Part shown: piece after piece, positions 1 through 32,424 of the stretch
Position numbering within the stretch: position 1 is the stretch's first letter
Layout: every line of letters starts with the position of its first letter
Source: a virus
IMG/VR virus record: IMGVR_UViG_3300049783_000574
Coordinates: 1 to 32,424 of that record
Length of the DNA stretch: 32,424 nt
Strand: one strand, 5' to 3'
Position numbers and translations under genes: made by a program
Notes under the pieces: model-generated
Told to the model about the DNA's origin: nothing
What the model saw: the letters and a program-made list of their open reading frames with translations, nothing else
Databases searched by the model: none

Positions 1-958
1 TGGTATATGCGAAAGGGCTGTTGTGATAAAGACGAGGCATTGCATATGTATTAATTGCCATACCTGATACACCGTGGAAGCCAGCTTGATCGTTATATAA
101 GAAGCTAATTTCCTCACCAACAAGATTTGAATCTTCGTAAATCTCTTTGATGCCGCGCAACTTCATGATGTAATCGCCGATTGTACCAAAGCTACCATCT
201 GCAGTAGTAAATGGACGCTCCCAGTTAGATGCAATTTCACGCGATATAACTAGGTCTAGCGGGTTAGTACTGTTATTAGTGATATATAAAATATCACGTA
301 TGCGGGCAACCTCTGCACGAATGTTATCTGCTGGGGTTGCTGTAGCGGCAAGTAAAACACCAATTGTAGCAGTCGCAACAGTTGGATCAGCTTTAATGCC
401 TAACCAGCTAGCGCCTTTAAACACTATGTTTGCATTACCAGTCCAAAGATAATCATTTTTGGTCTGCATCAATCCACGCTCAGCTTCACGAGCATAATCA
501 ATAAGTTCATCAAAACCCTCTGCTTGCATAGCAGTGTGATCGCGCCAATCAATCTCAAAACCTTTGTCATGAATTGGAACAACAGTACCGGCATAGCTGT
601 AATCGACTTTATCGCCTTTCACACCAATATTGCCACTTAATGAACTTTGACCTTTTGCCATGTCACTTGCTTTACGGTATTCATAAAGTTTACGACCCAA
701 ATTAATCGGTTTAACTTTACCCAAAACACGGGTTAGCAAAGCAAATTCGCCAGCAGGCACTTGCTCAATTTTAGTGGTTGAATCCATCTCACGATAAGCT
801 TCAGCCGGAGTACGCGCTACGTTAGTAGTTGATAGCATGTCCTTATGAGCTTGATGACCTGAGTTACGCATTGCAATAACTGTTTGTTTTTGCTGCGTCA
901 TGATACGACCCGCGCTTGAGTCGTTGTTATAAAGCGCGTCATTAAAAATAATTGACAT
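1..958 (-). CDS. Major capsid protein (partial, C-terminus cut by window edge)
   Basis: An open frame starts at ATG 958 with AGGAGC-type Shine-Dalgarno just upstream and runs without a stop to base 1, giving about 319 residues. The N-terminal part is polar (MSIIFNDALYNNDSS), followed by a body with LTRVLGKVKPINLGRKLYEY and a middle section rich in Trp/Asp (FEIDWRDHTAMQ) and alternating strand/turn sequence. It lies directly downstream of a decoration-like protein and a DUF2213 protease/scaffold, the usual place of the HK97-fold capsid gene. Size and synteny support the capsid call; I recognise no catalytic motif, and the fold is inferred. The C-terminus is outside the window. Confidence 0.75.
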   Translation of the reverse strand, partial: MSIIFNDALYNNDSSAGRIMTQQKQTVIAMRNSGHQAHKDMLSTTNVARTPAEAYREMDSTTKIEQVPAGEFALLTRVLGKVKPINLGRKLYEYRKASDMAKGQSSLSGNIGVKGDKVDYSYAGTVVPIHDKGFEIDWRDHTAMQAEGFDELIDYAREAERGLMQTKNDYLWTGNANIVFKGASWLGIKADPTVATATIGVLLAATATPADNIRAEVARIRDILYITNNSTNPLDLVISREIASNWERPFTTADGSFGTIGDYIMKLRGIKEIYEDSNLVGEEISFLYNDQAGFHGVSGMAINTYAMPRLYHNSPFAYT

Positions 959-969
959 AAATTAGCTCC

Positions 970-1419
970 TTACGCTTTGCGAACTGTAACAAGAGCGGCA
1001 CCGCCGGACGTGTTAACAATTTCATCTGAATAAAAAAGGATTTGTTCTGTTCCATCAGTCGCGGCAATTGCAAGCTGACCAGAGCCGTTTGACGCTAATC
1101 CTACGCCTTTGCTCGTGATGTTCTGAGTGATTGCAACAACTGCATTGACAAACTCACCAGATCGCACAGCAATTGCTTCTGCAGTATCACCGATGGTATA
1201 AGCAGTAGTAATAATGCCGCCTTCAGATTCGGGAATTTCTTTAGCAATTAAACATTCACTATTGAACACAGTTGCAGCAAGAGCAGAAGTAGCCAATCCT
1301 GATGCAGACTGAACTAACAATTCACCAGGTGTAAAGGCATCTACTGCCAAGCCTTCCACGATTAACGGGCCGTTAAGACCGCTATTAATTGGACCTAAAT
1401 AGATCTTACGTTTAGCCAT
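970..1419 (-). CDS. Head decoration / structural cement-like protein
   Basis: This 149-residue protein is rich in Ala, Gly, Val, Thr and Ser, has no cysteine cluster or membrane segment, and looks all-beta (AYTIGDTAEAIAVRSGEFVN). It resembles capsid decoration or cement proteins, which are coded between the protease/scaffold and the capsid gene. Its ATG overlaps the last base of the upstream stop (TAATG at 1419), so it is translationally coupled to the protease gene, and it is followed 11 bases later by the capsid gene. Function is inferred from composition and position. A small head-completion protein is an alternative. Confidence 0.55.
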   Translation of the reverse strand: MAKRKIYLGPINSGLNGPLIVEGLAVDAFTPGELLVQSASGLATSALAATVFNSECLIAKEIPESEGGIITTAYTIGDTAEAIAVRSGEFVNAVVAITQNITSKGVGLASNGSGQLAIAATDGTEQILFYSDEIVNTSGGAALVTVRKA

Positions 1420-2627
1420 TATTTAGCTCCCGTATTTTGAAAGCTATCTGAATAATCATCAGTTGGCTCTTGTGATTGGCGGAATGCGCCGTTCAATGCA
1501 AAAGTTTGACCGGTAACTTTATTGTGTAAAGTTTGAAGCTCTTCAACTTCTAAGCCTTTAAGCGCGTTAACACTTAAACCAGTATCTAAATCTTTCAATT
1601 CGTCAACTAGTGTAGTTTTAACAGATTCGTCTTTTGCGTTAAATTTAGTTTCAAGGTCAGTGAACTTTTCAGTCAGTGCTTGAATAGCGTTAAGTATTTC
1701 AGAGTTCTGCGCGACGTCCTTCGACTTCGGCGCGTCATCCTTCTTACCCATCTTTTCAAATGCATTGCTTATATCATCATCGCTCATACCATCTTTGTAT
1801 GAGCCATTATCTTTAAGCGCTTGCATCTTTTTCTTGATGTCGTCAGGCATCGCGTTTTCCTCGTTTTGTTGGGGTTTGTTTTCTGTGTTTCCGGCTAACT
1901 TACTCATGCCTAATAGCGCAAGTAGTTTGGCCAAAAGGCTGTTAAATTCGTCTGGGGTTTCGGTCTTATCGTCTGCGCCTACATCTTCGACTTTGTAAAT
2001 TGTGTCTGGGATTGAATCGGGCATGTAATCAGCAAGGTTAACTATTACGTTATCGTTTGACTCTTTATTAAATCGCATGAATGTTGACTGCCCACCAGCA
2101 GGTGGCTCGCTTGAGTCGAGCATAGCCAAGTGGTTATACACTTGCTTAGTTGCAGACCCTTCATAGTCAACACCTTTAGCATTCTTGCCTACAGTCGGCT
2201 CAATCTCTGCATATAAGCCAGTGCTTACACCGATGTCTTGCTGATTAGCTAAACTATCGTAAAAGTTTGAGTCTTGCTTTTTGTCTTGCGCTCGAAGTAT
2301 GTCTTTGTCAATAGAAATATTAACTTTCCATGTGCCACTATCAGCGTATACAGTTTCAATATGACCACCGCTGTAAAATTTCTGCAATGATTCACCGGCA
2401 TAGGCATCAGCGCCTGACCCGTTTAATGTGGTTGGATGAGATAAGGTTACAACACGGTCACGTATAGAAGGCATACCGAGTTTATTATTTTCAGCACTGT
2501 AATGTATGCCATTCATGACAGCATCATCAACAGTGACTGGGACGCCTTCGATATTAAAGTGGGTGTCAGTCTCTTTTATCTGCGTTTTTGATATGTTTGC
2601 AAATAATGAAATATGAGCTTGTGGCAT
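1419..2627 (-). CDS. DUF2213-type prohead protease with C-terminal scaffold region
   Basis: The 402-residue product has an N-terminal domain of about 170 residues matching the DUF2213 style: FNIEGVPVTVDDAVMNGIHY, then VVTLSHP (His near residue 64) and DIGVSTGLYAE. This family occupies the place of the head-maturation protease in many phages. After about residue 215 the protein becomes acidic and low in complexity (VEDVGADDKTETPDEF, Asn/Gln/Asp/Lys-rich), followed by a predicted coiled coil around 305-345, as expected for a fused internal scaffold. It is the first gene of the decoration/capsid unit and is read from a consensus promoter at 2660-2688. Catalytic residues are not assigned; the peptidase role is inferred from family and order. 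Confidence 0.72.
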   Translation of the reverse strand: MPQAHISLFANISKTQIKETDTHFNIEGVPVTVDDAVMNGIHYSAENNKLGMPSIRDRVVTLSHPTTLNGSGADAYAGESLQKFYSGGHIETVYADSGTWKVNISIDKDILRAQDKKQDSNFYDSLANQQDIGVSTGLYAEIEPTVGKNAKGVDYEGSATKQVYNHLAMLDSSEPPAGGQSTFMRFNKESNDNVIVNLADYMPDSIPDTIYKVEDVGADDKTETPDEFNSLLAKLLALLGMSKLAGNTENKPQQNEENAMPDDIKKKMQALKDNGSYKDGMSDDDISNAFEKMGKKDDAPKSKDVAQNSEILNAIQALTEKFTDLETKFNAKDESVKTTLVDELKDLDTGLSVNALKGLEVEELQTLHNKVTGQTFALNGAFRQSQEPTDDYSDSFQNTGAK

Positions 2628-2659
2628 GTATAAACCATTTACATTTTAAATATGCGCTA

Positions 2660-2688
2660 ATTATATTTTAATTGGCCTAAGTAGTCAA
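2660..2688 (-). promoter_or_regulatory. Promoter for the protease-decoration-capsid unit
   Basis: On the minus strand TTGACT (2683-2688) and a perfect TATAAT (2660-2665) are separated by exactly 17 bases. The start codon of the protease gene lies 33 bases beyond the -10 box. It is one of the best sigma70-like matches in the window and separates capsid-gene transcription from the head genes upstream, which the rightward island isolates. Confidence 0.75.
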
Positions 2689-2696
2689 ACAAAGGC

Positions 2697-2725
2697 TTGC
2701 AATAGTAAATATACTGGTCTAGGAT
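2697..2725 (+). promoter_or_regulatory. Promoter for the rightward small-gene island
   Basis: TTGCAA (2697-2702) and TAGGAT (2720-2725) are 17 bases apart, upstream of the first island gene at 2774. It is back to back with the leftward promoter at 2660-2688. The -10 match is moderate. Confidence 0.5.
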
Positions 2726-2773
2726 GACATAAAACAGCTAAAACAACTAAAAGATACAAACAACGGAGAGTAA

Positions 2774-3010
2774 GTGAATAAGTCACTCAATAAATACAAA
2801 AAGTCTAAGTGGATTAAAATCAGACTTTCAAAGCGGCATAGGTCCGACATTACACTTAGAGCAATGTCGGCTACATTTACAACCGCTCAAAGCATGTCTT
2901 TAATTGGATCTATAAATGAGTGCATGTCAATTGACAAAGTAGGTAAAGCTATTGCTATATGTGATGTAATTCTTGATAACTTAAAAGCAATGCAAATAAA
3001 CGGGGAGTAA
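2774..3010 (+). CDS. Small basic protein, first gene of rightward island
   Basis: A 78-residue protein starting with GTG behind a GGAG sequence. The N-terminus is strongly basic (KKSKWIKIRLSKRHR), followed by an amphipathic second half. I recognise no family. Its first 23 residues resemble those of the 77-residue protein at 3200 (MNKSLNKYKKSKW against MNKSFSKYKKASW), at the DNA level too, so the two are probably partial paralogues. The last codons (NGE, AACGGGGAG) also provide the Shine-Dalgarno of the next gene. It lies between two leftward head genes but reads the opposite way, a moron-like position. Confidence 0.6.
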   Translation: MNKSLNKYKKSKWIKIRLSKRHRSDITLRAMSATFTTAQSMSLIGSINECMSIDKVGKAIAICDVILDNLKAMQINGE

Positions 3011-3013
3011 ATA

Positions 3014-3199
3014 ATGGGTGATGTTGACAAAATGATTGGCCTTATTATTATTATTATAATGATAAGCTCAGCTATTAAATGTGTTTTTACATTTATTGCA
3101 TTTGGATTTGAAATAAACTGGGACTTTAAGAGCTTATATGACTGCACAGTTACCTCCGCAAGCTTTTTAGAATGCTACTTAACATTAAGCGGAGATTAA
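3014..3199 (+). CDS. Small single-pass membrane protein
   Basis: A 61-residue product with a very hydrophobic stretch at about residues 8-20 (IGLIIIIIMISS) continuing through a second apolar region to about 32, then a soluble tail with two cysteines. It starts at ATG after the preceding gene's GGGGAG and ends directly before the ATG at 3200. No family recognised. Membrane location is the only supported property. It belongs to the rightward island. Confidence 0.55.
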   Translation: MGDVDKMIGLIIIIIMISSAIKCVFTFIAFGFEINWDFKSLYDCTVTSASFLECYLTLSGD

Positions 3200-3433
3200 A
3201 TGAATAAGTCATTTAGCAAGTATAAGAAAGCAAGTTGGTGGTCTATTGCACTTTCTGAGCCACATAAGGAACGTGATTTTAAAAAAAGAATACTTAAAGT
3301 TCAGTTTTCTGACCCTGATGTTGGTGCAGACTGGTTGCTTGAAGTGGGCAGACACCAAGGGATAAAATGGAACAAGACAATGCTTAATAATTTAGATTTT
3401 ATACAAAAAATATTAAAAGAAATGGGAGAATGA
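3200..3433 (+). CDS. Small protein, N-terminal paralogue of the gene at 2774
   Basis: This 77-residue protein begins with ATG directly after the stop of the membrane protein and uses GGAG in that gene's last codons. The first 23 residues match the 2774 product (MNKSxxKYKKxxW), while the rest diverges (Trp-rich, mixed charge, ending ILKEMGE). The ending overlaps the ribosome site of the next gene. No known domain recognised. Confidence 0.6.
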   Translation: MNKSFSKYKKASWWSIALSEPHKERDFKKRILKVQFSDPDVGADWLLEVGRHQGIKWNKTMLNNLDFIQKILKEMGE

Positions 3434-3434
3434 T

Positions 3435-3590
3435 TTGATTTACTACTTATTAGCATGTGCAATTGGGTTTTTAATTAATGATGTCAAAGGTATAGCCATT
3501 GCTATATTAATTATGGGCTGCATTGATTTGGTTAAATGGGCAATCAATGGGTTGATGGAGATAAATAAATCGAAAGGTAACGGGGAATAA
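3435..3590 (+). CDS. Small two-segment membrane protein, TTG start
   Basis: A 51-codon frame starts at TTG 3435, four bases after GGGAGAATGA, and ends at TAA 3590. The product has apolar stretches at about residues 3-14 and 19-33 (IAIAILIMGCIDL) and a Lys-rich C-terminus ending in NGE, whose codons AACGGGGAA supply the ribosome site for the ATG at 3592. Coding is supported by the lack of any other gene, good spacing and tight packing, but the TTG start is a choice without strong evidence. Confidence 0.5.
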   Translation: MIYYLLACAIGFLINDVKGIAIAILIMGCIDLVKWAINGLMEINKSKGNGE

Positions 3591-3591
3591 T

Positions 3592-3867
3592 ATGAATGAA
3601 ATGCACAAGTTAGTTTTACCTGATTGGACTAAAAACCTCCCAGACAAAACAAGAATTACATCCAAAGAAATAAGTACGTTTTTTGGATATAAATCACCAG
3701 CTCATGTAAGCAAAATAGTTGCTAGGCATAAATTCCCAAAATGTGACGACTCATGCCCAGCGTTAAGATTTTCACCAAGATCAAGAGGTTCGAAAAGACC
3801 TGACAATTATTGGTTTCTAGGAACGCTTAGAGATTACGAAATTAAACAGAATAAGGAAAACAAATAA
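3592..3867 (+). CDS. Putative DNA-binding protein (excisionase/AlpA-like helix-turn-helix)
   Basis: A 91-residue basic protein. Residues about 22-50 (RITSKEISTFFGYKSPAHVSKI) look like a winged helix-turn-helix, with a specificity helix after FFGY and a following basic segment (PRSRGSKRPDN) of the kind seen in MerR/AlpA-type phage regulators. The end (YWFLGTLRDYEI) resembles a dimerisation strand/helix. It could regulate this island. The stop overlaps the next ATG (TAATG). The call rests on pattern recognition only. Confidence 0.5.
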   Translation: MNEMHKLVLPDWTKNLPDKTRITSKEISTFFGYKSPAHVSKIVARHKFPKCDDSCPALRFSPRSRGSKRPDNYWFLGTLRDYEIKQNKENK

Positions 3868-4031
3868 TGTACCCCACAACACGCAAGATAATAGACAAAG
3901 GCTATAACCTCAAAGAGTTCTGCAAAAAGATAGGCTGGTCACTAGGCTGGTATCGTACACACTGCAAGCAAGAAGGCACTAAGCAGAAAGAGATGATTCA
4001 GGACTTTATTAACGAGCTGGAGAGCAAGTGA
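3867..4031 (+). CDS. Very small HTH-like protein
   Basis: A 54-residue product coupled to the previous gene by TAATG and to the next by TGATG. The sequence KGYNLKEFCKKIGWSLGWYR reads like a short helix-turn-helix (helix, glycine turn, helix) followed by a helical C-terminus. It is rich in Lys and has two Cys. It could be a small DNA-binding partner of the protein at 3592. No family name assigned. Confidence 0.5.
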   Translation: MYPTTRKIIDKGYNLKEFCKKIGWSLGWYRTHCKQEGTKQKEMIQDFINELESK

Positions 4032-4198
4032 TGAGTGATTTATTTATGTTATACGTTGGGTTTAGTTATATTTATATGTTTGGCTTTCTTTTCGATTACT
4101 ACAACGGCAAGAAAAAAGTCAGTGGACATGTCGCGTCAGTGATTTTATTTTTATTGGCCCCATTAACAATGCCTTTCTTAATGGGTGTAAATCAATGA
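4031..4198 (+). CDS. Small membrane protein, two predicted helices
   Basis: A 55-residue product with hydrophobic segments at about 4-22 and 35-52 joined by a polar Asn/Lys loop (YYNGKKKVSGH). ATG 4031 overlaps the preceding stop, and its own TGA overlaps the ATG at 4195 (ATGA), so the whole run is coupled. No family recognised. It may act in the inner membrane; this is inference. Confidence 0.5.
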   Translation: MSDLFMLYVGFSYIYMFGFLFDYYNGKKKVSGHVASVILFLLAPLTMPFLMGVNQ

Positions 4199-4491
4199 AT
4201 AAGTTTAGCTTTTTAGCACTAACCGCCCTATTATCATTTGGTTCATTAGCTAGCGAAGATAACGGTTATTGCAAGGGCATGTCAAAAGTTGCTGGTCAAA
4301 TAATGGAGTTTAGACAGCAAAGTGTGGATATGGCAGAGCTTTACGAATTGCTAAAGAATAGCAAAGGCAGCCTTATTATTTTAAAAATGGCTTATGACGT
4401 ACCTTTGTATTCTACTGATGAATATAAGTTGCGTGAAATAGCTAAATTTAAGAATGAGATATTTATGATATGTATTAGTAAAGAAGACTAA
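4195..4491 (+). CDS. Small secreted (periplasmic) protein
   Basis: A 98-residue protein with a clear signal peptide: MNK, a hydrophobic core (FSFLALTALLSFGSL) and a likely AxA-type cleavage near residue 20 (SLAS-ED). The mature part is about 78 residues with two cysteines (YCKGM and MICISKED), which could form a disulfide. A phage-coded periplasmic protein in a moron position suggests modification of the infected cell envelope, for example exclusion of other phages. That role is inferred. Confidence 0.65.
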   Translation: MNKFSFLALTALLSFGSLASEDNGYCKGMSKVAGQIMEFRQQSVDMAELYELLKNSKGSLIILKMAYDVPLYSTDEYKLREIAKFKNEIFMICISKED

Positions 4492-4521
4492 ACCTGCGCC
4501 CAAACTTAATGGAGATAAGAA

Positions 4522-4791
4522 ATGAAAAATTATTTATTATTTGTTACCTACAGATATTATCCCAATGGTGGTGTTAATGATTTTATTAATGACTATGATT
4601 TTATTAGTGATGCAATACAATCTTTTGAAATGATATGGCCGTGTATTGATAATGGTGATGGTGATGATGTGTCTTGCCATGTAGTTCGTCATATTGATAT
4701 GGTTGTAATGGGCGATTTCTTTGTTGATTCTGGCGAAGTTAAGGAGAAACCTAGACCTGTGCCCATCCTTTTTTCTGCTCTAACATTTTAG
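4522..4791 (+). CDS. Hypothetical acidic protein, last gene of rightward island
   Basis: An 89-residue product preceded by GGAG (TAATGGAGATAAGAA). It is rich in Asp and aromatic residues (YDFISDAIQSFEMIWPCIDNGDGDD). The start resembles small proteins with an N-terminal beta strand (YLLFVTYRYYPNGG) that may respond to ligands, but I cannot name it. Its last 41 bases overlap the end of the leftward head gene on the opposite strand, so the two transcription units collide here and no terminator lies between them. Confidence 0.55.
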   Translation: MKNYLLFVTYRYYPNGGVNDFINDYDFISDAIQSFEMIWPCIDNGDGDDVSCHVVRHIDMVVMGDFFVDSGEVKEKPRPVPILFSALTF

Positions 4792-5668
4792 CAATCGAAC
4801 CACCGTCAAAAGGCTTGCCGTCTTTACTGTACACAACCTCACTTGTTGAGCAATAACAGTTTATGCGGTTTGACCCTTCAGCCCACCAATCGTTTTGGTC
4901 TTGTATTGTGTGAACTGTTCCATGCCTTGCTGCATGTTTAACACGAGTTGTAGGCAATAGGCTGGACCTATGTATCATACGTACATCAATGCCTAGCCTA
5001 GTCTTTGTGTCGTCTGCTTGCTCTGCCCTAGCTACAGTATAGGCTCTATTTATCTCAGTACGTGCAATCCTTGACGCTCGGCTATCTGCAACATCAAAAC
5101 GCTTGGCAATTAATCGCTGTGCAACTCTTGGTGAATCGCCATCTGTTACGACTTGAGACAATGCCCGGGCTAAATCCGTCGCTGTATCACCTGAGAAACC
5201 TTTCATTTCGTTAAACGTTCGCCCAAAAACTAATGCAACACGCCTTTCATAGATGCCCGATTGAAATATTCTTTCAACGTCAAGTTGTGATATGTCTGCA
5301 GTAGAATATCCAGCCGGACCCGCTAGCATTACAGTTCTTATGATTGAATCTTCTGTACCCATTCCATATGCTGCACTCATAAACGGGTTCATGAAGAACC
5401 TGGCTGGCCGTCCGTCTGATTGCGTTTCAAACCATTTGTTGATTATTTCACGTATGCGAATATCAACTGTCTGTACACGTAAGTCATCTAGCTCATATAT
5501 GTATGTAGTGCGGTTGGCTACTAGCTTTGAGGGGAGGCTTTTAACCAGTGCTTGAACCTCACGCTTAGCGCCTTTAAGTTTGCGCCTGATGTTTGCCATT
5601 GCTCGCCGTCTTGTTCCCGCCTGCTTAGTTGGGTCAAGTTCTATGCGAGTGAGTTTCTTGTTTTCCAT
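4751..5668 (-). CDS. Minor head protein, SPP1 gp7 / Mu gpF family
   Basis: A 305-residue product with the C-terminal signature of phage head-morphogenesis proteins: RTEINRAY (203-210), HAARHG (245-250) and the Cys/Asn segment NRINCYCSTSEV (268-279). The N-terminus is basic and helical. Members bind the portal and are packaged in small numbers in the head. It lies downstream of the portal gene as expected, but the rightward gene 5779-6147 sits between them. Start ATG 5668 is preceded by TGGAG. A TATAAT-like hexamer lies close upstream on the same strand without a good -35 box. Confidence 0.8.
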   Translation of the reverse strand: MENKKLTRIELDPTKQAGTRRRAMANIRRKLKGAKREVQALVKSLPSKLVANRTTYIYELDDLRVQTVDIRIREIINKWFETQSDGRPARFFMNPFMSAAYGMGTEDSIIRTVMLAGPAGYSTADISQLDVERIFQSGIYERRVALVFGRTFNEMKGFSGDTATDLARALSQVVTDGDSPRVAQRLIAKRFDVADSRASRIARTEINRAYTVARAEQADDTKTRLGIDVRMIHRSSLLPTTRVKHAARHGTVHTIQDQNDWWAEGSNRINCYCSTSEVVYSKDGKPFDGGSIAKMLEQKKGWAQV

Positions 5669-5716
5669 ACTCCACCATTAATTATAGTTGTGGCTAAATT
5701 AAAATACACATCAGTG

Positions 5717-5745
5717 TTGACACTGTAGTCTATACTTACTACTAT
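5717..5745 (+). promoter_or_regulatory. Strong promoter with shared ACATYAGTGTTGACA element
   Basis: TTGACA (5717-5722) and TACTAT (5740-5745) are 17 bases apart; a TATACT lies 3 bases later. The -35 box is embedded in ACATCAGTGTTGACA (5708-5722), which recurs at two other promoters (24899-24913 plus strand, 14712-14726 minus strand). It reads into the lone rightward gene at 5779. Confidence 0.75.
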
Positions 5746-5778
5746 ACTGTTTCTTAATTAAGTAAATGAGGATAAATA

Positions 5779-6147
5779 ATGAAACAGTTAATAATAAAAA
5801 GAATCATTAAGTCATACAAGTTAAGTGATTTAGTCATTAAAGAACTTCCAATTTTTAAAAACATTACTGTTGTCGAATCAACATCACTTAGAATCGACGG
5901 CAGGCAAAGAAGATTTTTAACCCCAGAAGCCATTCAGCTAGCCGAATTTAATCTAGAGCCAGTTAAGTTTTGCATGAGCGCAGTAATTAGATCCAAACAA
6001 TACTCCGAGCTTTTTAATATAAACCCTTCAATGACTGTAACTTTACAAGGGCCAGGTTTTGAAATTGAGGTGTTTATAGACTCGTTATCTTCTGCTGGCG
6101 AATACGAAGGTATAACATGTGTTGACATGTGTTTCACTCCTGTATAG
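5779..6147 (+). CDS. Moron-like hypothetical protein
   Basis: A 122-residue protein preceded by GAGGATAAATA. The N-terminal 20 residues are basic (KQLIIKRIIKSYK); the rest is mixed alpha/beta with a Ser/Gly-rich section near the C-terminus. No family recognised. It stands alone, reading right between the leftward portal and minor-head genes, with its own consensus promoter and 29 bases to the portal stop on the other strand. Independent promoter and opposite orientation are classic moron features, so expression may differ from the late genes. Candidate roles (anti-defence, exclusion) are speculation. Confidence 0.6.
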   Translation: MKQLIIKRIIKSYKLSDLVIKELPIFKNITVVESTSLRIDGRQRRFLTPEAIQLAEFNLEPVKFCMSAVIRSKQYSELFNINPSMTVTLQGPGFEIEVFIDSLSSAGEYEGITCVDMCFTPV

Positions 6148-6176
6148 CTCTTTGATTGTCAATTTTAATGAAGCCG

Positions 6177-7541
6177 TTATTCTTCAAGGGCTTCATCTTC
6201 TAAATCGTCAACTTCTTTCTCGTCAACATCAAGCGGCTCATTATACGGTTTATATCCCATTACTTTGGCCACTTCATTTGGGTCGATTGGTGATTCCCCA
6301 AGCCTTGCAGTCATCTCAACGATTATTTTTGATAGTTGCGTACCTAGTTCAAACTTGTCTTTGTCTGATGGGGCAAGAAGATCGTCCCATTCAACATAAT
6401 ACTCACTCTTATTAATTATGCCATGAACAGACATCCAGTCTACGCATGACTGAACCATGATTGTTCCAAAGTCTTCGCGCCTTGATTGCATAGCTGACAT
6501 AGTGAATCTTGCATCTTCTTCTGATGCTAACTTTCCTTCTTGTGAGCCTATCAATAGTTTAGCTGCCACTTCTATTCCAGCAGAATATGATTGTAGCGCA
6601 ATAGAAAAAGGCTCTTTAGGGTCGGCCATAGCGACAGTTAAGACTTTAGGGTCAAGCCCGCCAGTCATCAAGTGCTTGTCCAGACCTTCCATAAAGTCTT
6701 TGATTGCATCATCCATGTCATCGACTTCATCTGAATTTGGTGCAAGCGCATCTTTATTAATGTTGGTGTAAACGGTTTTCATTGCCGCCGATTTCCAAAA
6801 TCCCTCACCACCAGCGCCGATGATTTTTTCCATTGTTATAAGGTCGTTAAACCCAGACTCGTTTGCAGGTACACCATATATAGATTCATCGTCTGCACCC
6901 TCTGCGAATATAATTACTCGTGAGTGATGCACCATTACTGGGCGCAATCTATTATCTTGGGCATTACTATCGTTTAGGTTTGATTCTTGAAACTGGTACA
7001 TTGTAGGCTGACCGTACCTTTCAGATTTTTCACTCTCATCCCATTCAGTTGGCTTTAACTGAATCTCATACAAGGGAATAAATTTAACTATTTGGTCAAC
7101 TCTAACCCTTTCTAATGGGTTTTCCCACATTGCTTGTTCTTCACTACCACGGATTTGCACGACAAATGCACCGTAATGGCCTACACGCTGAAATTCATCA
7201 ACCCGCTTTAATTTGCGCATTAGCTTTAGTGATTTAAATATGCTTTTTATTAATGATTCCCAAGGCGTGGCTTCACCTCTTTTATCAGCGTCCCCTTCTT
7301 CGCCTTCCATAATTCTTGGGAATGTCTTCCAACACATGTTTACCGGCATTTTTATGCCAGCTTTAGCAATACCGAACCGTCTATACATCTGATAGTGGTC
7401 TTCAAACTCCAACTCATTCTTATAGCCGTAATCGTCCCAAGCTTTGGTATGCTTTGCATCAAGAGAGCCGTGGACGCTTCGCAGGCTTTGCGATAGCTGG
7501 CCGGCTATTTCATTGATTAATTGTTGATGTCGTGGTCCCAT
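6177..7541 (-). CDS. Portal protein, DUF1073 family
   Basis: A product of 454 residues from ATG 7541. A second ATG two codons upstream (7547) is only one base from AAAGG, whereas 7541 has AAGG at 7 bases, so I prefer 7541. Segments typical of DUF1073 portals are visible: an N-terminal DDYGYKNELEFEDHYQMYRR, RPVMVHHSRVIIFAEG in the middle, then GFNDLITMEKIIGAGGEGFW and the stem-like helices, ending in a very acidic tail (DVDEKEVDDLEDEALEE). The portal forms the dodecameric DNA channel at one head vertex. It lies 36 bases after the terminase and is co-transcribed with it. Confidence 0.82.
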   Translation of the reverse strand: MGPRHQQLINEIAGQLSQSLRSVHGSLDAKHTKAWDDYGYKNELEFEDHYQMYRRFGIAKAGIKMPVNMCWKTFPRIMEGEEGDADKRGEATPWESLIKSIFKSLKLMRKLKRVDEFQRVGHYGAFVVQIRGSEEQAMWENPLERVRVDQIVKFIPLYEIQLKPTEWDESEKSERYGQPTMYQFQESNLNDSNAQDNRLRPVMVHHSRVIIFAEGADDESIYGVPANESGFNDLITMEKIIGAGGEGFWKSAAMKTVYTNINKDALAPNSDEVDDMDDAIKDFMEGLDKHLMTGGLDPKVLTVAMADPKEPFSIALQSYSAGIEVAAKLLIGSQEGKLASEEDARFTMSAMQSRREDFGTIMVQSCVDWMSVHGIINKSEYYVEWDDLLAPSDKDKFELGTQLSKIIVEMTARLGESPIDPNEVAKVMGYKPYNEPLDVDEKEVDDLEDEALEE

Positions 7542-7577
7542 TGTCATGCCTTTAATTTGTTTTCATCATTATATAGT

Positions 7578-8825
7578 TTATCTTGACCTTTTGCGAGAAG
7601 GTACGTAGACGCCAGAATTTCTTGGTCTAAATTGATCTTCCATTGCATATCTCAAGCTATCAATAAAATGGTTAAAGTCGTCAACTGGCTTGTTTAGCTG
7701 CTTGCCATCTTTATTTACTGACCAAGAATAATTATTAAACTCGGTCATAAACTCAACTAATTGATTATTGACAATGATTGTATATTCAAGAAGGAAGTCA
7801 ATCCCCGCTTTTATCGAATCCGGCCCTTTTAGCGCACCTTTAATTTTTACTCCTTTCCCTGCAATGTAATCAATTGATTTTGGCTCTGAGCTATCCGCCG
7901 TTGTTATGCGTTTATGAGCGCCCATTGACTTTATATTCTGCGCAATTGATGCGTTGCTTAATCCTTTCTCATAAAACCCATCATATACATAAATTACTTT
8001 ATTAGGGTTATCAACATAAGTTTGATTAAATGCCGAAGGATCGTTCGTATAACCAAAATCTAGACCTTGAACACAAGGGAAATGCATAACGCTTTCCAAT
8101 AATATAGGCGCGTGGCTAGCATTCATAAATATAAGCCCATCAGCGGTTCCCCAATTCCCAAGCGCGTATATATTGTAGTATCTGGGGTTTGTCTTGCGCT
8201 TATTCTCCATAACAACTTTATATTCATCATCTATAAAATAGTTATCGAGGTAAGTTGTTTTTAGAGTAAATACGCCTTGAATCGGATCGTCAAAAAATAC
8301 TTTTTTAATCCAGTGCTGTTCACTAATTGGGTTAAACGTAAGTGTTATCTGTTTAAGTGCGCCAGTGTTACCCCTTAGTCGTAAATCAAGTTGTTCAAAA
8401 TCTTCTTGATTTAGCTCTGTTGCTTCTTCGCACCATATTGATGTTACACCCTCAATTGATTTGAGCTTCTCAACATCGTCTAGACCGCTGAACATTATCT
8501 GTGAGCCGGTTGGCTTATAGACCATCGTTTTATCGGTTAGGTTAATGTCAAACTCATCAATCAAGCCCCATATTGATATGATGTTTTTAACTAAAGCAAA
8601 AACAGACCGCTTGATGGTTCTGTCTACTTTACGAATAACCAGAAAGTTATGCTTTACGTGGGATTCTTTTAATAGCCGGTACAATATTTTCCTGGCTACT
8701 ATGTGAGATTTGCCGGAGCCAGCACCACCCCACGGGATTTCATACCTGCATTTATTAGTAAATAGCGGGACAAAGACAGGTGATTTATCTTTTACATGCC
8801 TTCTGAAGTCGGCTAAGTCTATCAC
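7578..8825 (-). CDS. terL: Terminase large subunit (ATPase and nuclease)
   Basis: A 415-residue protein with Walker A GGAGSGKS at 33-40, Walker B-like TSIWCEEAT at 128-136 with the catalytic Glu, and a coupling TLTFNP motif near 162-166. The C-terminal RNase H-like nuclease has acidic residues in [12 protein letters not shown] (254-265), TADSSEPKS (309-317) and [13 protein letters not shown] (383-395). It packages DNA into the prohead through the portal. It starts with GTG, overlapping the terminase small subunit stop by four bases (GTGA). The style is that of the PBSX/Terminase_3 group. Confidence 0.93.
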
Positions 8826-9265
8826 CAGTCATTTTTGCCGCTGTCTATTACTTTTTCTGTAATCTCAATGTCTTTCTTATCAGACAAGCCTAAATCCCTA
8901 GCTATAATGTTAGCATTCAATAGGTCTGCTGCTGCCCCTGAGAACTTCTGTGAGCGGATAACATTCTCGGCTTTACGTGTGACTCCGATAAAATCTTCTC
9001 TATCTTTGTATAGCTTCCAAGTGTCTGTACTGATATCTAAGAACAGGCAAAGCCCATCTATAGTCATCGCTCTCATCTTTGGGATTGACTCTTGAGTGAC
9101 TATTCCTTGAAATGCAAACGCCTTTACTTCTTGCAGTGGATTATCATCTACCCACACAAAGTATTCACAACATGCGGTCCACAGGATATCGCTAGACGTA
9201 AATATCAAGTCACGTCCATGCTTGGCTCTTGCTTCCCAGAATCGGTTTCCTTTAGGTGCTGCCAT
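8822..9265 (-). CDS. terS: Terminase small subunit
   Basis: A 147-residue product from ATG 9265 ([18 protein letters not shown]). The frame could extend to a TTG at 9280, but ATG has AGGTG 6 bases upstream and overlaps an upstream micro-ORF stop as TAATG. The N-terminal PKGNxFWxxRxKHGR is a known opening of phage DNA-packaging small subunits; the middle contains a helix-turn-helix ([21 protein letters not shown]), and the C-terminus is helical. It recognises the packaging site and loads the large subunit, with whose gene it overlaps. Confidence 0.85.
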
Positions 9266-9292
9266 TACACACCTGTCCAATCATCGTTAAAT

Positions 9293-9379
9293 TTATTCAT
9301 GCTTACCTTGCTGCATTTCATATCTATAAGCCTTTTTAAGTATAACCCCGCCAATTCTGCCACTTAACTGAATACTTAT
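9293..9379 (-). pseudogene. Micro-ORF remnant without a start codon
   Basis: Reading frame of 28 codons with no ATG, GTG or TTG near its beginning, encoding a protein-like sequence (SGRIGGVILKKAYRYEMQQ, then GKHE). A matching-frame ATG exists at 9394 but a TGA at 9380-9382 separates it. The stop overlaps the ATG of an 11-codon frame (9265-9300, [11 protein letters not shown]) whose own stop overlaps the terminase start. Good spacing of AAGG before 9300 suggests translational coupling. It could be a decayed leader gene, a readthrough gene, or chance. Confidence 0.25.
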
Positions 9380-9403
9380 TCACTTAATAAGCATAACTAT
9401 TCA

Positions 9404-9679
9404 CTATCCAGCGGTTACTTTGTTTATTTCAACAAATGCGGTGCCGGTAATTACTAGCTTAACGAAGCAATCTGAAAATGACAGTAACTTTGAGTTATCT
9501 GCTAGTGTACCGCCTGCAAAATCAATGGGCGTAGCGTTGCCGCCTTTGAATTTTACTTGAAGCTTTGCAGTCCCGCCGTTCAGCCTAGTCATGATTTGAT
9601 AGTCACCACGCCAGAAAAAATGCTCGTCGGCGTTAGCATTCATTATTACAACCCCATCGTCTGTTACTGTAACTGCCAT
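9404..9679 (-). CDS. Small beta-rich structural-like protein
   Basis: A 91-residue product, no cysteines except one, rich in Gly/Ala/Asp/Asn, with alternating beta-strand pattern (MAVTVTDDGVVIMNANADE, AKLQVKFKGGNATP). It resembles small phage virion proteins rather than enzymes. GAGG lies 10 bases before ATG 9679. It follows the LamG-like gene by 33 bases and precedes the terminase. Family not recognised. Confidence 0.5.
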   Translation of the reverse strand: MAVTVTDDGVVIMNANADEHFFWRGDYQIMTRLNGGTAKLQVKFKGGNATPIDFAGGTLADNSKLLSFSDCFVKLVITGTAFVEINKVTAG

Positions 9680-9712
9680 TTTCTTATTCCTCTAATTCTG
9701 CTTGTTAATTAT

Positions 9713-10303
9713 TTATACTTGTGGTGTAACTTGACCGTCAAATATATGACATAAGTTTATTGTACTTGGGGAACTACCTGCGCCATCTGCATTCCAGCCA
9801 CCTCTATTTACTGCTACTGCGCTGTTAACTTGCCCGATTGTTCCATTGTCAGCGCCTGATATTGAGGCATTACTAAAAGTTTGCGAGTCAACTTCTTGAC
9901 CGTTTATATACAATACTGCTTTAGATGTATCAGCAGACCACTCTATAACAGGGCTAGTTGTTCCGACAGGTAACTCGTACGAAACTTCGGCTCTATTTGC
10001 TGCCGTACCGAATGCCGTTCCGTTTCCGCATTGGAAATATATAAACCCGCCAAACGTGTACAATATTAAACCCGCGCCAGTCCCTCCAGCCTCCATTAAT
10101 ATACCATCATCCGTATTTAATATTGTTGCATCAACACGAACGCTTGCAGATGTCGCACTGCCAAGAGTGCTATAAGCCGTACCCCTTGTTACCCAGGAAG
10201 CAGTCAGAGTCATGCCAGCAGTAACAGGTACAATTTCAGTATCGCCACTTAACGAGCTATCCAGTGTTTGAGATAATGAACTTGAAAGTGCACGTGATAG
10301 CAA
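9713..10303 (-). CDS. LamG/concanavalin-like virion protein
   Basis: A 196-residue protein starting with TTG at 10303; there is no ATG earlier in frame, and the Leu/Ser-rich opening (LSRALSSSLSQTLDSSLSGD) is typical of phage structural proteins that begin this way. From about residue 40 the pattern VRVDATILNTDDGILMEAGG, then ILYTFGGFIYFQCGNG, VIEWSADTSKAVLYINGQEV and IGQVNSAVAVNRGGW matches a jelly-roll LamG fold (strands, then an NGQ-type turn). Such domains bind sugars on capsids or tail fibres. Confidence in fold is moderate; the virion location is inferred from its place beside the packaging genes. Confidence 0.6.
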   Translation of the reverse strand: MLSRALSSSLSQTLDSSLSGDTEIVPVTAGMTLTASWVTRGTAYSTLGSATSASVRVDATILNTDDGILMEAGGTGAGLILYTFGGFIYFQCGNGTAFGTAANRAEVSYELPVGTTSPVIEWSADTSKAVLYINGQEVDSQTFSNASISGADNGTIGQVNSAVAVNRGGWNADGAGSSPSTINLCHIFDGQVTPQV

Positions 10304-10333
10304 AATAGAAACCCGATTAATTATATGTGTTTA

Positions 10334-10339
10334 ATTATA
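10334..10339 (-). promoter_or_regulatory. Possible -10 box before the late small genes
   Basis: A perfect TATAAT on the minus strand in an AT-rich 78-base gap (10304-10381), 31 bases before the TTG at 10303. There is no good -35 box at 16-18 bases, so it may need an activator, as expected for a late promoter. Weak evidence. Confidence 0.3.
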
Positions 10340-10381
10340 TCACTGTATGATAGTAAAAACTATTTATGGTTAAATTAGCGC

Positions 10382-10582
10382 TCAGTTGTCAGCCTTAGTT
10401 GCAATAATAAAATAGCCGACAAACGCAAATATTATAAAACAAACCCTAGCGCCTACTTCCCACTCATCAATTGGAATAATAAAAGCATTATCCCACATAA
10501 AGAAGCTTGCAACTGAGCAACAATATACCCACAAGGCTATCGGCCAGATGAAAATCGAACATAATATTTTTAATGTTTTCAT
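10382..10582 (-). CDS. Small membrane protein
   Basis: A 66-residue product with two hydrophobic segments, about 5-27 (ILCSIFIWPIALWVYCC) and 47-62 (VCFIIFAFVGYFIIA), joined by an acidic loop. It overlaps the preceding gene by one base (TAATG at 10582), so it is coupled. No family known to me. Last gene of the leftward early chain before the gap. Confidence 0.6.
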   Translation of the reverse strand: MKTLKILCSIFIWPIALWVYCCSVASFFMWDNAFIIPIDEWEVGARVCFIIFAFVGYFIIATKADN

Positions 10583-10971
10583 TATTCATTTAGCTCAATA
10601 AGACATATGCAAGCAGCGATTAATTTTGTGCATTTGTGTTTATCCATTAAATATTCCCATCGTGTAGACACTAGTCCGATACCGTTAACAGTTTTACTTT
10701 CGTCATAGTAAGCGTCAAGCATCAACTCATCAAAGCACTTATCAATAATTGACCCAGCGTCACCCCAACTAGTAGCTGGCTCAAAAGGTCGCCAATGCCT
10801 TTTGTTTGCAGTTATTTTTCTGTATGGAAAGTTTTCGTTATAATGCTTTGAGCTATCTAGGCCAGTATTTACAAATCTAAACCCTTCCTCATAATACCCT
10901 AGATGCAACTCAGCACATCGCACATTGATACCAAACTTAGTGTATTGTTTACCTTTTATTGCGTATGTCAT
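10582..10971 (-). CDS. Hypothetical phage protein, NinX-like layout
   Basis: A 129-residue product with the segment WRPFEPATSWGDAGSIIDK around residues 60-78 and a C-terminal hydrophobic helix (LIAACICLIELNE). This order resembles NinX/DUF2591 proteins, where an FxPSTxWxxGGPIIE motif is followed by a conserved C-terminal end, but similarity is partial. Function unknown in that family as well. Confidence 0.45.
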   Translation of the reverse strand: MTYAIKGKQYTKFGINVRCAELHLGYYEEGFRFVNTGLDSSKHYNENFPYRKITANKRHWRPFEPATSWGDAGSIIDKCFDELMLDAYYDESKTVNGIGLVSTRWEYLMDKHKCTKLIAACICLIELNE

Positions 10972-10979
10972 GAGTTATC

Positions 10980-11153
10980 CTAAATATTCCAGTTGTCGGG
11001 ATCGATACAATCTGACTCACCCCACGTACATACGCCGCACATATCCCACCGATTAATTTCTTTTCCTTCGCTATTAATCAAGGTTACTGTCGGTGACTGC
11101 CCGCAGTTGTCGCACTCTGTACTGTAGCAAGGTTCGAAAGTTTCGCTGTTCAT
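10980..11153 (-). CDS. Small zinc-ribbon-like protein
   Basis: A 57-residue frame from ATG 11153 to TAG 10980, overlapping the upstream gene's stop by one base. It has cysteines in two pairs, CDNC (14-17) and CGVC (39-42), plus C9 and C49, a four-cysteine zinc knuckle pattern, with aromatic residues between. Small zinc ribbons of this type are frequent in phage early regions. The partner or nucleic acid target is unknown. Confidence 0.6.
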   Translation of the reverse strand: MNSETFEPCYSTECDNCGQSPTVTLINSEGKEINRWDMCGVCTWGESDCIDPDNWNI

Positions 11154-11608
11154 TACTTAACTTCCTTTAGTGCTTTAACTTCTTCTGCTCTGGTCTGGTT
11201 TAATCCTTCCTCTAATCCCGCCCAAAAGTCACCTTCACTAAATTCTTCAGTTTGATCATTTAGTGCTTTGGCTTGTAACTGTTTTTTGACACCAAAATTA
11301 TTAATTGCTCTAACTGAAATGCATGAATCACCATTTACCCAGTGCGCGTCTATTTCTTGAATAGATTCAAAGCAACCTTTCGCTTGCTGCTCTAGGTTGT
11401 GTGCTTCTAGTATTAAATCAACTTCATCTGAAATTATTTTGCATATTTCATATGTTGATGACATGGCTCCAATTGGCGGCATTCTCTTTATAATAAATGC
11501 CGTTAAAACATTCCGCTCTTTCTCAAGCTCTGCAATGGTCATAATTTGAATCTGCAATATCTCCCATAACTCACTTCTGTTCGCGTCTTTATATTGCTCT
11601 AAGCTCAT
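11153..11608 (-). CDS. Hypothetical protein with N-terminal coiled coil
   Basis: A 151-residue protein; the first 45 residues form a likely amphipathic helix (WEILQIQIMTIAELEKER). It ends in KALKEVK, encoded by a diverged copy of the junction repeat seen further upstream (TTAGTGCT/TTCCTTTAG pattern at 11155-11176) that also supplies the ribosome site for the next gene. Starts at ATG 11608 with overlap to the upstream stop. No family recognised. Confidence 0.55.
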   Translation of the reverse strand: MSLEQYKDANRSELWEILQIQIMTIAELEKERNVLTAFIIKRMPPIGAMSSTYEICKIISDEVDLILEAHNLEQQAKGCFESIQEIDAHWVNGDSCISVRAINNFGVKKQLQAKALNDQTEEFSEGDFWAGLEEGLNQTRAEEVKALKEVK

Positions 11609-11871
11609 GATTTATCCTTTATTGCTTTTAAATCACCTATTGTTGCGCTATTTTTCCATGATTCAGCTAGCTTTGAATCGCCGTCAAGGGAATCTGAATA
11701 ACCTTCAATGTAAGATTGAAATACCAAAGCATCTAGCTCTGCAAACCTATTATCCATTTCTACAGCGTCTTCACCCAATTTAACTACCAAGTTCAGCCAT
11801 TTAGCATCGCTTTTCTCAAGCTCTGCAATCTTTTGATTAGCCAACCTTAACGACTCTATATAATCATTCAC
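11605..11871 (-). CDS. Hypothetical coiled-coil protein
   Basis: An 88-residue product starting with GTG 11871. Residues about 5-45 are heptad-like (LRLANQKIAELEKSDAKWL), a style shared with neighbours at 11153 and 12330, which also contain IAELE. The central acidic part (YIEGYSDSLDGDS) resembles small phage proteins that carry a single helix pair. It overlaps its neighbours by a few bases on each side. Function unknown. Confidence 0.5.
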   Translation of the reverse strand: MNDYIESLRLANQKIAELEKSDAKWLNLVVKLGEDAVEMDNRFAELDALVFQSYIEGYSDSLDGDSKLAESWKNSATIGDLKAIKDKS

Positions 11872-12037
11872 TGCGATTCCCCTTGCCTATTCTTCTTGCT
11901 ATGTCTAAATAAAATGATGAGCATATTAGACCTAATACACCGGTAAAAAATGCCAGACTATTGTCTGTTTGATACCCGATTATGACGAGTAATCCCATAA
12001 TCAAGATTGATGTCTTTATGTGTGTTGGCGTCTTCAT
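11864..12037 (-). CDS. Small membrane protein
   Basis: A 57-residue product from ATG 12037 to TGA 11864, with two hydrophobic stretches (about 9-22 SILIMGLLVIIGYQ and 29-45 AFFTGVLGLICSSFYL) and a basic C-terminus (ARRIGKGNR). ATG overlaps the stop of the HTH gene (ATGA), and the stop overlaps the start region of the next gene by eight bases. No family recognised; likely inner-membrane. Confidence 0.55.
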   Translation of the reverse strand: MKTPTHIKTSILIMGLLVIIGYQTDNSLAFFTGVLGLICSSFYLDIARRIGKGNRSE

Positions 12038-12333
12038 CGCATACTCACCTTTATCTCTTTAACCCATGTAAAACCCACGCCTTTTGCAAACTCATGACGC
12101 CACCTAACAAGGCTTATGTTGCGACGGTTTAACACTGCTAACATTGAATTTCTATTCATGCCGTAATGCTGGGCTATTTCTTTTGAGCGAAAACCTTTGA
12201 TTGTCACCATATCCCAGATGTTTCTAATTTCATCATCCCAGAATTTGGTTTGCTCTCTGATAGTTCTTTTTTCTGTGTTTAATATGCGATGCACTTCAAG
12301 CTTTTCATCATATTCATATGTGCAACTAGTCAC
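12034..12333 (-). CDS. Helix-turn-helix DNA-binding protein
   Basis: A 99-residue product with GTG start inside the 18-bp junction repeat. Residues about 40-75 (DMVTIKGFRSKEIAQHYGMNRNSMLAVLNRR) form a GcrA/Hin-like helix-turn-helix: SKEIAQHYG is the first helix and turn, NRNSMLAVLNRR the recognition helix. The C-terminal part is basic. Similar in layout to the 14731-14967 protein (MRLKDIGNHYGCTAANVGDALRR), suggesting relatives. Target unknown; likely a phage regulator. Confidence 0.65.
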   Translation of the reverse strand: MTSCTYEYDEKLEVHRILNTEKRTIREQTKFWDDEIRNIWDMVTIKGFRSKEIAQHYGMNRNSMLAVLNRRNISLVRWRHEFAKGVGFTWVKEIKVSMR

Positions 12334-12348
12334 TTGACTTGCTCCTTT
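12330..12348 (-). repeat. Junction repeat copy 1
   Basis: AAGGAGCAAGTCAAGTGA on the minus strand: encodes KEQVK plus stop for the gene upstream, provides AAGGAG as ribosome site, and its GTG is the start codon of the HTH gene at 12333. Confidence 0.85.
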
Positions 12349-12524
12349 AGTGCTCTATTTAATTCATGTTGCACTTTGCCTAGCTCCTCGTAGCAATTAT
12401 CAAAGCATTTTTCTAGCTCCCTATTTTCAATTTCAAGCTCTGCAATGCGATTATCTTTATCTGTGTTGCTAAAAGTAACTATGTGACTGCCGTGAGGTAA
12501 GCACCCTATATTTGTTTTATTCAC
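12330..12524 (-). CDS. Small coiled-coil protein ending in KEQVK
   Basis: A 64-residue product with GTG start at 12524 within the junction repeat. Residues 24-60 are strongly helical with heptads (DNRIAELEIENRELEKCFDN), then a second amphipathic helix; cysteines at C9, C40 and C44. The last five residues KEQVK come from the repeat at 12330-12348. No family recognised; probably an oligomeric small protein. Confidence 0.55.
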   Translation of the reverse strand: MNKTNIGCLPHGSHIVTFSNTDKDNRIAELEIENRELEKCFDNCYEELGKVQHELNRALKEQVK

Positions 12525-12539
12525 TTGACTTGCTCCTTA
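12521..12539 (-). repeat. Junction repeat copy 2
   Basis: Same 18-bp sequence as at 12330, joining the CxxC protein gene and the coiled-coil gene. It is the C-terminal KEQVK of one and ribosome site plus GTG of the next. Confidence 0.85.
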
Positions 12540-12712
12540 ATGCTAGCCTTATAAAACTCATATGTTGCATCTTCGGCTAATTCATCCGTAAGCCTTGTTC
12601 TATGCGTGCCACAAATAGCGCAAAACCTATGCTGTGCGTGACCATCGACAAATGATTCAACGGGTATAGACCAAACTCCCCACACATGAAAACCAAATGA
12701 ACACCTGTTCAC
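12521..12712 (-). CDS. Small CxxC (zinc-binding) protein ending in KEQVK
   Basis: I place the start at GTG 12712, which overlaps the upstream stop (GTGA) and has AAGGAG at 7 bases; a longer frame to 12760 has no comparable ribosome site and would overlap the neighbour by 50 bases. The 63-residue protein has C4 and a CAIC motif (32-35), with His10, His26 and His29 that could complete a metal site, and aromatic residues FGFHVWGVW. This looks like a small zinc-binding phage protein. Function unknown. Confidence 0.6.
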   Translation of the reverse strand: MNRCSFGFHVWGVWSIPVESFVDGHAQHRFCAICGTHRTRLTDELAEDATYEFYKASIKEQVK

Positions 12713-12727
12713 TTGACTTGCTCCTTT
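12709..12727 (-). repeat. Junction repeat copy 3
   Basis: Third exact copy of the 18-bp repeat, between the DUF3850 gene and the CxxC gene. The GTG within it is the start at 12712. Confidence 0.85.
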
Positions 12728-13002
12728 GGTTGAATCTGCGTTACTGATAAAACAGTCCAACCTTCTAGCAAGCCGTAACTCCCTGCAGGAAGCTTATAAT
12801 CTACTCTCACTTTAAGCGAAAACCCTGTATAAAAAAGCGCTTTGCCTGACTTCATTTGCTTGCCCGTAAACTTTGTTTCACGAAGAAAAAGAATATCACC
12901 TTCTTGAAAATTTCTGTCATCCTTTCTAATCTCAAAACTTTTTTTGTTATTCCAGCTTTTTTGGAATACATCAGGGTCAGTTTTTAATTCATGCTCAATC
13001 AC
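12709..13002 (-). CDS. DUF3850 (ASCH/PUA-like) protein
   Basis: A 97-residue product with GTG start at 13002 in the junction repeat. The motif HELK (4-7) and the block KKSFEIRKDDRNFQEGDIL (20-38) are diagnostic of DUF3850, a member of the ASCH superfamily with a PUA-like beta barrel, thought to bind RNA or modified nucleotides. The following ILFLRETKFTG and VLSVTQI fit the barrel strands. It ends in KEQVK from the repeat. Its role in phages is not established. Confidence 0.8.
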   Translation of the reverse strand: MIEHELKTDPDVFQKSWNNKKSFEIRKDDRNFQEGDILFLRETKFTGKQMKSGKALFYTGFSLKVRVDYKLPAGSYGLLEGWTVLSVTQIQPKEQVK

Positions 13003-13017
13003 TTGACTTGCTCCTTG
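12999..13017 (-). repeat. Junction repeat copy 4
   Basis: Fourth exact copy of AAGGAGCAAGTCAAGTGA on the minus strand, joining the HTH gene at 13235 to the DUF3850 gene. Confidence 0.85.
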
Positions 13018-13235
13018 CTTTTAAAATTTCCGATTAATTTATAAACTTTGCAGAGTATTACTTTTCCATCTTTGTCAATAGTTGCGCCATCTACGTATCT
13101 AAACACGTTACCGACTGGGTCTATTAACGCACCCATAGCAACCCATCTAGACACTTGAGTTGGGTCTACTTTGGCATCCATGCAAGCTTTTCTGACGCTT
13201 TTAAATTCTTTTATTGCTTCTGATACTAAATTCAA
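12999..13235 (-). CDS. Cro/YdaS-like small regulator ending in KEQVK
   Basis: A 78-residue product starting with TTG 13235 behind CGGGAG, three bases after the DUF551 stop. Residues 3-35 (VSEAIKEFKSVRKACMDAKVDPTQVSRWVAMG) have the helix-turn-helix pattern of phage Cro/YdaS-like proteins, in which the second helix is followed by V-x-x-W. The remainder (VFRYVDGATIDKDGKVIL) may form a beta hairpin for dimerisation. Ends in KEQVK. DNA-binding inferred. Confidence 0.55.
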   Translation of the reverse strand: MNLVSEAIKEFKSVRKACMDAKVDPTQVSRWVAMGALIDPVGNVFRYVDGATIDKDGKVILCKVYKLIGNFKSKEQVK

Positions 13236-13237
13236 TT

Positions 13238-13441
13238 TTATTCTCCCGTTTTAGGTGGCAGTGGTAAAGGCATCCAGTGAGTGACGTCATCTATCTCGTT
13301 ACCATTTCCTTTCATCCAATAGTTTTTATTTATATAATAACAATCAATAATTCTTCCTTTTGATTTAGAGTAAACATCAACTAAATCACTGTCATAATCT
13401 CCTTTTGGTAAATCACAATTAACACTAATCCAGTTATCCAT
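13238..13441 (-). CDS. DUF551 protein
   Basis: The correct start is ATG 13441 (MDNWISVNCDLPKGD), with CGGGAGCAATAAA upstream; a longer frame to 13567 only crosses the end of the next gene. The 67-residue protein has the DUF551 hallmarks: WIS near the N-terminus, LP, then CYY and a C-terminal VTHWMPLPLPP. The family is common in early operons of phages of Gram-negative bacteria and its function is unknown. The terminal TGE codons form the ribosome site of the next gene. Confidence 0.85.
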   Translation of the reverse strand: MDNWISVNCDLPKGDYDSDLVDVYSKSKGRIIDCYYINKNYWMKGNGNEIDDVTHWMPLPLPPKTGE

Positions 13442-13455
13442 TTTATTGCTCCCGT

Positions 13456-14019
13456 TTACAGTTTGGCTTGTAAAACTTTGGCTTGCTCTTGTAGTGCTGT
13501 TATCTGCTCTTGCAGTAAAGCTAGCTCTTTTTGTGCTGGGCTTTGTTCTGTGCGTTCCCATATACAAATAAGGTTTTTGCCTGCCAAGTGATTTTCTAGA
13601 CTATCCATGCCGTTAACTTTATAAACTCCAACAATGTCGTAGTGAGTATTCCCATCGTTAGCAATAAGATTTTCTCCGTAAAAATTAAGAGGCATTACTG
13701 CTCTATATTCAATTAAGCTGCCCCCCATAACTAAGCCATAAAAGCCACTCCTCTGCTTAGTAAAATGAACGCCCGCCTTTAAATCTGATTTAGTAAATTC
13801 CATTGTCTTTCCTAGTAATTGCATCATTTCTGTGTATGTTACAATTTGTGTATAGTCGTCTCCATTCCAAAACCCAGCCCTACTCTCCCAAGTAAAACCT
13901 AGTTTTGAACAGCTTTTACGCCTTGTAAAGTGGCATGTTTTAGGCATAGCATCACGCAGGCTATTAATCTGCTCTTGTGTCAAATCTGATAATCTGCACA
14001 TTGTATTTGTAATATTCAT
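13456..14019 (-). CDS. Hypothetical protein with C-terminal coiled coil
   Basis: A 187-residue protein. The C-terminal helix (QKELALLQEQITALQEQAK, about 165-185) is a clear coiled coil; the N-terminal 150 residues are globular with aromatic clusters (GFTWESRAGFWNGDDY). ATG 14019 follows CGGAGCAATA. The N-terminus (LSDLTQEQINSLRDAM) contains a helical segment. No family known to me. Found upstream of the DUF551 gene. Confidence 0.55.
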   Translation of the reverse strand: MNITNTMCRLSDLTQEQINSLRDAMPKTCHFTRRKSCSKLGFTWESRAGFWNGDDYTQIVTYTEMMQLLGKTMEFTKSDLKAGVHFTKQRSGFYGLVMGGSLIEYRAVMPLNFYGENLIANDGNTHYDIVGVYKVNGMDSLENHLAGKNLICIWERTEQSPAQKELALLQEQITALQEQAKVLQAKL

Positions 14020-14043
14020 TATTGCTCCGTTTGTTTGTGAACC

Positions 14044-14244
14044 TTAAAGTTCTTTGCTTAACTCTTTTATTATTGCTTTAATACAATTTTTACACGGTTG
14101 GATACTACCGCCGACTGACAAAGCCACGTGCTGAGCATCATTAAAGACAAATTGATGTGGGTTATAATCTTTTTTGCACCACAATGTTGGCCTGTCTAAT
14201 TTAACCCCGTTGTCATACTCAAACTTTATTACATGCCTAGACAT
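14044..14244 (-). CDS. Small CxxC protein
   Basis: A 66-residue product with CKKDYNPHQFVFNDAQH in the middle and CKNC (51-54) near the C-terminus, together with histidines suggesting one metal site. It resembles short phage zinc-binding proteins in this region. Start ATG 14244 after CGGGAAAACAAA. Function unknown. Confidence 0.5.
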   Translation of the reverse strand: MSRHVIKFEYDNGVKLDRPTLWCKKDYNPHQFVFNDAQHVALSVGGSIQPCKNCIKAIIKELSKEL

Positions 14245-14281
14245 TTTGTTTTCCCGTTTGTTTGTTGTTACTTATTCAACT

Positions 14282-14352
14282 GATGACTGGCAGGATTCGA
14301 ACCTACATAAAAGCCCTATAGCTTGCCATTTTCCAGTTAATGGTACAGTCAT
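14282..14352 (-). tRNA. tRNA-like sequence, possibly degenerate
   Basis: On the minus strand a 71-base sequence forms a perfect 7-bp acceptor stem (ATGACTG with CAGTCAT), U8 and A9, a D arm with CCAT/ATGG stem and a GG-containing loop, and a canonical T arm with GGTTCGAATCC (GTAGG/CCTGC stem, one G-U). The anticodon arm is short: only AAGC/GCTT with loop TATAGG can pair, so no isotype is assigned. No CCA is coded. It sits in a 160-base gap. It may be a damaged tRNA, or a tRNA-like element. Confidence 0.5.
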
Positions 14353-14362
14353 CATGTGAATA

Positions 14363-14391
14363 AGCCCTACACTAAGCAGCAGGGGCTTTAA
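14363..14391. terminator. Hairpin beside the tRNA-like sequence
   Basis: AAGCCC and GGGGCTT arms enclose about 15 bases in the gap between the tRNA-like sequence and the gene at 14404. The stem is short and the U-tract poor on both strands, so it may be a weak terminator, or part of RNA processing. Confidence 0.3.
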
Positions 14392-14403
14392 TCGTTAAGG
14401 GCG

Positions 14404-14649
14404 TTACCCATGCGTTTCATTGTCTTTCATAGTAGTTGCATCACAGTTTAAATCACTGCATTTTTTAGCTAAAACTCTTAGGTGCTTACATGTCAATATA
14501 GCTTTTCTAGCAGTGTGGAACCTGTAATACCCATCTTCACCTTTTCGTAAGCAGCCCATTAATTTATCTTCAAATGGACCTGTGTCACTTTCCCACCACA
14601 TTTCAATAAAATCTGTGTTGACTTTAAATTCTATTTCAGCATTTAACAT
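14404..14649 (-). CDS. Hypothetical early protein
   Basis: An 81-residue product; acidic N-terminal half (MWWESDTGPFEDKLMGCLRKGEDGYYRF), then a Lys/Cys-rich helical end (ILTCKHLRVLAKKCSDLNCD). First gene downstream of the consensus promoter at 14689-14717, and GAGG is present about 13 bases before ATG. No family recognised. Confidence 0.55.
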   Translation of the reverse strand: MLNAEIEFKVNTDFIEMWWESDTGPFEDKLMGCLRKGEDGYYRFHTARKAILTCKHLRVLAKKCSDLNCDATTMKDNETHG

Positions 14650-14688
14650 TTTAAGTTACTTCCTCGTTTGTTTCGCTTCAGTAACTAC

Positions 14689-14717
14689 AGCATAGACACA
14701 ATCGTCAATGGTGTCAA
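14689..14717 (-). promoter_or_regulatory. Leftward promoter with shared ACATYAGTGTTGACA element
   Basis: Minus-strand TTGACA (14712-14717) and TATGCT (14689-14694) are 17 bases apart. The shared 15-mer ACATTAGTGTTGACA covers 14712-14726. A second TTGACA lies 12 bases upstream. It serves the gene at 14404 and those beyond. Confidence 0.72.
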
Positions 14718-14730
14718 CACTAATGTCAAT

Positions 14731-14967
14731 TTAATTTATAAACGACGCCCTAACATAATGAATGCTTCTGTGCTCAGTCCTCCTGAGTGCGTCACCTACA
14801 TTTGCAGCAGTGCAGCCGTAGTGGTTGCCGATGTCTTTTAGTCTCATGCCGCAACCTATCATTTGTATTACTGATGACATTCTTTCTGCCCATACGTTTC
14901 TGTAGCCTAGCTTAAGGTCTAGTGATATGTTGTTACGTCTTCGCTGTGACTTCACAGAGTAATTCAT
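14731..14967 (-). CDS. Helix-turn-helix protein
   Basis: A 78-residue basic protein. Residues about 41-64 (MRLKDIGNHYGCTAANVGDALRR) form a helix-turn-helix like the one at 12034-12333; the N-terminus is basic (KSQRRRNN). ATG 14967 overlaps the upstream stop (ATGA). Likely a small DNA-binding regulator. The stop immediately precedes the promoter at 14689-14717, which it may control. Confidence 0.6.
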   Translation of the reverse strand: MNYSVKSQRRRNNISLDLKLGYRNVWAERMSSVIQMIGCGMRLKDIGNHYGCTAANVGDALRRTEHRSIHYVRASFIN

Positions 14968-15299
14968 CGCTTACCCCTTATGTTCGTACTCCATAACCCA
15001 TCGGATGACCCTGTCGTTGATTGTGCTTGCGCTGGTGGCGCTTTAGCTTGCTGCTTGATGCGTTCTATTTGCTCCTGTGCTGGCGTTTTAAATGTTGCCT
15101 CAGTTACTAAGCCAGCGTTTAAGTATTTACGTACCCTTGCTTGCATGTCAAAAATCTCATGCTCCGGAAATGACTGCCATATTTCAAGTTTGCATTGTTG
15201 ATTGGTAATCTTTCTAGATAATATTTTATTAGCCCAGACTGACGCTTGTAAATCTAGGTTTTCAAATAACTGCTGGCTTGGTGTTATGTTGTAAGTCAT
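14964..15299 (-). CDS. Hypothetical protein
   Basis: I choose ATG 15299 (MTYNITPSQQL), which overlaps the upstream stop as ATGA; an ATG five codons upstream (15314) is within the previous gene with no ribosome site. The 111-residue product is helical, with an Ala/Gln/Pro-rich linker (KQQAKAPPAQAQSTTGSS) before a short basic end (NIRGKR). No family recognised. Location after the replication genes suggests a DNA-metabolism accessory, but this is unproven. Confidence 0.55.
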   Translation of the reverse strand: MTYNITPSQQLFENLDLQASVWANKILSRKITNQQCKLEIWQSFPEHEIFDMQARVRKYLNAGLVTEATFKTPAQEQIERIKQQAKAPPAQAQSTTGSSDGLWSTNIRGKR

Positions 15300-15529
15300 G
15301 GCAAAGATACCCATTCCATTGCGTTGTCGTAATAACCCTTAACCCCGTTAATGCTAAAGGGCATGGTTCCGTTTGTTGTTAAATACAGCTTATGGCCATC
15401 CAGCAATCCGCCTTGACATACGAATTTTGTCTTTTTGACAGGCTTAAATTTAGTTCTAAAATCTAAAAACTTTTGCTTTGTAACCTTCCAATTTCCATTA
15501 CAGACCATTCCCGTTAGTCGCTTGCTCAT
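15296..15529 (-). CDS. Hypothetical basic protein
   Basis: A 77-residue basic, beta-rich protein (KFVCQGGLLDGHKLYLTT) with two cysteines. ATG 15529 overlaps the upstream stop (ATGA). Coupled on both sides. Function unknown. Confidence 0.5.
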   Translation of the reverse strand: MSKRLTGMVCNGNWKVTKQKFLDFRTKFKPVKKTKFVCQGGLLDGHKLYLTTNGTMPFSINGVKGYYDNAMEWVSLP

Positions 15530-15726
15530 TTTTTATCCTTCCTTTTTGACTGAAGCTTAAGCGCCTCTTTTATTGCTGTCGTGATTAAAGCAGTTGCCTT
15601 GCCCTTATAATCTCCACGCTGATAAGATGCAGAGTAATTTTTAACCGTGTCGTTAATAATTCCCACATCAACATTCTTTGAATTTAAATGGGAAACAATT
15701 AGTTTTTTAAATGATTCAAGTTCCAT
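15526..15726 (-). CDS. Hypothetical helical protein
   Basis: A 66-residue product with predicted helices throughout and a very basic C-terminus (KLQSKRKDKK). The ATG at 15726 overlaps the preceding stop as TAATG, in one of two copies of the junction repeat AAAGGTAGAGAAATAATG. Function unknown. Confidence 0.5.
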   Translation of the reverse strand: MELESFKKLIVSHLNSKNVDVGIINDTVKNYSASYQRGDYKGKATALITTAIKEALKLQSKRKDKK

Positions 15727-15741
15727 TATTTCTCTACCTTT
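15724..15741 (-). repeat. Second junction repeat, copy A
   Basis: AAAGGTAGAGAAATAATG on the minus strand: codes for KVEK and stop and carries the next ATG. Identical to 16008-16025. Confidence 0.8.
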
Positions 15742-16010
15742 TCATCAACATAAATCACACCAGCACCAGCACTTATTGATTTTTGAATCTCTCTTTTAAT
15801 TTCTAAGTTTTCCAGCTCACGCACCCGATCCATAGCTGTTTTAAAGCGTTCGTGATCTTCAGGCGTCCACGGGGTCGGGTCTATATAGTCACCTGTTGTA
15901 ATTATTCCGGTCTGAACAGATTTTGCAATATTTGATATACCATGATCAATATGCCCAATTGTTCCTACGTTTACATGTTTGTTAATTTTACTTTTTAAAT
16001 GATTACTCAT
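15726..16010 (-). CDS. Small protein with EF-Tu-like N-terminal motif
   Basis: A 94-residue product whose residues 12-24 (HVNVGTIGHIDHG) are identical or nearly so to the start of the GTPase P loop in elongation factor Tu (HVNVGTIGHVDHGKTT). The lysine and threonines that bind phosphate are replaced by ISN, so GTP binding by a standard P loop is unlikely. The rest (WTPEDHERFKTAMDRVRELENLEI) is helical and unrelated to EF-Tu. It lies between the replication pair and small genes. An EF-Tu mimic or a target-binding decoy is possible, as is chance or a domain reused from a host gene. Confidence 0.55.
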   Translation of the reverse strand: MSNHLKSKINKHVNVGTIGHIDHGISNIAKSVQTGIITTGDYIDPTPWTPEDHERFKTAMDRVRELENLEIKREIQKSISAGAGVIYVDEKVEK

Positions 16011-16025
16011 TATTTCTCTACCTTT
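16008..16025 (-). repeat. Second junction repeat, copy B
   Basis: AAAGGTAGAGAAATAATG on the minus strand, identical to 15724-15741; joins the DUF6475 gene to the EF-Tu-like gene. Confidence 0.8.
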
Positions 16026-16564
16026 AAATTACTTAGTTGCGTCAGCACTGTTGAAAACTCGTTCAGCTTCTTTACACCTTCCAAGCCTTGTATGTTGTTT
16101 GGCAGTTGATCGAACGGCTTCTTGCTAAATGTCTGGTAATGCTCTACAAACTTTTTCTGCATCCAAGGCGTACCCTCTGGAGCGTTGCAAATCGCTTTCC
16201 AAGTCATAGTGCTTACACACGCTGTTGTTATCGGGTCATTAAACTGAGGTGTACCATATTGACCCACACCTCGAATGGCTTTAGGTATGCTCAACCATGC
16301 TGCTTCAGCCATAAATTCCGCATCCGCATTGTTATCTTTTTTTGTTCCGTCAATATGCTTGATGATGCTAGCTGTTTTTAATTCAAACATACCTGCGTCT
16401 GGGTCTCTCATATGTGCATAAATTCCGGCTTCAACCTGCTCGATTGTGTAAGGCTTTAATATTTTCCACCACATCTGAACCCTAATTGCACTAAACTTTA
16501 TTTTATACTCTTCACCAGCACCAGCTAGTAATTCTTTAAACCTTGCATCATCTGATTTTTGCAT
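16010..16564 (-). CDS. DUF6475 replication-accessory protein (probable helicase loader)
   Basis: A 184-residue protein with the DUF6475 pattern: MQKSDDARFKELLAGAGEEY, then WWKILKPYTIEQVEAGIYAHMRDPDAGMF, AEAAWLSIPKAIRGVGQYGTP with FNDPI, and W-rich end. It directly follows and overlaps the DUF1376 initiator (TAATG at 16564), the typical initiator/loader order (O then P in lambda). The loader role is inferred from that order. It ends KVEK through the junction repeat. Confidence 0.75.
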   Translation of the reverse strand: MQKSDDARFKELLAGAGEEYKIKFSAIRVQMWWKILKPYTIEQVEAGIYAHMRDPDAGMFELKTASIIKHIDGTKKDNNADAEFMAEAAWLSIPKAIRGVGQYGTPQFNDPITTACVSTMTWKAICNAPEGTPWMQKKFVEHYQTFSKKPFDQLPNNIQGLEGVKKLNEFSTVLTQLSNLKVEK

Positions 16565-17376
16565 TAGTCTAGCTCCACGTTTTTAAATGTTTCTATGTTT
16601 TGCATAGTTGTTTGTGAGAATTGGTTGTTTTGATTGGATTTAACAGCATCACGATATTTTTCTAAGTTGGTATCGCTACGACAAATCATTTCAATGTCTG
16701 TGTGGCCTCCTTCAACTAGAAACGAGTCTTTAGCAACGTTGTCGATAGCTTGCTTGATTTCGTGTACTGGGTAGCCGTCCTTGAGTCGTGCGGATATTTT
16801 TGTTTTGCGTAGTGTGGTTAGCGACGTCCTTGATCCTTTATTCATGATAAAAACCCAATGATTAAAGATTTCGTTTATCAAACTAACGTCAACCTTGGGA
16901 GACAAGTCTTTTTCTTTTACAGATAGTTCTTGGTTAATGGTTAGTGGTTCTTGGTTAGTGGTTAATGGTTTATGGTTAGGTGTAGCTTCGTTGGATAAAT
17001 CACTCGAACCGTTCACGACATCAGCACGCTTCGTGCTATTTACATCACCTACCGTTTCCTTTCTCTTTTTTTCGCGGTCAATAGCTATGCGTTTATTCGT
17101 AACCCTGTTCGCCTGATATGCCTCCAAATCATCTTGGATTCTAGACTGCGTATAGGTGCCTTCAGACTCTTTAAAAAACTTCTTTAGGACAAATTTAACA
17201 GCGTCAACTTCAGCTTCTGAAGAAGCCCAAACCCAATCAATAGCTTCATCAATCGTTGGGAAATCCTCACGGTCATAGCACGCATCTATTAATAGGTTGT
17301 ACGCTCCGTGTTGCAAGATGGATAAACGTCCAGCTTTTTTGTGGTAATCACCGATATTTTTTTTGTAGTAATGCAT
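16564..17376 (-). CDS. DUF1376 replication initiator (O-like)
   Basis: A 270-residue protein. Residues 1-90 (MHYYKKNIGDYHKKAGRLS, GAYNLLIDACYDREDFPT) match DUF1376, a winged-helix N-terminal domain found in O-like phage replication proteins. Residues 134-151 hold a 7-residue repeat (NHKPLTT/NQEPLTI) encoded by seven 7-bp repeats, an iteron-like cluster, as origins often lie inside initiator genes. The C-terminal region (about 170-240) is helical and may contact the loader. ATG 17376 is three bases after the AP2 gene stop. Confidence 0.78.
   Translation of the reverse strand: MHYYKKNIGDYHKKAGRLSILQHGAYNLLIDACYDREDFPTIDEAIDWVWASSEAEVDAVKFVLKKFFKESEGTYTQSRIQDDLEAYQANRVTNKRIAIDREKKRKETVGDVNSTKRADVVNGSSDLSNEATPNHKPLTTNQEPLTINQELSVKEKDLSPKVDVSLINEIFNHWVFIMNKGSRTSLTTLRKTKISARLKDGYPVHEIKQAIDNVAKDSFLVEGGHTDIEMICRSDTNLEKYRDAVKSNQNNQFSQTTMQNIETFKNVELD
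16930..16978. repeat. Seven 7-bp tandem repeats, candidate replication origin
   Basis: Seven consecutive copies of DTGGTTA (plus strand): TTGGTTA ATGGTTA GTGGTTC, TTGGTTA GTGGTTA, ATGGTTT ATGGTTA. Two differ at the last base. They lie inside the DUF1376 gene and are AT-rich on both sides, the layout of iteron origins such as lambda ori in O. Confidence 0.6.
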
Positions 17377-17379
17377 AAT

Positions 17380-17964
17380 CTAACCCTCTATCACATAGTT
17401 TAATAGAGCGGTTCTGAGTGGCTCAGATTGTTGGTTTGCTATCTCTGCTATGTGTTTGTACTTAAATGCCTTGTAAACCTCGTGAGCTTGTAGTTCTGAA
17501 TTAAAATAACCTAAAGTTTTTCTTTTACCATTAACGCTGCATTGAGCGCGATATTTTCCTTCTCTTTTCCTAAAGTCAACACCTATAAGACACCCCCCTC
17601 TAAGTCTTTTGCGGTCGGTTAAAAGCTTATTGATAGATTGGTCAACAAAAATGCAACCTGAAGATTTATAAATTTTGTTACCTTGAAGTAATATGTCTTT
17701 ATCAAGATGCTTTCCTTTCCAGTCTTGTTTTTCCATCCACGACTTAAATACGCTAAAAATCAACCATTTATCATCAACTGTAGAGCCAGCACAAGACGGA
17801 CTAAATATTTGATATTTTAATGAATAGCATCTAGCCAGCATATTAGTCCAAGACCTGTAAAAAGGACAAAGCTCTTTTTTGCCATTGATTATAGATAACA
17901 CCTTGTAATCAGCGTCATTAATTCCGACACCATAAATTAATTTTTTAGTTGTGACTTTTGCCAT
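17380..17964 (-). CDS. AP2-domain HNH-like endonuclease or DNA-binding protein
   Basis: A 194-residue protein with C-terminal AP2/ERF domain at about 126-176 (LIGVDFRKREGKYRAQCSV, GYFNSELQAHEVYKAF), a DNA-binding fold shared with phage homing endonucleases. The N-terminal half (YRSWTNMLARCYSLK, WLIFSVFKSWMEKQ, HLDKDIL, GCIFVDQSINKLL) is the region seen in homing-type phage proteins of this class; no complete HNH signature is visible. It has no overlap with neighbours (3 bases to the replication gene, a 156-base gap upstream), unlike the rest, consistent with an inserted mobile gene. Confidence 0.65.
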   Translation of the reverse strand: MAKVTTKKLIYGVGINDADYKVLSIINGKKELCPFYRSWTNMLARCYSLKYQIFSPSCAGSTVDDKWLIFSVFKSWMEKQDWKGKHLDKDILLQGNKIYKSSGCIFVDQSINKLLTDRKRLRGGCLIGVDFRKREGKYRAQCSVNGKRKTLGYFNSELQAHEVYKAFKYKHIAEIANQQSEPLRTALLNYVIEG

Positions 17965-18018
17965 TTTATATTTCTCCTAATGTAAATTAAACCTCTGTAA
18001 ATATCTCTGATAAAGACT

Positions 18019-18045
18019 GCCCAGCTTATTATCAGTAAGCTGGGC
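18019..18045. terminator. Strong hairpin upstream of the AP2 gene
   Basis: A perfect 10-bp stem (GCCCAGCTTA with TAAGCTGGGC) with a 7-base loop. No long U-tract follows on either strand, so intrinsic termination is uncertain; it may attenuate or stabilise the mRNA. A -10-like TATAAT lies nearby on the minus strand at 18086-18091. Confidence 0.5.
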
Positions 18046-18085
18046 TATTTACATTGGTACTATGAACGGGGAGTTCACATTTAGT

Positions 18086-18091
18086 ATTATA
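18086..18091 (-). promoter_or_regulatory. Possible -10 box for the AP2 gene
   Basis: A TATAAT on the minus strand in the gap between two genes; no good -35 box at 16-18 bases. An inverted repeat GAAC-N5-GTTC (18064-18076) lies downstream and could be an operator. Weak. Confidence 0.3.
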
Positions 18092-18120
18092 CTCTTGTTT
18101 TAGATTGATTTCACGTTAAT

Positions 18121-18360
18121 TTAATCGTCACACTTTAAAACATCAGGGTTATACAGTGCTAGCCATGCTATGCAAACTTGATTAAATTCATCAACTGTTA
18201 ATGGATTACCCATAGGTGCATCCCATGTAGAAACACATGCAAAGTTTCTATGCTGTGATATAGATAAACCTTTGGCTTTAACCCCCACAGGATTTCCATC
18301 TTCATTTGTTATGTAGCTTAGAAAATCCGGCTTTTCAAATTCAATTACATTACTCATCAT
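18121..18360 (-). CDS. Hypothetical protein
   Basis: I start at ATG 18360 or the adjacent 18357 (MSNVIEFEKPDFL), with GGAG at 5 or 8 bases; an extended frame to 18399 overlaps the lipoprotein gene and has no ribosome site. The 79-residue protein is acidic with several Cys and a region (LSISQHRNFACVSTWDAP) that resembles a small enzyme fold but matches nothing I know. It follows the lipoprotein gene by 14 bases. Confidence 0.5.
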   Translation of the reverse strand: MMSNVIEFEKPDFLSYITNEDGNPVGVKAKGLSISQHRNFACVSTWDAPMGNPLTVDEFNQVCIAWLALYNPDVLKCDD

Positions 18361-18374
18361 GTCAACTCCAACTT

Positions 18375-18590
18375 TTAATTTAATTCGACTATCTTGCAAA
18401 CGCTGCCTTCAATAGCTATGTAACGGTATATCTGGCCGTCAACTTTATATCTGTAATAATTGTTCTGTATTGCAAACCCAGCATCACCAACTGCTATTAA
18501 AACGTCATCACAGTATAGTGATTCTTTGAAAGGCTTATCATGCAAGCATCCGGTTAAGGTTATTGCTGCTAGAATTATTATTGATTTCAT
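18375..18590 (-). CDS. Small lipoprotein
   Basis: A 71-residue product with a signal sequence MKSIIILAAITLTGC and a lipobox LTGC (residues 12-15), so it is likely acylated at Cys15 and anchored in the membrane. The mature 57 residues are charged with two cysteines (LYCDD and SVCKI). Phage lipoproteins of this size often block receptors or DNA entry of other phages (superinfection exclusion); here that is inferred only. ATG overlaps the upstream stop. Confidence 0.65.
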   Translation of the reverse strand: MKSIIILAAITLTGCLHDKPFKESLYCDDVLIAVGDAGFAIQNNYYRYKVDGQIYRYIAIEGSVCKIVELN

Positions 18591-19123
18591 GGCTTAAATC
18601 CTATTCTAAAATCATGGTAAACATCACGTATTGGCATTTGCAAACCTTGCGGTGTAAATATGTAAACGCACACTGGAAATTTCGGGCCTTGCTTCTTGCC
18701 TGCTTTATCCAAAAACTCTGATCCATCTGGACGTAAAAAGTTAAGCCTAAACGGCATGTGGATCACGGTATCGGCGTGTTTGCGGGCTAGCCTTGTATAG
18801 CCTACCTCTGTCTTGTCGGGTATTAACATTAGTGTTGTGTTGCCGCCCATGGTTGACTCCCAACTAGACTTATCAATCCAAGGTTTTATATTGGAGTAAG
18901 GCGGGTTGCAGTAATTAATACGCCCCCAGTCACAAAAACTATCAAGCCCATTAATACCCTCGTCAATAGAGTAATAGTCTTGAGCCTTGGCTGTGTTTTT
19001 AGAGGAGCAGACATCAAACCCGATTATCAAATTGGTAAAGTCTTCAAGAGACTTAATAAACCACCATGGCGTTTGTGCGCAATCCTGTTCTGACTCTGGG
19101 GTTGTTGAATTATTAAGATTCAT
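18587..19123 (-). CDS. DNA N6-adenine methyltransferase (Dam-like, phage type)
   Basis: A 178-residue protein of the phage N6-adenine methylase family. It has TPWW (18-21), FDVCSS near 36-41 (binding region for S-adenosylmethionine, DVCAS type), and the catalytic NPPY at 73-76 in INYCNPPYSNIKPW. The end FPVCVYIF fits the conserved strand. It methylates adenine in phage DNA, perhaps protecting it from host restriction. Coupled at both ends by four-base overlaps. Confidence 0.85.
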   Translation of the reverse strand: MNLNNSTTPESEQDCAQTPWWFIKSLEDFTNLIIGFDVCSSKNTAKAQDYYSIDEGINGLDSFCDWGRINYCNPPYSNIKPWIDKSSWESTMGGNTTLMLIPDKTEVGYTRLARKHADTVIHMPFRLNFLRPDGSEFLDKAGKKQGPKFPVCVYIFTPQGLQMPIRDVYHDFRIGFKP

Positions 19124-19311
19124 TTCATGTCCCGAATTACAACGGTTGTTTTAGTCTCATAGATTACATAGCCTAGACTGACGTATAATGCATTTCTTGA
19201 GCGTCCGTTAAATAGTGCGTCCATGCCGCTGGGATACGTGTCACGATGCGTCTGCAGTGCTAGCATAGCTTTGGGTTGTAATGGGTCGCAGTTAAATGTT
19301 GTTTTCTTCAC
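19120..19311 (-). CDS. Hypothetical small protein
   Basis: A 63-residue product with GTG start overlapping the upstream stop (GTGA). Basic, helical N-terminal half and a beta end (YVIYETKTTVVIRDMK). No family recognised. Confidence 0.5.
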   Translation of the reverse strand: MKKTTFNCDPLQPKAMLALQTHRDTYPSGMDALFNGRSRNALYVSLGYVIYETKTTVVIRDMK

Positions 19312-19631
19312 GTTTTAGGCTCCTTTAGTGCGTTAAATTCCTCAACAATTTTGTTGTATGCTGGTACTGGCACAATTAAAACATTGTCGCACGATAGTAG
19401 GGATGGGAAGGCTTCACTAACAGCGATAGATAGCTTTTCAATTCCTTTTTCTAGCTCAACAATACGGTTAACGTCTGCTAGTGAGCGAATAGGATATTCT
19501 GGCATTGTGTTTTTCCAGTTCCACTCACCTTGCTCATTTAACTCACAGTAAATATCATCAAAAAACTTAAACTTGCTATCTACAATTGAAGTGTTAGGTG
19601 GCGCATTATCTATAATTTCTTGGTCTTTCAT
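19308..19631 (-). CDS. Hypothetical protein
   Basis: A 107-residue acidic protein. It ends FNALKEPKT, where ALKE again comes from a CCTTTAGTGC-type junction, as in KALKEVK and RALKEQVK further downstream, so it belongs to the junction-repeat family in a diverged form. The C-terminal helix (VPAYNKIVEEFNALKE) is coiled-coil-like. Function unknown. Confidence 0.5.
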   Translation of the reverse strand: MKDQEIIDNAPPNTSIVDSKFKFFDDIYCELNEQGEWNWKNTMPEYPIRSLADVNRIVELEKGIEKLSIAVSEAFPSLLSCDNVLIVPVPAYNKIVEEFNALKEPKT

Positions 19632-19641
19632 TGTTTTATAC

Positions 19642-20037
19642 CTACCTTATTATTGCTTGAATTACTTCTTCACTAAATGGGATTTCATAACCCTCGTCTT
19701 GCATGGCTCTTATCATCTCAAGCCAGACTTGTTTTTCGTGCCCGAATGTTGAGCGGTATTTACCCGGGTTAGTTGTTCTGTTATATGGGTGCTTGCTCAT
19801 TAAATTATGCAACTCAAATGGAATTGGCATAATAGCTAACTCACCAACACGCCAAGATACGCCGTTAATTTTGCGCTTAGTTTTAGCTCCAAGAATGTGA
19901 TCGACTTCAAAAGCTGGTGTTACACCTCTTATGTGTGAATATTTATCTTTTAGCCAGTTTGATTCTTTTGCAAATTCAACTAATGTTTCCATCCAGTCTT
20001 TTTCTGCTTTTGTTTTAACGTGCCCTTTACTTATCAT
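19642..20037 (-). CDS. HNH-like nuclease (Ref/NinG/DUF968 type)
   Basis: A 131-residue protein with VDHILGAKTKRK (about 45-56), MPIPFELHN (72-80) and a C-terminal FGHEKQVWLEMI, a layout resembling the HNH-like RecA-dependent nuclease (Ref) and NinG/DUF968 families, where D-H-I, a second H-N and a helix of this style form the metal site. Identity to any named family is uncertain. Such nucleases act in recombination or DNA processing. It overlaps the upstream gene by 11 bases; ribosome site AAGGTGAT. Confidence 0.5.
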   Translation of the reverse strand: MISKGHVKTKAEKDWMETLVEFAKESNWLKDKYSHIRGVTPAFEVDHILGAKTKRKINGVSWRVGELAIMPIPFELHNLMSKHPYNRTTNPGKYRSTFGHEKQVWLEMIRAMQDEGYEIPFSEEVIQAIIR

Positions 20038-20230
20038 TTGGTATCACCTTAAAGCTGTGTGTTGTGCCTCTCGTCTCTCTGGCATAAACTACACAATCTG
20101 TAAATGTGCTTACATAGCAGTATTGATTTTCGCCGGATATAAACCCAAGCCACATGACATCATCTACTCTGTCCATTGCTTCTTTTAAGCTTAATTCTGA
20201 TGTGTTTTCTATAATTATTTTACTTTTCAT
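20027..20230 (-). CDS. Hypothetical small protein
   Basis: A 67-residue product with alternating strands and a helix (SELSLKEAMDRVDDVMWLGF). ATG overlaps the upstream stop (ATGA). No family recognised. Confidence 0.5.
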   Translation of the reverse strand: MKSKIIIENTSELSLKEAMDRVDDVMWLGFISGENQYCYVSTFTDCVVYARETRGTTHSFKVIPNDK

Positions 20231-20721
20231 GATTGACCATCCGCTTTTTGCTTTTCTTTGAAAAATTCAGAGTCCCTTGGTATTAAGAATTTAACGCCCT
20301 TATCAACCATCCATTGTTCATGCTTTAGACATGCCATAAACCGTTGCCCTTTGTCTGCAACGTTATCACCGGATTTAGACCATGAGAGTCGTTCACCTTC
20401 TTTATTATTGCCAAGATGCACCGACGTAAACAACTCGTGAGCGTCTTTCTCGTTAAAAGGCCGTTTACCGTACCATTCGCCGCTTGCCTTGGTCATTAAG
20501 GGCATAACAGAGCCGTTAGCAGCCATAAAATTAGCTGTTGAAGTCATCCAAGACCGCCACAACCTAGACATTCCCCACTTACCTATGCTGCCGTCAAACT
20601 CTTCAATCGTAACTAAAACAGGTTTATTGCTAGCATTCATAATATCGACAATGGTTGCCCATAATCGCTTGCCATCTTCGCCGCTGGTGGCTCTGTTGAT
20701 TAGTGTTGTTTGCTTATCCAT
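20227..20721 (-). CDS. NinB-like recombination protein (tentative)
   Basis: A 164-residue protein. N-terminal KRLWATIVDIMNASNKPVLVTIEEFDGS and the Trp-rich middle (WGMSRLWRSWMTST) recall NinB-type recombination mediators, which follow the same KPxxVTIxE beginning and then tryptophan-rich helices. The C-terminal half is different (ERLSWSKSGDNVADKGQRF), so identity is weak. It is next to the HNH-like gene as in the lambda nin region. TAATG coupling upstream. Confidence 0.35.
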   Translation of the reverse strand: MDKQTTLINRATSGEDGKRLWATIVDIMNASNKPVLVTIEEFDGSIGKWGMSRLWRSWMTSTANFMAANGSVMPLMTKASGEWYGKRPFNEKDAHELFTSVHLGNNKEGERLSWSKSGDNVADKGQRFMACLKHEQWMVDKGVKFLIPRDSEFFKEKQKADGQS

Positions 20722-21032
20722 TATTTTAAATCATCCGAGTTTTCACAGCCTATTTTCATGCCGCAAAGGTTTGTATATTTAACAATTGTTTCGGGGCAGT
20801 CATCAATCCATACGTCAGCTTTAAAGCAGTGCTGCTTCTGTTTGCCTGCTGTGTAAATAATGTCAATTCCTAGACGTTCCGCGTCAGACTCTATATATGC
20901 GTTATTTGCGTTTTCTGGCCTGTAGGTAACAAACGTAACTGAGTGACCTCTTGCCACGCAATGATTTACAAATGCAGTCCATAAAACAGGGTCTTCTGTG
21001 TATGTTTCGTCATAATCTAATGCTATTTTCAT
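20721..21032 (-). CDS. HAD-superfamily phosphatase
   Basis: A 103-residue protein with motif I DYDET (D6, D8, T10), motif II T36 (VTYRPEN), K71 as motif III and D77-D78 (WIDDCPE) as motif IV. This minimal HAD core resembles small phage and bacterial nucleotidase-like phosphatases. The substrate, perhaps a nucleotide or a nucleic-acid end, cannot be told. TAATG coupling with both neighbours. Confidence 0.78.
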   Translation of the reverse strand: MKIALDYDETYTEDPVLWTAFVNHCVARGHSVTFVTYRPENANNAYIESDAERLGIDIIYTAGKQKQHCFKADVWIDDCPETIVKYTNLCGMKIGCENSDDLK

Positions 21033-21514
21033 TATTTAATCAACTCACTATGCTGGTGTATGTTGCCGACTACTTCCCAAATATTTTGAATCTCACTAGA
21101 TAATAGCCATTCATAATCTTCTGGCATATTTACACGCCTTCTTTCATATGGATATTTAACATGGTCTTCAAGTATTTCTTTAATTTGTTTTTGCGATTGG
21201 CATGGGCTTCTGTACCATTCGTACTTATTACTAAACTGAATCACATCCCCCTCATAAATATCAACTCCGTTCTTGTCTTGTAGGCCAGTGAATTGCCCAA
21301 CAGTTTCATCAATGACTTTTATAAACGTGGTTTTTAATGAGTACTTACCACCACCTAAACCTGTTCTTATATCTTCCACATCAAGAGGGGTTTCGTTTAT
21401 AAAACTACTAGAAAGTTTCTCGCCCTCACAGCCAAACATTTGTGATTTAATCAAATCGCCATAAACGAAAATTTTAGTTTCTTTGTTTAACCCTCTAAAT
21501 TTAACCTGTCTCAT
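21032..21514 (-). CDS. YopX family protein
   Basis: A 160-residue product with the YopX signature: MRQVKFRGLN at the start, VGQFTGLQDKNGVDIYEGDVIQF in the middle and IWEVVGNIHQHSEL at the end. The family is abundant in phages and its function is unknown. ATG 21514 overlaps the RHH gene's stop (TAATG). Confidence 0.9.
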   Translation of the reverse strand: MRQVKFRGLNKETKIFVYGDLIKSQMFGCEGEKLSSSFINETPLDVEDIRTGLGGGKYSLKTTFIKVIDETVGQFTGLQDKNGVDIYEGDVIQFSNKYEWYRSPCQSQKQIKEILEDHVKYPYERRRVNMPEDYEWLLSSEIQNIWEVVGNIHQHSELIK

Positions 21515-21663
21515 TATTTAAACTCCTTGGCATGTAGCTTTAAAACCAATTCGGACATAATCCCAGCCATTGAATAGTCATGTCGGCCATCTTCTCGGCG
21601 TTTATCAGAAAGAGCCTTTAGCTTTGCGTGTATGTTTTTATTTAACTGTACAGATTTGGTCAT
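21514..21663 (-). CDS. Ribbon-helix-helix protein, first gene of leftward early operon
   Basis: A 49-residue product from ATG 21663 to TAA 21514. The beginning SVQLNKNIHAKLKALSDKRR has the RHH pattern: a strand (SVQLN), a helix (IHAKLKALSDKR), and a second helix (MAGIMSELVLKLHAKEF). It is the size of Arc and CopG proteins. Position beside the divergent promoters at 21694 and 21738 suggests it regulates them. That is inferred. Confidence 0.65.
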   Translation of the reverse strand: MTKSVQLNKNIHAKLKALSDKRREDGRHDYSMAGIMSELVLKLHAKEFK

Positions 21664-21693
21664 TATTATTGCTCGTTTATTAAGTTAGCCCTA

Positions 21694-21722
21694 ATACTAG
21701 CAAGTTAATTAACATTGTACAA
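21694..21722 (-). promoter_or_regulatory. Early leftward promoter
   Basis: Minus-strand TTGTAC (21717-21722) and TAGTAT (21694-21699) with a 17-base spacer, 31 bases upstream of the RHH gene. Start of the long leftward operon. Confidence 0.6.
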
Positions 21723-21737
21723 TCACTTATAATTAAC

Positions 21738-21766
21738 TTGCACTAATCACAAATGATGTGTATTGT
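21738..21766 (+). promoter_or_regulatory. Early rightward promoter
   Basis: TTGCAC (21738-21743) and TATTGT (21761-21766), 17 bases apart, 31 bases before the ATG at 21797. The downstream sequence TTAGTGTT (21766-21773) repeats the core of the shared element found at other promoters. Confidence 0.6.
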
Positions 21767-21796
21767 TAGTGTTCAATTAATCGGGAGATAAATAAG

Positions 21797-21949
21797 ATGA
21801 AGAGAAACAAATTTGAATGGACTGCCATATTTTCTATGTTAGCTTTTTTAATAGCCATGTTTTGGTTTATGTTTTCTGGATATCAAGATTGCAACAATGA
21901 AGGCGGTGTTTATGCACGCACATTGTTTTGGTTTACTTGCATTAAATAA
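21797..21949 (+). CDS. Small membrane protein
   Basis: A 50-residue product with one transmembrane helix (about 9-27, TAIFSMLAFLIAMFWFMF) and a C-terminal tail with two cysteines. The ATG follows CGGGAGATAAATAAG, a translation cassette repeated before the next gene. First gene of the rightward early operon. Host membrane target unknown. Confidence 0.6.
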   Translation: MKRNKFEWTAIFSMLAFLIAMFWFMFSGYQDCNNEGGVYARTLFWFTCIK

Positions 21950-21964
21950 CGGGAGATAAATAAG

Positions 21965-22123
21965 ATGAGTAAATTTATAGTGGGGCTAGGGTGGGTTTTA
22001 AGTAATTTTGCTTATCAATATATTTCGGGTGATTGTGATTACTCTATTGCAATGGAAAGAAGTTATTTCCAAGTGGTGGCAATGGTGGCGATTTGCTACC
22101 TTCCATTAAAAAGGAGCAAGTAA
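21965..22123 (+). CDS. Small membrane-associated protein
   Basis: A 52-residue product with hydrophobic segments at about 4-20 and 36-47 (QVVAMVAICYL). The leader CGGGAGATAAATAAGATG is an exact copy of that of the preceding gene. Its last codons (AAAAGGAGCAAG) contain the ribosome site of the gene at 22125. No family recognised. Confidence 0.55.
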   Translation: MSKFIVGLGWVLSNFAYQYISGDCDYSIAMERSYFQVVAMVAICYLPLKRSK

Positions 22124-22124
22124 G

Positions 22125-22502
22125 ATGAGTGAGATTAAAACAGTAACGCATGAAGGGCAGGTTTATCAGATAGGTAAGCCGTATTTATTTAGCTTTAGTG
22201 GGGCAACTTGGTTTTACGATAAGTTAATAAATATTGATGCAATCTTTAATTTAAAGCCTTTTGGTACTAAATCTGGAGAATGGAGCTATATAAAAGAAGT
22301 CCCTGCATCTGAAAGTATGGGCACAATAACACCCGCACCAATAGAGCTTGTTGATGGCGCTGCTTATATGTTTGATATAAACGGAGTTGTAGCTTTAGGT
22401 TTTTATCGTGAGGATAGAAAATCATTTTTTTCTTGCGGCAATAAAGTTTGCGGGTTAGCAGAAGCTACCGACATCCGTCTAATGACAGTAGGGAGTGAAT
22501 AA
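22125..22502 (+). CDS. Hypothetical phage protein, beta-rich
   Basis: A 125-residue product with aromatic beta strands (YQIGKPYLFSFSGATWFYDK, DIRLMTVGSE). Similar beta-rich small proteins are common near recombination genes of phages, but I cannot name a family. It begins one base after the previous stop. Confidence 0.5.
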   Translation: MSEIKTVTHEGQVYQIGKPYLFSFSGATWFYDKLINIDAIFNLKPFGTKSGEWSYIKEVPASESMGTITPAPIELVDGAAYMFDINGVVALGFYREDRKSFFSCGNKVCGLAEATDIRLMTVGSE

Positions 22503-22503
22503 G

Positions 22504-23037
22504 ATGAGTGAACAACAACCAAAAACGCATTACAGGAAAGTATTTAAAAGTGACCATTTAGGGCAAGCAGACCTTGAAGACTTTAAAGAAGATGGCAGCA
22601 ATCTAATTTTTACTGTTGCATACGTTAACCAGGAAATAGGCGCAAAAGTAGCAGGCAAGAAAATAGATGCAAACATAGCGTACTTTGCTGAACGTATTAA
22701 GCCGCTTGTATTGAACGCCACCAACTCCGCAACGATGAAAAAGATAACAGGTAGTGCATTCATCGAAGATTGGCAAAACGTTGTTATACAGCTATACATT
22801 GAGCCTAACGTCAAGATGAAAGGTGAAACTGTAGGCGGTGTAAGAATTAGCCATTTAAAGCCAAAGGTAGCTAAACCCCAAGTTACTAAAGATACAGTTC
22901 AGATGTGGGATAATGCCAAGAAAGCATATAAGCAAGACGGTAATTTTATACGTGTTTTTAAACGTGCCGATATTACTCCAGAAAATCAAAAGCTAATGCT
23001 GGATGAAATAAAATTAGAAGGTGCTGCCAGTGTTTAA
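22504..23037 (+). CDS. Uncharacterised phage recombination-module protein
   Basis: A 177-residue protein from ATG 22504 (MSEQQPKTHYRKVFKSDHLG); a GTG three codons earlier is in the overlap with the previous gene and less likely. The sequence RKVFKSDHLGQADLEDF, ANIAYFAERIKPLVLNATNS and NVKMKGETVGGVRI belongs to a protein family I recall as common before exonuclease or SSB genes in phages, with no defined function. It occupies the place of a recT/bet/erf annealing protein, so an accessory or annealing role is plausible but unproven. It overlaps the exonuclease by 8 bases. Confidence 0.65.
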   Translation: MSEQQPKTHYRKVFKSDHLGQADLEDFKEDGSNLIFTVAYVNQEIGAKVAGKKIDANIAYFAERIKPLVLNATNSATMKKITGSAFIEDWQNVVIQLYIEPNVKMKGETVGGVRISHLKPKVAKPQVTKDTVQMWDNAKKAYKQDGNFIRVFKRADITPENQKLMLDEIKLEGAASV

Positions 23038-23653
23038 CTTTATCGACGTTGAACAAAATAGCGATGAATGGTTCGAGCTTAGAGCAGGTCGATTGACTAG
23101 CTCTAAGCTTGGGGTTGTCATGGCCAATTATGGCAAGGCATTTGGTGAGCCTGCTAAAAAATACGCTGTTAACATAGCCATTGAGCAGATAACAGGTGAA
23201 CCAATACCTAGCACATTTACAAATGCTCATATGGAAAGGGGTCATGAGCAAGAGCCAATTGCGAGAGATTTATACGAAAACAATACATTTTCAGATGTCA
23301 GCAATGGCGGATTTTTTGATTGTGGGTTTATAGGCTGCTCACCGGATGGAATGGTCTATGATGATGGGGTTATAGAAATTAAATCTGTTATAGCATCAGT
23401 GCAGTTTGCTAATGTTAAGCGGGGGTCTGTTGACCCTGCATACTATTGGCAATGTGTAGGAAACCTTAAATTTACCGAACGCAAATGGTTAGACTTTGTA
23501 AGTTATTCTTCAGAGTTTCCGGTCGATAAGCAACTTTTTGTACACAGAATTTATTCGGCTGATTTGGCCGCTGAATTTGACAAGATAGATACGCGAGTTA
23601 ATGAGTTTAAAAAGCTTGTTGCTCAATCAAAAGAAATTATATTAAACAGTTAA
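23030..23653 (+). CDS. YqaJ-family exonuclease (lambda Exo-like)
   Basis: A 207-residue protein. I choose GTG 23030, with GAAGG 8 bases upstream, over the GTG at 23021. Motifs: SDEWFELRAGRLTSS (11-25), ERGHEQEPIAR (69-79), GCSPDGMV (102-109) and DGVIEIKS (112-119), giving the D106-E116-K118 active site of PD-(D/E)XK exonucleases. It degrades one strand of linear DNA for single-strand annealing recombination. It sits between the uncharacterised partner and SSB. Confidence 0.9.
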   Translation: MFNFIDVEQNSDEWFELRAGRLTSSKLGVVMANYGKAFGEPAKKYAVNIAIEQITGEPIPSTFTNAHMERGHEQEPIARDLYENNTFSDVSNGGFFDCGFIGCSPDGMVYDDGVIEIKSVIASVQFANVKRGSVDPAYYWQCVGNLKFTERKWLDFVSYSSEFPVDKQLFVHRIYSADLAAEFDKIDTRVNEFKKLVAQSKEIILNS

Positions 23654-23669
23654 CTATTAAGGAATAAAC

Positions 23670-23900
23670 ATGAAAGACTGGTTTAAGGCCAATGCAATAC
23701 CACAAACTGAAGTAATGTGTGGCGCTGATGTATTTGAAAATGAGATTAAAGCTGCTGGAGTTGGGTTCGCTTGTGAATGGTTTGGGCATGAACACAATGG
23801 TCATTTTGCAAAAGAAACTGTAAACACACTATGCGAACGCGCTGAAATAAATAACCCATACGCACTAAAGAACGGTGAATATGAGCTTCTTCAAGATTAA
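23670..23900 (+). CDS. Hypothetical small protein of the recombination module
   Basis: A 76-residue acidic protein with Cys17, Cys35 and Cys54 and a His-rich segment (GHEHNGHF), a possible metal site. Between exonuclease and SSB genes; leader AACTATTAAGGAATAAACATG is shared with the SSB gene. Function unknown. Confidence 0.5.
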   Translation: MKDWFKANAIPQTEVMCGADVFENEIKAAGVGFACEWFGHEHNGHFAKETVNTLCERAEINNPYALKNGEYELLQD

Positions 23901-23915
23901 CTATTAAGGAATAAC

Positions 23916-24398
23916 ATGCACATAGTACACGGCGAATTAAGAAAGGCACCCTACGTTAAATCAGGCGTTGGAAAAGATGGCCAGTCAACAATGTTTATCA
24001 TTGAGCTATCAGAAGTAATTAAAGATTACAGGTCTGGTGAAAAGTCATACACTAATTATAGTGCTATGTTATTCGCTTCTAGCCCTGCCCATGTCGATCA
24101 TTACAGCAAGACGATAGTGGAAGGCAACTTCATTGTTTTGACTGCTGAAAAGCTTAAAATTGAAGTCAGCGAATGTGGCAAATACACTAAGCTAGCAATG
24201 GATAACGCAAGGCTTGAAGGCAGCGGGTATATTGCACAACAACAAGGCCAGCAACAACAAGCACAGCCACAACAAAGGCAGGCACCACAACAAAGGCCGC
24301 AACAGAATCAAGGTTATCAGCAGCCAGCGCAACAAAACCACGCGCCGATGGCAGAACCTAATTTTGACTTTGATGATGACTCGCAGCCGCCTTTTTAA
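23916..24398 (+). CDS. Single-strand DNA-binding protein (phage type)
   Basis: A 160-residue protein. Residues 1-110 look like an OB fold (MHIVHGELRKAPYVK, NFIVLTAEKLKIEV, KYTKLAMDNARLEG). Residues about 108-145 are a Gln-rich linker (QQQGQQQQAQPQQ), and the end is DDDSQPPF, the acidic SSB tip that binds partner proteins. It protects single strands during phage replication and recombination and can recruit the nucleases coded on either side. The gene ends where the VRR-NUC gene begins. Confidence 0.85.
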   Translation: MHIVHGELRKAPYVKSGVGKDGQSTMFIIELSEVIKDYRSGEKSYTNYSAMLFASSPAHVDHYSKTIVEGNFIVLTAEKLKIEVSECGKYTKLAMDNARLEGSGYIAQQQGQQQQAQPQQRQAPQQRPQQNQGYQQPAQQNHAPMAEPNFDFDDDSQPPF

Positions 24399-24689
24399 AT
24401 GTCATTTCGCAGAGCGGCGCGAGTTGATGACAACCAGTCCGAGGTGGTGGCATGTTTCCGCCGCCTTGGCTGGTATGTGCTTATTATAAGCCAACTAAAG
24501 AACTGCTGTGACATTATTGTATCAAAATCAGGTGAAACTATAGCAGTTGAAATTAAAGACGGTAGCAAACCGCCTAGTGCCAGAAAGCTATCAAAAGGTG
24601 AGCAAGAATTTAAAGATAATTGGCTGGGAAGATGGGAGCTAGTCGAATCAATTGATGATGTAATTAAGCTAAACAGTGCGAGTAAATAA
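24399..24689 (+). CDS. VRR-NUC nuclease
   Basis: A 96-residue protein with the PD-(D/E)XK pattern of VRR-NUC: DNQSEVV (11-17), CDIIVSKSG with D38, VEIKDG (50-55; E51, K53) and PSARKLSKGEQEF. Such small nucleases act as structure-specific or Holliday-junction nucleases. The start ATG directly follows the SSB stop (TAA ATG). Confidence 0.85.
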   Translation: MSFRRAARVDDNQSEVVACFRRLGWYVLIISQLKNCCDIIVSKSGETIAVEIKDGSKPPSARKLSKGEQEFKDNWLGRWELVESIDDVIKLNSASK

Positions 24690-24895
24690 TGCAAATAGAA
24701 TACGACAGGGTCAACAAGATTTATTTGCTGATTAGAGACGGAGAAATTACATATTTCACATCGTTTAAAGTGCGCCCAGGATTTACAGAAATAATCCTGG
24801 ACGATAATTACACAACTGTATTTCACTCTGATAAAGCAACTGAGTTTAATTTGGCTTGGGATTTATTCGCTAACAAGAAACTAATTCATAATTAA
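24689..24895 (+). CDS. Hypothetical small protein
   Basis: A 68-residue product of beta strands (IYLLIRDGEITYF) and a short helix. TAATG overlap with the nuclease gene. No family recognised. Confidence 0.5.
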   Translation: MQIEYDRVNKIYLLIRDGEITYFTSFKVRPGFTEIILDDNYTTVFHSDKATEFNLAWDLFANKKLIHN

Positions 24896-24907
24896 TTCAC
24901 ATTAGTG

Positions 24908-24936
24908 TTGACAGTGTTGTCTACCGTGTCTATACT
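24908..24936 (+). promoter_or_regulatory. Rightward promoter with shared ACATYAGTGTTGACA element
   Basis: TTGACA (24908-24913) and TATACT (24931-24936), 17 bases apart, inside ACATTAGTGTTGACA (24899-24913). TGTCTATAC just before and including the -10 is also similar to the minus-strand site at 14689 (TGTCTATGC). It drives the 24979 gene onward. Confidence 0.75.
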
Positions 24937-24978
24937 CTGTTTATCGAATCAAAACACAGCAATCAAACGGGATTTATT

Positions 24979-25155
24979 ATGAAAACTTTAAACGAAATGC
25001 AGAAATTATTTATAACTAGCTCAGCATTAAATGCAGGCAAGACAATGGAAGAAGTAGAGGCGCTAATTGCAGCAAAAGAAGTTGAAATTAACAAGCCAAA
25101 AAAGCCAGCTTATAACTGGTCTAACTTCAATGAAAGTGACGACGGTATGATGTAA
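24979..25155 (+). CDS. Small protein downstream of a regulated promoter
   Basis: A 58-residue product from ATG 24979 with CGGG 7 bases upstream. First half is helical (LNEMQKLFITSSALNAG, then MEEVEALIAAKEVEI); the end is acidic with two Trp/Phe (YNWSNFNESDDGMM). It could be a small helical regulator. No family recognised. Confidence 0.55.
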   Translation: MKTLNEMQKLFITSSALNAGKTMEEVEALIAAKEVEINKPKKPAYNWSNFNESDDGMM

Positions 25156-25186
25156 GGCATAAGATTTCTTATTCAATCACCAGCCC

Positions 25187-25200
25187 TACGGGGCTATCAC
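25187..25200 (+). terminator. Short hairpin between genes
   Basis: AGCCC TACG GGGCT: a 5-bp stem with a stable UACG tetraloop, no U-tract. Perhaps an mRNA stabiliser or processing site in the 67-base gap before the gene at 25223. Confidence 0.35.
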
Positions 25201-25222
25201 AGCAAACAAACGGGGTAAGACA

Positions 25223-25714
25223 ATGAGTAAATTTAAAGTAGGTGATGAGGCTAAAGTAATAGGTACAAATTCAATGTTAAATTCTGAAATTAAAATTGGT
25301 GATATACGTGTGGTGACTAACATTTGTTTAAATGGAGTTGAGCTAGATAGCATTGGCGGTGGATGGATACATGATTATGATGTTGAGCTAGTCAAACCCA
25401 AATGGACAATATACAACAACACATTACCTTGGTCAGATTTGAGCGATAAGCAGAAGGGTAAAATGCTGTTAGCTCAACTGGAAGGTGTTTCTATTAGGCT
25501 AGTAGCAAAATCTATGTGCGGTGAAGACTGCTTTATTCATTGCGAAGAAATAGACACAATTGAAACTGTTGTCTATCGCGCAAAACCAGCGCCAGTAAAG
25601 CCAGAGCCAACTATGGCAGAGTTGTTTATTGACGATTGGAAAGAATGCAGCTCAAGCTCTAGCGAAGCTTTTGCAGGCAAGATGATTGCTAAAGGATGGG
25701 TAAAGAAATGTTAA
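25223..25714 (+). CDS. Hypothetical protein with KOW/SH3-like start
   Basis: A 163-residue product beginning MSKFKVGDEAKVIG, a KOW/SH3-barrel-like opening seen in small phage proteins, followed by GVELDSIGGGWIHDYDVELV. A linker with Pro/Lys (KPAPVKPEPT) and a short C-terminal helical region end it. Ribosome site CGGGGTAAG. Function unknown. Confidence 0.5.
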   Translation: MSKFKVGDEAKVIGTNSMLNSEIKIGDIRVVTNICLNGVELDSIGGGWIHDYDVELVKPKWTIYNNTLPWSDLSDKQKGKMLLAQLEGVSIRLVAKSMCGEDCFIHCEEIDTIETVVYRAKPAPVKPEPTMAELFIDDWKECSSSSSEAFAGKMIAKGWVKKC

Positions 25715-26004
25715 ATTCACCAATTGACAACAGCATACAAGAAGCGGCAAGAGATGAGCTTATTTCTCAGCACTGGGATGAACTGCAAACAACTGGCCAA
25801 ACTATCTTTATTAGCGATATAGAAAAAAGAATCATTAATCGTGATGATGTTATGTTTGATGTGATGGGCGATATGGGTGATAAGAAATTGTATCACGATA
25901 TGGTAGTTACTCCGGTGTCGTTTAGCATTAGAGTGCAAGCGGCATTCAAACTGCGCATTGATAAGTTAATGGCTGATGCGATAAACGACTACTATGAAAT
26001 ATAA
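25708..26004 (+). CDS. Hypothetical helical protein
   Basis: A 98-residue product. I choose ATG 25708 over ATG 25696, whose AAAGG would touch the start. It is acidic and helical (MLNSPIDNSIQEAARDELIS, RVQAAFKLRIDKLMADAIN). It overlaps the previous stop by 7 bases and the following HTH gene by 11. No family recognised. Confidence 0.5.
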   Translation: MLNSPIDNSIQEAARDELISQHWDELQTTGQTIFISDIEKRIINRDDVMFDVMGDMGDKKLYHDMVVTPVSFSIRVQAAFKLRIDKLMADAINDYYEI

Positions 26005-26215
26005 CAGCGATGTTGAGATGCTTAACGATGCATTATCATATGCAAAGCTGCATCTAAAGCGGTCACGCAAAGACATTGCCAAGATTTCTGGTGTGAAATA
26101 CGACACTATTGGGCTTTGGTCGCTGAACAAAAGCAGGCCAACTTCCTTTATGCTTAAATCAGTCATCAGCGCATGTGGTTATCATGTTAGTTGGGATATG
26201 GAGAAGAAAAAATGA
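25994..26215 (+). CDS. Small Cro/C1-type helix-turn-helix protein
   Basis: A 73-residue basic protein. Residues 23-48 (RSRKDIAKISGVKYDTIGLWSLNKS) form a helix-turn-helix like XRE/Cro regulators: RKDIAKISGV first helix and turn, YDTIGLWSLNK recognition helix. Probably a phage transcription regulator acting from this operon. Four-base overlap with the next gene. Confidence 0.68.
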   Translation: MKYNSDVEMLNDALSYAKLHLKRSRKDIAKISGVKYDTIGLWSLNKSRPTSFMLKSVISACGYHVSWDMEKKK

Positions 26216-26361
26216 GTAAATTTCATTGGGAACGAGTAGATATTAAAGAAGCTGTCAGGCTGCGTGATAAAGAGTTTTTTACCATTGGCGAGTTAGCAGA
26301 TAGATTTAGATGCAGTCGTGACCACGTTGAACGGATGCTTAAATCTGAGGGCCAATTGTGA
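26212..26361 (+). CDS. Small helix-turn-helix protein
   Basis: A 49-residue product from ATG 26212 to TGA 26361. FTIGELADRFRCSRDHVERMLKS (residues about 23-45) is a classic helix-turn-helix. It follows the Cro-type gene, with which it may act. Four-base overlap (GTGA) with the methylase gene. Confidence 0.68.
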   Translation: MSKFHWERVDIKEAVRLRDKEFFTIGELADRFRCSRDHVERMLKSEGQL

Positions 26362-26960
26362 GGGTTTTAGTCGCTTGTGAATATTCTGGGCGTGTTCGTG
26401 ATGCGTTTAGAAAGCTTGGGCATGACGCGATGAGTTGTGATTTATTGCCTAGTGATAGCCCTTTACTTGGCTGTCATTATCAGGGCGATGTATTTGACAT
26501 TATAGGTGATGGTTGGGACTTAATGATTGCTCACCCGCCTTGCACCAGATTGGCTAATAGTGGCGTTAGGTGGTTAAGAGAGCGCGATTTATGGGATGAA
26601 CTTGTTGAGGCAGCAAAGTTTTACAACAAGTTTCAGCAATGCACAATAAAGATGAAATGTATAGAAAACCCAATTATGCACAAATATGCAAAAGCTATGG
26701 TAGGTGACATTAAAAGACAAGTAGTTCAGCCTTGGTGGTTTGGTGAAAAAACATTTAAAGCGACAGGGTACGAGCTAACCGGATTACCTGATTTAGTAGC
26801 AACAAATAAATTAAACATCCCAGAGGTTGGGACTGATGAACATAAAAAATGGAGTTGGATACATAGAGCATCACCTAGCCCTGATAGATGGAAAATAAGA
26901 AGCACAACACCACAAGGCATTGCTAATGCTATGGCCGAACAATGGGGCGGTCAGCTGTGA
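26358..26960 (+). CDS. DNA cytosine methyltransferase-like protein
   Basis: A 200-residue protein starting with GTG. It has motif I-like VACEYSG (5-11), a motif IV-like HPPCTRLA (59-66) with Cys62, and ENP (103-105) as motif VI. These are C5-cytosine methylase motifs in a shortened form found in phages. No long target-recognition domain is visible, so specificity may be limited or the activity lost. Together with the adenine methylase, it suggests defence of phage DNA. Confidence 0.78.
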   Translation: MRVLVACEYSGRVRDAFRKLGHDAMSCDLLPSDSPLLGCHYQGDVFDIIGDGWDLMIAHPPCTRLANSGVRWLRERDLWDELVEAAKFYNKFQQCTIKMKCIENPIMHKYAKAMVGDIKRQVVQPWWFGEKTFKATGYELTGLPDLVATNKLNIPEVGTDEHKKWSWIHRASPSPDRWKIRSTTPQGIANAMAEQWGGQL

Positions 26961-27091
26961 GCCGTAAACCTGCAAATAAAATTGCGGAAAAAAGCTGCTG
27001 GGACAAAAAGATTGCAGCCAGGAAAAAGATTGAGGCTGAACTCGAATTGCTAAGATTGTTTAGTGATGATGTCAAAAAGGTTGCAGAATAA
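26957..27091 (+). CDS. Small charged helical protein
   Basis: A 44-residue product, GTG start overlapping the methylase stop (GTGA). Lys-rich helix (KKIAARKKIEAELELL) with an amphipathic character. Last gene of the rightward operon before the terminator at 27176-27197. Function unknown. Confidence 0.5.
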   Translation: MSRKPANKIAEKSCWDKKIAARKKIEAELELLRLFSDDVKKVAE

Positions 27092-27175
27092 TTGAATAGG
27101 TGATTTAATAACTCAGTAGGTCGGGTCATTCATTCCCTAACTCCCAAGTTTTGCAACTCCTACGAACCGCACCCT

Positions 27176-27197
27176 AAAACCCCTTAATTGGGGTTTT
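27176..27197. terminator. Bidirectional terminator between early and lysis operons
   Basis: Perfect stem AAAACCCC / GGGGTTTT with TTAATT loop; U-runs follow on both strands. It ends the rightward early operon, and its minus-strand side overlaps the stop codon of the leftward holin gene. Confidence 0.85.
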
Positions 27198-27672
27198 ATT
27201 TTGCCTTCGAATCTGTGCCTTTGCCTTTATCATAACTGCGCATTGCCGCCACCCCAAGCATTGACATTATCAAACCAATTATGTCAGACACTCCTAAGTC
27301 AGGAAACACAGGTAAAATTAACGTTGATACGCCATCCCAGCCGTTTAATGTAGCTATTGATTGATACGTCCATATGTAAGTTATTACTAATGCCTTGGGT
27401 ATGTACATTAACGCTAATGACACAGCACCAACCCAACCAATCGCAGGTCTCCATCCAGCTTGAAATATATTACCGCTTTTTGCATCCGCTAGATTTATTT
27501 CTAATTGACCAGTCATTGCTTGTACGTGAGCATTTAACTTTTCAGAATCACCTTTAGCGTATAATGCTTCAAGTTTAAATAGCTCTTGCGCTTGCTCTTT
27601 TGGATCAGGCCAGATACGACTTATAAGTGATTTGCCGATATCAAGGGCTGCTGTAAGTGGGTCTAGTGCCAT
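27196..27672 (-). CDS. Holin, 3TM superfamily II
   Basis: A 158-residue protein from ATG 27672 (MALDPLTAALDIGKSLISRIWPDP, with AGGTC upstream); an upstream extension to 27723 overlaps the endolysin and is rejected. The pattern of an N-terminal amphipathic segment, EQAQELFKLEALYAKGD, SGNIFQAGWRPAIGWVGAV with membrane helix about 77-100, and a C-terminal membrane helix (DIIGLIMSMLGVAAM) matches GTA_holin_3TM. It makes holes in the inner membrane to release endolysin, whose gene overlaps immediately upstream. Confidence 0.85.
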   Translation of the reverse strand: MALDPLTAALDIGKSLISRIWPDPKEQAQELFKLEALYAKGDSEKLNAHVQAMTGQLEINLADAKSGNIFQAGWRPAIGWVGAVSLALMYIPKALVITYIWTYQSIATLNGWDGVSTLILPVFPDLGVSDIIGLIMSMLGVAAMRSYDKGKGTDSKAK

Positions 27673-27673
27673 T

Positions 27674-28063
27674 TTATCTGACCTCGAAATGAGGCATATC
27701 TTTGAAGTTAGACCAGTGACCACCCCATCGCATATTTACAGACAATCTGTTTGCGGCTTCAAGCATTGCAGCCGCTACAATAGTCAGATGACATTCATCC
27801 CAGCTAGCCTTTCCGTCTACATAAGCAAACACATCTAAGGCCAGTCCGCTTTGGTGATAGCTTTTTTTAATTGTTCCGTCTAGTTGGCTTGCCTTATCGT
27901 TAAAAAGCTTTTGTTGCTCTTCTGCGGTGCGTAATCCGCCGTGCCTTGGTATGCCAAAGTCAATAGGGGACATTGAAAGTGCAAGCCTTGCAACTTCTAT
28001 AAGCTGATAGTTAACACCACTCATTCTGTCTTCGCTATTTTTTCCAAAACTAAAGTTATTCAT
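27674..28063 (-). CDS. Endolysin, M15-type peptidase
   Basis: A 129-residue protein with the LD-carboxypeptidase (VanY/T5 endolysin-like, Peptidase_M15_4) motifs: RHGGLRTAEEQ (40-50), H70-x6-D77 in SYHQSGLALDVF and DMPHFE (122-127) with H125 as third zinc ligand. It cuts peptide cross-links of peptidoglycan. No signal peptide, so it depends on the holin. Confidence 0.92.
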   Translation of the reverse strand: MNNFSFGKNSEDRMSGVNYQLIEVARLALSMSPIDFGIPRHGGLRTAEEQQKLFNDKASQLDGTIKKSYHQSGLALDVFAYVDGKASWDECHLTIVAAAMLEAANRLSVNMRWGGHWSNFKDMPHFEVR

Positions 28064-28355
28064 TTTTTTCTATCTCTCTACGTTTAGCAATGCTTAGCCT
28101 GATAGCGTAAAACCGCTCAAGTATCAACATTGCGATTGCTATTGAGCTTAACAGTTCAACCCACTCGACTTGATACACTCTGCCTAAAACCCAGATTACT
28201 GGTTGAGCTAAAAAGTCTGGTAATAATTCATTTAGTTGATAAACAATGCTTGGGGCAGACACACCCATCAAAACTTTTGAGAATATTGCGTGGGCGTACT
28301 CTTGCGCATTGTGTTGCATGTCATTTATCATTTCTGTAAGTGCGCTCATCGACAT
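28056..28355 (-). CDS. Small membrane protein of the lysis cassette (holin-like)
   Basis: A 99-residue product from ATG 28355 (MSMSALTEMINDM); longer frames to 28400 lack a ribosome site. One clear transmembrane region (about 70-83, WVELLSSIAIAMLILERF), a preceding apolar section (IVYQLNELLPDFLAQPVIWVL), and a basic C-terminus (RLSIAKRREIEKNE). Overlaps the endolysin by eight bases. A second holin, antiholin or spanin-like role is possible. Confidence 0.6.
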   Translation of the reverse strand: MSMSALTEMINDMQHNAQEYAHAIFSKVLMGVSAPSIVYQLNELLPDFLAQPVIWVLGRVYQVEWVELLSSIAIAMLILERFYAIRLSIAKRREIEKNE

Positions 28356-28509
28356 CTTTTTTCGCCTTGAGTATTCTTTTTGCTGATAGAAAGATCGCAA
28401 TTAAGAACGCGGTTATTATGAGCACTTCCAAAAAACAATCGTGACTTATTGAAAACACGGATAGCATTAGAAATGCGATTAAATAAATGTATGCCACTAT
28501 CAGTTCCAA
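28321..28509 (-). CDS. Small two-helix membrane protein, overlapping frame
   Basis: A 62-residue frame starting with TTG 28509 (a GTG at 28497 is an alternative). It has two hydrophobic helices (IVAYIYLIAFLMLSVFSI and EVLIITAFLIAIFLSA) and a basic end (KRILKAKKDV). It lies in another frame over the end of the 28346 gene and overlaps the start of the 28355 gene. Its hydrophobic pattern is more protein-like than the tail of the longer overlapping frame. Confidence 0.45.
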   Translation of the reverse strand: MELIVAYIYLIAFLMLSVFSISHDCFLEVLIITAFLIAIFLSAKRILKAKKDVDERTYRNDK

Positions 28510-28825
28510 TTATGAGTATAACAATTAAGTTCAAGGTCATTATTATACTCGCAAACGACGAGTAAAATAGCTCTTGAATCTTTAATTCTATACCACGCTC
28601 AAGAATTAACCAGTTTACTGCAATTAAAATGTAAGCAAGTGCGGTTAATAGTGAAACGATTCTTAACTTGAAGTTAATATTCAATGTTGATAAGGCGATG
28701 TATGGCAATGCCTGGGTCATGTGCAAAGCAAATCCGTTATGACCGACCATAGCTAAATAAATAAAATAAGTGCCAAAGTGGACGGCAATAAATGCAATTG
28801 CCGCCCTAACCTTTTGACTTTTCAC
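28346..28825 (-). CDS. Multi-pass membrane protein of the lysis cassette
   Basis: A 159-residue frame with GTG start at 28825 overlapping the stop of a micro-gene (GTGA). The first 110 residues give about four membrane helices (IAFIAVHFGTYFIYLAMV, PYIALSTL, LLTALAYILIAVNWLIL, IMTLNLIVILIIG). The last 45 residues look unlike protein (FFGSAHNNRVLNCDLSISKK) where the 28321 frame is hydrophobic, suggesting a frameshift or two overlapping genes. Holin or antiholin role is possible. Confidence 0.5.
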   Translation of the reverse strand: MKSQKVRAAIAFIAVHFGTYFIYLAMVGHNGFALHMTQALPYIALSTLNINFKLRIVSLLTALAYILIAVNWLILERGIELKIQELFYSSFASIIMTLNLIVILIIGTDSGIHLFNRISNAIRVFNKSRLFFGSAHNNRVLNCDLSISKKNTQGEKRCR

Positions 28826-28905
28826 TTTTTCCTAGGCTTACGTTTAGGCTTAGCATCTGGCCTTGGTTGTGGGTTTGGCTTTGGTGCTGGTCTTGAGTAT
28901 GCCAC
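28822..28905 (-). CDS. 27-residue Pro/Lys-rich micro-gene
   Basis: A 28-codon frame from GTG 28905 with AGAGG 8 bases upstream, ending in TGA that overlaps the next GTG. The product has SRPAPKPNPQPRPDAK followed by PKRKPRKK: proline- and lysine-rich with no hydrophobic part. The ribosome site and coupling support translation. Function unknown; it could be a coupling leader for the membrane gene. Confidence 0.45.
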   Translation of the reverse strand: MAYSRPAPKPNPQPRPDAKPKRKPRKK

Positions 28906-28932
28906 TTTAATATCCTCTTGTTGTTTACTTGT

Positions 28933-29094
28933 TTATTTTTTAGCGTCTTTAGGGGTCAGAGCGAAAAAGTCGAAGTAAGGTTTATACTTAGCCCACCACG
29001 CGTCGTCCTCCTGACCTGGAGTAAGTTTTATTACTATTGACGCGATAGCAATAACCGCGCTTATTATATTTAATACGTCAAGTACTGTGTCCAT
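28933..29094 (-). CDS. Small membrane protein, first gene of lysis cassette
   Basis: A 53-residue product from ATG 29094 to TAA 28933. One membrane helix (about 5-23, LDVLNIISAVIAIASIVIK) then LTPGQEDDAWWAKYKPYFDF, a pattern found in small phage membrane proteins near lysis genes. GAGGGCC upstream serves as ribosome site. Candidate holin-associated or tail-associated protein; function not proved. Confidence 0.6.
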   Translation of the reverse strand: MDTVLDVLNIISAVIAIASIVIKLTPGQEDDAWWAKYKPYFDFFALTPKDAKK

Positions 29095-29126
29095 TATTTG
29101 GCCCTCATTTTGTAGTCTTGTTTAAT

Positions 29127-29159
29127 TTTAGCACGGTTAATTAAATCAATCGTGCTAAA
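29127..29159. terminator. Hairpin after the tailspike gene
   Basis: A perfect 9-bp stem (TTTAGCACG / CGTGCTAAA) with 15-base loop between the tailspike stop and the lysis cassette start. A short T-rich tract follows on the minus strand (AATTAAAC). It could partly end tail transcription or protect the mRNA. Confidence 0.5.
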
Positions 29160-29180
29160 CCGTTTTATAATCAAATCTGG

Positions 29181-31238
29181 TTATACAGACCTGCCAGCCT
29201 GCACTTCGCCCGTTATGCTTAGAGTTGTTTGGCCGCTTTTTACATCTAAAGTTGATCCACTGTCTTGCTGTACGTATATTCCAATTGTGGTGCCTTCAGA
29301 AAACCTCTGGGTATGACTAATAGACACCGTAGTGCCATTGACGCTGGGTGCTGATGTTCTTCTAGGCCCGCCACCTGCGCCGTTTAAATAAAGTTGTATT
29401 GTCCTGATTCCCAGCGCGTTTCCTTCAAATTCGGCGCTGGCACTGACTGTATATATACCGTCACGGCGAATTGTATGAAGCACTAATGAAGTTGCGCCGT
29501 TAAATCCGTCATATATAGTATCGTCATATGAGATTGCCGTTGCTGTGCCTGATGTAATAGCTTGATCTACTGTTATCCTACGTTCTAAGTATGAATTGTT
29601 TAAACCACGGAAAGCCGAGTCAGTATGGCCGAACGACTTGCACCCGCTTTCTTCAACCCAATTATTAATTACAGAAGTGTTCCTATTTATCTCATTAAAA
29701 AAACCAAATGCTGCAGTCGTGCTATTAGCCATACAGTTAACCCATTGTATCCCCTGAGGATATGTCGGATATGTCGGGGTATTACCAGTTCTAAATCCGG
29801 CAATTGTTGCAGTCCCAGTCCAGTTTCCAACAGACCCCGTTTCTGTTGCTGTGCAGCCAGAATATACAATGTTCTGTGTATATTCTGATGTTGGATTTGC
29901 TATTGTTGCACCAGGTGCGCTTGCAACAAAACCCCCTAAATCTGCTCTGTAAGTGTGGCACCCTATATAGCTCCCGAAAGTTGCCGTGTTTGCGGCTTTA
30001 AATCCCCACGAGTAACAGTTATTTGCATGTGCGCCGATGACGCTATATCTAGTAGTATGTTGGTCTCCTGTGAAGTCCCAGCCCTGACCCACCGTATCTA
30101 CGATACCGCCGTGAAACGTGAAGTCTTTTGTACCTCCCACAGAAACACCTCGATTGAACCTCGTTGTCGGCGCTTGTCCTGTCCATTCGACTGTAGTGTT
30201 TTTAACAGAAAGGGCATAAACCTGTGCTTTTTCGCCTCGATTTAACCAAAATCCTTGGAAAACATCGTCTGATAAAGCCGTTGTTGTGCTATCTCCTGCA
30301 AAATTATCATAAACTAGCGGGTTGTATATGATTAAATCGTCGAACAAATGGAAAGACATTCCAGAACCAAAACCATTACCTGTAGCGCTTATGTCTCTAC
30401 CCCTGATGACGCCGCCGACTATCCAAAATCCAGCGCTATTCGCTAAACTGCCGCCGTTTTTATTAGTGCCTCGATTCACCTCGACATTTTCTAAATTGCA
30501 GTGAACATTTGATGGGCTATAAAGCGTCCTTGTGTCAGTCGAAGGATTTGTTTGTAAGAAGTCAGCGTCTTTAATTCCAGACCTGACCGGCAAAGTTAAG
30601 TTACCATCAAGAGCGTAAACTTTGCCTTTTATTCCGCTACAACCAACTAATGCATATACGTTTAAATATGCCTCCCATATGGGTTTGTCAGCGGTTGATC
30701 CATTTCCTACTGCTCCAAGCATATGAACATTGTGCGGATAGCTTTTTAATGACCATTGATTGCCGTTGCCATCGTTGAGTAAGTTGCCAACTCCTGTAGA
30801 TATAAAGATCTGTGAAGGGCTTTGGCTTACTGGCCGTCCTGTGACGCCGTTCTGCTTCCAACGGCCACTACCGTCATCTGCGCTGGCTGTATATCCAGTT
30901 GTGTTTATAACTGTGTCCGCTGGATAGATACCAGTTGAAGCGATTAGCTCAGTTGTTGTGATTTCATTGTTTTGTCCAACTTGTACGTAGCGACTTATTC
31001 CATTCGCAACTACTCGATAGCTTCCAGGTTGAATGTAAACAGTTACCTGTCCGTTTGTTCCGGTTGTCTTTGCTGTGCTTCCGTTACTTGCAGCAGCATC
31101 ATCATATAACAATACCACCGTATCGGCTGGCTGAATAAACATTGAGCATGAAGCGCCTACAACCACTTGTTTACCACTTGCTGTTGCATCGGCTTGATTT
31201 AATTCTAGTGCCGTTATTGTGTAAGGTATTAAACTCAT
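29181..31238 (-). CDS. Tailspike with beta-helix and C-terminal jelly-roll domain
   Basis: A 685-residue protein. N-terminal part (ADTVVLLYDDAAASNG, TTGTNGQVTVYIQPGSY) is a beta-sandwich; residues about 160-560 form a right-handed beta-helix by their repeating short strands and Asn/Gly turns (GAVGNGSTADKPIWEAYL is the usual pectate-lyase-type entry). The final 110 residues (YTVSASAEFEGNALGIRTIQLYLNG, STLDVKSGQTTLSI) resemble C1q/TNF-like trimer jelly rolls of tail fibres. It probably binds or degrades the host surface polysaccharide. Active-site residues are not assigned. Confidence 0.82.
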   Translation of the reverse strand: MSLIPYTITALELNQADATASGKQVVVGASCSMFIQPADTVVLLYDDAAASNGSTAKTTGTNGQVTVYIQPGSYRVVANGISRYVQVGQNNEITTTELIASTGIYPADTVINTTGYTASADDGSGRWKQNGVTGRPVSQSPSQIFISTGVGNLLNDGNGNQWSLKSYPHNVHMLGAVGNGSTADKPIWEAYLNVYALVGCSGIKGKVYALDGNLTLPVRSGIKDADFLQTNPSTDTRTLYSPSNVHCNLENVEVNRGTNKNGGSLANSAGFWIVGGVIRGRDISATGNGFGSGMSFHLFDDLIIYNPLVYDNFAGDSTTTALSDDVFQGFWLNRGEKAQVYALSVKNTTVEWTGQAPTTRFNRGVSVGGTKDFTFHGGIVDTVGQGWDFTGDQHTTRYSVIGAHANNCYSWGFKAANTATFGSYIGCHTYRADLGGFVASAPGATIANPTSEYTQNIVYSGCTATETGSVGNWTGTATIAGFRTGNTPTYPTYPQGIQWVNCMANSTTAAFGFFNEINRNTSVINNWVEESGCKSFGHTDSAFRGLNNSYLERRITVDQAITSGTATAISYDDTIYDGFNGATSLVLHTIRRDGIYTVSASAEFEGNALGIRTIQLYLNGAGGGPRRTSAPSVNGTTVSISHTQRFSEGTTIGIYVQQDSGSTLDVKSGQTTLSITGEVQAGRSV

Positions 31239-31259
31239 TTTTTGAAATCCTTAATTAAA

Positions 31260-32424
31260 TTAAAATAATGCTGGGTCAGCTATTGCCATGAATATATAGT
31301 TGCCGCCTGATGCGTTTAAATCACTAGTTACAGCATTAACTGTAAAACCATCTGCGTTCGCAAAAAACAACGTAGTAGTACCCTCTACTACTGATGTGTT
31401 TGCAAGAAGATAATTAGACATTGTAGGTCCGCCCGAGCGAACAACATCGACAATAAACCAGTCGGCTGAGGCGTCTGTCCGTTTAACCATCAACCATCCT
31501 ACAGGGAAGCCAGTAACAACAGCATTTCCCGCGGCACCTGTACCTGTGTAGCTACCACAGAATATACCTTTAGTGGGGTTGTGAGCGAATAAGTAGGCTG
31601 CTATCCCATTGCCAGACTGGTTAATACCAGTCCATGTCCCTACTGTTAACGCTGCTGTTGTAGCCGATGTATTATCCCAAGTTCCCGCACTTGCTGCAAC
31701 TGCGGCTGTAGTGTTAAGCCTAAGGTATTGCGTACCGAGAAGACTTCTGTGCTGTACAAACCAGCCTTCTGAGCCACTAGTTAGTTTGACAAGTGCCATG
31801 CCGAATTGAGCAGTGCCATCCTCTAAATCAATAGCTACTGTCCTACCTGCTACGCCGTCCCCAACATAAGTAACTTTATCAAAGAACCCTTGCTTCTTAA
31901 TAAATTGCCATGATACATAAGGGTTAGCCGATAAGTTAACTTCGGATGAGTTGGATATTGTAAAACCATCACTATTAAAAGCTGTTAAGGATGAGGCCAC
32001 TGTAGTCTCGCCTCCTATTGCATTAGAAGAAATGGACTTAGTGGCTCCCCTTGTCGTATCAAACAGAGCATGACTAGTTGTAGAATCCCTACTCTTAATC
32101 CACACCAAGCCCCCACTATCAACAAGGTTTAATCCACTAACAACATCTTGAGTTGTGCCGTTACCTGTATAAAGTGTAGTAGCAAAAAATGGAGCGCCTG
32201 TTATTTCTCCTCGTATATCGCCTGTGTTAATGTATGTTATTGTATAGCCGTTCTGATTAATCGCTGCGCCCGCTGTGCCGCCGCCAAATTGACCATTTTC
32301 GCCAAGATTGCCACCATCGCCTCCAATTGCTTCGGAAGGTTCAGCGCCCGCACCCCTTGAAATCCCGCCATCACCGCCCAATGCGTTTGATCCGTCTTCT
32401 GCTGGAATTGTTGATGAAGTCCCC
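31260..32424 (-). CDS. DUF7483-type tail protein (partial, N-terminus outside window)
   Basis: A frame open to the right edge with no start seen; 388 residues are visible. The start of the visible part is Gly-rich collagen-like (GGDGGISRGAGAEPSEAIGG, then NLGENGQFGGG). It continues with TLYTGNGTTQDVVSGLNL, GGLVWIKSRDSTTSHALFDT and GFFDKVTYVGDGVAGRTVAID, features of DUF7483, a common fibre or appendage domain in marine phages. Lies 21 bases before the tailspike gene. A TTG at 32381 could be a start only if the upstream open frame is ignored. Confidence 0.7.
   Translation of the reverse strand, partial: GTSSTIPAEDGSNALGGDGGISRGAGAEPSEAIGGDGGNLGENGQFGGGTAGAAINQNGYTITYINTGDIRGEITGAPFFATTLYTGNGTTQDVVSGLNLVDSGGLVWIKSRDSTTSHALFDTTRGATKSISSNAIGGETTVASSLTAFNSDGFTISNSSEVNLSANPYVSWQFIKKQGFFDKVTYVGDGVAGRTVAIDLEDGTAQFGMALVKLTSGSEGWFVQHRSLLGTQYLRLNTTAAVAASAGTWDNTSATTAALTVGTWTGINQSGNGIAAYLFAHNPTKGIFCGSYTGTGAAGNAVVTGFPVGWLMVKRTDASADWFIVDVVRSGGPTMSNYLLANTSVVEGTTTLFFANADGFTVNAVTSDLNASGGNYIFMAIADPALF

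Follow-up and report, generated by a model that had tools for sequence, protein, structure and literature searches.

A probable autoregulated accessory operon lying antisense within phage head genes

The nine small genes that lie antisense within the head operon of the DNA analysed here are best explained as an autoregulated accessory operon, or moron, an explanation that we regard as probable when taken as a whole. The window, meaning the entire stretch of 32,424 nucleotides, is an IMG/VR virus record (IMGVR_UViG_3300049783_000574) that breaks off within leftward head genes on the left and within tail genes on the right, so that it looks incomplete; it comes from an uncultured bacterial virus, probably a marine one. 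The small genes are read rightward between a leftward protease-like gene and a leftward head morphogenesis gene, in the following arrangement.

1419 to 2627, minus strand: protease/scaffold-type gene (phrog_760 by family match), flanking anchor
2774 to 3010, plus strand: gene 1 (2774), GTG start, 78 residues, basic, MNKxxxKYxKSxW family, paralogue of gene 3
3014 to 3199, plus strand: gene 2 (3014), 61 residues, single membrane helix by hydropathy
3200 to 3433, plus strand: gene 3 (3200), 77 residues, family of gene 1
3435 to 3590, plus strand: gene 4 (3435), TTG start, 51 residues, predicted membrane protein by hydropathy
3592 to 3867, plus strand: gene 5 (3592), 91 residues, basic, HTH-like
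3867 to 4031, plus strand: gene 6 (3867), 54 residues, Cro-like HTH protein, proposed autoregulator of the island promoter
4031 to 4198, plus strand: gene 7 (4031), 55 residues, predicted membrane protein, membrane segment by hydropathy
4195 to 4491, plus strand: gene 8 (4195), 98 residues, helical, predicted to be exported, two invariant Cys (phrog_2315, E 2.2e-19)
4522 to 4791, plus strand: gene 9 (4522), 89 residues, of which 1-33 match phrog_1411 (E 5e-7)
4751 to 5668, minus strand: head morphogenesis gene (phrog_758 by family match), flanking anchor

As a single chain on one strand, the nine open reading frames cover 98% of positions 2774-4791, compared with 43% in the best of 200 dinucleotide-preserving shuffles. 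This coverage demonstrates coding capacity and agrees with the preliminary description, which had recognised nine rightward small genes inside a leftward head operon. The overlapping starts and stops that it reported are likewise present (TAATG at 3865-3869, TGATG at 4029-4033 and ATGA at 4195-4198), and the 3' end of gene 9 shares 41 bp with the 3' end of the head gene. The G+C content of the island is 34.2%, near the minimum of the window, as against 42-45% in the flanking head genes. The membrane helices proposed earlier for 3014, 3435 and 4031 are reproduced by hydropathy, and 4195 does have a signal-peptide-like N-terminal start; its mature part yields a confident four-helix predicted model, for which the structure search listed no PDB relative and the BFVD matches were uncharacterised phage proteins. 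Family libraries gave phrog_2315 for 4195, phrog_1411 for the start of 4522 and a weak match to phrog_4996 for 3592, and nothing besides for the nine products; in the same scans none of them matched a known anti-defence family, including Acr. In comparison with the close phage L004 (related loci carry numbers with an L), dN/dS is 0.15 for 3867 and 0.20 for 4195, low values such as real genes have, and 0.52 for 3014, which shows few changes. Codon comparison thus indicates that 3867 and 4195, among the genes shared with L004, are under purifying selection.

Comparison with related phages shows that the block is accessory and turns over fast. Loci with the same head protein were gathered and the distance to the protease gene was measured in each: the two genes are adjacent in 45 loci (<150 bp, often 4 bp) and separated by 0.25-9 kb of other genes in 27. 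In 19 of 26 filled sites (one duplicate dropped), where genes were called by a simple custom script and not by a standard gene finder, at least 70% of the small genes are antisense to the head gene. Empty and filled sites occur as pairs with similar head genes (L042/L043, 83% identical; L049/L071, 80% identical), and L015 and L016, whose head genes are 94% identical, nevertheless match over only 8% and 25% of their inserts. Between the window and L004, with 82% nucleotide identity in the head gene, 3014, 3867 and 4195 are common to both islands and the other genes differ. The 105 products of sister islands have few Pfam matches, all of them accessory (Lar restriction alleviation, HNH nuclease, YopX and HTH). 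The same genes are clearly not present in all relatives, and the earlier suggestion of a moron-like island with its own promoter gains support from sites that are empty or differently filled and from a promoter that appears conserved.

A lambdoid moron is an inserted unit that sits between two neighbouring genes, has a promoter of its own and deviates in base composition (described in PMC4378225). The island is alike in lying between adjacent genes, in its G+C content, in a promoter of its own, seen as a conserved promoter sequence, and in that close relatives have the site empty or differently filled; it differs in being a nine-gene, putatively regulated antisense operon with an operator common across phages. 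Morons usually, although not universally, have their own terminator; a simple consensus scan of the window found no terminator-like site at the island end, and stem-loops are visible by eye at L004 and L003.

The following two putative promoters diverge upstream of gene 1.

2697 to 2725, plus strand: island promoter TTGCAA-17-TAGGAT, diverged member of the ATGCAAA-box family, with a spacer copy TAGTAAATATACTG at 2703-2716
2660 to 2688, minus strand: divergent headward promoter TTGACT-17-TATAAT, 11/12 consensus matches, leading into the protease, decoration and capsid genes

The -35 and -10 blocks of the island promoter are kept in L004 and L006 and its spacer diverges, and the -10 block of the headward promoter is kept in the same two loci. 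The start that the preliminary description gave for the island, 2697, coincides exactly with the -35 hexamer.

The island promoter belongs to a family that is associated with relatives of the 3867 protein. In islands that encode this HTH family, the promoter consists of a -35, an RTGCAAA box within a 17-nt spacer, a -10 and a second ATGCAAA box. Across 680 nt of these promoters there are 11 copies of TGCAAA against an expectation of 0.73, and the leaders of 18 islands without the family contain none. The motif was picked by eye from the first promoters, with a promoter-only scan and the Colwellia loci described below as the later tests. When 2.9 million viral contigs were scanned with the promoter pattern alone, 17 contigs were retrieved, 14 of them new; in twelve of these (two being one sequence in two assemblies) a gene for a 3867-family protein (E 6e-16 to 5e-27) follows on the same strand, 61-511 nt downstream, and the remaining two end within 600 nt. 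A looser operator pattern added two contigs, with one sequence between them and no HTH gene, which were judged to be chance. Of nine long records, seven contain a single exact operator and two are variant-operator phages; additional operator matches in the long records are at control level. A matrix built from 13 pattern-found promoters, with the window and its relatives left out, ranks 2697 first of 64,776 window positions, at 6.6 bits against 3.3 for the runner-up, and in L004 likewise puts the equivalent site first. Exact-match family members score about 30-49 bits; in the window promoter the first box is weakened and a second is not clearly present, so that it is, on this evidence, a recognisable but diverged member of the family.

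The protein itself is predicted to be small and helical. The AlphaFold model of 3867 has four helices (pLDDT 81) and was grouped by structure comparison with HTH proteins of the Cro/lambda-repressor type, including Aca1, with a best Z of 5.7, a generic match that suggests the fold class and not the family. No sequence similarity was found to Aca1, the Aca family that was compared, nor any match to PDB chain sequences or, at the curated cut-off, to NCBIfam and Pfam. A tblastn search with 3592 and 3867 found no match in named phages, and no member of the HTH family was found among 50,697 named phage genomes. Its relatives in other phages lie again within antisense islands, where the HTH gene is mostly first to third, as against sixth in the window. 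A first GTDB scan gave no matches with a peptide pattern that excluded the commoner WYREH form, and a second scan found three loci, one of which is a spurious frame. In the Colwellia MAG loci (L130, L131) the HTH was found by protein alone and the boxes are also present, and among 395 genomes of the order of this MAG the family was found just there and as two marginal hits. In a third HTH locus, L135, both the protein and the repeats are divergent; a coevolving recognition helix was considered and dropped, since L122 has a divergent HTH yet canonical boxes. The compared contigs are fragments with mostly unnamed hosts, and Colwellia is the sole host hint. Overall, the predicted fold class and the promoter link support 3867 as a DNA-binding regulator, as had been proposed from the letters alone, with binding itself being a prediction.

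Other island genes appear to be drawn from a shared pool. The family of 2774 and 3200 has relatives in the islands of Alteromonas phage XX1924 (L009), L028, L006 and L124, and a scan for its MNKxxxKY form gave one locus. In the cultured phage XX1924 the island shares the slot of the window island and has no HTH gene of the 3867 family. Relatives of 3592 are found in L028, L030 and L112, 4031 has a 39.6% identical relative in the antisense island L116, and 4195 has relatives in L004, L030, L101 and L137, those in L101 and L137 being lone antisense genes within tail operons. No relative was found for 3435. The families thus recur, as judged by homology, antisense at other structural-gene junctions of other phages. 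The overall reading of the preliminary description, a moron-like island with membrane, exported and DNA-binding microproteins, stands in its content and needs widening in its range, as the gene families are not confined to this operon. In L004, 3014 is 87% identical with a dS of 0.17, far below the 0.7-1.0 of the flanking genes, which points to recent exchange.

This exchange is centred on gene junctions, at which the following sequences were identified.

2762 to 2773, plus strand: gene-junction repeat AACGGAGAGTAA, associated with RBS/start, at the left edge of module 2774
2999 to 3010, plus strand: gene-junction repeat AACGGGGAGTAA, identified by sequence
3573 to 3596, plus strand: 24-nt junction AAAGGTAACGGGGAATAATATGAA, identical in L004 (E 2.6e-7)

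The 24-nt junction is the same in the window and L004 despite different genes on both sides. In addition, gene 2774 is flanked by two copies of AACGGRGAGTAA, of which L004, without 2774, has kept one. Across islands, 36% of similarity ends lie no more than 10 nt from a gene start, compared with 9.5% for random positions (P = 4e-18, indicative only because island pairs are non-independent). In cluster K mycobacteriophages, start-associated repeats overlap the RBS before diverse small genes (PMC3203893); the window junctions are unrelated to these in sequence and differ also in coinciding with the ends of exchanged segments. Gene-wise exchange had also prompted the idea of an integron-like cassette array, which was dropped as no attC-like repeats or integrase were noticed on a casual look.

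Antisense islands occupy several slots, namely scaffold/minor head, portal/terminase, capsid/connector, protease/head (L123, as in the window), neck/tail and tape measure/tail chaperone; these names come from gene order, size and our reading of the proteins, profiles having been matched for head, protease and decoration only. Most island -35 hexamers are 57-92 nt away from where the divergent structural gene starts, and the opening ORF of an island typically begins 60-61 nt beyond the -35. In particular, L117, a relative of the window with its island in the protease/head slot, is 95.5% identical to L124, a different phage with its island in the neck/tail slot, over 154 nt from the -35 hexamer to the end of the L117 contig, and the two share no sequence upstream of the -35. 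As the identity begins at the -35, the mobile unit would start at the promoter.

In the autoregulated accessory operon that we propose, host RNA polymerase would transcribe the small genes from the island promoter (2697-2725), and past the insert transcription of the head genes would start anew at the divergent promoter (2688-2660). The 3867 protein would limit expression of the operon by binding to the ATGCAAA-type boxes that are repeated within the island promoter and immediately behind it. The promoter is of the host sigma-70 type, from which we infer early expression. The remaining small genes would be exchangeable effectors, membrane-bound or exported in four cases, that most likely act on the host early, by counter-defence or envelope modification, or that exclude superinfecting phages if the phage lysogenises. 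Recombination at the short conserved gene-start junctions and at the promoter would swap the modules. Points that tell against this model are the diverged promoter of the window, the generic fold match of 3867 and its lack of sequence similarity to Aca1, the sixth place of its gene in the operon, the choice of the motif once the first promoters had been seen, and the looser-pattern contigs that have no HTH gene.

The closest functional model is the acr-aca arrangement, in which Aca proteins limit expression of anti-CRISPR operons. The corresponding genes of phage JBD30 run terminase, portal, minor head, gp34, AcrF1, Aca1, protease, major head; its minor head protein is matched by the window head profile (19.4 bits) and its protease, weakly, by the protease profile (8.4 bits), so that the window slot is the acr-aca slot of JBD30. 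In Mu-like phages, anti-CRISPR genes are found in region of genomic plasticity G, which is variable and low in G+C (PMC4378225), and Aca1 and Aca2 bind inverted repeats over the -35 and -10 (PMC8434428). The likeness lies in small accessory genes with a small HTH regulator, encoded within the operon, between minor head and protease, and in putative operator repeats that overlap the operon's own promoter, in the window in diverged form. However, the window operon is antisense with nine genes, its HTH is unlike Aca1 in sequence, it matched no known Acr, and the boxes of most family members are direct repeats about 22 bp apart; membership of acr-aca is not claimed, and the view of the islands as counter-defence operons is by analogy.

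A second model is the immI/sieA region of P22, which is hypervariable, lies inside the late operon with its own expression, and encodes a membrane protein for exclusion as well as small regulators that bind DNA (PMC8022706). The window shares with it a variable region within a late operon, small DNA-binding regulators as predicted, and membrane proteins, while slot and gene set differ and no homologues of Mnt, Arc, Ant or SieA were detected in the island by Pfam or NCBIfam. A lysogeny-stage module of this kind, in which small repressors and membrane or exported proteins exclude superinfecting phages, is an unlikely alternative, even though a relative of 4195 adjoins a putative cI in Pseudoalteromonas phage H105/1. 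Among the scanned proteins of the incomplete window record no integrase or repressor was recognised, the families of Arc, Mnt and SieA are unmatched, and the near-absence of the HTH family from the 395 genomes argues against common prophages. Somewhat less likely still, the HTH would act mainly on the divergent headward promoter, at a distance of 10-40 bp, and in this way set the timing of late capsid synthesis, the other genes being passengers. That promoter is adjacent and conserved, and -10-like sequences point toward the structural gene in the flanks of other islands; however, the divergent gene is inconstant as the slot varies (portal/terminase, tail, capsid) and the operator is constant, similarity begins sharply at the island -35 with the divergent promoter outside, and islands without this HTH occupy the same divergent sites.

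The small membrane proteins might also be read as a lysis cassette of holin, antiholin and spanin, given that the same slot holds lysis genes in Vibrio phage pYD21-A and Salmonella phage Akira. With a holin and an endolysin at 27196-28063 of the window, outside the island, and no lysis-family match among the island products, this is very improbable. Least credible is a conserved role in capsid assembly or virion structure, for which the location inside the head operon would speak and which is refuted as a general explanation by the 45 loci without an insert, by close relatives with unrelated inserts and by the non-structural families of the sister islands.

If the accessory-operon explanation is true, accessory islands across otherwise dissimilar phages would be recognisable by a promoter signature of 37 nt together with a protein family of 54 residues, and marine phages could be searched through guilt by association for new genes of anti-defence or host takeover; to our knowledge, few such genes are known in them. 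Earlier, aca genes served in this way as bait that revealed anti-CRISPRs. More speculatively, and with clearly less confidence than in the operon itself, the islands that combine the ATGCAAA promoter with a 3867-family HTH could form an undescribed transmissible class of autoregulated counter-defence islands, hopping among the structural-gene junctions of unrelated marine phages, with operator and HTH as bait for new anti-defence genes by the dozen; literature searches, which covered open-licence papers, turned up no account of islands like these. The islands would also provide a testable case of moron regulation and exchange, with units that are bounded by promoter and start-site junctions and lie antisense in late operons, each next to a promoter from which transcription of the interrupted operon would resume. 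Alongside 2774, 3014, 3435, 4031 and 4195, a recurrent membrane family, IREVICWYFKINK, is a further candidate effector.

The islands of several phages, namely those at L009 (Alteromonas phage XX1924), L029, L033, L037, L038 and L039, carry CACTTCGCCAAACAAGGCGTTAAGGTTAGGTTGAAATGA, a junction sequence of 39-41 nt that is 89-100% identical across them and that sits at gene junctions in the islands of different phages, joined to the ends of unrelated genes. Judging from its sequence, the CGCC-AAACAA-GGCG stretch within it is a possible hairpin. Exchange at the level of junctions could be driven by the recombination set of the window, listed here together with two methyltransferase genes for which restriction evasion is a possible role:

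23021-24398 and 20227-20721: genes for a RecE-like exonuclease, a single-strand binding protein and a NinB/Orf-like mediator of recombination
18587-19123 and 26358-26960: the two genes for DNA methyltransferases (phrog_111, phrog_757)

Just past the exported-type gene 4195, window positions 4492-4510 are similar to the final codons of the head gene (4755-4773), and this likeness looks as if the insertion of gene 4522, the last of the island, had duplicated a short piece of the boundary at the island's far end. In the XX1924 island (L009:5398-5795), the labels DNA polymerase and tail tapemeasure protein have been given to products only 80 and 52 aa long, and are probably misannotations.

A small membrane protein family with the signature IREVxCWYxKINK recurs in the antisense islands of L110, L111, L116, L122, L125 and L003, which occupy different slots, and represents a good candidate effector. 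As for the small Cro-like 3867 family, contig 3300037587_000547 (L128) holds two same-strand members 5.6 kb apart, suggesting two islands in a single phage. In a Colwellia MAG (L135, G010:C101:33435), GTGTCARAT repeats precede a divergent member, replacing ATGCAAA at about the same spacing, and the specificity may have shifted there.

The window also holds, apart from the nine-gene island, a second rightward insertion, a gene standing alone:

5779-6147, + strand: 122 aa, 35% G+C, between the portal and head genes

It is accompanied by a promoter-like TTGACA-17-TACTAT at 5717, and is absent from the phage loci L002 and L003, where the portal and head genes adjoin.
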